From positions 124,001 through 188,000 of the forward strand of contig CALVUF010000002.1 in assembly GCA_944363525.1 (NCBI GenBank): a DNA stretch of 64,000 nt, read 5' to 3'. A model generated the notes under the pieces. That model had not been told where the DNA came from. It saw only the letters and a list, made by a program, of their open reading frames with translations, and did not search any database. Source of the DNA: an uncultured Bacilli bacterium. GTDB taxonomy: Bacteria; Bacillota_I; Bacilli_A; RFN20; CAG-826. Positions 1 through 64,000 of the stretch are shown piece after piece. How positions within the stretch are numbered: position 1 is the stretch's first letter; each line of letters starts with the position of its first letter. Made by a program: the position numbers and the translations under genes.

Positions 1-893
1 CCCATTTATTGCACGCCATCGGCAACTCGATCAAAGAGAAATACCCCTCGATGCGGATCCTTTGCATCTCTGCCGCCGATTTCGTCGATGAATACGTCCA
101 ATACGCCATCGGCTCAAAGGAAGACAACTCGCTGGCCAAATACTTCCGTGATCAAGTCGATGTATTTTTAATTGACGATATCCAGTATATCGTCGGAAAG
201 AAAAAGACGATGGAGATGTTCTTCGTCGTCTTCCAGGCTTTGGTCAACAAAGGGCGTCAGATTGTCATGACCAGCGACCAGCCGCCGGAGCGTCTAGACG
301 GCCTCGACGAACGTCTCCGAACCCGTTTCACCCAAGGCTTGGTTTTGCCGATTCAACGGCCAGACGTCGACACCAGCGTCCGGATCTTAAGGATGAAAAT
401 CAAGGCCAACGGGCTCGATCCGGATGATTTTGACGATGAAGTCATAACCTTCATCGCTTCCAAATTTTCCAAAAACGTCCGGGAATTGGAAGGGGCATTG
501 AACCGTCTAATCTTCTGCACCATCAATCTCAATCCGACCAAGCATATCACGATGGACTCGGCGGAAAGGGCCTTAAAAAGCCTCTCAGGAGCCAAGGAAG
601 ACAAGTCGGCCTTAACCCAAGAGAAGATCATTGCGAAAGTCGCCGACTTCTACTCCCTGACCCCTTCTCAATTGACTGGCAAGATCCGCATCGCTCGTAT
701 CTCGATGGCCCGTCATATCGCCATGTACCTTATTAGATATCTATTGGACGCCCCGTTCTCCAAAATCGGGGAGGCGTTCGGCGGCAAAGACCACGCGACG
801 GTGATAAACGGTGTAAAGAAAGTGGAAAACTCGTTGAAAACTGACCCCGATATGGCCATCGCCATTTCTGAGCTAAAAAGGCGCTTAAGCTAA
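1..893 (+). CDS. dnaA: Chromosomal replication initiator DnaA (5' truncated)
   Basis: AAA+ initiator that binds DnaA boxes and melts the origin. The reading frame is open from base 3 (HLLHAIGN, the residues just after the Walker A lysine/threonine), so the N-terminal domains and the P-loop lie outside the window. Visible parts are Walker B (FLIDDIQYI), the sensor region, the AAA+ lid (VRELEGALNRL) and the C-terminal DNA-binding domain IV, with the diagnostic signature GGKDHATVINGVKKVEN just before the stop at 891-893. It is followed by an origin-like gap and dnaN, the classical order near oriC in Bacillota. Identity is secure; only the start is missing. Confidence 0.97.
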   Translation, partial: HLLHAIGNSIKEKYPSMRILCISAADFVDEYVQYAIGSKEDNSLAKYFRDQVDVFLIDDIQYIVGKKKTMEMFFVVFQALVNKGRQIVMTSDQPPERLDGLDERLRTRFTQGLVLPIQRPDVDTSVRILRMKIKANGLDPDDFDDEVITFIASKFSKNVRELEGALNRLIFCTINLNPTKHITMDSAERALKSLSGAKEDKSALTQEKIIAKVADFYSLTPSQLTGKIRIARISMARHIAMYLIRYLLDAPFSKIGEAFGGKDHATVINGVKKVENSLKTDPDMAIAISELKRRLS

Positions 894-1057
894 GGATATT
901 TATTTTATAAAAATAAAAGTTTCCGGAACGCCGCTTCTATGGTATCATTCCCTTGCTGCCGAAAGCGCAAGTTATCCACAGTTTCCACCGTCCTTATTAT
1001 TGTTATTAAAAAATAATTTAAAAATTAAGACGAAGAATAATTAGGGAGGCCTCACGA
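894..1057. other. Candidate oriC segment: perfect DnaA box plus AT-rich stretch
   Basis: The dnaA-dnaN gap holds one perfect DnaA box (TTATCCACA, 972-980), followed at about 993-1040 by a very AT-rich stretch that could serve as an unwinding element. Only one clear box is visible here, so the main box cluster may lie upstream of dnaA, outside the window. The dnaN Shine-Dalgarno AGGGAGG is at 1043-1049. The origin role is inferred from position and motif. Confidence 0.5.
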
Positions 1058-2179
1058 ATGAGACTCAATATCGACCGCAACCAATTCCTCAAAGCCTTGC
1101 TCAGCGCATCTAAGGCCATCTCTTCCAAAAATCCGATGCCGATCCTCGATAACGTCAAATTGGATTTGACCGAGAAAGGGTTGGAAGTCACTGGGACCAA
1201 TGGCGAAATCACCGTCCGCTCCACCGTTCCGTATATGATTGGCGACAAGCCCATCATCACCAACTATCAGCAAGGAGCAACCCTGGTTAACGCCTACACC
1301 CTTACCGAAGGCGCCCGGAAGATGGAAGGCGAAACCATCTCCTTCGACGTAATCGATAACTCGGTTGCCAAAATCGGCGACAACCGGACCGGCTATAAGC
1401 TCAATTGCATCTCGGCTGATGAATACCCGGATATCGTCTTAGAAGCCGTTGGGAAGACCTTCACCGTCAAGCGCGGCGATTTCGTCTCTTTGGTCGAACA
1501 ATGCGCCCACGCGGCCGCTAAAACCGCTCAGGACGCGATCCTGACTGCCATTAACCTGACTCTTCGCGACGGAACCCTGTCCGCCATCGCCACCGACTCG
1601 GCCCGGGTCGCGACCAAGAAGGTCAAAGTCGACTCCGAATTGGATCTGACGGTCAACGTCCCGGCTAAGAGCCTGCTCGACATCGCTGGACTTTTCGAAG
1701 GGGCCAAGACCATCGATATCTCAATCTCGGATAAGCAAGCCCTCTTCAGCTTCGACAATACCGTCGTCTCCTCGCGCCTCATACCCGGCACTTATCCGAA
1801 CCTCTCGGCCGCTTTCCCGAAGGTCTTCAACTACATCCTGCAGGTCAACTCCCAGGAGTTCCTCTCGGCCATCGAACGGGTTTCGGTCCTATCCAACGCC
1901 CGGGACAACGCCATCAAGCTATTGATGTCGGACGAGAAGATCGAACTTTCAATCAAGAATCGGGAGAAAGGCTCGGCCAACGAAGAGATCAACAACTTCC
2001 GCTATACCGGCGAAAGAATGGAAGTCGCCATCAATTCTTTGCTCGTGAGCGACGCCATCAAAGCCCTGCGGAGCGAGGATATCGAGCTGTGCTTCCAGAC
2101 CGAAAGCCGACCCTTCATCGTCCGGAGCCCGAGCGATGATTCCTCGGTTGAGCTCATCACGCCCCTTCACGTCTATTAA
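1058..2179 (+). CDS. dnaN: DNA polymerase III beta sliding clamp
   Basis: Ring-shaped processivity clamp that tethers DNA polymerase III and other repair proteins to DNA. The 373-residue length and the three repeated clamp domains fit the family. Typical segments are the start MRLNIDRNQFLKAL, the PILDNVKLD motif, and a C-terminus ending in a clamp-like LITPLHVY. AGGGAGG at 1043-1049 fixes the ATG start. A strong hairpin terminator follows directly, so dnaN is probably transcribed separately from the recF-gyrase unit downstream. Confidence 0.97.
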   Translation: MRLNIDRNQFLKALLSASKAISSKNPMPILDNVKLDLTEKGLEVTGTNGEITVRSTVPYMIGDKPIITNYQQGATLVNAYTLTEGARKMEGETISFDVIDNSVAKIGDNRTGYKLNCISADEYPDIVLEAVGKTFTVKRGDFVSLVEQCAHAAAKTAQDAILTAINLTLRDGTLSAIATDSARVATKKVKVDSELDLTVNVPAKSLLDIAGLFEGAKTIDISISDKQALFSFDNTVVSSRLIPGTYPNLSAAFPKVFNYILQVNSQEFLSAIERVSVLSNARDNAIKLLMSDEKIELSIKNREKGSANEEINNFRYTGERMEVAINSLLVSDAIKALRSEDIELCFQTESRPFIVRSPSDDSSVELITPLHVY

Positions 2180-2212
2180 CCCCGAGCCTATCGGCGAAAA
2201 TAATTAAAAAAT

Positions 2213-2237
2213 GCGGTAGAAAAGTCTACCGCTTTTT
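2213..2237 (+). terminator. Rho-independent terminator after dnaN
   Basis: Perfect 8-bp stem GCGGTAGA (2213-2220) / TCTACCGC (2225-2232) with a 4-nt loop AAAG, followed by five T (2233-2237). Confidence 0.85.
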
Positions 2238-2255
2238 ACTACGTAGTAGTAAACT
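2237..2255 (+). promoter_or_regulatory. 12-bp palindrome and -10-like box before yaaA
   Basis: TACTACGTAGTA (2237-2248) is a perfect 12-bp palindrome. It abuts the dnaN terminator and is followed by a -10-like TAAACT (2250-2255) only 6 nt before the yaaA ATG. No Shine-Dalgarno is visible. It could be an operator over a leaderless promoter for the recF-gyrase unit. No good -35 was found. Confidence 0.35.
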
Positions 2256-2261
2256 AAGCAC

Positions 2262-2482
2262 ATGGGAAACAAGACGCCTCAAACCGTGCGCATCCGCACC
2301 GAATACATCACCCTGGGGCAGCTGCTGAAGTTCGTCTCCATCATCGGCTTTGGCGGTGAGGCAAAGGCGTATCTCGCAACCCACGAAATTGAGGTCAACG
2401 GGGAGAAGGAGAGCCGGCGCGGCCGGAAGCTCCGCCCGGGCGATCTCGTCGCGATCGAGGGGAAGGCTTACTTAATCGAAGC

Positions 2483-2486
<4 letters not shown>
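2262..2486 (+). CDS. yaaA: S4-domain RNA-binding protein YaaA/RlbA family
   Basis: Small 74-residue S4-like RNA-binding protein, conserved between dnaN and recF in Bacillota and implicated in ribosome assembly. The S4 fold shows in the segment ITLGQLLKFV, then VNGEKESRRGRKLRPGD, typical of the S4 loop that contacts RNA. No Shine-Dalgarno precedes the ATG; a -10-like box lies 6 nt upstream. The stop overlaps the recF start (ATGA, 2483-2486), so recF is probably translationally coupled. Family assignment is good on length, domain and position. Confidence 0.88.
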
Positions 2487-5597
<3,111 letters not shown>

Positions 5598-5611
5598 TGG
5601 AGGAATAAGCA

Positions 5612-8332
5612 ATGGATAACGACGAAAAGAAAATCACGCCCGAAGGCGAGGAATCGCCGGAGGAAAACGCCGAATCGTCCACCGACGAATCGTCCGCCCC
5701 GGTCCACAAAGGATCGATGGAGGGGATGCAATCGGCCGATGCCATGTTCGGGCAGGAAGCCGCCATCTCCGGTATCATCCCGGGCTTAACCGATCGGGAC
5801 GTCACCGATGAGGTCCGGACCGCCTTCCTCGACTACTCGATGTCGGTCATCGTCTCCCGGGCCATCCCTGATGTCCGCGACGGCTTCAAGCCGGTTCAAC
5901 GCCGGATCATCTTCGGCATGAACGAGATGGGGATGTATCCGACTTCCCCCTACAAGAAATGCGCCCGTATCGTCGGCGACGTCATGGGTAAATATCACCC
6001 CCACGGCGACTCCGCCCTTTACGGCACCCTGGTCCGTTTGGCCCAACCTTTCTCCCTCCGCTACCCGTTAGTCGATGGCCACGGCAACTTCGGTTCGATC
6101 GACGGCGACGAAGCCGCGGCTATGCGTTACACCGAGGCGAGGATGAACAAACTCTCGCTTGAGATGGTCCGCGACATCAACTGCGACACCGTCGATTTCG
6201 TCGATAACTACGATGGTTCGGAAACCGAGCCGGAGGTTTTGCCTTCCCGCTTCCCGAACCTCTTGGTCAACGGCTCCCAGGGCATCGCGGTCGGCATGGC
6301 GACCAACATGGCGCCCCATAACCTCGGCGAAGCCATCGATGCCGTCATCGCCATCTCCAAGAATCCGGAATTGACCCCGGCCGAGATCATGCAGAACTAT
6401 CTCCCGGGTCCGGACTTCCCGACTGGTGGCATCATTTTGGGACGGCAAGGTATCCTTGACGCCTATCAGACCGGCACCGGAACCATCACCATCCGCTCGA
6501 AATACCACATCGAGGAGATGGACAACGGCAAGTCCCGGATCGTCGTCACCGAGGTTCCTTACCAGGTCAACAAGGCCAACATGGTCCAGCAGATCGGGAC
6601 CTTGGTCCGGGATAAGGTCATCGACGGCATCACCGATGTCCGCGACGAATCGAACAAGGAAGGCATCCGGGTCGTCATCGAGATCCGGAAGGACTGCATC
6701 CCCGAGGTCGTGGCCAACAACCTTCTTAAGCACACCGACCTCCAAACTAACTTTGGAATCATCAATCTTTGCTTAGAGAACGGGGAGCCGAAAACCCTGC
6801 CGATCACTGCGATTCTCAAAGATTACTCTGACTTCCAAGTCAAGGTTTTAACCCGCAGAACCCGCTTCCTTTTGAAGAAAGACACCGATCGGCACCACAT
6901 CGTCGTCGGCCTTATCTTGGCCCACGACAACATCGATCAGGTCATCGCCATCATCCGTTCGTCCAAAGACGACGCCGAGTCGACCCAGCGCTTGAACGAG
7001 GTCTTTGGCCTAAGCGAGGCCCAGTGCCAAGCGATCCTGGCCATGACGCTTCGTCGGTTGCAGGGCATCGAGCAGGATAAGCTCTTGGCCGAGAAGGAGA
7101 AACTCGAAGCCAACATCGCCGAATACAACCGCCTCCTCTCCTCGCGCGACAATATCGTCGATTTGATGATCAAGGAACTGACCGAGATCAAAGACAAGTT
7201 CGGCGACAAGCGTTTGACCGAGATCTCCGATGAAGCGGCCGATATCGAAAACGAGGATTTGATCCCGCAGAAGAACATCATCATCGCCCTCACCAAGAAC
7301 GGCTATATCAAACGGGTCGACGACGACACCTTCTCCGCCCAGCACCGCGGCGGTCGCGGCATCACCGGCATGAAGACGGTCGGTGGCGACATCGTCAAGC
7401 TCATCGTCCACACCAAGACCCATACCGACATCCTCTTCTTCTCGTCCTTTGGTCGGGTTTACCGGTTGCGGGGCTATCAGATCCCCGATTCCGGCCGGGT
7501 TGGCAAAGGGATGCCGGCCCAGAACTTCCTCAACCTCGATAAGGATGAGAAAGTGGTGGCCATCGTCTCTTGCGACGATTATCCCGAAAACAACTACCTC
7601 CTCTTCGTCTCCAAGCACGGCATCGTCAAACGTACTTCCTTGAAGCAATTCGCCTCGATCAACACCAACGGCAAGATCGCCGTCGGCTTGAAGGACGGCG
7701 ACGACCTCTTCGACGTCAAGCGGACCGATGGGACCGCCATCATCTCCTTGGCTTCGAGCAACGGCAAGCTCTGCTCCTTCAATGAAGACGAAGTCCGCGA
7801 CATGGGCCGGACCGCGGCCGGCGTCAAGGGCATGAACCTCGATGACGGCTCCGAGATCGTCGGCGCCACCTCCTCGCTTGAAGGCGACAAGATCTTGGTC
7901 TTGACCACCCATGGTTACGGAAAGATCTCCTACGCCAAAGACACCGAGATCACAATGGACGACGGCTCAACCCGGACTTATGACGGCTACCGCCTCACTT
8001 CCCGTGGGGCCAAGGGCGTCATCACCATCAAGACCACTTCCAAGACCGGCGACCTCTGCGCCGTCCGGGCGGTCAATGGCGATGAGGATCTGCTGGTCGT
8101 CACCCAGTCGGGCATCGTCATCCGGACCCCGATCACCGAGATCAAAATCGCCGGGCGCAACACCCAAGGCGTCAAGATCATCGCCGTCGATGACCGGACC
8201 AAAGTCGCTTCCATTGCCATCATCCCCCATTCCGATGAGCCGGAAGAAGAGGATCTGGTCGACGAGGCGGAAGCGGAAACCGAAGCTCCGGCCGAGGAAC
8301 CGGTCGTCACCCCGGATAAACTCGACGATTAA
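5612..8332 (+). CDS. gyrA: DNA gyrase subunit A
   Basis: Breakage-reunion subunit of gyrase. The ATG follows GGAGGA (5599-5604). Domains: a winged-helix/tower core with catalytic Tyr173 (MRYTEAR) and a C-terminal beta-pinwheel with the GyrA-box QHRGGRG at residue 577, which separates it from ParC. Oddities: an acidic N-terminal extension of about 60 residues before the usual start region ([15 protein letters not shown]), and an acidic tail of about 30 residues. In the quinolone region, [10 protein letters not shown] keeps Ser134 (E. coli Ser83) but has Gly138 where E. coli has Asp87. The stop overlaps the next start (TAATG). Confidence 0.97.
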
Positions 8333-9336
8333 TGAAAGTCCTCGTTCACTACTCGCCCTCTCCTTGCCTTGAGGTATTCGAGGGGGCGAGACTGAGGAAA
8401 ACGATCAAGGCCCTCTGTGAGAAAGCCGGGATTGCCTGGGTCGATAGCCCCTTGTCCAAGCCTGACATCGCCCACTTCATCTCCGTCCGCGACGAAGCGA
8501 AAATGTGGGATTTGAAGGAAGCGGGCGTCAAGACCGTCGTCTCGGCCTTCTATTGCGAACATGACCCCGAAGCCCGGCTGCTTAAAGCCAAGGAAGACGG
8601 GGCCGTCGTCCTGCCGAAGCGGAGCCGGCGGTTCTTGAATGCCGCCGACCTCATTCTCGTTCCTTCGGAAAAAGCGAAAAGGTTTTGCATCGATAATGGC
8701 CTTACTCCCCGAGTTGAGGTGCTACGGCCATCCCTATTCAATTACCTCTATTCCGAGCCGGAAAGCGAACTCAACGCCGGCCTTCGTTACTTCGCCATCA
8801 AGCCGGAGGACAAGGTGTGCGTGACCCTTGGTTCCTATAAGAATTTGGAGGGGGTCAAAACCCTTTACGAGGTTGCCAAACGTTTGCCGGAGGTCCGCTT
8901 CTTCTTTTTCGGAGCCACCCGGTTCCGGGGTAGCCTCTCCTATAGCGTCGCCTGCGCGACCGCCCCGGAGAACTGCCGAGTCTTCCGCCTCAATAGCGGT
9001 GACCTGTTCCGTTCCCTCCTCGCCCATTCCTCGGTGTACCTGATTACCGATCCCGCCCCCGACTTCATCGGGACGGCTGAGGCCTTCGCCTCCTCCGCCC
9101 AGGTTGTCTTGGCTGGGCCTAATGCCTTAAACCGGCTCTCCGATTGGGAACCGCTCTGGGTCAATTGCCCGACCGTCGATGAGGCGGTGGCCTATTTAGA
9201 GAAACTTTATACGGGGAAAGCGAACGAGACTATAATGCCCGCAACGGCCTACGCCAAGACCATCAGCGTCTCCAAGCAAGCCGCCAACCTAGCCTCCTAT
9301 TACTCATCCCTTTTGGAAGGAGAAAAACATGATTGA
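8332..9336 (+). CDS. Putative GT-B (family 4-like) glycosyltransferase
   Basis: A 334-residue protein with a GT-B-like layout. The N-terminal half has a CEHDPEARLL loop and the phrase ADLILVPSEKAKRF, typical of the acceptor domain of family 1/4 transferases. The C-terminal half has a Rossmann-like VCVTLGSYKNLEGV start, and VYLITDPAPDFIGTAEAFA resembles the nucleotide-sugar-binding E-x7-E region in degenerate form. No signal peptide or membrane segment is seen, so it is probably cytoplasmic. The start overlaps the gyrA stop by 1 nt and the end overlaps serS by 8 nt, so it is translated as part of the gyrase operon. Substrate unknown. Confidence 0.55.
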   Translation: MKVLVHYSPSPCLEVFEGARLRKTIKALCEKAGIAWVDSPLSKPDIAHFISVRDEAKMWDLKEAGVKTVVSAFYCEHDPEARLLKAKEDGAVVLPKRSRRFLNAADLILVPSEKAKRFCIDNGLTPRVEVLRPSLFNYLYSEPESELNAGLRYFAIKPEDKVCVTLGSYKNLEGVKTLYEVAKRLPEVRFFFFGATRFRGSLSYSVACATAPENCRVFRLNSGDLFRSLLAHSSVYLITDPAPDFIGTAEAFASSAQVVLAGPNALNRLSDWEPLWVNCPTVDEAVAYLEKLYTGKANETIMPATAYAKTISVSKQAANLASYYSSLLEGEKHD

Positions 9337-10609
9337 CATCAAATTGATTCTCGAGAAGCCGGATTACGTCAAAGAAGCTTTGGCCAAGAAACTTTGGGAC
9401 TTCGATCCGAAGCCGATTCAAGACCTTTCGGCTAAGCGTTTAGCCTTGTTAAAGGAAGTTGAAGCCAATAAGGCCGAGCAGAATAAACTCAGCGCCTCGG
9501 TCCCGGCGAAGAAGAAAGTCGGCGAGGACGTCAAGCCGATCTTCGAGGAAGTCAAGCGCCTCGGGGCGATGAATAAGAGCAAAGAAGAAGAACTCGCCTC
9601 GGTCGAGAAGCAGATCAAGGAATTGGTTGAAGTCCTCCCGAACCTCCCGGATGACGATTTGGCTGCCGGTGGCAAGGAGAACAACCACCCGATCTATCAC
9701 TTTGGGGAAGAACGGAAGTTCGATTTCCCGGCCAAAAACCACGTTGAGCTTTGCGAAGACCTCGGCTTAATCGATTACAAACGGGCAGCTAAGATCTCCG
9801 GGACCGGCACCTGGGTTTACACCAACCTCGGGGCCCGGCTCGAATGGGCTTTGCTCAATTACTTTATCGAGAACCATCTAGCCGATGGCTATGAGATGAT
9901 TCTCCCGCCGCATTTGCTCAATTACGATTCCGGCTATACCGCCGGCCAGTTCCCGAAGTTCAAGGAAGACGTCTTCTGGCTTGAAGGGACCGAACCGAAG
10001 AAGTTCCTCCTTCCGACTGCCGAAACTGCCCTCGTCAACCTCCATCGGAACGAGATCCTCTCGCTTAGCGACCTGCCGCGTAAATACTTCGGCTATACCC
10101 CCTGCTACCGGAAAGAGGCCGGTTCCTATCGGACTGAAGAACGGGGGATGATCCGCGGCTACCAATTCAACAAGGTCGAGATGGTCCAATACACCACCCA
10201 GGAAGGCAGCGACGCCGCCTTCGAGGAAATGGTCAACAAAGCCAAGAAGCTGGTTGAAGGGTTAGGCTTAACCTACCAGATTGACAAGCTGGCGGCCGGC
10301 GATTGCTCCCATTCGATGGCCCGGACCTACGATATCGAGGTCTGGATCCCCTCGATGAAGATCTACAAGGAAGTCTCCTCGGTCTCCAATGCCCGGGATT
10401 ATCAAGCCCGGCGGGGGATGATCCGTTATAAGGATGAGAACGGCAAGACCAAGTTCTGCCATACCCTAAATGGCTCGGGCTTAGCCACCTCCCGCGTCTT
10501 CCCGGCCATGATCGAGCAGTTCCAACAAGCCGACGGCTCGGTCGTCATCCCGGAAGCGCTCCGGAAGTATATGGGTGGCCTTGAGGTCTTAAAGCCGATC
10601 AAGAAGTAA
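9329..10609 (+). CDS. serS: Seryl-tRNA synthetase
   Basis: Charges tRNA-Ser with serine. Length 426 is normal. The N-terminal helical arm (about residues 30-100, lysine/glutamate-rich coiled coil) binds the long variable arm of tRNA-Ser. The class II core shows motif 2 (RTEERGMIRGYQFNKVE) and motif 3 (NGSGLATSRVFPAMIE). GGAG lies about 7 nt before the ATG, inside the preceding glycosyltransferase. It is the last gene of the yaaA-recF-gyrB-gyrA unit and is followed by a terminator. Confidence 0.96.
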   Translation: MIDIKLILEKPDYVKEALAKKLWDFDPKPIQDLSAKRLALLKEVEANKAEQNKLSASVPAKKKVGEDVKPIFEEVKRLGAMNKSKEEELASVEKQIKELVEVLPNLPDDDLAAGGKENNHPIYHFGEERKFDFPAKNHVELCEDLGLIDYKRAAKISGTGTWVYTNLGARLEWALLNYFIENHLADGYEMILPPHLLNYDSGYTAGQFPKFKEDVFWLEGTEPKKFLLPTAETALVNLHRNEILSLSDLPRKYFGYTPCYRKEAGSYRTEERGMIRGYQFNKVEMVQYTTQEGSDAAFEEMVNKAKKLVEGLGLTYQIDKLAAGDCSHSMARTYDIEVWIPSMKIYKEVSSVSNARDYQARRGMIRYKDENGKTKFCHTLNGSGLATSRVFPAMIEQFQQADGSVVIPEALRKYMGGLEVLKPIKK

Positions 10610-10614
10610 CCCCT

Positions 10615-10643
10615 GAGGGTCCGGTTGGGCCCTCTTTCTTTTT
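10615..10643 (+). terminator. Terminator after serS
   Basis: Stem GAGGGTCC (10615-10622) / GGGCCCTC (10627-10634) with one G-U pair and a GGTT loop, followed by TTTCTTTTT. Confidence 0.85.
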
Positions 10644-10663
10644 AAGCATCGATAGCATATAAT
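10635..10663 (+). promoter_or_regulatory. Promoter of the SRP RNA
   Basis: Perfect -10 TATAAT at 10658-10663. At 17-bp spacing the -35 would be TTTCTT (10635-10640), inside the T-tract of the serS terminator. The expected transcription start, about 10670, matches the first base of the folded SRP RNA. Confidence 0.7.
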
Positions 10664-10670
10664 CCTCACG

Positions 10671-10755
10671 CCATCGCGAGGAGCGGCGCGCGAACCAGGT
10701 CAGGTGGGGAACCAAGCAGCCTTAAACGTCTTGCTCCTGTGCGGTGGTTTTGTTT
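10671..10755 (+). ncRNA. ffs: Small signal recognition particle RNA (4.5S-like)
   Basis: RNA core of the signal recognition particle, which binds Ffh and targets membrane proteins. The conserved domain IV is present: CCAGGTCAGG at 10696-10705, then a GGGGAA tetraloop-type turn and CCAAGCAGCC. The outer stem closes perfectly: CCATCGC (10671-10677) pairs with GCGGTGG (10741-10747), and AGGAGC (10679-10684) pairs with GCTCCT (10733-10738). TTTTGTTT at 10748-10755 probably ends transcription. It is a short form without an Alu domain, unlike the roughly 270-nt RNA of Bacillus subtilis. It sits beside tadA as in Bacillus, but dnaX is 45 kb away. Confidence 0.9.
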
Positions 10756-10760
10756 ATCTT
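10731..10760 (+). promoter_or_regulatory. Candidate leaderless promoter of tadA
   Basis: TTGCTC (10731-10736), an 18-bp spacer, then TATCTT (10755-10760), six bases before the tadA ATG. No Shine-Dalgarno is present. It overlaps the 3' end of the SRP RNA, so read-through is an alternative source of tadA mRNA. Confidence 0.4.
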
Positions 10761-10766
10761 GTAACC

Positions 10767-11222
10767 ATGGATTTCATGCTTGAAGCCCTCGTCGAAGCTG
10801 AGTTGGCTGACCAAGAAGGCGAGGTCCCGGTCGGGGCGGTCGTCGTCAAGGACGGCCAAATCATCGGAAGGGGGCATAACACCCGGGAAACCGATAAGGA
10901 CATAGCGGGCCACGCCGAGATAATGGCGATGAAAGACGCCGCCCAAACGCTGGGCCGTTGGGCTCTCGATGGCTGTGCCCTCTACGTGACCTTGGAACCA
11001 TGTCTCATGTGCGCCGGGGCGATTAAGCAAGCGAGGATCCGTTCGCTCCATTATGGGGCCAAGGACGAGCGATACGGGGCTGAGACGGCTTATCATCTGT
11101 TCTCTAATAAAGACGCTTATCCGTGTCCATTGGTTTACGCTGGCGAGCAAGAGGCAAAATCGGCAAGCCTTCTCAATGCCTTCTTCGCCAAGCAAAGAAA
11201 AGAGAATAATCCTTACGATTGA
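10767..11222 (+). CDS. tadA: tRNA-specific adenosine deaminase TadA
   Basis: Converts wobble adenosine 34 of tRNA-Arg(ACG) to inosine. The zinc-dependent cytidine-deaminase fold shows the catalytic HAE (GHAEIMAM) and the second zinc motif PCLMC (EPCLMCAGAI). Length 151 from ATG 10767 is normal, and MDFMLEALVEAELAD matches family N-termini. A longer frame reaching back into the SRP RNA is rejected. There is no Shine-Dalgarno; see the promoter entry. No clear terminator follows. Confidence 0.94.
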   Translation: MDFMLEALVEAELADQEGEVPVGAVVVKDGQIIGRGHNTRETDKDIAGHAEIMAMKDAAQTLGRWALDGCALYVTLEPCLMCAGAIKQARIRSLHYGAKDERYGAETAYHLFSNKDAYPCPLVYAGEQEAKSASLLNAFFAKQRKENNPYD

Positions 11223-11392
11223 TTGGGTTTTGCAAAGAAAACGATTTTGGTTTCGCCTAAATCCTTTAGTTCCCAAGCGCTTTACCGAGTATATAAAAAC
11301 GTAAACAAGATAATTCCTTTTTGCAGGTTTCTCCCCGTTTGTTTGCCATCCTTTTTCTTTGTACTTATACAGTGTATGGATTTTTCGATTTA

Positions 11393-11425
11393 TTGACGCC
11401 CATAACAAAGCTTCTTTGTTATAAT
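11393..11425 (+). promoter_or_regulatory. Promoter with a 21-bp dyad operator before the ABC operon
   Basis: TTGACG (11393-11398) and a perfect TATAAT (11420-11425) are separated by 21 bp, longer than the optimal 17. Filling the spacer is a perfect inverted repeat, ATAACAAAG (11402-11410), CTT, CTTTGTTAT (11414-11422), which overlaps the -10. An overlong spacer with a central dyad resembles MerR-type promoters; a TetR-type operator is the alternative. A shorter dyad, ATACA-G-TGTAT (11367-11377), lies just upstream. GAAAGAGGA then serves as the ribosome site. Confidence 0.55.
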
Positions 11426-11449
11426 TCTTTTGCTCGAAAGAGGATTTTT

Positions 11450-14398
11450 ATGACCGCCGACAACACCAGCCCCATCTCGCTCGAACTGCGACACATCAAG
11501 AAGGATTATTACGTCGAGAACGCCCCCTTCACCGCGATTAAGGACCTCTCGGTCTGCTTTCCGCGTGTCGGGTTCGTTTCAATCCTCGGCGAGTCGGGCT
11601 CAGGTAAGACAACCTTGCTTAACATCATCGGCGGACTAGACCGTTACACCGACGGGGACTTGCTGGTCGAAGGTAAATCGACCAAAGGGTTCGGCGATTC
11701 CGATTGGGACAATTTCCGGAACAAACGAATCGGCTTCGTTTTCCAGTCCTACAACCTCATTCCCCATATGACCATCCTCCAAAACGTCGAGCTGCCGTTG
11801 CAACTTGCCGGCGTGAATGCGAAGGAACGGGCTAAGAAAGCCCTTGAGGTCCTGACCCAAGTCGGCCTCGGCGGGATGGTTAAGAAGAAGCCGAACGAAC
11901 TAAGCGGCGGCCAGATGCAACGGGTCGCCATCGCCCGAGCCTTGGTCAATAGCCCGGAGATCATCTTGGCCGATGAGCCGACCGGGGCTTTGGATTCCGA
12001 AACCTCCATCCAGATCATGGAGATCATCAAGGACATGGCCAAGGATCGCTGCGTCATCATGGTCACCCATAACGAGAAGCTGGCCAATCAATACTCCGAC
12101 CGCATCATCCGGATGAAGGACGGGGAGATCGTTGGGGATACCGCGCCCTTGTATGCCGCCGACTCGGAAGAAGCGGCCAAACAGAGTCACGAACTCCAAA
12201 AGAAGGGCCGGAAGACCTCGATGTCCTTTTTGACCGCCCTCCGGTCCTCGACCCAAAACGTCTTAACCAAGAAGGGGCGGACCGCCTTGACCGCGGTCGC
12301 CTGCTCAATCGGCATCATCGGGGTGGCTTTGGTCTTAGCCACGTCCAATGGCTTTTCCAATTACATCGATGACGTAGAGACCTCGGTCGCTTCCAGCGTC
12401 CCCATCTCCATGTCCCCGACCATTTATTCCATGAAAGAGAACAACGAGCAGGAATATACCTCCAAAGACCTCTATCCGGACGATGATACCCTCCGGGTTT
12501 ATGATTCATCTTCATCGTCAATCTTCGTTGCCCACCAAAATAACATCACCCAGGATTACGTTGACAAACTTTATGGGATGATGAACGACCCCAACAATCC
12601 GGCTTATGGGTTGGTCTTATCCATCATGGAAAACCACGATGGGCTGGACTTCCATTTCCTCACCGAAGATGGCGACACGGGGAAGATCAAGGCGTTGAAC
12701 CAGTATAAGCAGGCCGGCATGCTCAGCAGCGCCGTCTCCTCGGTCACCTCCTTGCCGACCACCGTCATTCACGAGCTTTATGGCGATCAAGAGGCGATGA
12801 ACGGGCTTTACGACGTCATCTACGGCAAATTCCCGACCGCGGCCGATGAAATGGTTTTGGTCGTCGATAACTACAACCGGATCGATATCAGCACCCTCCA
12901 GGCGATTGGCATCGTCAATTCCGACGAAGATTACCAATACATGGAAGACGATAAAAAGCGAATCGACTTCGCCGATATCGTCTATGACGGCGAGGGCGAC
13001 ACCAATTACAAAGAGTACAAGGTCTATACCAATAGCGATTACTACCTTTCCAACGGGGCGACGCCAGAAGTCGATGAGGTGCCATGCTATGAAAATGTCC
13101 GGCTGAACGGTGATATGGGCGCCTTGCTTGACGGCGATTACCAAACCTTCATCGAGAGCATGCAATTCGTCGGCGAGAAGACGACGAAGAAGGTCGCAAA
13201 CTATCCCAAGCCATCAGCGACCACGGTTTATAAAAACGACGACGTCTACCATCCGACCAAGCTCAAAATCGTCGGCGTCCTCCGTCCGAACCCCGATTCC
13301 TATCTTTCCTTGATGCCGTCCTCTTTGGCTTATACCAGCGCCTTGACCCAACTGATCGTCAAAGATTCGGAAGAAGGCCAGCCGGGCCACGAGTTAGCCA
13401 AGCTTCAAAGCCAGAACTGGTTCATCCCGACCGACGCTTGGGGGTATGGCGAAGGCGATGACCGGGTGACGCTCGATGGGCTTGAGAGTCTCAACGAAGG
13501 GCTTAACCTCGTCATGAAGAACGCCTTGAAGCAGATGCAGGAGACGGGGGAGATCTCCCTCGATTCCTCGGTGATGAACGATATTCTCGGCAACGCCATC
13601 ATTTACCGCCCGGTCACTGGCGACGTCACCAATACCACCTCGATCAACTCGTTCCTTTCTTGGTGCTCGGCCTTAGGCTCGTCTTTCAATCCGGTCGACT
13701 TGGGCAGCCTGATGGACCAAAGCGCCGTCGTTTCGATGTTCGGCTGGTTTGTGAACGGAACGTTCTTTGAACCCAGCGGCAACCCCAACGTCGCCGATTT
13801 GCTGGCTGTCTCCAATTCCTATTCAACCATCTCCTCCATCCTTATCTTCCCCAAGACCTTAGTCGATAAACCGACGATTTTGAAATACCTCGATAGCCTT
13901 AACGAGGGCAAGATGGATAAGGACCAGATCATCTATTCCGACGTCATGTCCGACTTCACCGATACCATCGCCACCATGATCGACGTTATTTCGGCGGTCC
14001 TGATTGTCTTCGCCTCGATTTCCTTGGTCGTCTCCTCGGTCATGACCGCGATCATCACATACGTCTCGGTTGTCGAAAGGACAAAAGAAATTGGCGTTTT
14101 GCGGGCTTGTGGGGCAAGAAAGAAAGACGTCGGCCGGATCTTCGAGGCCGAATGCGTCATCATCGGTGGGGTCGCCGGCGTCATCGGTATTTTGATGACG
14201 TTGCTGCTTTGCATCCCCATTAACCTCATTATTGATAATATCTTTCCCGGGAATGGCTTAGGTTCCATCGCCTCCTTGGCTTGGTGGCATGGGATCCTCT
14301 TGGTCTTGCTGGCTATCTTATTAGCCTTCCTCTCGGGCTTTGTGCCCTCGCGGATCGCCGCCAAACGCGACCCGGTCCGCTGCTTAAGGAGCGAATGA
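11450..14398 (+). CDS. MacB-like ABC transporter, fused ATPase and FtsX-type permease
   Basis: A 982-residue fused ABC protein. The N-terminal ATPase has Walker A (GESGSGKTT), signature [14 protein letters not shown], Walker B ([11 protein letters not shown]) and the switch His (MVTHNEK). It is followed by one membrane helix (about residue 300), a large extracellular domain of about 450 residues, and three C-terminal helices of the FtsX/MacB domain ending [16 protein letters not shown]. Such mechanotransmission transporters export peptides or lipoproteins, or respond to antimicrobial peptides. The start at 11450 follows AGAGGA; an upstream extension through the promoter is rejected. First gene of a six-gene operon. 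Confidence 0.85.
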
Positions 14399-14401
14399 TT
14401 T

Positions 14402-16903
14402 ATGGGACGAAGGAAACGCACCAACGACCGTATCGCCGCCGCGCCTCATTATGAGGTCGATTATAACTTTGGCTTGACTAGCGAACAGGTCGCGGCCCGG
14501 ACCGAGGCCAACTTGACCAACAAGACCAAAAAGCAGGTCACTAAGTCTTACGGGCGGATTCTCTTCGATAATCTCTTCAACTTCCTCAACATCATCCTTT
14601 TCTTGGTCTTCGCAATGATGGTGGCGGCCGGCCTTTCGATTTCCCATTACGTCTTTATGGTCATCTTGGGGGCCAATATCACCATCGGCTTGATTCAGGA
14701 TATCCACGCCCGACATTTAGTCGACAAACTCCGCGTCTCGGTCGATCCGCGGGTCGATGTCATCCGCAGCGGGCGTCATATGGACCTCTCGGCCAATGAC
14801 ATTGTCTTATCCGACGTCATCACCTTGAAAGCCGGCGATGCCGTCCCGGCCGATTGCCGGGTGATCGAGGGTAAGATCGCGGTCGACGAATCGATGCTGA
14901 CCGGGGAATCGGTCCCGGTGCCGAAGAACCCCGGGGACGAGATATTGGCCAGCACTTATTTGACCAAAGGGACCTGCGTCGCCCAGGTGGCCAAAGTCGG
15001 GTCGGCCAATTACGTCGAATCGATCCAAGCCAGCGCTAAGCAGTTCTCCCGGCCGAAGTCGGAGATCAAGCGTTCCATCAACGTCATCATGGCTATCTGT
15101 TGCACCTTGGCTTTGTTATTCGGCTTCATGACGACCGCCATATACGCTTGGCCGCGGATCCAGCACGGGGAGACGTTCAATCAAATTTTCTTCGTCTTGG
15201 ATAAGCGGCTGGTCTCTTTCGTCGAGAGTCTGTCCGGTTCGCTGGTGGCGATGCTTCCGACCGGGATGTTCTTGTTAACCTCGTTGTCCTTGGCCGTAGG
15301 GGTTGTGGCCTTGGCTAAGAAACGGGTTTTGGTCCAGCAGCTTTATTGCATCGAGATGTTGGCCCGCATCGACGTCCTTTGCCTCGACAAAACCGGGACT
15401 TTGACCGATGGGACCATGACTTTATCGGAGGAGATTCCGGTTGGCAAAAACCAAACCGTCAACTTAGCTTATGCCGTCGCTAGCGTCCTCCATTACACTC
15501 ATGATACCAACGCCACGGCCAACGCCTTGAAAGCCTATTATGGCTCCGATTGCCATGAGCCGATGGAAGAATGCATCCCCTTTGATTCCGAACTCAAATA
15601 TTCGGCCGTCAGCTTGTTAAACGGCGAGACCTTCGTTTTCGGAGCCTATGGCTTCGTGCCGGCCAAAGCCGATTTTCGGACCGAGCGGCTCATTAAGTCC
15701 AAAAGCCGTGAAGGCTACCGGTGCCTCGTGGTGGCTCGGGGCAGAAAGCCAATCGAGAACGGCCGGGTCCCGAAAGGGTGCGAGATCATCGGGGTTGTGA
15801 CTTTGACCGACCACATCAAAGACGACGCCAAAGAGAACATCGAATGGTTCAAATCCAATGGGGTCGCCATCAAGATCATCTCCGGCGATGACCCGGTGAC
15901 CGTCAGCGAGATTGCCCGCCGGGTCGGGGTCGATAACGCCGACCAATTCATTTCCCTGGAGGGCAAATCGATCGAGGAAACCGCCCGCTTAGCCCCCTCT
16001 TATTCGGTTTTCGGTCGGGTCAACCCCGAACAGAAGGCGGTCCTGGTCGAAACATTCAAGAAACAGGGCCACAAGGTCGCGATGACCGGCGACGGGGTCA
16101 ATGATATCCTGGCTCTGAAAGTCGCCGATTGCTCGATCGCCATGGCTTCCGGATCGGATGCGGCGAAAAACGTCTCCCACCTGGTTTCCTTGGATTCCAA
16201 CTTCTCCAAATTGCCCGATGTCGTAGCCCAAGGGCGTCGGGTTATCAATAACCTCCAACGGACTTGCTCTTTGTTTCTAACCAAAACCATCTTCGCCGTG
16301 GTCATGACTTTCTTCTTCTCCTTGCTGGCTTTGGGAATGGGGCCGGAATACGCCTACCCTTTTTCAACCGCCAACCTCATCATTTGGGAGATTGTCACCA
16401 TCGGCGGCTCGGCCTTCTTCTTGGCTCTTCAGCCCTCGAACGAACGGCTCCGGGGCTCGTTTATCAAAAACATCTTCGTTAAGGCTTTCCCGGCTGGGAT
16501 CTGTTCGGTCATCATTTCCCTAATCCCCTACATCTTAGCGATGGCCAATCCGCGTCTATTCATCAGCGATCCCTCGACTACCGAGCATATTCTCGAGATG
16601 ACCAAGACCTTCGCTGTCTTGAGCTTCACTTTGTTCAGCTACTTCATCCTTGGGTATGTCTGCTACCCCTTCAACGGTTACCGGATCTTCGTCTTCACCA
16701 CCGCCTCGGTCGTCGGGGCTGGGGTCTTGATCGGCGATTTCTTCATCCGCGGGAAGCTGCTCGGCATCGTTTGGGATGGCTTCAATTACGGTCTGATCAT
16801 TGCCTTGATCATTTCTTTGCTTGTTGTCGGGGCGCTGTATTTCGGCTTAAATTACCTGACTTCGATGATGCTGCCAAAGAAGGAGAACGAACATGATAAT
16901 TAA
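14402..16903 (+). CDS. P-type cation-transporting ATPase, CtpE-like
   Basis: An 833-residue membrane pump. Actuator motif TGESVPVP, phosphorylation site DKTGTLTDG and hinge GDGVND are intact. About ten membrane helices are visible, six of them after the hinge. The helix-4 motif is LPTGM rather than the PEGL of Ca2+-type pumps; together with the VQQLYCIEMLARIDVLC segment this resembles the CtpE/YfgQ branch, for which calcium uptake has been proposed. No heavy-metal-binding N-terminal domain is present. AAGGAG (14386-14391) lies in the end of the preceding ABC gene, and the stop overlaps psuG by 11 nt. Ion specificity is uncertain. Confidence 0.85.
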   Translation: MGRRKRTNDRIAAAPHYEVDYNFGLTSEQVAARTEANLTNKTKKQVTKSYGRILFDNLFNFLNIILFLVFAMMVAAGLSISHYVFMVILGANITIGLIQDIHARHLVDKLRVSVDPRVDVIRSGRHMDLSANDIVLSDVITLKAGDAVPADCRVIEGKIAVDESMLTGESVPVPKNPGDEILASTYLTKGTCVAQVAKVGSANYVESIQASAKQFSRPKSEIKRSINVIMAICCTLALLFGFMTTAIYAWPRIQHGETFNQIFFVLDKRLVSFVESLSGSLVAMLPTGMFLLTSLSLAVGVVALAKKRVLVQQLYCIEMLARIDVLCLDKTGTLTDGTMTLSEEIPVGKNQTVNLAYAVASVLHYTHDTNATANALKAYYGSDCHEPMEECIPFDSELKYSAVSLLNGETFVFGAYGFVPAKADFRTERLIKSKSREGYRCLVVARGRKPIENGRVPKGCEIIGVVTLTDHIKDDAKENIEWFKSNGVAIKIISGDDPVTVSEIARRVGVDNADQFISLEGKSIEETARLAPSYSVFGRVNPEQKAVLVETFKKQGHKVAMTGDGVNDILALKVADCSIAMASGSDAAKNVSHLVSLDSNFSKLPDVVAQGRRVINNLQRTCSLFLTKTIFAVVMTFFFSLLALGMGPEYAYPFSTANLIIWEIVTIGGSAFFLALQPSNERLRGSFIKNIFVKAFPAGICSVIISLIPYILAMANPRLFISDPSTTEHILEMTKTFAVLSFTLFSYFILGYVCYPFNGYRIFVFTTASVVGAGVLIGDFFIRGKLLGIVWDGFNYGLIIALIISLLVVGALYFGLNYLTSMMLPKKENEHDN

Positions 16904-17807
16904 TCTGGAAGTGGCTCAAGCCTTGGCCCAAAAGCAACCGGTGGTCGCCTTGGAGTCGACCATCATCAGCCACGGGATGCCTTATCCCCGGAACGTGGAG
17001 ACCGCCCTCGCGGTCGAAAAGACCGTCCGGGACAACGGGGCGGTGCCGGCTACCATCGGGATAATCGATGGGGAAATCGTCATCGGCATGAAGCCGGAGG
17101 AAATTGAGGAATTCGGAAAAAGAAAAGGGATTTGCAAAGTTTCCAAGCGCGATCTCCCGATAGTTGTTGCTAAAAAGATGTGGGGCGCGACCACGGTTTC
17201 GGCGACTATGCTCTGCGCGGCAATGGCCGGGATCGAGATCTTCGTCACCGGCGGCATTGGCGGGGTTCACCGCGGGGCAGAGCACACCTTTGACATCAGC
17301 CGTGACTTAGAGGAATTAGGCGGCTGCCCGGTGACGGTTATCTGCTCCGGAGCCAAAGCCATCCTCGATATCCCAAAGACTCTGGAGTATCTCGAGACCA
17401 AAGGGGTCACCGTCCTTTCGAACAAAGAAAAAGAATTCGCCTGCTTCTATTCCTCTTCTTCCGGCTGCCCGGTGGATTACGCTTTCACTTCGCCGGAAGA
17501 AGCGGCCTCGATCATCAAGGCCAAGAAGGACTTAACTTTAAGCGGCGGTATCTTAATCAGCAACCCGGTTCCCGAGGAATTCGCTTTGCCGCACGAATTC
17601 ATCGACTCGATCATCGATAAAGCGGTTAAAGAAGCGGAAGAGCAAGGCATAAAAGGCAAAGAGGTCACTCCGTTCCTATTGAAGAAGGTCGTCGAATACA
17701 GCGGGGGCAAATCTTTGGATACCAACATCGACTTGGTTTTGAATAACGCTAAACTCGGGGCCCAGATTGCCGTCAGTTTAGCTAAACTGGAAAAAGGCAT
17801 CCTATGA
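16893..17807 (+). CDS. psuG: Pseudouridine-5'-phosphate glycosidase
   Basis: Reversibly converts pseudouridine 5'-phosphate to uracil and ribose 5-phosphate, cleaving its C-C glycosidic bond. Family landmarks: VVALESTIISHGMPYP at the start, GATTVSATM, VTGGIGGVHRGAE, and GGCPVTVICSGAKAILDIP in the middle, with GILISNPVPEEFALP near the C-terminus. Length 304 is typical. The usual partner kinase PsuK is not adjacent. An AAGGAG ribosome site lies inside the ATPase gene. The stop overlaps the tetR start by 4 nt. Confidence 0.93.
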   Translation: MIINLEVAQALAQKQPVVALESTIISHGMPYPRNVETALAVEKTVRDNGAVPATIGIIDGEIVIGMKPEEIEEFGKRKGICKVSKRDLPIVVAKKMWGATTVSATMLCAAMAGIEIFVTGGIGGVHRGAEHTFDISRDLEELGGCPVTVICSGAKAILDIPKTLEYLETKGVTVLSNKEKEFACFYSSSSGCPVDYAFTSPEEAASIIKAKKDLTLSGGILISNPVPEEFALPHEFIDSIIDKAVKEAEEQGIKGKEVTPFLLKKVVEYSGGKSLDTNIDLVLNNAKLGAQIAVSLAKLEKGIL

Positions 17808-18361
17808 TCACCGAGGCGAAATTCAAATACGCCTTGAAGGAGATGATGGCGGAGTCCCCGTTGGAGGATATCAACGTCACCACTTTATGCGCCAAATGCG
17901 GGTGCCACCGGCAGACTTTTTACTACCATTACCAAGACATCTACGATTTGATCGCCGCCATTTTCCTAAACGAATCATTGCCTAGCCTTGATAAAGCTAA
18001 GGGGCCCAAAGAAGCGGTCAAAGCTTTGCTTAGCTACGTTAAGGAGAATTTCGTTTTCCTCCGGGCCACCTATAACTCGGCCGCCCGCGACTTAACCGAC
18101 GATTTCCTTTTTGGGAAGCTCAACGCCAAACTGCTGATGCTTTGGACTAAAGCGCCCCCGATGGAACTGAAGATCGAAAGCCTTCGGGGCGTGGCCCGCC
18201 GCTTCTCCCACCTCATTTCCGATGAGTTCGGCTATTGCTTCAAAGACCCGAAGTTAACCCCGGAGAAATTCGGCCGGCGGATGGGTAAATTCAACGAATC
18301 GGCCCTTAATGTTTTGCTGCCGGATTTATTGGCCATCGCCCAGAAAGAGGAAAGCAAATGA
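17804..18361 (+). CDS. TetR/AcrR-family regulator (DhaS-like)
   Basis: A 185-residue regulator with an N-terminal TetR-type helix-turn-helix: MAESPLEDINVTTLCAKCGC then HRQTFYYHYQDIYDLI. The overall form resembles DhaS-type members that govern small metabolic operons. The C-terminal ligand domain has no recognisable substrate signature. It overlaps psuG and the alcohol dehydrogenase by 4 nt each (ATGA), so it is co-transcribed with its likely targets and may be autoregulating through the dyad at 11402-11422. That link is inference. Confidence 0.8.
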   Translation: MITEAKFKYALKEMMAESPLEDINVTTLCAKCGCHRQTFYYHYQDIYDLIAAIFLNESLPSLDKAKGPKEAVKALLSYVKENFVFLRATYNSAARDLTDDFLFGKLNAKLLMLWTKAPPMELKIESLRGVARRFSHLISDEFGYCFKDPKLTPEKFGRRMGKFNESALNVLLPDLLAIAQKEESK

Positions 18362-19542
18362 TTGATTTTGATTTCGTCGCCCCGACCAAGATCTATTTCG
18401 GCCGTGACAAAGAGGAGCAAGTGGGTGAGATATTGCTTAAGGAAAAAGCTCAGACCGTCTTGATCGTCTATGGGTCCGACCGGATCCGGAAAGAAGGGCT
18501 ATTGGGTCGGGTCGAGAGCCGCTTGCTGGAAAACGGGATCAGCTATCGGGAACTCAACGGCATTCGCCCGAACCCGGTGGCCGACAAAGTCCGGGAAGGG
18601 GTGGCGTTGGCCCGGAAAGAGAACGTCGACTATCTGCTCGCCATCGGCGGCGGCTCGGTCATCGACACCGCCAAAGCCATCGCGGCGGGTTATTACTACG
18701 ATGGCGATCCCTTTGATTTCAACTTAAAGAAAGCGACGGTTGGCCAGGCTTTGCCAATCGGGGTCATCCTGACTTTGGCCAGCGCCGGATCGGAAGGCTC
18801 TAACTCTTGCGTTATCCAGGACGATGCCCTCGGAATCAAGCAGGGATTCAACAGCGATCTCGTCCGTCCGCGCTTCGCCATTGAGAACCCCGAACTGACC
18901 TTTTCCTGCCCTAATTACCAGACTTTTGCCGGGATTTCCGACATCATCATGCATTCGTTGGAACGGTATTTCGACCCTGGCGACGAAAACGAATTAGCCG
19001 ACGATTGGGCTTTGGATTTAATCAAGAACACCATGGTCGCGGCGAAGCGCCTCTTGGTCGATCCAAAGGATTACCAAGCCCGGGCCCGGGTCATGCTTAA
19101 CAGCACCCTATCCCATAATGGCTTAACCGGATTAGGGAAGAAATTCTTCTTCGTGGTCCATCCCTTAGAACATGCCTTAAGCGGCTATGCCCCGAAAGTG
19201 ACCCATGGGGCGGGAGTGGCTCTTATTTGGCCCGCTTGGGCAATGGTGAAGCGAAAGGAAAACGAAGCCAAGCTCGCCAAACTGGCCCGCCGGGTGTTCG
19301 ATATTGTTGACACCTCGGACGAAGAAGCGTCTATAATAGCCATCGGGTCGATGAGGGATTTCTTCGTTTCCATCGGCATGCCCCAATCATTGGATGAATT
19401 GGGATTACGCGTAAGCGACCTTGATCCTCTGGTCAATCTAGCCACCGGTAACAGAACACGTGTGATTGGCTGTTACCCCCAATCACTGGATGCGGAGGAT
19501 GTAATGGAGATATTTTCCCGCTTATTGAAAACAAAGGAGTAA
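18358..19542 (+). CDS. Iron-containing alcohol dehydrogenase (butanol dehydrogenase-like)
   Basis: A 394-residue NAD(P)H-dependent alcohol/aldehyde oxidoreductase of the group III iron family. The nucleotide-binding GGGSVIDTAKAIA is present. Metal ligands appear as Asp and His in ISDIIMHSLERYF, then His in HPLEHALSGY and THGAGVA. The closest general type is the YqdH/BdhA group acting on short-chain aldehydes. GAAAGAGGAAAG lies before the start. The gene overlaps the TetR regulator by 4 nt. The substrate cannot be read from the sequence. Confidence 0.88.
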   Translation: MIDFDFVAPTKIYFGRDKEEQVGEILLKEKAQTVLIVYGSDRIRKEGLLGRVESRLLENGISYRELNGIRPNPVADKVREGVALARKENVDYLLAIGGGSVIDTAKAIAAGYYYDGDPFDFNLKKATVGQALPIGVILTLASAGSEGSNSCVIQDDALGIKQGFNSDLVRPRFAIENPELTFSCPNYQTFAGISDIIMHSLERYFDPGDENELADDWALDLIKNTMVAAKRLLVDPKDYQARARVMLNSTLSHNGLTGLGKKFFFVVHPLEHALSGYAPKVTHGAGVALIWPAWAMVKRKENEAKLAKLARRVFDIVDTSDEEASIIAIGSMRDFFVSIGMPQSLDELGLRVSDLDPLVNLATGNRTRVIGCYPQSLDAEDVMEIFSRLLKTKE

Positions 19543-19546
19543 AGGT

Positions 19547-20830
19547 ATGAAGAAGAATGACTTCGCGGTTTTCGTCGTCTACGTCGCCATGTTCGCCTTA
19601 GCCATCGTGGCCGGCTTAGTTTGGATCCGGCCGATGACCTCGCAATTCAGCAATTCCGTTGGCATCAACCCGATCGTTTTGATTATCTTATCGATCGTCG
19701 CCGGCATTTTGCTTAACGCCCTTTTACTGGAATTAGGCCATCTGACTGGGGCCAAAATCGGCAAACTCCGGCTCCGGAGCTTCATCGTCTTGGGCTTTGG
19801 CTTCAAGAAAGGCAAAGCCGGCAAGAAGATCGGCTTCCATTCCTTCGATGGTTTGACCGGGGAAACCAAGGTCGCCCCGAAGGACCGGGAGAAATCCTCC
19901 CTCATGGGGTATATCGCCTTCCCGTTGATCTATTTCCTCATCGAAGTCGTCATCATGGTCGTCTTGATGTCGGTTTCCAGCTATATGGTTGGCCAGAACA
20001 GCGATTCAACCGCCGGCTGGATGCAGATCTTCGCCGTCTGCTGCCTCGTCGTCGGCGGGATGATCTATATTTATGATTATTTCCCGGCCCACCTCGATTC
20101 GACGACCGATGGCTATTTGATGGTCTTGGTATCCAAACCGACCAACAAGAAAGCCTATAACGATTTGCTTTTAGCCGATGAGGCGGCGGAACTTGGGCAG
20201 CCAGTTCCGAACCCGATCGTCTATGATGATTTGACTGACCTCACTTTCAACCTCAATCTTAACGTCGCCTATGCCGACCTAGCCAAAGGCGATGTCGCCA
20301 GCGCCTCCAAGATCATCGATAAGCTCATGACGGCTGAGAAAGTCAGCCCGAACTTAGTCAACGAGGCGGGGGCCCTCAAACTCTCGATCCTCCTTTCCTC
20401 CGCCAACCCGCGGGAAGGGATCAAGATGTATAAGGAAGACTTAAACGACAACGTCAAGAAATACATCTCCAACGTCTCCTCGCCAGCCGCCCTCCGTTGC
20501 TACTTGCTGATCTCCGCTCTCGTCGAAGAGAGCGAGACCGAAGCCTACTTTGCCCTCGATAAGGTCGAGAAGGTTTACAAAGGGCTAGACAAGACCAAAG
20601 AAAAGGTCGATCGGGCGTTGCTGGAAGCCAACGTTGCCTTGACCAAGAAACTTCATCCGACTTGGAATCTGCCAGACCTCCCCTGGGCAAAGCCGGCCGC
20701 CGAAACCAAGGAAGAAAAGCCGGCCGAACCGGTGAAGGAAGAAGCCAAAGCCGAGGTTAAGGAAGAGGTGAAGCCTGCTGAGGAAAAGCCGGTTGAAACT
20801 AAGCCAACCGACAGCAGCGAAGCTAAATAA
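19547..20830 (+). CDS. Membrane protein resembling M50 protease, catalytic His lost
   Basis: A 427-residue protein with membrane helices near residues 9-28, 42-62, 120-142 and 160-177, then a helical repeat domain (about 215-380) and a Glu/Lys/Pro-rich tail. Residues 61-65 read LELGH inside ILLNALLLELGHLTGAKIG, placed as the HELGH zinc motif of small M50 (site-2 protease) proteins, but the first His is Leu. DSTTDGYLM (DG at 188-189) sits where M50 proteins have their second motif. I infer a proteolytically inactive relative. It follows the alcohol dehydrogenase by 4 nt with AAAGGAG, as the last operon gene. Function unknown. Confidence 0.6.
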   Translation: MKKNDFAVFVVYVAMFALAIVAGLVWIRPMTSQFSNSVGINPIVLIILSIVAGILLNALLLELGHLTGAKIGKLRLRSFIVLGFGFKKGKAGKKIGFHSFDGLTGETKVAPKDREKSSLMGYIAFPLIYFLIEVVIMVVLMSVSSYMVGQNSDSTAGWMQIFAVCCLVVGGMIYIYDYFPAHLDSTTDGYLMVLVSKPTNKKAYNDLLLADEAAELGQPVPNPIVYDDLTDLTFNLNLNVAYADLAKGDVASASKIIDKLMTAEKVSPNLVNEAGALKLSILLSSANPREGIKMYKEDLNDNVKKYISNVSSPAALRCYLLISALVEESETEAYFALDKVEKVYKGLDKTKEKVDRALLEANVALTKKLHPTWNLPDLPWAKPAAETKEEKPAEPVKEEAKAEVKEEVKPAEEKPVETKPTDSSEAK

Positions 20831-20843
20831 AAAATCTTATAAG

Positions 20844-20872
20844 AAAAGCCGGATTTGCGAAGTCCGGCTTTT
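20844..20872. terminator. Bidirectional terminator between convergent genes
   Basis: Stem AAAAGCCGGA (20844-20853) / TCCGGCTTTT (20863-20872) with A and T flanks, so it can act for both the 11.4-20.8 kb operon and the minus-strand tldD-tldE genes. Confidence 0.88.
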
Positions 20873-20884
20873 GTTTTGCAGCGA

Positions 20885-22207
20885 TTAATTGCCGCCGATG
20901 GAGAGTTTTTTGATCAAGCAATCGGCATTGCAGAAGGAGGAGGAATCAAGCTGGGCCCGATCATCGAACCCCTTGATATCCTTCATCAGTTGCAGCAGGT
21001 TGCCCGAGAGGGTGATGAGGTTCAACGGGCGGTTGATTTTGCCATCCTTGATCCAATAGCCTTCGGCTTGGCAGGAGAAGTTGCCCGAGCGGGCATTCAT
21101 CCCGGTGCCGAGGCCGGCAATCTCGGTGATGTAGACCCCTTCCTTAATCGGGGCGATTAACTTCTCGAAAGTCTGTTTGCCTTTCTTGACGTAGACGGAG
21201 GAATAGCCGGTTCCGATCTTCCCACCGTGCCAAGCGGCGTTCCCAGTGGTTTCGACCCCGTCTTTCTTTGCCGTCTCGCGGTTATAAAGGTAAGTCAGCA
21301 GCTTCCCGTTTTTGACGATGGTCTTATTGGAGGTCGCGACCCCTTCGTCATCGAAATAGGAATAGAAAGGAGTCCTCTCTAAGGGTTTCTCCTCGATGGT
21401 CAACTTGCTTGAGCCAACCTGCGCATTGAGTTTGCCTTCGAGGAAGGAGGTGTGGCGCTGAACGTTGTCGGCGATGGTCGAATCGAGGAAATAATCGAGC
21501 AAGGCAGCGAAGACGGTCCGATCCAAGACGGTCGGGTATTGACCCGATTCGCAGGTGAACCAGTGGAATTTGGCTAAGGCCTTATCGCAGATCTTTTTGG
21601 CCAGTTCCTCTGGATTGAAGGCTTTGATGTCGGTGCCGAAGAATTCGTCGTAATAGGTTTTGACTTCGTCGTTTTCCGCCGCCACCGCCCCGGCGACGAA
21701 ATAGAAGTAATTGCCTTTTTGCTTCAGCTTCAAACCGAGGGAATTGTAGAAGAAGACCTCGCTTTCGGATTCGGCGTAGGTGACCTGGTCGGCATCGGTG
21801 ATTCGGGGGTCATAGCCTTTGATGGCGGCCTCCAACCTTTTCAACAAAGCGATCTTCTCGGTGATGGGCGTATTGCGCAGTTCGGAGGAATAGATGTTTT
21901 TCTTCTTATATTTTGGCGAGCCGGCGAATAAGCCAACCTCATCGGGCTTTTCGGAAATGGAAGCGTTCCGTTTGATCGATTCGACCAAGGTCTTCAGCGC
22001 TTCTTCGTCGAGTTTCTCTGAGATGGCGGAGCCGAATTTGCCGTCGTAAACGCCGCAGGCGATGACGGTTTGGGATTCCTTGATCTTGAATTCGTCGACG
22101 TCGCCCCGGAAGAGGCGGATTTTGGTCGAGGAGCTCTTGATGACCTGAATCTGCGATTGGGCGATGCCGGCTTCGCTGGCTAACGCAAAGAACTTATCGA
22201 TTTTCAT
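20885..22207 (-). CDS. tldE: Metalloprotease-like subunit TldE (PmbA family)
   Basis: A 440-residue partner of TldD. TldD/TldE form a heterodimeric zinc protease that degrades unfolded peptides and matures some bacteriocins. The family fold shows in LFRGDVDEFKIKESQ, TYAESESEVFF, and a C-terminal GLGTGMNARSGNFSCQAEGY. It has no HExxxH motif, as expected for TldE. Its start overlaps the tldD stop by 4 nt (22204-22207). Confidence 0.9.
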   Translation of the reverse strand: MKIDKFFALASEAGIAQSQIQVIKSSSTKIRLFRGDVDEFKIKESQTVIACGVYDGKFGSAISEKLDEEALKTLVESIKRNASISEKPDEVGLFAGSPKYKKKNIYSSELRNTPITEKIALLKRLEAAIKGYDPRITDADQVTYAESESEVFFYNSLGLKLKQKGNYFYFVAGAVAAENDEVKTYYDEFFGTDIKAFNPEELAKKICDKALAKFHWFTCESGQYPTVLDRTVFAALLDYFLDSTIADNVQRHTSFLEGKLNAQVGSSKLTIEEKPLERTPFYSYFDDEGVATSNKTIVKNGKLLTYLYNRETAKKDGVETTGNAAWHGGKIGTGYSSVYVKKGKQTFEKLIAPIKEGVYITEIAGLGTGMNARSGNFSCQAEGYWIKDGKINRPLNLITLSGNLLQLMKDIKGFDDRAQLDSSSFCNADCLIKKLSIGGN

Positions 22208-23610
22208 TCTAATTTACCTCCCCGTCCCCCGACGGTGATTTCCTTGATGCGGATGGTCGGCTGGCCGACGTTGACTGGGACCGAGCCCGAGAGGGAGCCG
22301 CAGTTGCCTTGACCAAGGCCGCAGTCGTTGCCGACCCGGTCGATGTTCATCAAGACCTCTTTACCCGATCCGATCAAAGTGCAGCCTTTGACCGGTTCGG
22401 CCAGTTTCCCGTCCCTGATAATATAGGCTTCCGAGGCCGAGAAGTTGAATTCCCCGGTGGTCGGTTCGACCGAGCCGCCGCCGAAGTCAGCGACGTAGAT
22501 GCCGAGTTTGGTGTCCTTGACGATGTCCTCGGGACTGTCTTTGCCCGGGGCGATGTAGGTATTGGACATCCGGGAGGTCGGGGCGAAGGTGTAATCTTGC
22601 CGCCTCGAGCAGCCATTCGGCTCCATGTTGAGCCGCCGGCCGCCGAGCTTATCGACTAAGAAGCCGACGCAGATGCCGTTTTTGATCAGCAGGTTCTTCT
22701 GGGTTTTCTTCCCTTCGGAATCGATATTGTTCGATCCCCATTCATTAGGGATGGTGCCATCGTCATAAGCGGTGACGATGGGGGAAGCGATTTGCTTGCC
22801 GATGCTATGGGAGAAGACCGAGAGCCCTTTCCCGGTCGCGGTCGCCTCGAGGCTATGGCCGCAGGCTTCGTGGAAGAGAACCCCGCCCCAGCCATTGCCG
22901 ACGACGACGGTGAAGCGGCCTGAGGGGCATTCCTTGGCTCCTAATAAACGGATGGCTTTCTCGGCTGCCTTCTTGCTGACTTCCTCGATGTTCAATTGCT
23001 CGGTGAAGTATTCCCAACCGCCGGTTCGGCCCGGACCGGCGAAGGCCGATTCGATGTTGTCGCCGTCTTTGGCCACGACCTCAATGGCGTAACGCCCTCG
23101 TTCCTCGACATTATTGGACTCAACCCCGATTTCATTCTCAGCAGTGAAGATTTGCACGGTTTTCGAGGTATTTAGTAAACTGGTCCGAATCCGGACGACG
23201 CGGGGATCGACCGCTTTGGCGGCGGCATACCCCTTCTTCAGCCATTCGACCTTTTCCTCAACCGGGACGTCGGCTAAATGGATCTTGATCGGGCTGATAT
23301 TCTTAACCCGGTTCTTATTGATTTTGCTGATGGTGATTTGCCGTTCCCCCTCAAACGAGGCGGCTAACCGATTGGCTAACGAAAGAAGGTTCTTCTTCCT
23401 TAAGTCCGAGGTCGAACCGTAAACCGACTTTGTCCCTTGAAGGATTCGGATGCCGGCCCCGCAGGTGATGGGGGTGGAGACGGTTTCGACTTTCCCGTTC
23501 TCCAAGGTGATGGAGACGGGGTGATTCTCCTCCAAATATATCTCGGCGTAATCCCCGCCGGTGGCGAGGGCTTCGTTCAATACTTGGAGGGCAAGCGATT
23601 TCGATATCAT
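22204..23610 (-). CDS. tldD: Zinc metalloprotease TldD
   Basis: Catalytic subunit of the TldD/TldE protease. The zinc motif HEACGH (residues 247-252, HExxxH type) is intact, and a Cys near the C-terminus (GQGNCGSLSGSVPVNVGQP) sits where the third ligand is in E. coli TldD. Length is 468 from ATG 23610, chosen because AAGGAG lies 7 nt upstream on the minus strand; the longer open frame to 23778 would run into the divergent neighbour. Four-base overlap with tldE. Confidence 0.93.
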   Translation of the reverse strand: MISKSLALQVLNEALATGGDYAEIYLEENHPVSITLENGKVETVSTPITCGAGIRILQGTKSVYGSTSDLRKKNLLSLANRLAASFEGERQITISKINKNRVKNISPIKIHLADVPVEEKVEWLKKGYAAAKAVDPRVVRIRTSLLNTSKTVQIFTAENEIGVESNNVEERGRYAIEVVAKDGDNIESAFAGPGRTGGWEYFTEQLNIEEVSKKAAEKAIRLLGAKECPSGRFTVVVGNGWGGVLFHEACGHSLEATATGKGLSVFSHSIGKQIASPIVTAYDDGTIPNEWGSNNIDSEGKKTQKNLLIKNGICVGFLVDKLGGRRLNMEPNGCSRRQDYTFAPTSRMSNTYIAPGKDSPEDIVKDTKLGIYVADFGGGSVEPTTGEFNFSASEAYIIRDGKLAEPVKGCTLIGSGKEVLMNIDRVGNDCGLGQGNCGSLSGSVPVNVGQPTIRIKEITVGGRGGKLE

Positions 23611-23624
23611 TGTGCTGCTCCTTA

Positions 23625-23638
23625 TTCCGTAGACGGAA
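23625..23638. promoter_or_regulatory. Inverted repeat in the divergent tldD / 23684 promoter region
   Basis: TTCCGT-AG-ACGGAA is a perfect 6-bp inverted repeat in the short gap between two divergent genes. It could be an operator. No regulator is known. Confidence 0.3.
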
Positions 23639-23665
23639 AACCTAGATAGTGTATCTTTTAATTCC

Positions 23666-23676
23666 GATAATACAAT
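23666..23676 (+). promoter_or_regulatory. Overlapping -10-like boxes for the gene at 23684
   Basis: GATAAT (23666-23671) and TACAAT (23671-23676) overlap. Either would start transcription at about 23678-23684, downstream of the first in-frame ATG (23675). A leaderless or near-leaderless start at ATG 23684 is therefore more likely. No convincing -35. Confidence 0.35.
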
Positions 23677-23683
23677 GGATTGT

Positions 23684-24280
23684 ATGGACCTCCTCGATGT
23701 CTTGAATAAGCAAAACGCATATTGGAATGCGGTCAAAGGTAAACTAAGCAAAGACGAAATCAAGGCCCTATGCGGCAAGAAGGGGATGGATTGGCTTTTG
23801 GATATGTTTTCTCGAGCCCACAGTAAAAGGGAAAAACTGGTGAAGGAGGGTGAAATCGGCTTTGGCTATTGCTTCAAGGAATGCTTGGTGACCGGGGGCG
23901 ATCCAGTGATTCCGACCTGGGTCTTGGTCAACCCCTCTTTGCCGAAGACCTCTATTGAATCATTTATGGAGACCGCTGGGGCGTTGTTGGAATTGGGCGG
24001 TCAGGACCCTAAAGCCCACAAAAAAGAGCCGATGTATTGGAAGATTCGGGACTCCTTGGCCAAGGCCTCTTATTTTGAGATTCCGGCCGTCTATAGCAAG
24101 ACGTTGATGACTCTATCGATCTTCGAACGACGGATCGACCTTTACCCTAATTTCCATTTAGGGCTCAACATCTTTTTCCAAAACCGGTCCCTAAGCCCAG
24201 AAATATGGCTGGTGCCGGAAAAGTATTTCTGCCCTGAGTGGCGTAAACTTTATTTCCAGGAGGACAAAGAAAATGGCTAA
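23684..24280 (+). CDS. Conserved-looking protein of unknown function
   Basis: A 198-residue soluble protein that I do not recognise. It has no signal peptide, no membrane helix and no obvious catalytic motif. Aromatic and charged residues alternate through the chain (for example FFQNRSLSPEIWLVPEKYF near the C-terminus). An ATG at 23675 is also in frame and would add three residues, but it lies within the -10 boxes. The 3' end overlaps the metallo-beta-lactamase-fold gene by 8 nt, so the two are probably co-translated. Function cannot be stated. Confidence 0.6.
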   Translation: MDLLDVLNKQNAYWNAVKGKLSKDEIKALCGKKGMDWLLDMFSRAHSKREKLVKEGEIGFGYCFKECLVTGGDPVIPTWVLVNPSLPKTSIESFMETAGALLELGGQDPKAHKKEPMYWKIRDSLAKASYFEIPAVYSKTLMTLSIFERRIDLYPNFHLGLNIFFQNRSLSPEIWLVPEKYFCPEWRKLYFQEDKENG

Positions 24281-24887
24281 GCTTTTCTATCAAGGACATG
24301 CCTCGTTGAGGATTGAAACCAATGACGGGGACGTCATCTTCGTCGACCCTTTCGCCGGGGAAGGCTATTCCTGTCCGGCCGACATGGTCCTAATCACCCA
24401 CGAGCATTACGACCATAACGGGATCAATTTGGTCAAATTGAAGGAGACGACGGTCATCATCCGGGCCAAGGACGCCTTGATCGATGGCCAATACATGGAT
24501 TTCGATTACTTCGGGGTTCATGTCCAAGCGGTCCCGGCCTGCAACAAGAACCATCCGATCAACGAATGCGTCGGCTACCTCATCGCCGTCGATGGAGCCT
24601 TGCTTTATGTGGCTGGTGACACCGACTATGTGCCCTTTATGGAAGAAATCGGGAAGATGGGCGTCGACTATGCTTTCCTCCCGATCGACGGGGTCTTCAA
24701 TATGGGGCCGGAGGAGGCTAGCCGCTGCGCCGAGATAATCAAACCCCATCACCTAATTCCTTACCACATGAAGCCGGGGATGCTCTTTGATATCAGGCAG
24801 GACATGAAAGTCACCTATGAGAAGGCGATGCTGGTTCGGCCGAACGATCTAATCGAGCTTGAAGGGACCCACGGCAAAGGTAAGTAA
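24273..24887 (+). CDS. Metallo-beta-lactamase-fold metal-dependent hydrolase
   Basis: A 204-residue UlaG-like hydrolase. The metal motif THEHYDHNG (HxHxDH) is intact, VDPFAGEG precedes it as in the family, and later ligands appear in VAGDTDYVPF and IPYHMKPG. It is cytoplasmic, with no signal peptide. CAGGAGGA lies about 10 nt before the ATG, inside the preceding unknown gene. Tandem TAA stops end it. The substrate is not predictable; members include phosphodiesterases and lactonases. Confidence 0.85.
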   Translation: MAKLFYQGHASLRIETNDGDVIFVDPFAGEGYSCPADMVLITHEHYDHNGINLVKLKETTVIIRAKDALIDGQYMDFDYFGVHVQAVPACNKNHPINECVGYLIAVDGALLYVAGDTDYVPFMEEIGKMGVDYAFLPIDGVFNMGPEEASRCAEIIKPHHLIPYHMKPGMLFDIRQDMKVTYEKAMLVRPNDLIELEGTHGKGK

Positions 24888-25203
24888 TAACTAATTCGGT
24901 TGACGATTAATAATTAGGCGAAATCAAAGTCGAAAACAAACTGAATTTAAGGCGATTGATATTGTCAATAAACGAACGGACAATTTTCAGCCCTTTATTG
25001 TCTTCCTTTACGTTCAGACTGGCGATTTGTCTTGCGCCACTGAGTGATTTAAGACTTTGGGTTAGAACTACTCCTCCAAGACATAAACCTTAATTCGCCT
25101 CCAATTTATAAAATTGGACGTTGAATCGCCTTCCCTACTTGTGTATCGTTTGCTCGTAACTCTCTGTGCGGCGATTGGTCGCACGGCGAAAGGAGTAAGG
25201 AAA
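24888..25203 (+). promoter_or_regulatory. 316-nt gap: structured leader or small RNA before rpmE
   Basis: No protein gene is seen. AAGGCGATT (24949-24957) and AATCGCCTT (25124-25132) are perfect 9-nt complements that would close a 184-nt fold. Inside it: TTCAGCCC (24986-24993) with GGGTTAGAA (25060-25068); a bulged hairpin TTCAG-ac-TGGCG (25013-25024) with CGCCA-CTGAG (25035-25044); CCAATTT-ATA-AAATTGG (25101-25117). ATTGTC (24961), GACAAT (24979) and ATTGTC (24997) allow alternative pairings. A possible internal promoter is TTGAAT (25121-25126), 17 bp, TATCGT (25144-25149). GTGCG...CGCAC (25168-25186) lies before the rpmE ribosome site AAAGGAG. It may be an L31 autoregulatory leader or an independent RNA. 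Confidence 0.5.
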
Positions 25204-25419
25204 ATGAAGAAAGACATCCACCCGGAATACCACAAGTGCATCGTCACCTGCACCACCTGCGGTTCCACCTTCGAGACAGGCTCGACCCTTAAGGAAATCA
25301 AGGTTGATACCTGCTCTAACTGCCATCCGTTCTACACTGGCAAGCAGCGCTTCGTCGCCGCCGACGGCCGGATCGATCGCTTCAACAAGAAGCTCGCCAA
25401 GGCCAACGGAAATAAGTAA
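25204..25419 (+). CDS. rpmE: 50S ribosomal protein L31, zinc-binding type
   Basis: A 71-residue ribosomal protein. The zinc-binding C+ form is shown by CTTC (16-19) and CSNC (37-40), followed by the hallmark [10 protein letters not shown] and GRIDRFNKK. The start at 25204 follows AAAGGAG; the frame extending upstream covers non-coding leader and is rejected. C+ forms store zinc and are often replaced by zinc-free paralogues during starvation; no paralogue is in this window. Confidence 0.96.
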
Positions 25420-25446
25420 CGCCTAATCGCAACAAATGGTATGATG

Positions 25447-25473
25447 GCCGCGGATAAGCCGCGGCTTTTCTTT
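25447..25473 (+). terminator. Terminator after rpmE
   Basis: Stem GCCGCGG (25447-25453) / CCGCGGC (25459-25465), loop ATAAG, then TTTTCTTT. A TATGAT box (25439-25444) just before it could be a promoter for metG, in which case the hairpin would sit in the metG leader. Confidence 0.75.
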
Positions 25474-25495
25474 GCTTGAAGTAGGAGATATTCGC

Positions 25496-27103
25496 ATGAA
25501 GAAGAAGTTCTATATCACGACCCCGATTTATTACCCCTCGGCTTCGCCACATTTAGGGCACGCCTATTGCACCACTATGTGCGACGTCATCGCCCGGGGC
25601 AAGCGGCTTCGCGGTTATGATGTCTTCTTCCTCACTGGCCTTGATGAGCACGGGGAGAAGATCGAGAAGAACGCCCAAGCCAAAGGCGTGACCCCACAGG
25701 AATTCGTCGATGAGGTTTCCAAGAGCTATACCTCCCTTTGGTCGGCGATGGCCATCTCCAATGATGACTTCATCCGGACCACCCAGGAACGGCACGTCAA
25801 GACGGTTCAGAAGATCTTCTCGAAGATGCTGGAGAAAGGAGACATCTACCTTTCGACCTACACTGGCTGGTACTGCGTCCACGAAGAATCGTATTGGACG
25901 GAAATCCAAGTCGGGCCCGAGCATCTTTGCCCTGAATGCCATCGTCCGGTCGAGAAAAAGGACGAGCAAGCCTATTTCTATCGTTGCTCGGCTTATTCGG
26001 ATTGGCTTTTGTCCTTCTACGACAGTAATTTCAAGTTTATCACCCCCGATACCCGGAAAAACGAGATGATCAACACCTTTATCAAACCGGGCTTGCTTGA
26101 TCTCTGCGTCTCCCGGACCTCGTTTGATTGGGGCATCCCCGTCTTGGAAAACCCCGAGCATGTCGTCTATGTCTGGCTTGATGCCTTGACCAACTACATC
26201 ACCGCCTTAGGCTATCTCCAAGACGATGATTCGAAGTTCCAATACTTCTGGAATGACCCGGAAACCGAAATCGTCCACGTCGTGGGGCCGGATATCAATC
26301 GTTTCCATACCATCTATTGGCCGATGTTCCTCCATTCCTTAGGCTTACGGGAACCGAATCGGGTCTTCGTCCATGGCCTTTTGATGATGAAGGACGGCAA
26401 GATGAGCAAATCCAAAGGCAACGTCATCTCCGCCTATCCCCTGATTGAACGTTATGGGGTCGATGCCGTCCGTTATTATCTCGTCGCCGAGGTTCCCTTC
26501 GGCAGCGATCCGGTCTTCACCCCCGAACAATTCGTCATGCGGGTCAATCAGGACTTAGCCAATAATCTTGGTAATCTCTTGAACCGGACCGTTTCGATGA
26601 TCGGCAAGTATTTCGACGGCAAGATTCCTGAATATAAAGGAGCGGTCGGCGCCTTTGATGCCGCCTTGCATGACCTTTGCCTTTCGACCATCAAAGACTA
26701 CGAGGCCCTTAACGATGACCTCAAGGTCACTGAGGCTTATGCCAAGGTTATGGAATTGGTCTCGGCTGCTAATAAATACATCGAGGACAACGCTCCGTGG
26801 GCTTTAGCCAAAGACGAAAACAGGAAGGCGGAGCTCGAATCGGTTATGGCTCATTTGGCCGAGGTCTTATTCGCCGCCGGCATGCTTTTGAAGCCGATCC
26901 TGGTCGTCAAAGCCGATAAAATCTTCGATGCCTTAGGCATTCCCGAAGAAGAACGGACCTATGATAACGTCGGCAAGTTCGGCTTGCTCGATAACCATGT
27001 CGTGAACAAGGGCGAACCTTTGTTCCCCCGGCTCGACGTCGCCAAGGAAACCGAATACATCGCTTCCTTGATGGCGGGCCCGAAGGAGAAGGCGGCGGCC
27101 TAA
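25496..27103 (+). CDS. metG: Methionyl-tRNA synthetase
   Basis: Class I synthetase charging tRNA-Met. HIGH-type motif PHLGHAY (residues 18-24) and KMSKSKGN near residue 302 are intact. A zinc-knuckle-like insertion carries CPECHRPVEKK. Length 535 ends soon after the anticodon-binding helices, so the C-terminal tRNA-binding (Trbp111-like) domain present in Bacillus MetG is absent. AGGAG about 8 nt upstream selects ATG 25496; an upstream extension is rejected. Confidence 0.95.
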   Translation: MKKKFYITTPIYYPSASPHLGHAYCTTMCDVIARGKRLRGYDVFFLTGLDEHGEKIEKNAQAKGVTPQEFVDEVSKSYTSLWSAMAISNDDFIRTTQERHVKTVQKIFSKMLEKGDIYLSTYTGWYCVHEESYWTEIQVGPEHLCPECHRPVEKKDEQAYFYRCSAYSDWLLSFYDSNFKFITPDTRKNEMINTFIKPGLLDLCVSRTSFDWGIPVLENPEHVVYVWLDALTNYITALGYLQDDDSKFQYFWNDPETEIVHVVGPDINRFHTIYWPMFLHSLGLREPNRVFVHGLLMMKDGKMSKSKGNVISAYPLIERYGVDAVRYYLVAEVPFGSDPVFTPEQFVMRVNQDLANNLGNLLNRTVSMIGKYFDGKIPEYKGAVGAFDAALHDLCLSTIKDYEALNDDLKVTEAYAKVMELVSAANKYIEDNAPWALAKDENRKAELESVMAHLAEVLFAAGMLLKPILVVKADKIFDALGIPEEERTYDNVGKFGLLDNHVVNKGEPLFPRLDVAKETEYIASLMAGPKEKAAA

Positions 27104-27106
27104 TTT

Positions 27107-28465
27107 ATGGGGTCTTCCTTCCCCAAGAAAATAATCTCCGGCACCTGCGTTGACCTTTCTTTCGAAGGCAAAGGGGTCTTTAAAGGCGAAGGTCAAGCCA
27201 TTTTCGTCGATGGGATGTTCATCGGCGAGGAAGGCGAGGTCGAAATCGCCTATAAACGGAACGGAGCTTTGTTCGGAAACATCAAAAAACTTCGCAAAAT
27301 CTCTCCCGATCGCATACAACCGCGGTGCAAGATATGCCATGCCTGCGGCGGTTGCTGCTTCCAGCAATTGGCCTACCCGGCCCAATTGGCTTTTAAATCG
27401 AGCAAAGTGGCGGAGCAGTTCCGACGCTTAGCTAAAATGAAAGTTGAGGTCGCTCCTTGCATCGGGATGGATGACCCGTATTATTACCGAAACAAGATCC
27501 AGATGCCTTTTGGCAAGGATGACCGTGGCAACGTTTACTGCGGCTTCTACAAGGCTTCGACCCACGTTATCGTTCCGGTTGAGGAATGTTTTATCGAAGA
27601 TAAGCGGTCAAGGCCGATTCTCGATGCTTGTAAGAAGCTTTTTAAGTCGATGCGGATCGAACCGTATAACGAAGACGCCCGGACTGGCATCATCCGCCAT
27701 GTTTTGATTAAGACTAGCTACTATAAGCCGGAGATCATGGTGGTTTTGGTCACCGCGGTCGATTCTTTCCCTGGGCGGAACAACCTAGTCAAAGCTCTGC
27801 TTAAGGAATGTCCGGAAATCACGACGGTTATCCAAAACATCAACCCTCGTTCGACCTCGGTCATCTTAGGCGAGAAAGAGCGGGTCCTTTATGGCAAAGG
27901 CTTCATTGAAGATTCCCTCTGTGGGGTCCTTTTCCAGATTTCGGCCAAATCCTTTTACCAGACGAACCCGGTCATGACCGAGAAGCTTTATTCCTATGCC
28001 ATGCAGGCCGCCCATTTAAGAGGCCAAGAGGTGGTCTTCGACGCTTATTCAGGGATTGGGACCATCGGTCTGATCGCTGCCAAAGACGCCAAGCAGGTCA
28101 TCTCGGTCGAAATCGTGAAGCAAGCGGTGCAAGACGGGATTCGGAACGCTAAGCGAAACAGAATTAATAATTTTCTAATGTATTGTGACGACGCATCCTC
28201 CTTTATGGTCAAGATGGCTGAGAAGGGCGAAACCGTTGATGTCTTATTCATGGATCCACCGCGCAAAGGGTCGGATGAACGTTTCTTGAAAGCGGCCTTG
28301 AAACTCCGCCCCAAGCGGATCGTCTATGTATCCTGCGATCCGAGCACTCTGGCTCGGGACGTCGCCTACTTGGCTAAGGCCTATAAAGTTGAATCGGTTC
28401 AACCCTTCGACATGTTTCCTCAGACCTTCCACGTCGAGACGGTCGTCGCCTTGTCATTGAAATAA
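27107..28465 (+). CDS. rlmD: 23S rRNA (uracil-5-)-methyltransferase, RlmD/RumA family
   Basis: Methylates a uridine (U1939-type) of 23S rRNA or a tRNA uridine. The N-terminal TRAM domain (about residues 8-65) is followed by an iron-sulphur cluster motif with Cys74, Cys77, Cys80 and Cys83 in RCKICHACGGCC. The methyltransferase domain has FDAYSGIGTIGL (SAM), MDPPRKGSD and the catalytic Cys in VYVSCDPSTLARD. It starts 4 nt after metG, so it is the second gene of that transcript. Whether it acts on U747, U1939 or tRNA U54 cannot be told from sequence. Confidence 0.9.
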   Translation: MGSSFPKKIISGTCVDLSFEGKGVFKGEGQAIFVDGMFIGEEGEVEIAYKRNGALFGNIKKLRKISPDRIQPRCKICHACGGCCFQQLAYPAQLAFKSSKVAEQFRRLAKMKVEVAPCIGMDDPYYYRNKIQMPFGKDDRGNVYCGFYKASTHVIVPVEECFIEDKRSRPILDACKKLFKSMRIEPYNEDARTGIIRHVLIKTSYYKPEIMVVLVTAVDSFPGRNNLVKALLKECPEITTVIQNINPRSTSVILGEKERVLYGKGFIEDSLCGVLFQISAKSFYQTNPVMTEKLYSYAMQAAHLRGQEVVFDAYSGIGTIGLIAAKDAKQVISVEIVKQAVQDGIRNAKRNRINNFLMYCDDASSFMVKMAEKGETVDVLFMDPPRKGSDERFLKAALKLRPKRIVYVSCDPSTLARDVAYLAKAYKVESVQPFDMFPQTFHVETVVALSLK

Positions 28466-28483
28466 GTTCTCAAATCGAAATTA

Positions 28484-28507
28484 AGGCCCTTAAATGGGTC
28501 TTTTTTC
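28484..28507 (+). terminator. Terminator after the metG-rlmD unit
   Basis: AGGCCC (28484-28489) / GGGTCT (28496-28501) with one G-U pair, followed by a run of T. Confidence 0.7.
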
Positions 28508-28760
28508 TTGCCAGGAAAAAGAATGCCCAGAAAAGGAAAAAGATTTTTCTTTGACAGAATTTCATATTGTGTAAGTTTCAAAAAGTTTCCCTCAATCAAA
28601 TCAAAAAACATTCGATTGCGATTAAGAAATACGCTTTTTCCTATCTTTTAATCCTATATAAGGAAAAATCTAAAACAACTTCGATTTTACATATTTTAGG
28701 GCTCTTACCTATTGCAATATTTCGATTTATCTTGAACAATATTGGCGAGGTTAGAAATCT
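28508..28760. other. AT-rich intergenic island
   Basis: About 250 nt of strikingly AT-rich sequence between GC-rich genes, with several GGAAAAA motifs and a TTGACA box (28551-28556) lacking a well-spaced -10. A weak inverted repeat, CAATATT (28716-28722) / AATATTG (28739-28745), precedes the ribosome site GAGG of the next gene. A TTG-started 65-codon frame (28567-28764) is not accepted as a gene. The role could be a promoter/UP-element region or a remnant of transferred DNA. Confidence 0.45.
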
Positions 28761-30218
28761 ATGAAAAAACAAAAACAGATTTGGGCCCTTGCGATGCTCC
28801 TCGTTACCTTGGTGGTCGTGGTTTTGGGCATCGCCGGTTTCGTGGTGCCCTTTATGGCGGACGCCGATGTGTTCCGCGGGTCGTTCAACTCCATTCTCCC
28901 GTTATTGAAATTTGACCAAGCTGGGTTATCCGGCGTGGCCGCGACCCTCGCCTACGTTTATGCCGGCGCGGTTTATGTATTGATTCTTTGCCTGGTTATT
29001 CTCTTTGTCTTGGCCTTGGTTAAGAAACAGAACTTCCGGCTCATTCCGGTCGGTACCTTATTCCTCTCGGTTCTCTTCTTTGGGGTCGTTGGTGCTCTCG
29101 GCGTCATTTATCTCAACGCCGCGGTCAACGCCACTTCGATCATCCTACTGGTTTTCTCGGCCGTTATCCTTCTTTGTGGCATTGCTTCCATCGTCCTCTT
29201 TGGGATGTATAAGGCTGAGAACCCGGATCCGATCGTTCCCGACGCGGCTGATGACACCTTGATGGACGAACCGGTCGCTGACGAGGAACCGTCTAGCAAA
29301 CCTATCCTGACTTCGGTCGTGGTTAAACCGGAGGAGAGGGTCGTTGCCCAGGTTGAAGAAGAAAAGAAAGAAGAGGCGGTTACTGCTGCTGCCCCGGCCG
29401 AAACGCCGGCGGAAGAAGTCAAGGACGAAGATGCCCCGGCTGCCGAACCGGTTGAGGAAGCTCCGATTACCAAGAAGGAGACCAAGACCAGTGGCAAGTA
29501 CGAAGTCTTCCCGGAAGCCGGCTTCTTCAAATATCGCTTAAAGGCCAATAATGGCGAGATCCTCTTGGTCTCGGCGGGCTACAAGACCCGCGACGGGGCG
29601 AAAAACGGCATCGCCACCTTGAAGAAAAACCTCTCCGCCGACTGCGGACGGATCAAAGTCGATAAGAACGGCTATGCCCAGTTCCAAATCTACACCGCGA
29701 ACGAATCCCGTCTGATCGTTGCCGGCGAGATCTATCAAAACTACCAGTTCGCCCAAAGCGCCCTCGATTCGGTCAAGAAGTTCGGTAAAGCCCGGCGGAT
29801 TGTCGACCTCGACGAAATCCCGGAAAACGAACTCCGCGAATGGCGGATCGACTTCGGGCCGGTCACCCCGCTTCAGAAAGGGAAGTTCGAGGTCTTCATC
29901 GATGAGGAGAGCAAGAAATGGAAAGGCCGCCTCATCGCTTCCAACGGGGCTACCTTGTTGGTGACTGCCAACTACTCGTCCAAGAACTCGGTCCTCAATG
30001 CCTTCGAGAACATCAAGTCGAAAGTCCTCGGCGATTCGATTTCGATCGCTAAGGATAAGCAGAACCGTTACCAGTTCCGGGTCTATTCCGACAATGGCTC
30101 AATCATGGTCATGGGTGAAACCTATCCCTCCCGCGATGGCGCCTTCTCGGCCGCGACCTCGGTTCGGAACTTCATCGGCGACGCCAAGGTTGTCGATTTA
30201 ACCAAGAACGCCCAATAA
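28761..30218 (+). CDS. Membrane protein with two DUF1508 (YegP-like) domains
   Basis: A 485-residue protein. Four predicted membrane helices (about residues 8-30, 60-92, 96-120, 124-148) are followed by an acidic Ala/Glu/Pro-rich linker (about 155-240), then two YegP/DUF1508 repeats. The first runs about 243-350 (GKYEVFPEAGFFKYRLKANN) and the second about 372-482 (GKFEVFIDEESKKWKGRLIA). Each has the family pattern of a strand-rich unit with LxxxNGxxLxxSxGYxxK-like motifs. DUF1508 has no settled function. The domains would face the cytoplasm if both termini are inside. Terminators flank the gene. Confidence 0.75.
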   Translation: MKKQKQIWALAMLLVTLVVVVLGIAGFVVPFMADADVFRGSFNSILPLLKFDQAGLSGVAATLAYVYAGAVYVLILCLVILFVLALVKKQNFRLIPVGTLFLSVLFFGVVGALGVIYLNAAVNATSIILLVFSAVILLCGIASIVLFGMYKAENPDPIVPDAADDTLMDEPVADEEPSSKPILTSVVVKPEERVVAQVEEEKKEEAVTAAAPAETPAEEVKDEDAPAAEPVEEAPITKKETKTSGKYEVFPEAGFFKYRLKANNGEILLVSAGYKTRDGAKNGIATLKKNLSADCGRIKVDKNGYAQFQIYTANESRLIVAGEIYQNYQFAQSALDSVKKFGKARRIVDLDEIPENELREWRIDFGPVTPLQKGKFEVFIDEESKKWKGRLIASNGATLLVTANYSSKNSVLNAFENIKSKVLGDSISIAKDKQNRYQFRVYSDNGSIMVMGETYPSRDGAFSAATSVRNFIGDAKVVDLTKNAQ

Positions 30219-30225
30219 CCCGAAA

Positions 30226-30254
30226 GCCTGCCGCCACTCCTTCGGCAGGCTTTT
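30226..30254 (+). terminator. Terminator after the DUF1508 gene
   Basis: GCCTGCCG (30226-30233) / CGGCAGGC (30243-30250) with flanking AAA and TTTT. Confidence 0.88.
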
Positions 30255-30279
30255 ATTGTGCGCGCCCACGTTATATAAT
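30251..30279 (+). promoter_or_regulatory. Promoter of the PIN-domain gene
   Basis: Perfect TATAAT (30274-30279). TTTTAT (30251-30256), in the T-tract of the upstream terminator, sits at 17-bp spacing, the same terminator-promoter overlap seen at the SRP RNA. Confidence 0.6.
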
Positions 30280-30315
30280 GCCGAGCGAAAGGAGTACAAC
30301 CAAACACCACAACCA

Positions 30316-32292
30316 ATGTACAAAGATGAGAAGAAGTCCTCATCGTTAGCCGAACAAATCGCACCATTCGACTATCTGATCGTGGATACTTGCTCTCTCA
30401 TGGACCCAAATTTCCCAGATTGGATGGACATCTTGGCCGGAGCCAAAAGCTATCTCAATCCGAAGCAGCCGATCCTCGTCTTCTACAAATGCGTCGAAGA
30501 GCTAAAGAAACATGCCGCGAACAAAGAAGACGCCAGCAAGCGGATCGCCGCCAAAAGGGCGTTGAAGATTCTCCGTCACGCGAAACGGAAAAAACTTCTG
30601 ACCGTGACGAAAAAAGACAAGACTCAGAACTTCGCCGACAACGCGATCTTCGTTCAAGCCTCCTATGATCGGCTGAACAAGCGCTTGGCGGTCATCACCC
30701 AGGATAAATCGCTAGCCACCGATTTGCTTCGCCTCAATGAGCAGATGTCGCAACACGGCTTCCGCGTCTATGTCTTCAAAATCGGGGAAAACGGCGTGCT
30801 CGATCGCAATCGGGGCACCGATCCAGAGAACGGCAAAAACAACCATTCTTTCTTACGGGACAAACCGACTAAGCCCGCGAAGAAAGACGAAACCCCTAAG
30901 TCGGATCTAACGGCGATCTATGCCAAAGACAAAGACATCGCCGCCCACCTCGAGGACAAGAGCTACAATCCCCAAAGTTTGCTTAGCGAAGCCAAGGATC
31001 AGCTCCGCCTCCTCTCCAAATTAGACTATGCCGAGGTCAAGTCGCTTAAACTGAAAGTCGATGCCGCCGGACTGAACAAAATCGTCCGCGAGACCCGACC
31101 CGTCAAAAAGGAAAAAGAGGTAAAAAGCCCGCAACAACCTTCTAAACCGAACGAAAACGGTGCGAATAAGAAGGAAGCGGTTAAACCCAATAAACCGGAA
31201 ACCCCAGTCGCAAAACCCGCTGAATCCAAACCGGTTAAGGCTGAGGAAAGTAAACCGGCGGCTAAGCCAACTGAGGCGAAGCCAGCCAAGTCTAAGGAAG
31301 ACCGGCCGGCCGGGTATTACCCCCTCTATGGCTTCGGCCATAACATCAAGGATTCGATCCTCGATGTGGCCTCGATCTATGGCATCGTCTTCCGCGATGA
31401 CTCAATCCCTTACTTCGCCATTGCCCACGGCCCATTGGACATCACCCAAAGCGCCCTCACCAACTTGGTGAATTTCTTCACTGAGCATTTGACGAAGGAG
31501 AATAAAGCCGAGTACATCACCAAGGCTTATTCCTTCTCCTGCGAGACGGCCTTCAAAGGCTATCGGACCTATGTCCTAGTCGGGGCCAAGCCGGAGGAGA
31601 AACACATTAAGGTCACGGAAAAGGTCGAGACCAGCACGACGGACAAACCGGCCAGCAAGCCGAAGCCCGTCAAGCCAACCAAAGTTGAATCTAAGCCGGC
31701 TGAGGTTAAGCCCGTCGAACCCAAGCCCGTTGAGGAAGTGCCCGCCGATAAACCCGCACCGAAGAAACGGACCCGGACTAAGAAAGCCGCCGAACCGAAA
31801 CCAGCGACTTCCGAATCCAAACCGGTCATCGTCGAATCGGCCGCGGTTCCCCAAGGCACCGGATTGATGGTTGGGGTTCCTTCCGATCAAGCGAAAGCTA
31901 AGATTGAACGGAAAGCCCGAAAGTCTGATAAGCCGTTGGATACCGCTAAGCCGGCGGCGAAGAAGACGCGGAAGAAAACCGAGCCGAAGAAAACTGAGGC
32001 TTCGGAAAAACCCGCGGCGAAAAAGACGGCCAAGAAGAAAGAGGCCAAGTCAGCCGAAACTCCGAAGAAGGAGAAGAAACCGGCCCCCTCGAACTTCGAG
32101 AAAGCCGTCAAAGCCGATCAGCGTTTGAAGTCCGTCGTTTCCAACTCCACCTATTCGTTGGAGAAGAAACAAAAGGACATCAAGTCGCAGATGGCCTTAG
32201 TCAAGAAACTCAAGGTCGAGGAAGCGGCTCAGCTAAGTTACTCGCTTGCTGATTTGCAGAGCCTGCTTGAAGCCCTCTCCAAGAGTAATTAG
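30316..32292 (+). CDS. PIN-domain protein with Lys/Pro/Ala-rich, histone-H1-like regions
   Basis: A 658-residue protein. Residues 15-165 form a PIN nuclease-like domain with acidic positions in VDTCSLMD, CVEELKK, NFADNAIF and ITQDKSLATDL. A basic Lys/Pro/Ala/Glu linker follows, then a folded segment (about 330-430, starting GYYPLYGFGHNIK). The rest is long basic low-complexity sequence with AAKKTRKKTEPKK-type repeats like histone H1, and a final helix. Such tails bind nucleic acid, so an RNA- or DNA-associated nuclease is inferred. ATG 30316 is used, but AAAGGAG (30288-30294) is 21 nt away across a CA-rich leader, so the true start or mechanism is uncertain. Confidence 0.6.
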   Translation: MYKDEKKSSSLAEQIAPFDYLIVDTCSLMDPNFPDWMDILAGAKSYLNPKQPILVFYKCVEELKKHAANKEDASKRIAAKRALKILRHAKRKKLLTVTKKDKTQNFADNAIFVQASYDRLNKRLAVITQDKSLATDLLRLNEQMSQHGFRVYVFKIGENGVLDRNRGTDPENGKNNHSFLRDKPTKPAKKDETPKSDLTAIYAKDKDIAAHLEDKSYNPQSLLSEAKDQLRLLSKLDYAEVKSLKLKVDAAGLNKIVRETRPVKKEKEVKSPQQPSKPNENGANKKEAVKPNKPETPVAKPAESKPVKAEESKPAAKPTEAKPAKSKEDRPAGYYPLYGFGHNIKDSILDVASIYGIVFRDDSIPYFAIAHGPLDITQSALTNLVNFFTEHLTKENKAEYITKAYSFSCETAFKGYRTYVLVGAKPEEKHIKVTEKVETSTTDKPASKPKPVKPTKVESKPAEVKPVEPKPVEEVPADKPAPKKRTRTKKAAEPKPATSESKPVIVESAAVPQGTGLMVGVPSDQAKAKIERKARKSDKPLDTAKPAAKKTRKKTEPKKTEASEKPAAKKTAKKKEAKSAETPKKEKKPAPSNFEKAVKADQRLKSVVSNSTYSLEKKQKDIKSQMALVKKLKVEEAAQLSYSLADLQSLLEALSKSN

Positions 32293-32300
32293 ACAATCTT

Positions 32301-32327
32301 AAGCCGCCTGTCCATTAGGTGGCTTTT
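32301..32327 (+). terminator. Terminator after the PIN-domain gene
   Basis: AAGCCGCCT (32301-32309) / AGGTGGCTT (32317-32325), one G-U pair, followed by TT. Confidence 0.75.
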
Positions 32328-32331
32328 CATG

Positions 32332-32359
32332 TTGTCTTATCCTATTTGGTCGCTACAAT
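32332..32359 (+). promoter_or_regulatory. Promoter of the 4-TM protein gene
   Basis: TTGTCT (32332-32337), 16 bp, TACAAT (32354-32359). Expected start about 32366, leaving a 22-nt leader that includes TAGGAGGA. Confidence 0.5.
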
Positions 32360-32388
32360 TTTGCTATACCCCTTTAGGAGGAACTGAT

Positions 32389-32931
32389 ATGGCTAAGAAG
32401 AAAAAGAAAACTGGGTTTCGTCTTTACACCCTTTTGATGCTGGTGGCGGTCCTTTCGGGCGCCGTCGGCCTCATCTGCGGTTTCACCGTCGACATGGTGA
32501 AGTACACCATTAACAATCCAATCAAACCGTTGGTGGCTGACTTCACCGCTTCCGAGGTGCTTTTTGGCGGGAAAACCAATATCGTTGGCCTTGAGCTCGA
32601 CACCCTAAATGCTTCGCCTTTAGCCCTTGTTGCCTTGGTTATGCTCGGGGCTGGGATTTTGGTTTCCTTGCTTGGGACGCTTATGAGCTTCAGCAAGAAA
32701 GGGACGGCAACCCGGGTTGTGGCCTTGCTCGGGGTCATCCTCTTTGCCGTGGCTGCCATATTGATGCTTTGTGTCCCCTCGAACTTCGCCGAGGTCAATA
32801 ATCTCGTTCAAGAAGGGTCGAAAGACGACTTGCTGAGTACGAAAGCCAGCGCCGGGACCGGGGCCTTGCTAGTCGTGGTGACCGCGGCTATCGGGGCGGC
32901 GGCATCGCTAGTTGATACAATCGTTGGCTAA
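32389..32931 (+). CDS. Small four-helix membrane protein of unknown function
   Basis: A 180-residue protein starting MAKKKKKTGF, with helices near residues 12-35, 80-105, 111-132 and 155-178 and a short polar loop between helices 1 and 2. The lysine-rich N-terminus should be cytoplasmic. AGGAGGA (32376-32382) fixes ATG 32389 rather than the longer frame from 32329. No family is recognised. It is weakly similar in plan to the membrane part of the DUF1508 protein 3.5 kb upstream. Confidence 0.65.
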   Translation: MAKKKKKTGFRLYTLLMLVAVLSGAVGLICGFTVDMVKYTINNPIKPLVADFTASEVLFGGKTNIVGLELDTLNASPLALVALVMLGAGILVSLLGTLMSFSKKGTATRVVALLGVILFAVAAILMLCVPSNFAEVNNLVQEGSKDDLLSTKASAGTGALLVVVTAAIGAAASLVDTIVG

Positions 32932-32942
32932 GCGCCTATAAT
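32912..32942 (+). promoter_or_regulatory. Leaderless promoter of ybaK
   Basis: TTGATA (32912-32917), 19 bp, perfect TATAAT (32937-32942), then only 9 nt to the ATG. The intervening TCGCGGCGT contains no Shine-Dalgarno. Confidence 0.6.
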
Positions 32943-32951
32943 TCGCGGCGT

Positions 32952-33419
32952 ATGGATAAAACCAACGTCATGCGGTTGTTGGACGCCGCGAAGGTCTCTT
33001 ATCAGGAAAAGACTTATGATCCGGAGACGACCGACGGACTGTCGGTCGCCTCTTCTATCGGGGAAGACCCCGATCAGGTTTTCAAAACCCTCGTGACCGA
33101 GAACCAAAACAAAGAGCACTTTGTTTTCTGCGTGCCGGTCAATGCCGAATTGGATTTGAAGAAGGCGGCCAAGGCCTCTCATAGCAAGTCGATTCAAATG
33201 ATCCATCAAAAAGAATTATTGCCTTTGACAGGCTATATCCATGGCGGTTGCTCGCCGATTGGGATGAAGAAAACCTTCCCGACCTTTATTGACGAGACTG
33301 CGCAATTATTCGATCAAATTTATGTTTCCGGTGGCCGGCGCGGCTTCCAAGTCTGCTTATCTCCTTTAGATTTAAGCGCGTATACACACGCTAGTTTCGC
33401 CGATTTGACGAAAAATTAA
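32952..33419 (+). CDS. ybaK: Aminoacyl-tRNA deacylase YbaK/EbsC family
   Basis: A 155-residue editing protein that hydrolyses Cys-tRNA-Pro or similar mischarged tRNAs. Typical motifs are VFKTLVTENQN, VFCVPVNAELDLKK, GYIHGGCSPIGMKK and a C-terminal GGRRGFQVCLSPLDL. Length fits. The start is supported by a TATAAT box nine bases upstream, implying a leaderless mRNA. No terminator separates it from hsp20. Confidence 0.92.
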   Translation: MDKTNVMRLLDAAKVSYQEKTYDPETTDGLSVASSIGEDPDQVFKTLVTENQNKEHFVFCVPVNAELDLKKAAKASHSKSIQMIHQKELLPLTGYIHGGCSPIGMKKTFPTFIDETAQLFDQIYVSGGRRGFQVCLSPLDLSAYTHASFADLTKN

Positions 33420-33424
33420 AAAAA

Positions 33425-33451
33425 TTAGCACTCGGGACTTGACACTGCTAA
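33425..33451 (+). promoter_or_regulatory. Upstream, degenerate CIRCE copy (HrcA site)
   Basis: TTAGCACTC (33425-33433), exactly 9 nt, CACTGCTAA (33443-33451). 16 of 18 bases match the CIRCE consensus TTAGCACTC-N9-GAGTGCTAA. It covers the -35 box. Confidence 0.6.
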
Positions 33452-33466
33452 AAATGCTATTATCAT
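33439..33466 (+). promoter_or_regulatory. Promoter of hsp20
   Basis: TTGACA (33439-33444), 16 bp, TATCAT (33461-33466). Expected start about 33472, inside the downstream CIRCE element. Confidence 0.75.
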
Positions 33467-33470
33467 TTCG

Positions 33471-33497
33471 TTAGCACTTAAAGAAGTTGAGTGCTAA
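33471..33497 (+). promoter_or_regulatory. CIRCE element (HrcA operator)
   Basis: TTAGCACTT (33471-33479), 9-nt spacer, GAGTGCTAA (33489-33497); one mismatch from consensus. HrcA repressor is expected to bind here and release on heat shock. hrcA itself is not in the window. Confidence 0.93.
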
Positions 33498-33519
33498 AAA
33501 CCATTGGAGGTAAATGATT

Positions 33520-33954
33520 ATGGCTTACAATCTGAATCGTTACATCGGGAACTTCCTGGATCCATTCTTCGATGATGGGTCGTTCTTCGACGACATCAAC
33601 TCCGAGTCCTTTGGCTCGCTTCCGCTGAAGACCGATATCCGCGAACTCGACGACAAGTACGTCATGGAAATCGATCTTCCGGGGTTTGACAAGAACAACA
33701 TCAACCTCTCGCTCAAGGATGGTTACCTCACCGTGACCGCCAACGTCTCGCGTTCGATCAAACCGGAAGGCGGCAAGAAGCACAACTTCGTCCATCGTGA
33801 ACGCTTCTCGGGCTCGGTCACCCGTAGCTACTACGTCGGTGATTTGCATCAGGAAGACATCTCCGCTTCCTACAAAGATGGCGTCTTGACCATTGAGCTG
33901 CCGAAGCCGGAAGAGAAGAAGCCTGAAAAAGGCTCGCCGATCGCCATTAAGTAA
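33520..33954 (+). CDS. hsp20: Small heat shock protein, Hsp20/alpha-crystallin family
   Basis: A 144-residue ATP-independent holdase chaperone. The alpha-crystallin domain runs about residues 38-130, with TDIRELDDKYVMEIDLPGF at its start, the RERFSGSVTRSYYVG segment, and a C-terminal SPIAIK like the IxI assembly motif. GGAGG at 33506-33510 favours ATG 33520 (9-nt spacing) over ATG 33514 (3-nt spacing). Regulation by HrcA through two CIRCE copies is strongly indicated. Transcript ends at a bidirectional terminator. Confidence 0.94.
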   Translation: MAYNLNRYIGNFLDPFFDDGSFFDDINSESFGSLPLKTDIRELDDKYVMEIDLPGFDKNNINLSLKDGYLTVTANVSRSIKPEGGKKHNFVHRERFSGSVTRSYYVGDLHQEDISASYKDGVLTIELPKPEEKKPEKGSPIAIK

Positions 33955-33974
33955 TCGGATTCCCATTAAAAAAG

Positions 33975-34007
33975 GCGCAGAACTCAACTAAGCTCTGCGC
34001 TTTTTTT
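33975..34007. terminator. Bidirectional terminator between hsp20 and the M24 peptidase
   Basis: GCGCAGA (33975-33981) / TCTGCGC (33994-34000) flanked by an A-run (33968-33973) and T-run (34001-34007), usable from both directions. Confidence 0.88.
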
Positions 34008-35179
34008 CATTTGAGGACAGGAATGATGGCCTCTTGCAGCCCAGCCACGACCAAGGCCTTTCCGTCTTGGATATGGATATTGGTTTCCGTCCGCATCCCG
34101 AAGTCCGGGGCATAGATGCCGGGTTCATCGGAGAAGGATAAGCCCTCAATTAACTGACGGTCATCATGGGTCTCGTAGTTATCGAGATTGGCGCCCGGTC
34201 CATGACAGGAGACGTCTACCGCGATGTTATGGCCAACCCGGTGAACGAAGTAATCCCCATATCCGGCTTGGCTGATGATGGAACGGGCCACATCATCAGC
34301 CTCATAGGCATAGACGGGGCGCTTCCCGATGTTATCTTGGAGGAAGGCGATGACGCCATCGCGGGCTGCCTTGATTATTTTGAAGCGATGCTCGTATTCT
34401 TCCGGAACCTTCTCCCCGATATAGCCCATCCAGGTGATGTCGGCATAGACCCCGTCTTCGTCATCTAATTTGGCCCACATATCGATTAGGACCAAATCGC
34501 CTTTATGCAGGACGGAATAGGTCTCGGCGGTCGGGCAATAATGGGGGTTGGCGGCATTCTTCCCATTGGCCACCAACGGCGGTTCATCGAAGGTCATGTC
34601 CTCTTCTTGGAAGCGGCGGGCGATGAATTGCTGGACCGCGTATTCGCTGACCTCGCCTTGGGCTAGGATCCGCTCTTTGATATAAGCGAAGGCTTCGTCT
34701 TTGACCCGCAGGGTCTTCTCACAGGCGATCAGCTCTTCCTCATATTGTTTCTCGGTCAAGACGGCGGTGAGCCGTTGCAAGAGGTTACCCGAGCTTTTGA
34801 TTTTCTTTCCGAGGCTCCGGATATATTCGACTGACCCGGCGTCGGCGGTCGCGACCCGCATCAAAAGGCCTGATGGGGAATAATCCATCAAGACGGTCTG
34901 ACAGTCGGCGAGGGCTTCCTGCTGGAACTTAAGCATCTCCGACCAAGTCTTATAGACGTAATAATCGGCCTCGGCCCGGCCTTTGAGCAAATCGGCGTCG
35001 ATCGAATGGACGATTAGTCGAAGCTGCCCCTGTTTAGGAATGATGGCGATGATCTTTCGCGTCAGCATCGCCTTGCCTAATAAACTGACCAGCGGCTGGT
35101 TCTTATTTTCATAGTCGACGAGAACATAGGCGTCGGCCCCTTCTTGGGCTAGATAATTTTGTATTTCCTTAATTTGCAT
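34007..35179 (-). CDS. pepP: M24-family metallopeptidase, Xaa-Pro aminopeptidase-like
   Basis: A 390-residue creatinase-fold peptidase that removes N-terminal residues preceding proline. The N-terminal creatinase_N-like domain (1-160) precedes the pita-bread domain. The five metal ligands are visible: Asp in VLIDMWA, Asp in GVYADITWMG, His in RVGHNIAVD, Glu in FSDEPGIY and Glu in RTETNIHI. No signal peptide. The ATG lies 6 nt from a TATACT box with no Shine-Dalgarno, so the mRNA is probably leaderless. Divergent from the GH2 gene. Confidence 0.88.
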   Translation of the reverse strand: MQIKEIQNYLAQEGADAYVLVDYENKNQPLVSLLGKAMLTRKIIAIIPKQGQLRLIVHSIDADLLKGRAEADYYVYKTWSEMLKFQQEALADCQTVLMDYSPSGLLMRVATADAGSVEYIRSLGKKIKSSGNLLQRLTAVLTEKQYEEELIACEKTLRVKDEAFAYIKERILAQGEVSEYAVQQFIARRFQEEDMTFDEPPLVANGKNAANPHYCPTAETYSVLHKGDLVLIDMWAKLDDEDGVYADITWMGYIGEKVPEEYEHRFKIIKAARDGVIAFLQDNIGKRPVYAYEADDVARSIISQAGYGDYFVHRVGHNIAVDVSCHGPGANLDNYETHDDRQLIEGLSFSDEPGIYAPDFGMRTETNIHIQDGKALVVAGLQEAIIPVLK

Positions 35180-35185
35180 GCCGCT

Positions 35186-35191
35186 AGTATA
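35186..35191 (-). promoter_or_regulatory. -10 box of the M24 peptidase (leaderless)
   Basis: TATACT on the minus strand, six bases (AGCGGC) before the ATG. Confidence 0.5.
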
Positions 35192-35265
35192 GCACCGGCC
35201 GGACTTTTGGGATTTCCGTTTGCTTCCTAGGGGTGAACCCGTTATGCAAAGTATGGCTTATTTGC

Positions 35266-35278
35266 TATACCATATAAC
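35266..35278 (+). promoter_or_regulatory. -10 boxes of the GH2 gene (leaderless)
   Basis: TATACC (35266-35271) and TATAAC (35273-35278) lie 10 and 3 nt before the ATG at 35282. No Shine-Dalgarno is present. Confidence 0.45.
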
Positions 35279-35281
35279 CCT

Positions 35282-36988
35282 ATGGAATCCTTGATTCAGT
35301 TATATCCCGGCTTGGCTTACCCCAACCCTTATTTCCGGAGGGAATCTTTCCTTTCCCTCGACGGGGAATGGGACTTCGCTATGGACAAAACTCCATTCTT
35401 GCCGAAGGAGTACAACGAGAAAATTATCGTCCCCTTCGCGGTGGAAACCCCCGCCAGCGGAATCAAACGTCACGTCGGGAAGGATGACCGCCTCCATTAC
35501 CGGAAGGTCTTTGACTTACCCGAGCATTTCCGTAACGAGCATACCGTCATTAAGTTCCAGGCGGTCGATCAAGTCTGCGATGTCTATCTCAATGGCGCCC
35601 ACCTTGGGCATCATGAAGGCGGCTATCTGCCTTTTGAATTCACCGTTGGCCAGCTTAAGCGGGAGGGCAACGTCCTCCAAGTCGAGGTCAGCGACGATAC
35701 CGATTCCCCCGTCTATCCCCGAGGCAAGCAAAGCAACCATCCCGGCGGCATTTGGTATACCCCGACCTCTGGAATCTATGGGACCGTTTATCTCGAAGAC
35801 GTCCCCAGCGATCGGATCGAGCATTTCCGCCTTAATCCCGATTTCGATAACCGTTCGTTGCTTATCTACGTCAAGAAGCACGGGGAAGGGGATGTCCGTT
35901 ACGTCATCCGTTACCAAGGCGATCGGATCGCTTCCGGCCTGCTGAATGGCCCAATCGATTGCTCGGCCTTCTTCCATCCTTGGGACATCGATCATCCGAA
36001 TATGTATGAGATAGATCTTCTTTTCGGGGAGGATAAAGTCACCAGCCAATTCGGCTTTCGGAAATTCGCCCCGGTCATGCGGGATGAGCATCGGGTATTC
36101 GGCTTAAATGGGAAACCGACTTTCCTAAGCGGGGTCCTTGACCAAGGCTATTGGCCAGAATCGGGATTAACCTGCCCGTCGCTTGAGGCGGCTTATTTCG
36201 ACGTCTCAATCATGAAAAAGCTCGGCTTCAATACCTTAAGGAAGCACATCAAAGTCGAGGATATGCGGTTCTACGCCCTTTGCGATTATCTGGGGATAAT
36301 CGTCATCCAGGATATCGTCAATGGTGGGGCTCCCTACAAAAACTGGCTCATCATGAGCGCCCCTTTCATCGCCTATCACTTCGACGATAAGAAAAAGAAG
36401 AAGCAGGCCCTTTTTGGCCGGGAAGCGGAGGCAAGCCGGACCTTCTTCACCCAGTCTTTAAGCGGTTATGTCGATTGCCTTTATAACGTCACCAGCCTAG
36501 CCATCTATACCCTCTTCAATGAAGGATGGGGCCAATTCGATGCGGCCAAGAATACCAAGCTATTATCCGAACTCGACCCGACCAGACTGATCGATTCAAC
36601 CTCCGGCTGGTTTGACCAAGGATGTGGGGACTTCTCTTCCAATCACGTCTATTTCAAGAAACTCAAATTGGAACCATCTGACCGGATCTTGGCTTTGACC
36701 GAGTTCGGCGGCTATTCCTATCGGGTCAAAGGCCATCTTTACATCAACAAACGGAACTTCGGCTATGGCAAAGTAAAAGACGGGGCGGCGTTAACCGCTA
36801 AAATCAAAGCCCTCTACCAAGAACAGGTCCTGCCTTTACTGGCCAAAGGACTAAGCGTCGCCATCTATACCCAATTAAGCGACGTCGAGAACGAAACCAA
36901 CGGCTTGTTGACCTATGACCGGGCGGTCTTAAAGGTCGATGAGTCGACCATGCGCCAAATTAACGAAGCTTTGAGGTTCAGCGAATGA
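35282..36988 (+). CDS. Glycoside hydrolase family 2 (beta-galactosidase/beta-glucuronidase-like)
   Basis: A 568-residue retaining glycosidase. Domain order: N-terminal jelly-roll sugar-binding domain (1-175, LSLDGEWDF and WYTPTSGIYGTVYLE), immunoglobulin-like sandwich (about 178-262), TIM barrel (263-568). Acid/base Glu414 lies in FNEGWGQFD and the likely nucleophile Glu474 in ALTEFGGYSY. No signal peptide, so it acts on imported or released sugars. It is shorter than E. coli LacZ or UidA, lacking C-terminal domains. A HAD phosphatase overlaps its stop by 4 nt. The exact sugar is not predictable. Confidence 0.87.
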   Translation: MESLIQLYPGLAYPNPYFRRESFLSLDGEWDFAMDKTPFLPKEYNEKIIVPFAVETPASGIKRHVGKDDRLHYRKVFDLPEHFRNEHTVIKFQAVDQVCDVYLNGAHLGHHEGGYLPFEFTVGQLKREGNVLQVEVSDDTDSPVYPRGKQSNHPGGIWYTPTSGIYGTVYLEDVPSDRIEHFRLNPDFDNRSLLIYVKKHGEGDVRYVIRYQGDRIASGLLNGPIDCSAFFHPWDIDHPNMYEIDLLFGEDKVTSQFGFRKFAPVMRDEHRVFGLNGKPTFLSGVLDQGYWPESGLTCPSLEAAYFDVSIMKKLGFNTLRKHIKVEDMRFYALCDYLGIIVIQDIVNGGAPYKNWLIMSAPFIAYHFDDKKKKKQALFGREAEASRTFFTQSLSGYVDCLYNVTSLAIYTLFNEGWGQFDAAKNTKLLSELDPTRLIDSTSGWFDQGCGDFSSNHVYFKKLKLEPSDRILALTEFGGYSYRVKGHLYINKRNFGYGKVKDGAALTAKIKALYQEQVLPLLAKGLSVAIYTQLSDVENETNGLLTYDRAVLKVDESTMRQINEALRFSE

Positions 36989-37773
36989 GCAAACCCTTGA
37001 AAGCGGCTTTTTTCGACGTTGATTGGACCCTTTACGACCATTCGGCCAAGCAATATGTCCCCTCGGGCATCGCCGCGATCAAAAAGCTGCAGAAACAGGG
37101 GACCAAGGTTTTCATTTGCTCGGCCAGGCCTTATGAATCGCTGAAGAACTTCGGGGTCTTTGACCTCGGGATCCGCTGGAACGGCTATATCACCTGCGCC
37201 GGGGCCTATGCCGTCGTCGGGAACCGGGTAGTTAGGAAGATGGCGATGCCGATTCCACTTATCCGGCAACTCATTGACGTAACCGATGAGTTGGGGCTCT
37301 GTGTCCAGTTGGTCACCGCCAAAAAGCGGTTCCTGACTTTGCCGAGCAATGAATACGCCTTTGATTACGACAACTACTATCATGACCGGTGCTTAGTCGT
37401 CCATCCCTATTCCTCGGAGGAGATCATCGGGGTCTTGGTCTTCGCCCCGGAGGAATACGATGCCATCATTGCCGAACGGGTCCCGGGCTTCCATTTCTTC
37501 CGCTTCGCCAATTGCGGCGTCGACTTAATGGACCATGAACACCGAAAAGGCGACGCCATCGCCGATATCCTTAAGTTCTTGAACATCGAGAAAAAGGATG
37601 CGATCGCCTTTGGGGACGATGTGCAGGACATCACTATGAAGGGCGAGGTCCGGACTTTCGTCTGCGTCGGCAACGGGAAAAAGGAGGCCTTGGCGGCCGC
37701 CGATTTCATCTCTCCCCGAATTGAAGACGACGGGATTGAAAAAGCCTTGAAGGGGCTCGGCTATCTCGATTGA
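36985..37773 (+). CDS. HAD-superfamily (Cof-like) phosphatase
   Basis: A 262-residue phosphatase. Motif I is FFDVDWTLYD with the nucleophile Asp11 and acid Asp13, motif II is in FICSARP, and motif IV is AIAFGDDVQDITM. A Cof-type C2 cap lies between motifs II and III. Such enzymes dephosphorylate sugar phosphates or nucleotides. Overlap with the GH2 gene (ATGA) suggests a role in the same sugar route, but that is inference. Confidence 0.88.
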   Translation: MSKPLKAAFFDVDWTLYDHSAKQYVPSGIAAIKKLQKQGTKVFICSARPYESLKNFGVFDLGIRWNGYITCAGAYAVVGNRVVRKMAMPIPLIRQLIDVTDELGLCVQLVTAKKRFLTLPSNEYAFDYDNYYHDRCLVVHPYSSEEIIGVLVFAPEEYDAIIAERVPGFHFFRFANCGVDLMDHEHRKGDAIADILKFLNIEKKDAIAFGDDVQDITMKGEVRTFVCVGNGKKEALAAADFISPRIEDDGIEKALKGLGYLD

Positions 37774-37801
37774 TTGTAATTGAATCGAATTAGAGTAGAC
37801 T
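37774..37801 (+). promoter_or_regulatory. Promoter of the decarboxylase-deiminase fusion gene
   Basis: TTGTAA (37774-37779), 16 bp, TAGACT (37796-37801), ten bases before the ATG. The short leader ATCGCGCGGA has at most a weak GGA, so it is leaderless or nearly so. Confidence 0.45.
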
Positions 37802-37811
37802 ATCGCGCGGA

Positions 37812-40424
37812 ATGGGAAAACTTGATCAGCGGAGGACGCCGTTCCTTGACGCTCTAAAGAAATACGGCTCGCAAGACGTCGTACCCTTCGATGTGCCTGG
37901 GCACCACATGGGCAATATCGAGAACAAAGCGACGAAACTTTTTGGCAAGAAACTCTATCATTATGACGTCAATGCCCCGATTGGGACCGATAACTTGGCT
38001 AACCCGAAGGCGGTCATCCTCCAATCGGAGAAGCTTTTAGCCGATGCCATGGGGGCGGACGAGGGGTTCTTCCTCATCAATGGCACTTCCTCTGGCATCA
38101 TCGCCATGATCCTGGCCTCGGTCAAGGCTGGCGATAAGATCATCCTCCCCCGGAACGTCCATAAATCGATCATCAATGGCTTGATACTATCGGGGGCGAT
38201 CCCGGAATACGTCATGCCGGAGATCGATAAGGACCTCGAGATCGCCAATCAGCCGAGCTTAGAGGAATATAAGAAAGCCATCCTTCGTTATTCCTCGGCC
38301 AAGGCCGTCTTCGTCATCAACCCGACTTATTTCGGGGCGGTCCTCGACCTCAAAGCCTTAGTCGAATTCGCCCATGAGCATAATATGGCCGTCTTGGTCG
38401 ACGAAGCCCATGGGGCCCATTTCTATTTCCATGCCAAAGGCTCGCCTTTGACCGCGATGGACGCCGGGGCAGATTTATCGTCCGTCTCTATTCACAAGAC
38501 CGCCGGCTCGTTAACCCAATCCTCGGTATTGTTGTTGAAGGGAAACCGCTTCTCCCGTTATGACATCCAGAAGGCGCTTAATATTATCAACACCACCTCC
38601 CCTTCGATGATTTTGATGGCCTCACTAGACGCGGCTAGAAGCTTCTTGGCCACCGAGGGGCAAGCGGCCCAGGAACGGACTTATCAATTAGCTCGGTATG
38701 CCGCAGCGGAAATCGATAAGATTCCCGGCTTCAAGGTCGCCGGCAAAGAGCACTTCCTCTCCCATGGGGCCTATGGCTACGACGATTCCCGGATCGTCAT
38801 TGAGCTTGATAAGCTCGACATCGACGGGTTCGCTCTCTATCGCTTGATTAAGCAAGACTATGACATTCAACTTGAATTAGCGGAGACTTACGCGGTTTTG
38901 CTGATTTTCGCCATCGGGACGAAAAAAGAGCATGTCGATCGATTGATCGCCGCTTTGCGGGATATTTCAGAAAAGCATTACCATCCGGATATTACCTACG
39001 AGGACCATCATTTTGATTCCTCTTTCCCATTTATGCTCATCCGGCCCCGGGTCGCTTTCCATGCCGATGGGAAGATTGCGAAGCTTGAGCAATTGGAAGG
39101 GGCGATATCCAAAGAGATGGTCATGATCTATCCGCCGGGAATTCCCCTTATTGGTCCGGGCGAGGTCTGGACCAAAGAACTGGTCAAGAAGGTCGAGTTC
39201 TTGAAAAAGACCGGGGTTACGGTCCTAAGCAGTTACCCCCAAGGCTTTGAGATCGTCGATACGGAAAAATGGAAACGGTTCCCCCTCTATGCCAAGCGGC
39301 TGGAGGATTATCGGCTGTCGAAGAAGACCAATCCGGCTGACGATGGGTTTCGGATGCCTTTTGAAGGGGAAGAGCATAAAGCGACCGTCATCCTTTTGCC
39401 CTTCCGCCCCGATACCTGGCGGGAGAAGGGCAAGCCGGCCCGCGAGAACTTCAGGCAGGTCATCATGGCCATCGCCAAGCATGAGAAAGTCATCGTAGGC
39501 ATCCATCCTTCGATCTATGAAGAGGCGATCGGTGATTTCCAATGGCTCAACAACGTCGAGACAATCAAGATTCGTTATAACGATTCCTGGGCTCGGGACA
39601 ACCTGAGCCTTTATGTCAGTGATGGCCATCGGATCCGTGGGGTGGATTTCCGCTTCAACGCCTGGGGCGGGGATTACGACGGACTTTACAAAAACTACCA
39701 AGACGACGACCGGTTATCCTCGGTCTTCGATAAGAAATACAAAATCAGCGACTACCGCCATCCGAGCTTCGTCTTCGAAGGCGGGGCCATCGCGGTCGAT
39801 GGGCGGGGGACCGCCATCGTGACCGAGGCTTGCTTGCTTTCCCCAGGCCGGAACCCGACCTTACGGAAAGAGGAGATCGAGGAAGTTCTCAAAGAGGGGC
39901 TCGGCCTCGAAAAGCTGATTTGGATTCCCCATGGCATTTACCAAGACGAGACCGATGAGCACGTTGATAACATGGTGGCGTTCGTTAAGCCCGGGGTTTT
40001 GGCCCTCGCTTGGTGCGACGATCCCTCCGACCCCCAATATGCTTACTGCAAGCAGGCCTACGACGTCCTTTCAAAAGCGACCGACAGCAAAGGCAAGCCC
40101 TTCCAGATCGTGAAGATTCCTTTGCCCAATCCGCCTTTGGTCTTGACCAAAGAGGAAGCCAAAGGGGTGGCTAGCAATCAGGTGACGGAGGCTAAGCCGC
40201 GGAAAGAAGGGGACCGCCTTTCGGCCTCCTATGTCAACTTCTATCAAGGAAAGAAATTCGTCATCCTCCCGGCCTTTGGGGTCGAAGAGGATAAGGTCGC
40301 CTACGACATCTTCACTAAGCTCTTCCCCAAGAAGAAAATCCACCAGATCAATACCCGGGAGATCCTTCTCGGGGGTGGCAATATCCACTGCATCACCATG
40401 CAGATCCCGGAGGTCAAGAAATGA
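37812..40424 (+). CDS. Bifunctional arginine decarboxylase - agmatine deiminase fusion
   Basis: An 870-residue two-enzyme protein. Residues 1 to about 480 form a PLP-dependent Orn/Lys/Arg decarboxylase: PFDVPGHHMGN, VDEAHGAHFYFH and SIHKTAGSLTQSS with PLP Lys229; the short C-terminal region ends near 500. Residues 508-870 form an agmatine deiminase: DGFRMPFEGEEHK at its N-terminus, RYNDSWARDN (590s), FEGGAIAVD with Glu656, DETDEHVDN with His717 and catalytic Cys860 in GGGNIHCITMQIP. Together they would turn arginine into agmatine and then N-carbamoylputrescine. The frame is continuous, without stop or frameshift. The next gene, AguB, overlaps by 4 nt and completes the route to putrescine. Arginine as decarboxylase substrate is inferred from the fused deiminase. 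Confidence 0.88.
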   Translation: MGKLDQRRTPFLDALKKYGSQDVVPFDVPGHHMGNIENKATKLFGKKLYHYDVNAPIGTDNLANPKAVILQSEKLLADAMGADEGFFLINGTSSGIIAMILASVKAGDKIILPRNVHKSIINGLILSGAIPEYVMPEIDKDLEIANQPSLEEYKKAILRYSSAKAVFVINPTYFGAVLDLKALVEFAHEHNMAVLVDEAHGAHFYFHAKGSPLTAMDAGADLSSVSIHKTAGSLTQSSVLLLKGNRFSRYDIQKALNIINTTSPSMILMASLDAARSFLATEGQAAQERTYQLARYAAAEIDKIPGFKVAGKEHFLSHGAYGYDDSRIVIELDKLDIDGFALYRLIKQDYDIQLELAETYAVLLIFAIGTKKEHVDRLIAALRDISEKHYHPDITYEDHHFDSSFPFMLIRPRVAFHADGKIAKLEQLEGAISKEMVMIYPPGIPLIGPGEVWTKELVKKVEFLKKTGVTVLSSYPQGFEIVDTEKWKRFPLYAKRLEDYRLSKKTNPADDGFRMPFEGEEHKATVILLPFRPDTWREKGKPARENFRQVIMAIAKHEKVIVGIHPSIYEEAIGDFQWLNNVETIKIRYNDSWARDNLSLYVSDGHRIRGVDFRFNAWGGDYDGLYKNYQDDDRLSSVFDKKYKISDYRHPSFVFEGGAIAVDGRGTAIVTEACLLSPGRNPTLRKEEIEEVLKEGLGLEKLIWIPHGIYQDETDEHVDNMVAFVKPGVLALAWCDDPSDPQYAYCKQAYDVLSKATDSKGKPFQIVKIPLPNPPLVLTKEEAKGVASNQVTEAKPRKEGDRLSASYVNFYQGKKFVILPAFGVEEDKVAYDIFTKLFPKKKIHQINTREILLGGGNIHCITMQIPEVKK

Positions 40425-41278
40425 AGAAAACCTTTGCTTTAGTCCAGATGGCGATGAGCCCGGAATACGAGGAAAACATCGCAAAAGCCGATTCGTTCAT
40501 CGAAAAAGCCGTCAAAGGCGGGGCGGATTTGGTTTTGCTTCCGGAGTTGTTCCAACGGCATTATTTCTGTCAAATCGAGGACTATGCCCGTTTTGATTAC
40601 GCCGAACTAGCCGACGATAGCCCGACCCTCAAACATTTCGCCGAGTTGGCCGAAAGGCTTCACGTCGTCCTCCCGATTTCCTTCTTCGAGAAAGGACGGA
40701 ACTGCTATTTCAATTCCTTGGCCATGATCGATTCTGACGGCTCGATCAAAGGGATTTACCGGAAGTCCCACATCCCGACTGGGCAATGCTATGAGGAGAA
40801 ATTCTACTTCACCCCGGGCGACACGGGATTTAAGGTTTTCGATACCTCGGCTGGCCGGATCGGGGTTGGCATCTGCTGGGATCAATGGTTTCCCGAAACC
40901 GCCCGGATCCTCGCCCTCAAAGGAGCGGAGGTGCTGCTTTTCCCGACTGCCATCGGGAGCGAGCCCGTCCTACCCAAAGACAGTTCGGCCCATTGGCAGA
41001 ACGTCATGCGGGGCCATGCGGCGGCGAACATCATGCCGGTTTTGGCCGCCAACCGGATTGGACAAGAAGACGACGTCAACTCGACCATGACTTTCTTTGG
41101 CAAATCCTTCATCGCCGACCAGCACGGGGAAAAGGTCGAGGAATTCTCCTCAAAGGAAGAAGGCATCCTCTTCCATTCCTTCGATTTAACCGAAATCGCC
41201 AAGGAACGGCGCGACTGGGGCGTCTTCCGCGACCGGCGGGTCGATTTGTATAGCCCGTTGCTGAAAACCGAAGACTAA
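40421..41278 (+). CDS. aguB: N-carbamoylputrescine amidase
   Basis: A 285-residue nitrilase-superfamily enzyme that hydrolyses N-carbamoylputrescine to putrescine, CO2 and ammonia. The catalytic triad is intact: Glu42 (LLPELFQRHYF), Lys115 (YRKSHIPTG) and Cys152 (GICWDQWFPE). PELFQRHYFC and the length agree with AguB rather than other nitrilases. It overlaps the fusion gene (ATGA 40421-40424), so both are translated together. Its last four bases overlap a small minus-strand ORF. Confidence 0.92.
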   Translation: MKKTFALVQMAMSPEYEENIAKADSFIEKAVKGGADLVLLPELFQRHYFCQIEDYARFDYAELADDSPTLKHFAELAERLHVVLPISFFEKGRNCYFNSLAMIDSDGSIKGIYRKSHIPTGQCYEEKFYFTPGDTGFKVFDTSAGRIGVGICWDQWFPETARILALKGAEVLLFPTAIGSEPVLPKDSSAHWQNVMRGHAAANIMPVLAANRIGQEDDVNSTMTFFGKSFIADQHGEKVEEFSSKEEGILFHSFDLTEIAKERRDWGVFRDRRVDLYSPLLKTED

Positions 41279-41367
41279 AGGACGATCAAAAGGATCAAGG
41301 CGGTTATCGCGACGATCCCAATCAAAACTGGGAATACGTATAGCCATTTCGGCTCTTTATCTTTCAT
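41275..41367 (-). CDS. 30-residue single-membrane-helix peptide
   Basis: This ORF reads MKDKEPKWLYVFPV followed by a hydrophobic helix of about 18 residues (LIGIVAITALILLIVL) to a TAG stop. Its ATG overlaps the stop of the lipoprotein nucleotidase (TAATG, 41365-41369), suggesting translational coupling. The charged start followed by a single helix predicts an N-in membrane peptide. It overlaps the end of aguB by 4 nt. It is too short for homology inference. Confidence 0.45.
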   Translation of the reverse strand: MKDKEPKWLYVFPVLIGIVAITALILLIVL

Positions 41368-42902
41368 TAACTCACGAATCCGGGAGCGCTGCTGTAGTAG
41401 TCCCGGACATTGACGATCCCGTTGAGGTCGTTTTTGATGTAGTCGGCGGTGATGTCGACTGGATAAGTCTCGTAGGTGGCGATGATTTCCCCGTCGTTAT
41501 TGAGGGAATTGAAGTTGTCGTATTCCTTGCTGGTGTTTTGATGGAGCCCGACGTAATCGATGACCGCCACTTGGTAATACTCGTTTAGCTGTAAGTCGTC
41601 GACCTCGAGCATTGCTCCCGAATAGGCGTGGTTGGAATTAGCGACGTATTTGATCTCCGAACCCAAAACGTTCAGGATGCAGATTTTGTTCATGAATGGG
41701 GTTGCCTTGTAGAGGGCGGAATAAGTGAGTTCCCCGGGATAGAGTTCATCGCGTTGGGAATTCTCGATGGCGAAGGTCAAATCGGGATACTGCTCGACGT
41801 ATTTCTCATAGATGGTCTTGCAGCCGAGGTTGGCGACCTCGCCTTTCGACATCTTCCCGTCTAAGGTGCCTAAGACCTCATTGGCCTTGGCTTGGAAATC
41901 CTCATCGAGGTATTCATCGATAACCTGTTGGATCGCCGGGTCGGTGTCCCAGGTTTGCCCTTCGATGATTTCGTAGTCAGTGCAACTTACGTTGCCGTCT
42001 TTGACGGTCAGTTGGATGTAGGAGATCCGCTGGCCGTTGCAATAGCTTTGGACCGCCGGGACCTTGCCGTCAATCAAATCGAGGTTTCGGGAATGGGTAT
42101 GGCCGCAGAAGGCGGCGTCGACGTAATCGGAAAAGCCCTCATACCATTTAAGGTAACGGGAATCCTGATGGGACAGGAGGATGACCATCGAGCAGCCTTC
42201 GACTTCCTTAAGCCGCTTGGCTTCGTTGTAGATGATGTCCTCCGGGTCGACGAAATCGACGTTCTCGACGCAGGACGAGGTGATGGAGTTGGTGAGGCCG
42301 GAGCCGATGGTCCCGATGATGCCAACCCGGTTCCCGCCCCGTTCGATGATGGTCGAGGGTTTTACTCTCGAATCGAAGATCTGCTCTTTGGTCTCCCCGT
42401 CTTTGAAGAGGTACATATTGGCCCCCAAGAAAGGGAAGTCGGCGTCTTTTTCCAAGTCGAAGAGGCGTTCTTGACCATAATCGAATTCGTGGTTTCCGAT
42501 GGCCATGGCATCGAAGCCGGTAACGTTCATGGCGTCGAGGACTAAGTGGCCATAGTTGGAATTGCTTTCCAAGGACCCTTGGAACATGTCGCCGGCCGAG
42601 AAAATGAAAGTATGCTCGGGGTCAGCTTCTTTCCGCCTTTTGAGTTCGGAGAAGATCGAGCCTAAGCCATATTCGGTATAGCTTTCGTCATTGAAGTTGA
42701 TCGAACCATGGAAATCGTTGAGGCAATACATGTCGTAAACCCCATCGGCCACCACGGTTGGCAAAGGGGTGCGGCTTTCTAAGGATGACCCTAGGGAGTC
42801 AGTGCCCGAAGGCGATTCGGAGGAAGTGCTGGGACGACCTCGGTTGCAGGAGGCTAAACCGAGGAGGGCCAAGGCGACAAGGAAAACGGAATATTTCTTC
42901 AT
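41367..42902 (-). CDS. Lipoprotein 5'-nucleotidase / UshA-like metallophosphatase
   Basis: A 511-residue surface enzyme. A type II signal peptide with lipobox LASC places Cys19 at the mature N-terminus, followed by a Ser-rich linker. The calcineurin-like phosphoesterase domain has NDFHGS, SAGDMFQG, IGNHEFDYG, LLSHQD and FCGHTHSR, the five metal motifs. A C-terminal 5'-nucleotidase substrate domain follows (about residues 330-500). It probably releases phosphate and nucleosides from extracellular nucleotides. It has a promoter with the -10 box 8 nt from the ATG and no Shine-Dalgarno. Confidence 0.88.
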   Translation of the reverse strand: MKKYSVFLVALALLGLASCNRGRPSTSSESPSGTDSLGSSLESRTPLPTVVADGVYDMYCLNDFHGSINFNDESYTEYGLGSIFSELKRRKEADPEHTFIFSAGDMFQGSLESNSNYGHLVLDAMNVTGFDAMAIGNHEFDYGQERLFDLEKDADFPFLGANMYLFKDGETKEQIFDSRVKPSTIIERGGNRVGIIGTIGSGLTNSITSSCVENVDFVDPEDIIYNEAKRLKEVEGCSMVILLSHQDSRYLKWYEGFSDYVDAAFCGHTHSRNLDLIDGKVPAVQSYCNGQRISYIQLTVKDGNVSCTDYEIIEGQTWDTDPAIQQVIDEYLDEDFQAKANEVLGTLDGKMSKGEVANLGCKTIYEKYVEQYPDLTFAIENSQRDELYPGELTYSALYKATPFMNKICILNVLGSEIKYVANSNHAYSGAMLEVDDLQLNEYYQVAVIDYVGLHQNTSKEYDNFNSLNNDGEIIATYETYPVDITADYIKNDLNGIVNVRDYYSSAPGFVS

Positions 42903-42910
42903 ATGCCGTT

Positions 42911-42939
42911 ATTATGCCCACTTGGAGTGGAGTCCGCAA
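42911..42939 (-). promoter_or_regulatory. Leaderless promoter of the nucleotidase lipoprotein
   Basis: On the minus strand: TTGCGG (42934-42939), 17 bp, CATAAT (42911-42916), then 8 nt to the ATG. Confidence 0.55.
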
Positions 42940-43021
42940 TTTAGGAAGCCGATTTTGCCCTTTTTGTCCAATAATGCCGATTATTCACAAATTTGCCTTG
43001 TTGCAATCCGTGTTTGCCTTT

Positions 43022-43041
43022 ACCATTGTCTTAACAATGGT
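43022..43041 (+). promoter_or_regulatory. Hairpin touching the ribosome site of the patatin gene
   Basis: ACCATTGT (43022-43029), CTTA, ACAATGGT (43034-43041): a perfect 8-bp stem whose 3' arm overlaps the GGTGGAGAG ribosome site. It could limit translation or be a DNA operator. Confidence 0.4.
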
Positions 43042-43051
43042 GGAGAGAAAA

Positions 43052-43903
43052 ATGAAAGTCGGAATCGCGGTTCAAGGTGGTGGTACCCGGGGCATCTTCG
43101 CCGCCGGGGCTTTAGACGTGTTGATGGAGGAGAAAATCACCTTCCCTTATGCCATCGGCACCTCGGCCGGGGCCTTGGCTCTAGCCAACTTCCTTTCCGG
43201 CGACCACGGGCGGACCCGTTACATCATCTCGACCATCATCGGCGACCCGAAATTCGTCTCGGTCCGGAACCGAATCTTCAAAGGGACGGTCTTCGATTTC
43301 AACTATCTGTTCTACGAAATCCCGAAGAAGGAATCGCCCTTTAATTTCGAGGCTTTCAAGGACAATCCGACCAAGTTCGGGGCGGTGGCCACTTCCTTGG
43401 AAACCGGCTTAGCCAAAGTCTTCTACAAAGATGAGACCCCGGATATCTTCGCCGCGATGGCCGCTTCCTCCTCTTTGCCCTTGCTCTCCCGGCCGGTTTA
43501 TGTCGAAGGCCACCCCTATTTAGATGGGGGACCAGCCTGCTCGATCCCCTTTGAGCCAGCCCTTAACAACGGGATGGACAAAGTCTTGGTCATCTCAACC
43601 CGGGCTAAGGGATTCCGCAAGGTTCCCGATAAACGGTTTTCCGTCTCCCTGGCCAAAGCGATGTATAAGGACCATCCGGAATTCTGCCAAGCATTCCTTG
43701 AGCGTTATCAAGTGTACAACGCCTTGGTCGAAAGGATGGAAAGGTTGGAGCAAGAAGGCCGCCTCCTGGTCATTTATCCCGAGAAGCCGCCGGTGGTTGG
43801 GGTCGCCTGCAAAGACGGGGCTCTGCTCGATCAGCTTTATGAAGAAGGGTATTGGATCACCCGGCACCGCCTCGACGAAATAAAGAAATTCCTCAGACAA
43901 TAA
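43052..43903 (+). CDS. Patatin-like phospholipase
   Basis: A 283-residue lipid acyl hydrolase. Oxyanion hole GGGTRG (9-14), nucleophile Ser38 in GTSAG, and catalytic Asp158 in DGGPA form the patatin Ser-Asp dyad. It resembles the bacterial RssA/YlbK branch. No signal peptide is seen. ATG 43052 follows GTGGAGAG; the longer frame from 42758 overlaps the divergent nucleotidase and is rejected. The stop overlaps the next start (TAATG). Confidence 0.9.
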   Translation: MKVGIAVQGGGTRGIFAAGALDVLMEEKITFPYAIGTSAGALALANFLSGDHGRTRYIISTIIGDPKFVSVRNRIFKGTVFDFNYLFYEIPKKESPFNFEAFKDNPTKFGAVATSLETGLAKVFYKDETPDIFAAMAASSSLPLLSRPVYVEGHPYLDGGPACSIPFEPALNNGMDKVLVISTRAKGFRKVPDKRFSVSLAKAMYKDHPEFCQAFLERYQVYNALVERMERLEQEGRLLVIYPEKPPVVGVACKDGALLDQLYEEGYWITRHRLDEIKKFLRQ

Positions 43904-44919
43904 TGAACAAAAACGACAAGAAGGCCCATCGGGGGAAACGGGGGCTTATTGACCCGCGTTCCATCAAAGAATTCAAGGTGTACAAGAACACCACCTTGCT
44001 GGACTTTTTGTTTTTCAAAATGCCCGACCTCCCCAAGAAGACGGTCAAAAGCCTCTTGTCCCATCATCAAGTGGCGGTCGGGGGCGTCCCCATCTCCCAA
44101 TTCGATTATCCCCTTTACGGAGAAGACGTCGTCACCGTCAGCAAGAACCGGATCGCCAAGCGGGAGAGCAAAGGGCTCAAGGTCCTTTACGAAGACGAGG
44201 ACATCATCGCCATCGATAAGCCGTCGGGGCTATTAAGCGTCGCCTCCGAACGGGAGAAGGGCAAGACCGCCTATCGGATGGTGAGCAACTATCTCGATCC
44301 AAGTGGCAAATCCCGCCATGTCTTCGTCGTCCATCGGCTCGACGAGGATACCTCCGGCGTCTTAATCTTCGCTAAAAACATCGAGACGAGGGAGGCTTTG
44401 CAAAACGCCTGGCAGGATATCGTTACTAAGCGGGGATATTACGCCATCGTCGAAGGGGAGATGGAGAAAGAGGAAGCGACCCTCAAGGATTACCTTTACC
44501 AAGACAATTTCCAATTGGTCCGGGTCAGCAAAGTCAAAGGCAAAGGGAAACTTGCCATCACCCATTACCGTTTAATCAAAGCCAACAATGGCTTGTGTTT
44601 GCTCGACGTCGACATCGATTCCGGAAGGAAAAATCAAATCCGGGTTCAACTCGGCCATATCGGTCATCACGTCATCGGAGATGATAAATACGGCGAACCG
44701 GTCGACCCCTTGAAACGGCTCGGTTTGCATGCCTATGAACTAACTTTTACGAATCCTTTGACGAAGAAGGACTATGATATCGTGTCGCCGATGCCAGAGG
44801 AGTTTAAGTCCCTCTTCTTCGAAAAGAAGAAAGTAACGGCTAAACCGAAGGCGGTGGCCCGCGATACCCGGGCCATGACGAAAATCAAAAAAGGTCAGCA
44901 AAGGAGGAAAAGACGATGA
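43903..44919 (+). CDS. RluD/RluC-type pseudouridine synthase
   Basis: A 338-residue rRNA pseudouridine synthase. An S4 RNA-binding domain (about 30-90) is followed by the catalytic domain with IAIDKPSGLLS and the catalytic Asp in HRLDEDTSGV, then GRKNQIRVQLGHIGHHVIGD. A basic tail (KPKAVARDTRAMTKIKKGQ) extends the C-terminus. ATG 43903 overlaps the patatin stop. Which uridine it modifies cannot be decided from sequence. Confidence 0.9.
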   Translation: MNKNDKKAHRGKRGLIDPRSIKEFKVYKNTTLLDFLFFKMPDLPKKTVKSLLSHHQVAVGGVPISQFDYPLYGEDVVTVSKNRIAKRESKGLKVLYEDEDIIAIDKPSGLLSVASEREKGKTAYRMVSNYLDPSGKSRHVFVVHRLDEDTSGVLIFAKNIETREALQNAWQDIVTKRGYYAIVEGEMEKEEATLKDYLYQDNFQLVRVSKVKGKGKLAITHYRLIKANNGLCLLDVDIDSGRKNQIRVQLGHIGHHVIGDDKYGEPVDPLKRLGLHAYELTFTNPLTKKDYDIVSPMPEEFKSLFFEKKKVTAKPKAVARDTRAMTKIKKGQQRRKRR

Positions 44920-46493
44920 GCAAAGCCCTACCATGGTTAAGCAAAATAAAAGAATCGGCCGTATCAACTTTGCCGATTTGCTTCGTTATCCTCGTAGTGT
45001 TTTTGATTGAGCGGTTCGCGGTCGCCCCCGGGGTCATCGCCGACCGTTATTTGATGACCGACACCGATATCTACGGGTTCGTCATTTCGGTTGTTTTCAT
45101 CATCGCCGGCATGGCGATGTTCAACATCGGCACCGAGACCTCGATGACCGATATCGCCTTGGTCATCGGCGGCTCCCTAGTTAAGAAGAAAAACTTCTTC
45201 CTTGTCATCTTCATGACCTTTGCCTTAGGGGTCTTGGTCACCATCGCCGAGCCAGACTTAACAGTTCTCTCCGGCCAGATCGGCATCGATGAACAAGTCA
45301 TTATCTGGACTATTGGCGTTGGGGTTGGAATCTTTCTGGTTGTTGGCGTTCTGCGGGTTTTCTTCCATAAAAACCTTAATTTGATGTTGCTGGTTTTCTA
45401 TGGTTTGGTCTTCTTGCTGCTCTATCTTATCGACCCCCGGTTCCTCCCAATTTGCTTTGATTCAGGCGGCGTCACGACTGGGCCGGTCACGGTGCCGTTC
45501 CTGCTTGGCTTTGGCTTAGGCATTGCCGCCAGCCACGGCGGGCATGGGGCTGATGATTCCTTCGGGTTGACCGCCCTTTGCTCCGTAGGGCCGATTCTGG
45601 CGGTCGTTATCATCGCCGCCGTGATGGAGGGGATGGGGATGGAACTCCCTTCGATCGAGGAATTCGTCGACCCAATCTCCGAACTCGACCCGAACCTTGG
45701 CCATAACATCGGTCATGCTTTGGTCGGGAGCCTTGGCAACGTCGCCTTATCGGTCGTTCCCTTAGTCGCCTTCTTCCTGATCTACGAATTAATCTTCATC
45801 CGCTTGCCGTGGAAGAAACTGCTTAAGATCTTCATCGGTGTCATCTTCCTTTATTTTGGCTTGGTCTTCTTCCTCTCGGCCGTCGAATTCGGCTTCATGC
45901 CGATCGCTTCCAAACTCGGTCAGACTTTCGGGGCCAACCGGAACTTCGTTGGTTTCGCCATCGGCCTTGGGGCCTTGTTTGGCTTATTCGGCGTCTTGGC
46001 TGAACCGGCGGTCCACGTCTTGGTCGATCAGATCGAGACCGTCTCCGAAGGGACGATCAAGAAGACGACCATGCTCATCGTCCTTTCGATCTCCATCGGC
46101 TCGGCGGTGGTTTTGCAGGTCATCCGGGCCTATTTCCGTTTTGACCTCATGTATTACCTGATCCCTGGTTATATCATCGCCTTCGCTTTAAGTTTTGTCG
46201 TACCTCACGTTTATACCGCGATGGCCTTCGATTCCGGCGGCGTCGCCTCTGGCCCGATGACCTCGACTTTCATTTTGCCTTTTTGCATCGGTTTCGCCTA
46301 TGCCCAAGGCGATGACCCTTATCTATACGGCTTCGGCTTGGTGGCGATGGTCGCCATGATGCCCCTTATCGTCGTTCAGGCGATGGGGCTCGTCAGCGTC
46401 CTCAAAATCAAATTCGCCCTGCGCGAGACCCGTAAACGCTTGATTGAGGAGGATGACGATCAGGTCATCCACTTCGCCTATGAGGAGGAATGA
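44916..46493 (+). CDS. DUF1538-family multispanning membrane protein
   Basis: A 525-residue integral membrane protein with 12 or more helices in two homologous halves. Each half has an AEP motif (AEPDLTVL and AEPAVHVL) and an FDSGG motif (ICFDSGGVTTGPVTVPF and AFDSGGVASGPMTSTF), typical of the DUF1538 family. The repeats and buried acidic/Ser/Thr motifs suggest a transporter. AAAGGAGG precedes the ATG, which overlaps the synthase stop. Two PII-like genes follow with overlaps, implying that the transporter is gated by PII-type sensors. Substrate unknown. Confidence 0.85.
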   Translation: MSKALPWLSKIKESAVSTLPICFVILVVFLIERFAVAPGVIADRYLMTDTDIYGFVISVVFIIAGMAMFNIGTETSMTDIALVIGGSLVKKKNFFLVIFMTFALGVLVTIAEPDLTVLSGQIGIDEQVIIWTIGVGVGIFLVVGVLRVFFHKNLNLMLLVFYGLVFLLLYLIDPRFLPICFDSGGVTTGPVTVPFLLGFGLGIAASHGGHGADDSFGLTALCSVGPILAVVIIAAVMEGMGMELPSIEEFVDPISELDPNLGHNIGHALVGSLGNVALSVVPLVAFFLIYELIFIRLPWKKLLKIFIGVIFLYFGLVFFLSAVEFGFMPIASKLGQTFGANRNFVGFAIGLGALFGLFGVLAEPAVHVLVDQIETVSEGTIKKTTMLIVLSISIGSAVVLQVIRAYFRFDLMYYLIPGYIIAFALSFVVPHVYTAMAFDSGGVASGPMTSTFILPFCIGFAYAQGDDPYLYGFGLVAMVAMMPLIVVQAMGLVSVLKIKFALRETRKRLIEEDDDQVIHFAYEEE

Positions 46494-46495
46494 CG

Positions 46496-46915
46496 ATGGC
46501 CAAAACCCCGTTTGATCAAAACCATAAGCTGCATCGGCTGCTTTTCGTCACCGTCATCGTCGGGTCGGGGCAAGGGGAAGCCATTGCTAAGATTCTCAAA
46601 GACAACGAGGCCTACTTCTGTCTATTTATGCATGGCAAAGGGACGGCTCCGGGGTCGGCTTTGGAAATGCTTGGCTTAAGCGATAACCGGAAGAGCATCG
46701 TTACCTCGGTGGTTAAAGAGGATCGCTGGCCTTTGGTTCGGGCGGCCTTAGAAAGCCGGTTCGCCGTCTCATCTTTAGCAAAGGGCTTAGCCTATGCCGT
46801 GCCGATCGACGCCTTGATGGGCGTCTCGACCTACAAGATGCTGTCGAATACCCGTTTCGATGAACTCAAACAAGCGAAAAAGGAAATGAAGGAGCTGAAC
46901 AAAAATGGCAAGTAA
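46496..46915 (+). CDS. PII-like signalling protein 1
   Basis: A 139-residue protein. FVTVIVGSGQGEAIAKIL followed by HGKGTAPGSALEMLGL resembles the beta-alpha-beta start and the ligand-binding loop of PII-like proteins, and AKGLAYAVPIDALMGV resembles the last strand. GAGGAGG (46482-46488) favours ATG 46496 over ATG 46490. It overlaps the second PII-like gene by 11 nt. The classical T-loop Tyr region is not conserved, so it is not a standard GlnB. Confidence 0.7.
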   Translation: MAKTPFDQNHKLHRLLFVTVIVGSGQGEAIAKILKDNEAYFCLFMHGKGTAPGSALEMLGLSDNRKSIVTSVVKEDRWPLVRAALESRFAVSSLAKGLAYAVPIDALMGVSTYKMLSNTRFDELKQAKKEMKELNKNGK

Positions 46916-47279
46916 GAAAGAATTGGTCATCTGCATCGTCAATCACGGCTTCACCGATTTGGTCATGGAGTCGGCTCGGAAAGCCGGGGCCCGGGGCGGG
47001 ACCGTCCTGACTGGCCGGGGAACCGGGAACAAGGACATGGAGAAGCTGTTCGGGGTCGTCATCACCCCGGAGAAGGAACTGGTCCTGATCATCGTTGACG
47101 AGGATATCCGGGACGCGGTTTTAAAGGAAGTGAATGCCGGGGCTGGCATGAATACCAATGGCCAAGGCATCGCTTTCTCGATCCCGGTCACCGACGTCGT
47201 CGGCTTAAACGAGAACGTCATCAAGCGGCCGATCGCGGCTGAGGAAAATAATGAAGGCGGAGACAACGGACAAGAATAG
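46905..47279 (+). CDS. PII-like signalling protein 2
   Basis: A 124-residue protein with the PII-like opening ELVICIVNHGFTDLVMESAR, the glycine-rich loop KAGARGGTVLTGRGTG, and a C-terminal QGIAFSIPVTDVVGLNE. A short acidic tail follows. This pattern matches the PII-like proteins that accompany DUF1538 genes. It differs strongly from the first paralogue, so the pair may form separate or mixed trimers. The yfhO start lies 29 nt inside its 3' end. Confidence 0.8.
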   Translation: MASKKELVICIVNHGFTDLVMESARKAGARGGTVLTGRGTGNKDMEKLFGVVITPEKELVLIIVDEDIRDAVLKEVNAGAGMNTNGQGIAFSIPVTDVVGLNENVIKRPIAAEENNEGGDNGQE

Positions 47280-50200
47280 CGGATCATTGTCGTCGCTGCG
47301 CCGTCGAAGTTTTAACTTGAAGGCGTTTTTGCGTGACCATTGCCCCTATTTATACCGGTGGGACAGTCTGTTTTACTTTGGCTTGTTCCTGGTTATCGTC
47401 GGGTTTTTGTGGATGGCGGCCGGCTTGGTCTCCAATTCCTTTTCCTCGGCCTATAACTGGGATTATTCCCATCAATATCTGCCTTTTGCCTACGATTATT
47501 GGCAGATTTGGAATACCTTCTTCTCAACCGGGCGCTTCCCTTTATATGATCCGGTGGTTTTCATCGGGAACGATAACATCGGCTCAAACGCCTACTATGG
47601 CCTCTTCGATCCATTCGTCGTCATCTTGGCCTTCTTCCCCCGGGCCTGGATTCCCCAGATGTTTGCCATCATGACGGTAGCCAAGCTCACCATTACCGGT
47701 TTAGCGGCTAGGGCTTATCTCCGTTATTTAGGGCGAAAGGAATGGACCGCCCGGATGGGGGCATTGGCCTGGGCGTTATCCGGCTATTTCTCGTTCTTTA
47801 TTGGTTTTCCCAGTTTTGTGAGCGCCCTCACCTACGTTCCGGTTATCTTACTCGGCATCGAGAAGACTATCGATGAGGGCAAGATTGGTTACCTGGTCGT
47901 CGGGTTGTTCCTTTTATCCATTTCCTGCTTCATGCTGCTGGTCCCGATGTGCATTTGGGGCGTCATCTATGCTTTATGGCGGTTCTTCACCACCATCAAG
48001 AAGCGGAAAGCCTATGAATCGGGGAGAGCGATGCTATTGGGGATCGCCGGCTTTGCTTTAGGTTTGATGCTGGGGGCTTTCGCTTTATTGCCGTCTTTAC
48101 GTCAGTCGACCTTGACCGGAAGAGCCAGTTCCATCGGCTCAGCCTATGCCAAGGTGCTTTTGGGATCGCTCAAGGATCTTGATGTTAAGACTTTCCTCAC
48201 CTATCTATTTGAGGAAGTGGGGGATAACCCCGGCCGGGAGTTAATGGGGCTCGTCTCCTTCTTCTTCCCGACTGGAGGCTTCCAAACCTTGCCGCTTATC
48301 GTCGGGGAAAGTTTCGTCTATGACTCATGGACCTCCTCGATCTTCTGCTATACCCCGTTCATCATCCTTTTCTTCGCCGGAATCTTGATCTCCATCTCGA
48401 GACGGCGAGTTGATCACCTTTTAGCCATCATCGGCGGGGTCTTCCTATTGTTCACCACCTTCGCCTATTACGCCTTCTTCGCTTTTTCCGGCAATGGGTA
48501 TGGCCGTTGGTTTTTCGTCCTTATTCCCGAGATTATCGCCTATGGCTGTTGGGCCTTTGATCAGCGGAAAGAGGTATCGAAATACGTTTATTTGGCCGGG
48601 GGTATCCTTTCTTTGGTTGGGACCATCGTCACCTATTTCGCCATCTTTTGGCTTTTAGAAGGCCGAACCTTCACCTCGGTCAACGGCATCACCTATTTCA
48701 TTCGCGAGTATCTCTTGCCCGACGAGACTTCATTTGAGGGTTTGAACCGGACTTACTATCTTTATTACCAAATCGCTTTGGTGGTGATCGAAGGGGTCGT
48801 CATCTTCTTCGCCAATCGGAAAAAGTGGCTTCCCCATGCCTTATTGATGATGATTGCCGTCGAAGCCATCATCATGGGCAATTCGGCCTATTGCTTCATC
48901 TCGACTTGGTCGATCGAAAACTACTTTATGGGCGGCTCGACCTCCTTAAAGGAAAACCTCCAGATGGCCGACAATATCCGCGATTACGAGAAGGGATTCT
49001 ATCGGGCGGCCTTTGACTCGGCGACTGGGGTCGATAACTACCAATACGCCATGGCGACCCCTGAGGCCAGCTCTTTCCATTCGCTGCTGAATTTCGAATG
49101 TGAGGACTTCGCCATCCTCAACGGGATGAAAGGGCGTTCCTACTACCAAAAGACCTATGGCGACGAGGAATATCTGAATCCTGGTTGGACCGCTAACTAC
49201 CGTTCCAAACGGTGGGGCGTCGATACGGCGCTTGGGTTCCGTTACTACATCATCCAAAACGAGAACGGGCGGTCGAATAAAACCGTCTGGGCTGGGGTCA
49301 ACGTTCCCTTTGGGGCGGTCGAGATGCCGGACCTCACGATGAATGGCAATTTCTATAAGGTTTATCGGGTCGAGGAAGAGGCTCTTCCCTCTTTAGGCCA
49401 CGCGGTCGATAAGGATTGGCTAGTCCAGTTCGATAAAGACGACAACGGGAATTCCTCGCTTTATTTTTCTTCGACAATAGGGACAAGGGCAAGAACCGCC
49501 TATATCGAGGCCCGCGGCGCGATATTCGACGATGATTTCGTCTTGCCCGAAGGGTTTGAGTATCGGAGTTTGCCGAGCGCATCCGGCAGTGCCCTCGACG
49601 CCAATTTCGGCATCAAGTCCTACAGCGATTTCCAAGTCGAGCTTTATACGCCCAATGAGGGGGATTACCTCCTGCCGGCCGACAATGCGCCTTATGGCTA
49701 CAATTACATCAAAGACGGCAATTTGGCAGCCTATATCCTGAATCATTATGACCAGAAGGAGAACTTCAATTTCACCTCCGGTTCGGTGACCACCGGTTCT
49801 GACCATTTAGTCTATTCACCCAGGGGGAAGAAATATTTCAATGAGGATTCGAATGGGGCCTATTTCGAGATTAAGTACTACAACGGTTATTATGCCTCGA
49901 ATGCGGCTGAATACGATTATATGCCTCGGATCGTCTTGGTCGGGGATAAGGTCGATGAAGACGGCAATATTCTTGAGAACCAGGTGCTCGGGTATGATGG
50001 GAAAGGGCTCACCAACGTCGCCGGAATCGATAAGAACTCCTCGACTTATTCCTGTCTTGGCCTCTACGCCTATGGCCGGGTCAAGCAGGTGATGCTGGTC
50101 TTCCCGGAAAAGACGAGCAACAACGTGCCGAAGGAAATGAAACTCTCGCCTGGGGCTTTGTCCTTCACCGTGATGGAACGGGAGGACATCGAGGCCATCC

Positions 50201-50568
50201 AAGCCCAAAACCACGAGACCCGGTTGTTGGATGTCGAAAAAGACACCAACCATTACACCTTCAAGACGAACTATGCCGAACCCCAGATCGTCGTCACCCA
50301 GTTAGGCTATGACGCCGGTTGGAGCTGCACGGCGACTCTCCCCGATGGCTCAACCTATTCCTGCCCGATGTATAAGCTAGATGGCGGGTTGCTGGGCTTC
50401 TATGCCCCGGCGGGCTTAATCTCCTATAAGCTTTCCTACTTCACCCCGAGCCTCGATATTGGCCTAACCATGGGCGGGATCTCGCTTTTCTTCACCACCG
50501 GGTATTTCCTATTTGGCTACGTAAGAAAAAGACGGCGACATTTTGGGATCACCGTCTTCGATTATTGA
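47251..50568 (+). CDS. yfhO: YfhO-family GT-C-like membrane protein
   Basis: An 1105-residue protein with about 12 membrane helices in the first 580 residues, a large extracellular beta-rich domain (about 590-1065) and a final helix with a basic end (YVRKRRRHFG). YNWDYSHQYLPFAYDYW and GNDNIGSNAYYGLFDPF are characteristic of the YfhO family, thought to glycosylate teichoic acids or other surface polymers. It overlaps the second PII-like gene by 29 nt and the convergent rsmI by 7 nt. No functional link to the PII genes is evident. Confidence 0.88.
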   Translation: MKAETTDKNSGSLSSLRRRSFNLKAFLRDHCPYLYRWDSLFYFGLFLVIVGFLWMAAGLVSNSFSSAYNWDYSHQYLPFAYDYWQIWNTFFSTGRFPLYDPVVFIGNDNIGSNAYYGLFDPFVVILAFFPRAWIPQMFAIMTVAKLTITGLAARAYLRYLGRKEWTARMGALAWALSGYFSFFIGFPSFVSALTYVPVILLGIEKTIDEGKIGYLVVGLFLLSISCFMLLVPMCIWGVIYALWRFFTTIKKRKAYESGRAMLLGIAGFALGLMLGAFALLPSLRQSTLTGRASSIGSAYAKVLLGSLKDLDVKTFLTYLFEEVGDNPGRELMGLVSFFFPTGGFQTLPLIVGESFVYDSWTSSIFCYTPFIILFFAGILISISRRRVDHLLAIIGGVFLLFTTFAYYAFFAFSGNGYGRWFFVLIPEIIAYGCWAFDQRKEVSKYVYLAGGILSLVGTIVTYFAIFWLLEGRTFTSVNGITYFIREYLLPDETSFEGLNRTYYLYYQIALVVIEGVVIFFANRKKWLPHALLMMIAVEAIIMGNSAYCFISTWSIENYFMGGSTSLKENLQMADNIRDYEKGFYRAAFDSATGVDNYQYAMATPEASSFHSLLNFECEDFAILNGMKGRSYYQKTYGDEEYLNPGWTANYRSKRWGVDTALGFRYYIIQNENGRSNKTVWAGVNVPFGAVEMPDLTMNGNFYKVYRVEEEALPSLGHAVDKDWLVQFDKDDNGNSSLYFSSTIGTRARTAYIEARGAIFDDDFVLPEGFEYRSLPSASGSALDANFGIKSYSDFQVELYTPNEGDYLLPADNAPYGYNYIKDGNLAAYILNHYDQKENFNFTSGSVTTGSDHLVYSPRGKKYFNEDSNGAYFEIKYYNGYYASNAAEYDYMPRIVLVGDKVDEDGNILENQVLGYDGKGLTNVAGIDKNSSTYSCLGLYAYGRVKQVMLVFPEKTSNNVPKEMKLSPGALSFTVMEREDIEAIQAQNHETRLLDVEKDTNHYTFKTNYAEPQIVVTQLGYDAGWSCTATLPDGSTYSCPMYKLDGGLLGFYAPAGLISYKLSYFTPSLDIGLTMGGISLFFTTGYFLFGYVRKRRRHFGITVFDY

Positions 50569-51425
50569 TCGTCTTTGCAACTCGCTAGATAAAGCGAATA
50601 AACCTGATTTTTGTTGACTGATAGGAGTTCTGCGGTCTTTTTGATTGCTTCCTTGCTCCGTAAACCTTCGGCAAGGAAGGCTTTTAATTGTTGGATGATG
50701 GCCTCTTCGGAAACGACGGGTTCAGAATGATCGCCTTCGACGACGATGACCATCTCGCCCTTTAGGGTGGCCTCGTCGATCGTTAAGAATTCTTTTAAGG
50801 TCCCGCGGATGAATTCCTCGTGGGCCTTGGTTAGTTCGCGAGCAATAACGGCTTGCCGGTCGCCGAGGGCTTGGTATAAGGCCAGCAGGGTCTTGCTGAT
50901 TCGGTGGGGCGACTCATAGAAGATGACCGTTTCCTTCCGGACTTTGATTTGGTTCAGTTCCTGGTCGCGTTCGCTAGGCTTGGCCGAGAGGAAACCATGG
51001 AAATAGAAATGGGTGGAATCAAGTCCCGAACTGGCTAAGGCGTTGAGGGCGGCGTTTGGTCCGGAGACGGTCGCGACCTTGATGCCGTTGGCTAGGCAAT
51101 TGGCGACGAGCCGGGAGCCGGGGTCGCTGATGGCGGGATACCCGGCATCACTCATGTAGGCGACTTTCTTCCCTTCCTTGAGCAAGGAAACGATCTGCTG
51201 GGAGGCCGCCTCCTCGTTATGCTCATGGCAGCTGATTAGTTTTTTATCAAACCCTAACCGCGACAAAAGGAGGCCGGAATTCCGGGTGTCTTCGCAGGCG
51301 ATGTAATCGGCTTGCTCGATTATTTTCTTGGTTCGGGGGCTGATCTCCTCCAAGTTACCGATCGGGGTTGCTAAAAGGTAGAGCAACGGGCTCGGCCCTT
51401 GGAAGTTCAATTCCCGTTCTCTCAT
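50562..51425 (-). CDS. rsmI: 16S rRNA 2'-O-ribose C1402 methyltransferase
   Basis: A 287-residue tetrapyrrole-methylase-fold enzyme that methylates C1402 in the 16S decoding centre. Hallmarks: YLLATPIGNLEEIS, CEDTRNSGLLL, MSDAGYPAISDPGSRL and VSGPNAALNALASSGL. The ATG overlaps the ricT stop by 4 nt. It is last in the minus-strand dnaX cluster, matching the yaaT-yabC neighbourhood of Bacillus without yabA in between. Confidence 0.94.
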   Translation of the reverse strand: MRERELNFQGPSPLLYLLATPIGNLEEISPRTKKIIEQADYIACEDTRNSGLLLSRLGFDKKLISCHEHNEEAASQQIVSLLKEGKKVAYMSDAGYPAISDPGSRLVANCLANGIKVATVSGPNAALNALASSGLDSTHFYFHGFLSAKPSERDQELNQIKVRKETVIFYESPHRISKTLLALYQALGDRQAVIARELTKAHEEFIRGTLKEFLTIDEATLKGEMVIVVEGDHSEPVVSEEAIIQQLKAFLAEGLRSKEAIKKTAELLSVNKNQVYSLYLASCKDDQ

Positions 51426-52567
51426 TTGCTTTCCGGCTTATTCCCTTGTTTCCGGCGGGGGCGGTAATAATGGCGATGGGGCTTGTTGTTATTATTGCCA
51501 TTTCCCTGGGCGTTTTGGTTATTGGGGTTTTGATTGTTGTTCCGATTTCCGCTGTTCCGGTTGTGGTTCCGCCGATTCCGGTTGTTCCCGTTGTCTTTCT
51601 TGGCCGCGTCCCGGTAATGGGTCTTGTCCTGCTTATCGGGGTTCATGCCGCCGTAGCTGACGTCACGGGTATGGCTTTCGACAATGTGGAAATCAGGGAG
51701 GGAGAATTCGTTCTCGCTCTTAAGGGTCTCTTTTTTCTTGTAGGTCCCATCGAGCATGGCTTTGACGTCTTCGAGGGGATAGGTCTTGAAATCGTCCCGG
51801 GTGGCGTTGGCCAGGCGGACGGTCCTGGAGATGATATTGAAGGAATCGACTTTATATTCCCCTTCCTCGAACTTGACGATGGTTCCGAGTTTGGGAAAAT
51901 CCTTCTTCTCGATGGTATAGGTATCGTCTTCGAAGGCCAGGCAGCATTTAAGCTTGCCGCATTGGCCGGAGAGCTTCGGGATATTGACCGTTAGCATCTG
52001 GTTTTTGGCCCTTGAGATGGAAATGCCTTCGAAGGCATCGAGGAAGGTGGTGCAGCAAAGCGGCATCCCGCATAAGCCTAAGCCCCCGATCATTTTGGCT
52101 TTGTCTCGTGGTGCAATTTGCCGGAGCTCGACTCTTCCTTCGATATGGGGGGTGATGAGTTTAAGAAGTTCCCGGAAATCGACCCGTTTCTCGGGGGTGG
52201 TGTAGGTGATGGTGATGTGGTTCCCTTCGAGGTTATAGACCCCGGAGATGATATTCATCGGGAGATTGAGTTTGGCGATGCCGTCCTGGGTGACCTCGAT
52301 GGCTTTCTTGGCCGCCATCGCGTTGTAGTTGAAGCTATTGACGTCGGACTTGCTGGCTTTCCGGAGAATCGGCTTCAAGGCCAATTTCCCGGCATAGGTC
52401 GAAAGGGGCTTGGGCAAAAGGCAGACGAAGGCGATCTCGGTCCCATTCGGGGTATCGACGACCACCATGTCATCCATTTTGAAATCGTCGAACTCGGTCG
52501 AGAAGCAATAGGGCTTCTCGGAATTCTGGTAATGGACCCCGATGTAATATTGGTTCTTATCTTCCAT
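51422..52567 (-). CDS. ricT: PSP1-domain protein RicT (YaaT)
   Basis: A 381-residue subunit of the RicA-RicF-RicT (YlbF-YmcA-YaaT) complex that modulates RNase Y processing. The PSP1 core has the conserved Cys pairs in GLCGMPLCC and GQCGKLKCC, which bind iron-sulphur clusters, and LSTYAGKLALKPILRKA near the start. After about residue 315 comes an Asn/Arg-rich low-complexity tail (NRNRRNHNRN-type) ending in basic residues, longer than I expect for the family. It follows holB by 3 nt and overlaps rsmI. Confidence 0.92.
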   Translation of the reverse strand: MEDKNQYYIGVHYQNSEKPYCFSTEFDDFKMDDMVVVDTPNGTEIAFVCLLPKPLSTYAGKLALKPILRKASKSDVNSFNYNAMAAKKAIEVTQDGIAKLNLPMNIISGVYNLEGNHITITYTTPEKRVDFRELLKLITPHIEGRVELRQIAPRDKAKMIGGLGLCGMPLCCTTFLDAFEGISISRAKNQMLTVNIPKLSGQCGKLKCCLAFEDDTYTIEKKDFPKLGTIVKFEEGEYKVDSFNIISRTVRLANATRDDFKTYPLEDVKAMLDGTYKKKETLKSENEFSLPDFHIVESHTRDVSYGGMNPDKQDKTHYRDAAKKDNGNNRNRRNHNRNSGNRNNNQNPNNQNAQGNGNNNNKPHRHYYRPRRKQGNKPESK

Positions 52568-52570
52568 GGT

Positions 52571-53545
52571 TTATTCCTTCCCGAGGCACTCCGCCAAATG
52601 GATGAGCAAGAGGCCGGCGTTGATATTGCTTTCGATTTCCTGCCGCATGGTCATGGCCTGGAGCAGCTTCTCCGAGGGCGAGGACAGTTTGTTCGCTAAG
52701 CCGACAATCATTTTATCATAGGCCGGCAAGGGATTGTTCGCTTTGTCACGATAGGCGAGGGCAGCGCTTAGGAAGAGGCAGACGAAATCGAATAGTTTCC
52801 GTAAGCTGGCTTTGTCTTTGATGTTAAGCGAGGCCTTCTCGATGGCGAAGCGGGCCGCTTGGCGGGAGGAGGTTAAGGCGGAGAGGAAATCAACCGCCGC
52901 ATCGCGGATGAATTGATAAGTTGGTGAGGCCGCCTCGTCTTTGATGAGGTTGGCCTCGTTAAGGAAATTCGACAGCAATTCGGCGTCTTCTTCGTTGACC
53001 CCTAAGGCAATCGCTTCCTGTTTAACCTCGTTTTGCGGGGCTAAGCGGAGATGGAACACTTGGCAACGGGAAATGATGGTTGGCAGCACTTTTGCGGGAC
53101 TTCTTGTGGTTAGGATCGCATAAGTGTCGGGATTGGGCTCCTCTAAAAACTTCAAGATGGCGTTGGCCGCCCCAGCGGTCATGTTCTCGACCGAGTTGAT
53201 GACATAGACCATGATCCCTTTTTTCTCAAGGGCGGTCTTGCTGAAGGAGTCTTCAATCTGGGCGACGGCCTCTTTCTTGACCGTGTCTTCATCCCCATCG
53301 AGGAAAACGAAATCGGCATAGGCCCCGTTATCGATCCGGGTGCAGGTTAAGCAGGTTTCATCGGCTAAAGGATTTGGATGCTGGCACAGAATCGATTTAG
53401 CCAAAAATAGCGCCGTCTGCTTCAAAGGGACCCCTTCTTCCCCGGTCAGCAGATAGGCATGGCCTAAATGGTTGGCGGCCAAAGCGAGCGAAAACATCCG
53501 GGTCAAGACCGGCTGGCGTTTATAGACGTAAGGGGCGAAGGCCAT
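52571..53545 (-). CDS. holB: DNA polymerase III delta' subunit
   Basis: A 324-residue clamp-loader subunit. A degenerate P-loop (TGEEGVPLKQTA), the Cys-containing insertion (QHPNPLADETCLTCTR) and SRC motif (PTIISRCQVF) match delta'. It cannot hydrolyse ATP, as expected. TAATG overlap with tmk. In Bacillus it lies in the same tmk-holB-yaaT order. Confidence 0.9.
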   Translation of the reverse strand: MAFAPYVYKRQPVLTRMFSLALAANHLGHAYLLTGEEGVPLKQTALFLAKSILCQHPNPLADETCLTCTRIDNGAYADFVFLDGDEDTVKKEAVAQIEDSFSKTALEKKGIMVYVINSVENMTAGAANAILKFLEEPNPDTYAILTTRSPAKVLPTIISRCQVFHLRLAPQNEVKQEAIALGVNEEDAELLSNFLNEANLIKDEAASPTYQFIRDAAVDFLSALTSSRQAARFAIEKASLNIKDKASLRKLFDFVCLFLSAALAYRDKANNPLPAYDKMIVGLANKLSSPSEKLLQAMTMRQEIESNINAGLLLIHLAECLGKE

Positions 53546-54171
53546 TAACGGGCCAGCCTCTCCTTGATGGCTTGATAGGCGGCCGCCTCGACCTCTTCGA
53601 TCGAGCGGGAGGCGTCGATGATGACGTAACGATTGGCGAAGCGGCGGGCCAATTCATGGAATGCGTCTCTCACTTTGGCGTGGAAGGAGAGCTTCTCTAA
53701 ATCTAGCCGGTTCACTTCCCGGTTGGCGTTCTCGGCGATCCGTTCGAGGCCGATTTCCGGCTGCAGATCGAAAAGCAGGGTCAAATCGGGGAAGGTCTTC
53801 TCGGTGGCGAAGTAATTCATGTTCAGCACTTCGTCGATCCCTAATCCCCGGGCGACCCCTTGATAGGCTAAAGAACTATCGAGGAAACGGTCGCATAAGA
53901 CGATTTTCCCTTCTTTTAACGCCGGCCAGATCTTCTCAACCAAATGCTGCCGGCGGCTGGCGGCGTAAAGCAAGGCTTCGGTCCGCGGATCCATCTTGGT
54001 ATTGGCTTTGTCGAGGATGACGTTGCGGATCTGTTCGGCGATCGGGGTCCCGCCCGGCTCGCGGGTGAGGACTAGCCCATAGCCTTCCTTCTCCAATTTG
54101 GCGGCCAATAGCTTGAGGATGGTGGACTTGCCGCATCCTTCGCCGCCTTCGAAGCTGACGAATAGGCTCAT
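53545..54171 (-). CDS. tmk: Thymidylate kinase
   Basis: A 208-residue kinase making dTDP from dTMP. P-loop GEGCGKST (residues 10-17), the DR-x motif in [14 protein letters not shown], and [11 protein letters not shown] are present. The start overlaps the recR stop (ATGA). Confidence 0.95.
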
Positions 54172-54764
54172 AGTTTCTTCCTCCCCTTCAGGGCCCGTTG
54201 GAGGGTCAAGGCGTCGGCATAGTCAAGGTTGGCCCCGACTGGCAATCCATAGGCAAGCCTGGAGGCTTCAATCCTCTCTTTTTGCAGGAGCCGGGCTAAA
54301 TACAAGGCCGTCGTCTCCCCTTCCAAAGTCGGGTTGGTGGCGATGACGACTTCCTTGAAGCCTTCACTTTTGGCTCTGGAAAGCAATTGGTCGATCTTCA
54401 ATTCCCCTTCCCCGATGCCTTTCGAGGGTGAGAGCAAGCCGCCTAGGACGTGATAGACGCCGTGGTAGTCATTGAGTTTCTCAAAGCTTAAGGCATCTTT
54501 GGCCTTGGCCACCACGATGCAGGTCGAATGGTCTCGGCTGGGGTCGTGGCAGACATCGCAGGTTTCTTCCTCGGTGTAGAGGCCGCAGACGGGGCAAGGA
54601 TGGACCTTGGCTTTGGCGTCTTCGATGGCCTGGGCGAATTGCTTGGCGTCCTCTTCCTTCATCTCCAACACCGAAAAGGCCAGTCGTTCGGCGGTTTTAG
54701 CGCCGATGCCGGGAAGTTTGGCGAACGAGTCGACCAGGCTTTGGTAAGTTGGGAGTTCCTTCAT
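54168..54764 (-). CDS. recR: Recombination protein RecR
   Basis: A 198-residue member of the RecFOR pathway. N-terminal HhH segment [14 protein letters not shown]4 zinc finger ([16 protein letters not shown]), Toprim domain with [16 protein letters not shown], and [18 protein letters not shown] 54764 overlaps the ybaB stop (TAATG); a longer frame to 54839 is rejected because it would start inside ybaB. Confidence 0.95.
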
Positions 54765-55072
54765 TAGAACGGGAATCCGGTTTGGCCGGTGATCTGCTCT
54801 TCGACGGCGTTCTTGTCGTCGTTGATTTCCTTCAGGCAATCGCTGATGGCGAGGCTCAAGGCTTCGGTCAGCATGTCGGCATTGTCCGGATCGAGGGCAT
54901 CTTTATCGATGTCGAGTTTGGCGACGGTGAAATCGCCCTTCATGGTTATGGTCACCATGCCGGACTTGCTGACGGTGTATTCCTTTTCGTTAAGGGCATC
55001 CATCGCCTTCTTCATGTCACGCTGCATCTTCTGCGCCTGCATGAGCATTTGCTGCATTGGGTTCATGGCCAT
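54764..55072 (-). CDS. ybaB: Nucleoid-associated protein YbaB/EbfC family
   Basis: A 102-residue DNA-binding protein. MNPMQQMLMQAQKMQRDM at the start and VTITMKGDFTVAKLDID are family marks. It sits between dnaX and recR, the standard position. AAAGGAG lies 6 nt upstream of the ATG. Confidence 0.93.
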   Translation of the reverse strand: MAMNPMQQMLMQAQKMQRDMKKAMDALNEKEYTVSKSGMVTITMKGDFTVAKLDIDKDALDPDNADMLTEALSLAISDCLKEINDDKNAVEEQITGQTGFPF

Positions 55073-55098
55073 AGTGGTATTTCTCCTTTAAATTGAAA

Positions 55099-56922
55099 TC
55101 AGTCGATTGAGGGGATGTTCAGCACCACCTCTTTGGGGTTGGGGAGCTGCCGGACTTGGGCGAGCTTGGTGTATTGGCCGAGGTAATAGTTCGCGTCTTT
55201 GCCGTCGAAGGCATAGACGAACACTTTTCGGCCCAACAGGTTCTCGATGAAGGAAGCGATGGCTTTCTGGTTTTCCTTTAAGGTCGCTTTGTTTTTCTGC
55301 CGGGGGCTGTCAAAGCGGAGGATCAAGGCCTCTTGGCAAAGCGCCATCGGCTTGCCGGAGGATATGAGCCCGGCGAGGTCGCTTAATTCCGGGTCGAGTT
55401 TTAGGTCATCGAGCATCGGCCATTTGGCGACGAGGTTTTGCCTCTCCCCTTTGAATTTCGGAGCCAAGGTTAGGATGCCGATGATGGTCTGCTCATCGAG
55501 TTCGATCGGGGTGCCTGCGCTGGTGAGTTTGGAAGACGATAGCTTCTTCTTATCGATCAAGGGGGCCTTCTCCTCCTCGTCTTCGTCTTCTAGTAGGAAG
55601 GAAGGTGGGGTGGTGCCGTTATAGATGCCGGTCGGCTCTTCCTCTTGGATGGGTTGGGCGGCCGGCTTGGGGGTGGGTTGGACAACTGGTTTCGGTTGCT
55701 CAACCGGCTTCGGCTGTTCGATGGGTTTCGGTTGCTCAACCGGCTTGGGCGGCTCAACGGGGGTTGGGGCCGGTTTCGCTTCAACGACCGGTTCGGGCTT
55801 AGGCTCCTCTTTCTTAACTGGGGTTGGAACCATGGCGACGGCTGGGCTCGTCAGATTGGCCAGCCGAAGCAAGGTCAATTCGAAGTAGCTCCGGACGTTG
55901 GCGACGGCTTTGAAATCGAGTTGGGCTTTGAGCAACACCTCGATCATATCGTTGGCCTTTTGGGAGTTGATGAGGGAGGAGACGATGGCCGGCTGGTCAT
56001 CGGTTAAGGAGGTCAATAGCGAGGGGTCGCCGGTTTTGAGGTAGACCAAGTCGTCTTTAAGCATCGAGAGGAGGGCGCTGGTCAAACGGGTGACGTCGAT
56101 CCCGGCATTCTCGAAGCGGCGTAATTGCTCCAAAATGTCGGAGACGTTGCCTTCGGCGGTGAAGATCAATAGTTCTAGCGTTTCTTTCTTTGAAGCCAAG
56201 CCGAATAAATCGCGAATCCCGGCTTCGGTTAATGGATCGCCGCAGTAGGCGATGGCTTGGTCAAGGAGGGATAAGGCATCCCGCATGCCGCCATCGGAAA
56301 GGGAGGCGATATCGTTGACCGCCCCTTGCTCATAGGAAATGTTTTCCTGTTCGAGGACGTATTTGACCCGGTCGATCATCTCTTTTCGCTCGATCTTGGT
56401 GAAATCGTAACGTTGGCAACGGGAGATGATGGTCGGGAGCAGTTTCTGCGGCTCGGTGGTGGCGAGGATGAAGATGACGTGCTCCGGCGGTTCCTCCAAG
56501 GTCTTCAGCAAGGCGTTGAAGGCGGCGTTGGAGATCATGTGGACTTCGTCGATGATGTAGATTTTGTATTTCCCCTTCATCGGGCCGTATTGGACTTGAG
56601 AGATGAGGTCGCGGACCTGGTCGACCGAGGTGTTGGAGGCGGCGTCGATCTCGATGACGTCGGGATGGGTCCCTTCGGCGATGGCGCGGCAGGAGGCGCA
56701 GTGGCCGCATTGATGGCCTAATCCCTCCTCGCAGTTTAAGGCCTTGGCGAAAAGCCGGGCCATGGAGGTTTTGCCCGTCCCCCGAGGGCCGCAGAAAAGG
56801 TAAGCATGGGCGATCTTGTTGTTTTTGATCGCATTGCTTAAAGTCCTAACAATCGCCTTTTGACCGGCGACCTCTTCGAAAGCCTGCGGACGGTACTTGT
56901 TGTATAGTGCTCGATATGCCAT
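55099..56922 (-). CDS. dnaX: DNA polymerase III gamma/tau subunit
   Basis: A 607-residue clamp-loader ATPase. Walker A CGPRGTGKTSMAR, a Cys cluster (CEEGLGHQCGHCASC), Walker B region IIDEVHMIS and PTIISRCQRY are intact. A Pro/Lys/Glu/Gln repeat linker with PVEQPKP units (about residues 375-430) joins the ATPase to the tau-type C-terminal domain. No slippery A-run for a gamma-making frameshift was noticed. A TATAAT box lies 12 nt before the ATG without a Shine-Dalgarno. First gene of a seven-gene minus-strand cluster. Confidence 0.95.
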   Translation of the reverse strand: MAYRALYNKYRPQAFEEVAGQKAIVRTLSNAIKNNKIAHAYLFCGPRGTGKTSMARLFAKALNCEEGLGHQCGHCASCRAIAEGTHPDVIEIDAASNTSVDQVRDLISQVQYGPMKGKYKIYIIDEVHMISNAAFNALLKTLEEPPEHVIFILATTEPQKLLPTIISRCQRYDFTKIERKEMIDRVKYVLEQENISYEQGAVNDIASLSDGGMRDALSLLDQAIAYCGDPLTEAGIRDLFGLASKKETLELLIFTAEGNVSDILEQLRRFENAGIDVTRLTSALLSMLKDDLVYLKTGDPSLLTSLTDDQPAIVSSLINSQKANDMIEVLLKAQLDFKAVANVRSYFELTLLRLANLTSPAVAMVPTPVKKEEPKPEPVVEAKPAPTPVEPPKPVEQPKPIEQPKPVEQPKPVVQPTPKPAAQPIQEEEPTGIYNGTTPPSFLLEDEDEEEKAPLIDKKKLSSSKLTSAGTPIELDEQTIIGILTLAPKFKGERQNLVAKWPMLDDLKLDPELSDLAGLISSGKPMALCQEALILRFDSPRQKNKATLKENQKAIASFIENLLGRKVFVYAFDGKDANYYLGQYTKLAQVRQLPNPKEVVLNIPSID

Positions 56923-56934
56923 ATGCCAAAGCCG

Positions 56935-56940
56935 ATTATA
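56935..56940 (-). promoter_or_regulatory. -10 box of the dnaX cluster
   Basis: Perfect TATAAT on the minus strand, 12 nt (CGGCTTTGGCAT) before the dnaX ATG. Confidence 0.6.
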
Positions 56941-57001
56941 CTCGGGCGAGCCTATAAAGGGAATGCGCTAATCATAGATTAGAAAAGAGAAGGCAGGATG
57001 G

Positions 57002-57007
57002 TATAAT
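57002..57007 (+). promoter_or_regulatory. -10 box of prfA
   Basis: Perfect TATAAT, 12 nt (GCGTCCGCGATT) before the prfA ATG; no Shine-Dalgarno. Confidence 0.6.
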
Positions 57008-57019
57008 GCGTCCGCGATT

Positions 57020-58099
57020 ATGAACGACAGCATGAAAAAGCGCCTTGAGGCGACGAAAGAAAGATACGAGCAGATCGAGAAGGAATTGAGCGACGAGAAC
57101 ATCGATTCCGACCTCGAAAAGCTGACGAAATTAAGCAAAGAGAAAGCCAATCTGACCGAGGCTTATGACCTCTATTGCCGTTATTTGAAACTCGAGCAAG
57201 ATGTTAAGGACTCCTATGAGCTTGAAAACGATCCGGAGATGGCGGATTTGGCTAAGGAACAACGGAAAGCCGACCAGGCCGAGATGGAGAAGATGGAAAG
57301 CGACTTCCAGACCATCCTTTTGCCTAAAGACCCCAATGACGACAAGAACATTATCGTCGAGATTCGGGGCGCGGTTGGGGGCGATGAAGCCAACATCTTC
57401 GCCGGCGACTTGATGCGGATGTATCAGAAATACGCCGAGAAGCAGGGGTGGAAGATCAAACTGCTCGACGCCTCCTTAGGGGCGGCCGGTGGCTATTCTT
57501 CGGTCTCCTTCATGATCAAGGGCGAGGCGGTTTATTCCAAACTCAAATTCGAATCCGGCGCCCATCGGGTCCAGCGGGTTCCGAAGACCGAGGCCAGCGG
57601 GCGAATCCACACCTCGACCGCGACGGTTTTGGTCATGCCGGAAGCCGAAGAAGTCGACGTCCATATCAATCCCAATGACTTGAAAATCGATACCTACCAT
57701 TCGCAAGGGGCGGGCGGTCAAAACGTCAATAAAACCGAGTCGGCGGTCCGGATTACCCACCTTCCGACCGGCTTGGTCGTCGCCTGCCAAACCGAGAAGG
57801 CCCAACTGCAGAATAAGGAGATCGCCATGCAGATGATCCGGGCCAAAGTCCTCTCCTATTATCAAGAAAAGGAAGACGCCAAACGGGCCAGCGAACGGAA
57901 GCTGAAAGTCGGGACCGGGGAACGCTCCGAGAAGATCCGAACCTATAACTATCCCCAAAACCGGGTGACCGATCACCGGATCGGCTTTACCATTAATCAA
58001 CTTGACCGGGTCATGGAAGGGGAACTCGATCCAATCATCGAGGCCCTCATCCATTTCGATCAGGAGCAGAAACTCCTAGAAGAGGAAAACCATGGCTAA
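57020..58099 (+). CDS. prfA: Peptide chain release factor 1
   Basis: A 359-residue factor terminating at UAA/UAG. The codon-reading PxT motif is PKT (188-190, in RVPKTEASGRIHTS), which marks RF1 rather than RF2. The catalytic GGQ is at 232-234 (HSQGAGGQNVNKTES) and would be methylated by PrmC, the next gene, which overlaps by 8 nt. Confidence 0.96.
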   Translation: MNDSMKKRLEATKERYEQIEKELSDENIDSDLEKLTKLSKEKANLTEAYDLYCRYLKLEQDVKDSYELENDPEMADLAKEQRKADQAEMEKMESDFQTILLPKDPNDDKNIIVEIRGAVGGDEANIFAGDLMRMYQKYAEKQGWKIKLLDASLGAAGGYSSVSFMIKGEAVYSKLKFESGAHRVQRVPKTEASGRIHTSTATVLVMPEAEEVDVHINPNDLKIDTYHSQGAGGQNVNKTESAVRITHLPTGLVVACQTEKAQLQNKEIAMQMIRAKVLSYYQEKEDAKRASERKLKVGTGERSEKIRTYNYPQNRVTDHRIGFTINQLDRVMEGELDPIIEALIHFDQEQKLLEEENHG

Positions 58100-58952
58100 G
58101 CTATTCGACGTCTATATGCAGGCGGTCAAAGAAGGGGCGGAGTATGGCGTTAGTAGCGCCGATATTCGCATCTGTTTAGCCCATATATTGAAATATTCGA
58201 CGCAAATCGAGGTTCTTTTGCACAAAGACGAAGAATTTGACGAATGCTATAACACGGTGTTCCAAATATATTTTAAGGAGTTGAAACAAGGGGTTCCGGT
58301 CGAATACGTTATTCACGAAGCGACCTTCCTTGGCCATAAACTCTACGTCGATAACACTGTTCTCATCCCGCGAATGGAGACCGAAGAATTGGTGGCCAAC
58401 ATCTCGGAAAAAATCCTGGATTATTATGACCCCCGAAACTACTTGGTCTGCGCCGATATTGGGACGGGCTCGGGCTGCATCGCCATCGCCTTGAAAGCCC
58501 TCTTCCCCAACTGGGTTATGTTGGCTTCTGACATTAACTCGCTCAGCTTAATGATCGCGAAGAAAAACGCCGAGGCTAACGGCACCAAAATCACCTTCTA
58601 TAATGGCTCGTCTTTAACCCCTTATATTCAAAACAACATCGCCTTGGATATCATCGTCAGCAACCCGCCTTACATCATCGACAAGAGCCGGGTTCAATCG
58701 TCAGTCAAAAAGTACGAACCAAGCCAAGCCCTTTATCTTGATCCGAATCATTCGGTTTACGAGGACCTCTTCCGCGATATTGGCAAAGTAAAGAAGAACA
58801 CCTTGCTGGTCTGCTTAGAGATCGATGATAACCTGGTCGACTACCTAAACGGTTTAATGGACAAATACCTGACGCCGAATTACCGTTATAAAAGAGAGTA
58901 CATCAAGGATATGAACGGCTTCGCCCGTTTCCTCTTCCTCTTCTTGGAGTAA
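58092..58952 (+). CDS. prmC: Release factor glutamine methyltransferase
   Basis: A 286-residue N5-glutamine methyltransferase acting on the GGQ of release factors. Catalytic NPPY at 191-194, SAM motif ADIGTGSGCIAIAL, and the VLIPRMETEEL segment are present. AAGAGGAAA precedes the ATG within prfA. Four bases separate it from the fusion gene. Confidence 0.93.
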   Translation: MAKLFDVYMQAVKEGAEYGVSSADIRICLAHILKYSTQIEVLLHKDEEFDECYNTVFQIYFKELKQGVPVEYVIHEATFLGHKLYVDNTVLIPRMETEELVANISEKILDYYDPRNYLVCADIGTGSGCIAIALKALFPNWVMLASDINSLSLMIAKKNAEANGTKITFYNGSSLTPYIQNNIALDIIVSNPPYIIDKSRVQSSVKKYEPSQALYLDPNHSVYEDLFRDIGKVKKNTLLVCLEIDDNLVDYLNGLMDKYLTPNYRYKREYIKDMNGFARFLFLFLE

Positions 58953-58956
58953 AAGC

Positions 58957-60018
58957 ATGGACACCTTAATCATCCAATGGAAAGACATCAGCTACGGCAT
59001 CAAGGTCTTAAGCGAAGGCGAGGCCTTGGCCTTCCCGACCGAAACGGTTTATGGCCTCGGGATCGCAATGGACAAGGAAAGCAATTTCCGCCGTTTGGTC
59101 GCTTTGAAACGGCGTCCGCCGGAGAAGCCTTTCACCATCATGAGTTCGTCGTTGGCTTATGCCGCGAACGTCGCCCAACTCGATGCCAGGATGCGGGCCA
59201 TCATGAAGAAATACCTTCCGGGCCCCTTGACCGTCTTGCTCCCCAAGCGTCCCCATCTCCCTTATTATCTGACCTTAGGCCTGCCAAGTATCGGTTACCG
59301 GGTCCCCGATGACAAAAACGTCATTGACATGATCGATAAGGTCGGGGTGCCTTTATTGGTTCCCTCGGCTAATCCCAGCGACCTCCCGCCGGCGTTGAAC
59401 GTCGAAGAAGCCTATCGTTACTTCCGGGGTCAGATCCCCTATATCGTTGAAGGCAATATCCGGGGTGGTAAGCCCTCGACCATCGTCGACCTCTCGGCCC
59501 CCGGGGAAATCAAACTGGTCCGGGAAGGGCCGATCCCCTTCGATGAGATCAAAGCCACCTTCGATACCTTCGTCGCCCCGACCATCGCCATCGGCTCCGA
59601 CCATGGTGGCTTCGCTTACAAGCAAGCGCTGGTCAGTTTTCTGAAGGAGGAAGGATATCAGGTCATGGATGTCGGCACCGACTCGGAAGAATCCTGCGAT
59701 TACCCGAAATTCGCCCTCAAGGTCGCCCAGGCCGTCGCCTCGAAAAATGCCCGGCTTGGCATCGTCATCTGCACCTCCGGCATCGGGGTCAGTATCGTCG
59801 CCAACAAAGTCCCAGGAATAAGGTGCGCCCTCGCCTATGATGACGTAGTGGCGGGCAAAGCCAGAGAGCATAACAACGCCAACGTCATTGCCTTCGGTCA
59901 GAAATACATGGCGTTGGAGGACGTCTATCGCCGGGTCGATATCTTCTTAACCGAGAAGTTCTCTCGGGCCGAGAAACACCATCGCCGGGTGAAGGAAATC
60001 GAAAATATCTCTTTGTAA
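58957..60018 (+). CDS. Fusion: threonylcarbamoyl-AMP synthase (Sua5/YrdC) + ribose-5-phosphate isomerase B
   Basis: A 353-residue two-domain protein. Residues 1-200 are YrdC/Sua5-like, making threonylcarbamoyl-AMP for tRNA t6A37: AFPTETVYGLGIAMD, KRRPPEKPFTI, PGPLTVLLPK and SAN (137-139). Residues 208-353 are RpiB/LacAB-like, interconverting ribulose and ribose 5-phosphate: AIGSDHGGFAYK (Asp215, His216), the catalytic Cys272 in IVICTSGIGVS, and AREHNNANVIAFG with His305. The frame is continuous. In Bacillus these genes (ywlC, ywlF) are separate in the prfA-prmC region with ywlE between them; here ywlE is absent. Confidence 0.92.
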   Translation: MDTLIIQWKDISYGIKVLSEGEALAFPTETVYGLGIAMDKESNFRRLVALKRRPPEKPFTIMSSSLAYAANVAQLDARMRAIMKKYLPGPLTVLLPKRPHLPYYLTLGLPSIGYRVPDDKNVIDMIDKVGVPLLVPSANPSDLPPALNVEEAYRYFRGQIPYIVEGNIRGGKPSTIVDLSAPGEIKLVREGPIPFDEIKATFDTFVAPTIAIGSDHGGFAYKQALVSFLKEEGYQVMDVGTDSEESCDYPKFALKVAQAVASKNARLGIVICTSGIGVSIVANKVPGIRCALAYDDVVAGKAREHNNANVIAFGQKYMALEDVYRRVDIFLTEKFSRAEKHHRRVKEIENISL

Positions 60019-60053
60019 GTGATACTTCGCCGTTTCCCGTCTACTTATTCAGT

Positions 60054-61199
60054 ATGGGAAACGGTTTTGTTTGTCCCCGTTGTGGGAATTCCGACCCCCG
60101 GTATATCGGCTATAAGAAAGGAGCGTCGTATTGCCGGCGGTGTTTGGTGTTCCAAGGGGAAGAAGCCGTTTTCCCACCAAGTCATCCCAAACAGGTTAAA
60201 TTATCGTTAGGATACCGCCTGTCGAAGGAGCAGCAGGAACTATCCAACCGGATTCTTTTTAACTTCCAGCGCGGGGTCGACACCTTGGTCTATGCCGTCT
60301 GTGGGTCCGGTAAAACCGAGATTTCCTATGGGGTGATCGGCTATGCGATGAGCAAAGGAATGAAGGTCGCCTTCGCTTTGCCCCGACGCGACGTCGTCAT
60401 CGAGCTTTACCATCGTCTCCACGAAGCTTTCCCACTGAATAAGTTCGTCGCGGTTTATGGCGGGCATTCTGCCGATTTAGTCGGCGATTGCATCGTCTTA
60501 ACCACCCATCAGCTCTACCGTTATCCCGATTGTTTCGATCTCATCATCATGGATGAAGTCGATGCCTTCCCTTTCAAAGGGAGCGAGTTATTGGAGGCGA
60601 TGTTGGAAAGGAGCTTAAAAGGGCGTTTGATCATGATGAGCGCTACCCCCTCCAAGGCCTTGGTCAAGCGCTTTAAAGGAGCGGGTAAGGAGATCTTGAC
60701 CCTCCATACCCGGTTCCATAAGCACCCGATCCCAGTCCCGCGATTAGAGCTTGGGCCCCGGCCTTTGCTCTTTCTTAGCTTGGTCCGGAAACTTCGGCGT
60801 TATGGCAAGGTCGGCAAGCCGTGCTTCGTCTTCGTCCCAACCGTTGAATTAAGCGAATCGCTTTACCGGAAATTAGCCGGAATCTGCGCAAAAGGGGATT
60901 ATGTTTCCTCAAAACGGGTGGGGCGAAGCGACATCATCGATCGGTTTAAGAAAGGAGGTTATCGCTATTTGGTCACGACCGCGGTCTTGGAGAGGGGAAT
61001 CACGGTCAAGGATCTGCAGGTCATTGTCTATCGGGCCGACGAGGCGATTTATGACGCCGCGGCCTTGATTCAGATCGCTGGGCGGGCTGGTCGGAAAAAG
61101 GACGCCCCCGACGGGGAAGTGACCTTCCTCGCTCAAAAGGAAACGGAGGGGATCCGCGATGCCATCCTCGAAATCCGTCACTGCAACGCCTTTTTGTAA
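60054..61199 (+). CDS. comFA: DNA-uptake helicase ComFA
   Basis: A 381-residue DEAD-type ATPase driving DNA uptake in competence. An N-terminal zinc finger (Cys7, Cys10, Cys27, Cys30) precedes Walker A CGSGKTE (about 83-89), IMDEVDAF, MMSATPS and QIAGRAGRKK. No Shine-Dalgarno is seen before ATG 60054, and a weak TACTTA box lies six bases upstream. comFB is absent; comFC overlaps by 41 nt. Confidence 0.9.
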   Translation: MGNGFVCPRCGNSDPRYIGYKKGASYCRRCLVFQGEEAVFPPSHPKQVKLSLGYRLSKEQQELSNRILFNFQRGVDTLVYAVCGSGKTEISYGVIGYAMSKGMKVAFALPRRDVVIELYHRLHEAFPLNKFVAVYGGHSADLVGDCIVLTTHQLYRYPDCFDLIIMDEVDAFPFKGSELLEAMLERSLKGRLIMMSATPSKALVKRFKGAGKEILTLHTRFHKHPIPVPRLELGPRPLLFLSLVRKLRRYGKVGKPCFVFVPTVELSESLYRKLAGICAKGDYVSSKRVGRSDIIDRFKKGGYRYLVTTAVLERGITVKDLQVIVYRADEAIYDAAALIQIAGRAGRKKDAPDGEVTFLAQKETEGIRDAILEIRHCNAFL

Positions 61200-61797
61200 A
61201 CGGTGCTTTAAGCCGATAAAGGTCGCTTCATTCCGTGGCTTATTCGGCATCTCCTCGGTTTGCTATGACTGCTACCAAGAGTTAGGCCCAAAATGGACGA
61301 GATGGAAAGAAGGGAAAGTCGATTGCTTGGCCCTATACGATTACAACGAGGCGGTCCGCTCAACCCTTTATCAATTCAAGGGGGTGGGGGATATCGAATT
61401 GGCCTCGGTTTTCTTCGCTTATCCTTTGCCAATTCTCCGCTGGCTTTATCATGGTTACACCTTGGTCCCGGCCCCCAGTTCCCCGTCCCATAACGAGGCC
61501 CGGGGGTTCAATCAGGTGGTGGAGATGGGAAAGGTCTTAGGCCTACCAATTCTTCAAGCCATGGTTAAAGACGAGGGCGCTAAACAGACCGACCTTTCGG
61601 CCGAAGAAAGGACGGCGGTGGGAAAAATGATCCATCTATCGTCGACGAAGGCGGTCAAGGGAAAGAAAATCCTCCTCCTCGACGACGTCTTCACCACCGG
61701 TTCGACCGCCCGGGCTTGCCTCCGTTTGCTCTTAAAAGCCGGAGCCAAGAAAGTACGGCTTTTGGTGATGGCCAAAACCCAATTTAAAGGGCGCTAG
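61159..61797 (+). CDS. comFC: Competence protein ComFC, phosphoribosyltransferase-like
   Basis: A 212-residue protein. An N-terminal zinc-ribbon-like motif (CKRC and CYDC) precedes a PRTase fold with [18 protein letters not shown] and the PRPP loop [14 protein letters not shown]. It overlaps comFA by 41 nt in another frame, so it is translated with it. ComFC binds ComFA and supports DNA uptake. Confidence 0.9.
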
Positions 61798-61812
61798 TTC
61801 TCAATTGCGCCC
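61789..61812 (+). other. Hairpin at the comFC end
   Basis: GGGCGC (61789-61794) / GCGCCC (61807-61812) with a 12-nt loop; no T-run follows, so termination would be weak or factor-dependent. It overlaps the secA -35. Confidence 0.35.
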
Positions 61813-61833
61813 ACAACCCTTAAATGATAACAT
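61805..61833 (+). promoter_or_regulatory. Promoter of secA
   Basis: TTGCGC (61805-61810), 17 bp, TAACAT (61828-61833). Expected start about 61840, leaving a 22-nt leader with AGGGAG (61850-61855). Confidence 0.5.
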
Positions 61834-61861
61834 TTACCCGCTTTGTTTTAGGGAGTCTAAC

Positions 61862-64000
61862 GTGGCTAACATTATTGAAAAAATATTCCATCTTGAGAAG
61901 CGCGAATTGAACCGCTACGCCCGGGAAGCCGACCGCGTCATCGCTTACGAGGACGAGATCGTCGCTTTGACCGACGACCAGCTCCGGGAAAAGACCAAAC
62001 AGTTCCAGGAGATGCTGAAAAACGGCAAAACCATCGAGGATATCAAATACGAGGCGTTCGCCGTCGCCCGCGAAGGGGCCCGTCGGGCCATCGGTCAGTT
62101 CCCGTATAAGGTTCAGATCATCGGCGCCTTGGTCTTAAACGACGGCAACATCGCCGAAATGAAGACCGGCGAAGGCAAAACCTTGACCGCGACCATGGCC
62201 GTCTACCTCAACGCCTTGACCGGCGATGGGGTCCACGTCGTCACCGTCAACGAGTACTTGGCCGACCGTGACGCCAACTGGATGGGCAGCATCTATCGCT
62301 TCCTCGGCTTGACCGTCGGGGTCAACCTCTCCTCGAAAACCAACAGTGAGAAAAAGGAAGCCTACCTTTGCGATATCACCTATACCACCAACTCGGAATT
62401 GGGCTTCGATTATCTTCGTGACAACATGACCCAATCCTTAAGCGCTCGGGTCCTCCGGGGGCTCAAATACGCGGTCGTCGATGAAGCCGACTCGGTCTTG
62501 ATCGATGAATCGCGGACTCCGCTTATCATCTCCGGCGGCCAGCGGGCCCCGGCCTCCCAATACATGGTGGCCGACCGGTTCGTCAAATGCCTGAAGGCCG
62601 AGAAGGATTTCACCGTCGACATCAAGACCAAGACCTGCTCCCTCACCGATTCGGGGGCCGATAAAGCCGAAAGGATGTTCGGGGTCCGGAACCTTTACGA
62701 TCCGGGCAACCAGGAACTCGTCCACCGGATCCATCAGGCTTTGAAGGCCAACTACATCATGAAGCGGGACGTCGAGTACATGGTCGACAAAGACCGGACG
62801 GTTCAGCTCATCGACCAGTTCACCGGCCGTATCCTCAAGGGCCGGGAATACAACGACGGCTTACAGCAAGCGATCCAGGCCAAAGAAGGGGTCGAGATCA
62901 AGCAAGAGACCACCGTTTTGGCCACCATCACCTATCAGAACTTCTTCCGGCTTTACAAGAAGATGTCCGGCATGACCGGCACCGCCAAGACCGAGGAAGA
63001 GGAATTCGAGAAGATCTACAACATGAAGGTCATCGTCATCCCGACCAACCGGCCGATCGCCCGTATCGATGACCTCGATTACATCTATGGCACCCACAAA
63101 GCCAAGCTCAAAGGCTTGGTCGAGGAAGTCAAAGCCCGGCACGAGAAGGGACAGCCGGTTCTGATCGGCACCGTCTCGGTCGAATCGAACGAAGAGATCT
63201 CCGGTTTATTGACCAAAGCCGGGATCCCCCACGAAGTCTTAAACGCCAAAAACCAAGCCCGCGAGGCCGAGATCATCTCCCACGCCGGCGAGAAAGGGGC
63301 GGTCACCCTAGCCACCAACATGGCCGGCCGTGGTACCGACATTAAGTTAGGGCCGGGCGTCAAAGAGCTCGGTGGCCTCTGCGTCTTAGGCACCGAACGG
63401 CACGAATCCCGCCGTATCGACAACCAGTTACGGGGCCGGTCGGGCCGGCAAGGCGACCCGGGCTATTCCCGTTTCTACGTCTCCTTTGAGGACGAACTCA
63501 TGCGCCGCTTCGTCGATGACAAGCGCCGGGAGTTCTTCATCAAGCAACTCGGGGAAGACCACGTCGAGAACAAACTCATCCAAAACGTCGTCACCAACGC
63601 CCAGAAGCAAATCGAGGGCCGGAACTTCGATACCCGGAAGAACCTCCTCGATTATGACGATGTCCTCGCCAAGCAAAGACAGATCATCTACGATCGCCGC
63701 GATTCGATCATGATGGCCGGCGACATCAGCGAGATAATCCATGATTTCTTCGTCGAAACCGGGGCTTACTTAGCCAAGAAAGCCTCCAACAATGGCCGCG
63801 ATGAAGGCTTGATCAATGGCGAGGCCCTCCGGAAATTGGTGGAGCCGAGCTTCGTGCCGGAAGGCAGCTTCCCGGCTAAAGCCTATGACGAGGCCTCGGT
63901 CGAAGAAGGCGGCGAGGACTTAGGGGAATTCCTCTATGCCCGTTACCTCAAGCGGAAAGCCGATTGGCCCGAAGGAGCCGCCGATCAGATCGAGCGCTCG
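61862..64000 (+). CDS. secA: Preprotein translocase ATPase SecA (3' truncated)
   Basis: Motor driving secretion through SecYEG. 713 codons are present; the C-terminus lies beyond the window. GTG start at 61862 after AGGGAG (61850-61855), giving (M)[14 protein letters not shown]. Walker [10 protein letters not shown], Walker B region [27 protein letters not shown] and NMAGRGTDI are intact. It follows comFA-comFC, as in Bacillus, but without the hpf gene usually found between. Confidence 0.96.

Follow-up and report, generated by a model that had tools for sequence, protein, structure and literature searches.

The 64,000-nucleotide stretch of an uncultured Bacilli genome analysed here (the window) carries a gene in which TsaC, an enzyme of tRNA t6A synthesis, and ribose-5-phosphate isomerase B (RpiB) share one chain. 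We consider it best explained, with a probability of about 80%, as encoding a bifunctional enzyme with two independent activities that arose by loss of the stop codon between abutting genes. The gene (58957..60018, + strand) is a single uninterrupted frame of 353 codons, running from ATG at 58957 to TAA at 60016-60018, and is preceded by a GGAG at 58946..58949 (+) that is likely its ribosome-binding site and that overlaps the end of prmC. Using hmmscan against Pfam, we found two complete, non-overlapping domains: a TsaC (threonylcarbamoyl-AMP synthase) domain at residues 17-191 (59005..59529, +; PF01300, E=4.9e-45, 153.6 bits against a cut-off of 25.1, profile 2-178 of 178) and an RpiB domain at residues 210-348 (59584..60000, +; PF02502, E=2.3e-52, 177.1 bits against 24.7, profile 1-138 of 138). 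NCBIfam models agreed, with 149.7 bits for TIGR00057 (L-threonylcarbamoyladenylate synthase; cut-off 123.2) and 172 bits for PRK05571 (RpiB; cut-off 135). The first-pass annotation, which had placed a YrdC-type enzyme and RpiB in one frame after prfA-prmC, is thus borne out: both domains score far above curated cut-offs, prmC (release-factor methyltransferase; 58092..58952, +) lies 4 nt upstream of the fusion gene, and prfA (release factor 1; 57020..58099, +) precedes prmC with an 8-nt overlap. Downstream, at 60054-61797, lie a DEAD-box helicase gene and a phosphoribosyltransferase-domain gene that overlap by 41 nt and resemble comFA-comFC, with secA next.

Between the domains, the junction (residues 192-209; 59530..59583, +) comprises the last TsaC helix (195-203) and a short linker. 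A splitting stop, an internal start or a misassembled junction had been named beforehand as observations that would speak against a genuine fusion; we looked for all three and found none. The frame contains no internal stop codon, no in-frame ATG, GTG or TTG occurs within the 12 codons preceding the RpiB start of the window gene or the 3 following it, and the same single-frame fusion is present in two independently assembled MAGs (93% and 88% identity). Comparing the window gene with its two nearest relatives, and those two with each other, gave dN/dS values of 0.045-0.08 for each half, although dS approached saturation; as judged from these substitution patterns, both halves are under purifying selection. 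A relic junction ATG is kept in 4 of the 22 fused genes of the genus, and no start-like codon there has a Shine-Dalgarno-like site. Seven fusions outside the genus (L050, L085, L087, L088, L105, L106 and L107) do retain a junction ATG with such a site, and in these, free RpiB could be made besides the fused form. These seven genes, together with the metagenomic derivation of the genomes, are what would favor an error in assembly or sequencing, or the production of two proteins by way of an internal start; given the agreement between independent MAGs and the state of the junction in the window gene and its genus, we regard this explanation as extremely improbable.

In the N-terminal half, K51, R53 and S137-A138-N139 (59365..59373, +) are invariant in a set of 23 fused proteins with identities as low as 35%. 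K51, R53, S137 and N139 form the KxR/SxN tetrad, which serves as a filter for the TsaC/Sua5 family (PMC10321239). Of the label Sua5/YrdC, given to this half in the first pass, the Sua5 part was not supported, and we assign the half to the short TsaC type. The SUA5 domain (PF03481) had no match in the window genome or among the listed genomes of its family, in a search that does find B. subtilis, and the fusion protein has neither this domain nor the other Sua5 hallmark, the PGM/HY interdomain loop; across the class, the long form was found in 21 of the 247 genomes searched. With short TsaC/YrdC proteins (TIGR00057/PF01300), the window protein shares the whole N-terminal domain, the KxR/SxN residues and the absence of a SUA5 domain, and it differs from them by its C-terminal RpiB and by a proline, Pro136 (codon 59362-59364), before SAN, where the typical TsaC signature has Thr or Ser. 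Because proline before SxN is also found in genuine TsaC exceptions (PMC10321239), Pro136 does not exclude TsaC. TsaC-type relatives carry Pro, Thr or Ser at this position. Proline in TsaC has been reported only for Brachyspira, Lactococcus, Erysipelothrix and Aquificae (PMC10321239), whereas among the TsaC-type proteins scorable here, fused or split and without a SUA5 domain, 61 of 108 carry it; these proteins constitute a further large exception and extend those already reported to the Pro/Thr signature separating Sua5 from TsaC. We rejected the idea that the proline results from fusion, finding no association in phylogenetically independent pairs, few of which were informative.

The C-terminal half is similarly conserved: D215, H216, D248-Y249-P250, C272, H305, N306, H341 and R344 are invariant across the same 23 proteins, and equivalents of all residues expected of an RpiB (catalytic Cys, His99/102, Asp-His, DYP and His138) are present. 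The SAN motif, D215, H216, C272 and H305 all lie where the first-pass annotation had put them. By alignment and offset, D215-H216, D248-Y249-P250, C272, H305 and H341 correspond to Asp10-His11, Asp45-Tyr46-Pro47, Cys69, His102 and His138 of Leishmania RpiB, in which C69S, H102N and D45N each abolish activity (PMC4783025). Asp215-His216 (59599..59604, +) would form the substrate-binding end, equivalent to Asp10-His11 of trypanosomatid RpiB (PMC4783025); Cys272 (59770..59772, +), aligned with Cys66 of E. coli and Cys69 of Leishmania, is the predicted catalytic base; and His305 (59869..59871, +), equivalent to His99 of E. coli and His102 of Leishmania, is the predicted ring-opening residue. With RpiB proteins (PF02502/PRK05571), the window protein shares the whole C-terminal domain and the Asp-His, DYP, Cys, His, His and Arg residues, but its version is not free-standing and has Thr273 after the catalytic Cys, where RpiB from Clostridium thermocellum (3he8) has Gly. 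This substitution could alter the rate or substrate of the isomerase. The RpiB family also holds LacAB and other sugar-phosphate isomerases. Among NCBIfam family models, those for RpiB score best for this half, and galactose-6-phosphate isomerase (LacA/LacB) was rejected, with scores far under the equivalog cut-offs (for example, 100.1 bits against 312.55 for TIGR01119).

Searching the genome with the fused protein and with a profile of fused proteins revealed no second TsaC or RpiB, and RpiA (PF06026) was not found, although 8 of 14 control genomes were positive. TsaD, a second TsaD-family match (likely TsaB) and TsaE are encoded together on contig C2 at 23.1-25.5 kb. The window genome is about 95% complete, making these absences probable rather than certain; the single copy of each half, the lack of a detected rpiA and the presence of TsaD, TsaB and TsaE homologs suggest that both activities are probably required of the fusion gene. 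This bears on whether one half could have lost catalysis and be retained as a passenger that aids folding or oligomerization, for which some variation in an RpiB loop (Thr273) might be cited; with catalytic residues invariant and constraint similar in both halves, and neither a second copy of either half nor an rpiA detected, we consider such a passenger very unlikely.

How the two genes came together can be read from relatives in which they are split. Within the class, the gap between split tsaC and rpiB lies between -30 and +20 nt in 78 of the 84 loci measured, most commonly at -4 (24 cases), and in one member of the same genus (L037), the TAA of tsaC is followed in frame by the ATG of rpiB, one stop codon from fusion. 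The first-pass annotation had instead proposed a collapse of a ywlC-ywlE-ywlF arrangement with loss of the phosphatase gene between, an account contradicted by these loci, where tsaC and rpiB already abut and no phosphatase match occurs at any split tsaC-rpiB locus of the class. Of the 21 genomes of the genus with the fusion, 14 have a PF01451 phosphatase-family gene at another locus, and no such gene was found in 2 of the 4 split ones, indicating that phosphatase loss and fusion are not coupled; in the window genome, a low-molecular-weight phosphatase gene (PF01451) was not found (11 of 14 control genomes positive). A search for the McsB kinase (PF00217), as context for YwlE, matched none of the control genomes. 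In the four phosphatase proteins inspected, the loop reads CHGNICRS or CYGNICRS, which we take to be of the tyrosine-phosphatase type rather than YwlE. We rejected phosphatase loss simultaneous with fusion, on the basis of the abutting split loci and of the phosphatase kept in many fused genomes; stop-codon loss between abutting genes explains the fusion better than the collapse does, and either ywlE had disappeared from between tsaC and rpiB long before the fusion or this lineage never had it there. The only locus with a phosphatase between the two genes is from Omnitrophota (L021:3962-5484), where a 353-aa protein combines TsaC with a low-molecular-weight phosphatase and a separate rpiB follows 2 nt later; it shares with the window a fusion within the tsaC-phosphatase-rpiB neighborhood, but there TsaC joins the phosphatase rather than RpiB.

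To follow the fusion across relatives, we surveyed the class, with distribution beyond it coming from one pattern scan. Among 31 genomes of the genus, 21 carry the fused gene, 4 carry split and adjacent genes (G006, G019, G021 and G022), 3 yielded fragments or a frameshifted copy (G018, G024 and G029, on short contigs or at contig ends) and 3 had no match. One fused gene with a frame break in its TsaC half, on a 6-kb contig (L038/L075, G024:C124), reflects a sequencing error or a pseudogene, and a second fused copy in G028 (L044, C10; 59% identical, on a 4.3-kb contig) probably stems from contamination by a different species of the genus. We built a quick IQ-TREE tree, without bootstrap, from 115 concatenated TsaC and RpiB pairs; support was weak at 38 of its 112 inner branches. 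The 22 fused genes from the genus all group together on it (SH-aLRT 97), adjoining the four split ones (SH-aLRT 99), and no reversion to the split state was seen inside that group. The fused or split state changes 9 times on this tree, compared with 30 for shuffled labels, and at least 7 changes are forced by well-supported branches; these counts do not separate gain from loss and include three uncertainly placed long rows (L051, L111 and L134). Around the fusions, the split state prevails, and we infer that the changes ran from split to fused. The fusion arose several separate times from neighboring genes.

Such recurrence invites a functional reading, in which RpiB senses ribose-5-phosphate or holds TsaC in an activity-changing oligomer, tying t6A synthesis to nucleotide and sugar status, much as the SUA5 domain does in long Sua5, where it occupies the same position and is also a Rossmann-type fold. 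In its favor, TsaC and RpiB fused repeatedly without reversion within the genus group, while the equally tight control pair at the same loci, prmC-tsaC (spacing within -30..+20 nt in 79 of 90), is fused in 0 of 90. Tight adjacency by itself eases fusion, however, and the PrmC C-terminus may differ in its tolerance, which could account for the unfused prmC-tsaC no less well than selection in favor of fusing TsaC and RpiB. An AlphaFold2 model from eight sequences (mean pLDDT 89.1, pTM 0.86, with the C-terminal tail alone weak) would also fit this reading, as the high pTM suggests a fixed domain arrangement. Foldseek against the PDB matched the TsaC half to YrdC (1hru, TMt 0.82) and the RpiB half to 3he8 (TMt 0.86), and, again in favor of such a role, aligned the whole chain to full-length Sua5 over 307-385 columns. 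The rmsd of that alignment is near 20 A, indicating a domain order like that of Sua5 but a different placement of the C-terminal domains. At the profile level, we rejected RpiB as a homolog of the SUA5 domain (hhalign probability 0.1%). With long Sua5/TsaC2 (PF03481, including B. subtilis YwlC), the window protein thus shares a TsaC-like domain followed by a Rossmann-type domain in about 350 aa, but its second domain is RpiB, differently placed in the model, and the Sua5-specific PGM/HY linker is missing; moreover, the signature residue preceding SAN does not follow the fused or split state. Taken together, a regulatory or channeling role seems unlikely, and it is equally doubtful that the fusion was functionally selected, with RpiB repeatedly recruited as a second domain of TsaC that alters its activity via oligomerization or pentose-phosphate sensing. 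If true, the latter would be a present-day counterpart of the way in which the SUA5 domain is suggested to have been acquired.

We therefore favor two enzymes that work independently on one chain. The TsaC domain would convert ATP, threonine and bicarbonate to threonylcarbamoyl-AMP, feeding t6A synthesis by TsaD, TsaB and TsaE, encoded elsewhere in the genome, and the RpiB domain would interconvert ribulose-5-phosphate and ribose-5-phosphate, the chain probably dimerizing via its RpiB part; we infer both activities, the dimerization and the absence of cross-talk. In the ancestor of most of the genus, the stop codon between the abutting, probably translationally coupled genes would have been lost, with comparable fusions originating separately in other lineages, and the fusion would have been retained as both activities are needed and are tolerated on one chain. 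TsaC-like domains joined to other catalytic domains are shared with TsaN, HypF and TobZ, the latter two given as TsaC-domain fusions in earlier work (PMC9654439, PMC10321239); the partners there include Kae1/TsaD-like domains of the same reaction sequence, whereas RpiB has no known link to it. In the literature searched, which covered few subscription journals, we found no description of a TsaC-RpiB fusion, and the PF01300+PF02502 architecture may already be in protein domain databases.

From its sequence, the protein would be an unusual but understandable bifunctional enzyme: a tRNA-modification enzyme that is universally conserved shares its chain with an enzyme of central carbon metabolism, and no pathway is known to link the two. 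If this is merely a neutral fusion of packed genes, its interest lies mainly in annotation, as naming the gene after one half would hide the other activity. Close relatives show split, one-stop-away and fused genes in series, and the state changes about nine times on the tree; this provides a clean natural experiment on the fusion of abutting genes and on any function that fusion may have.
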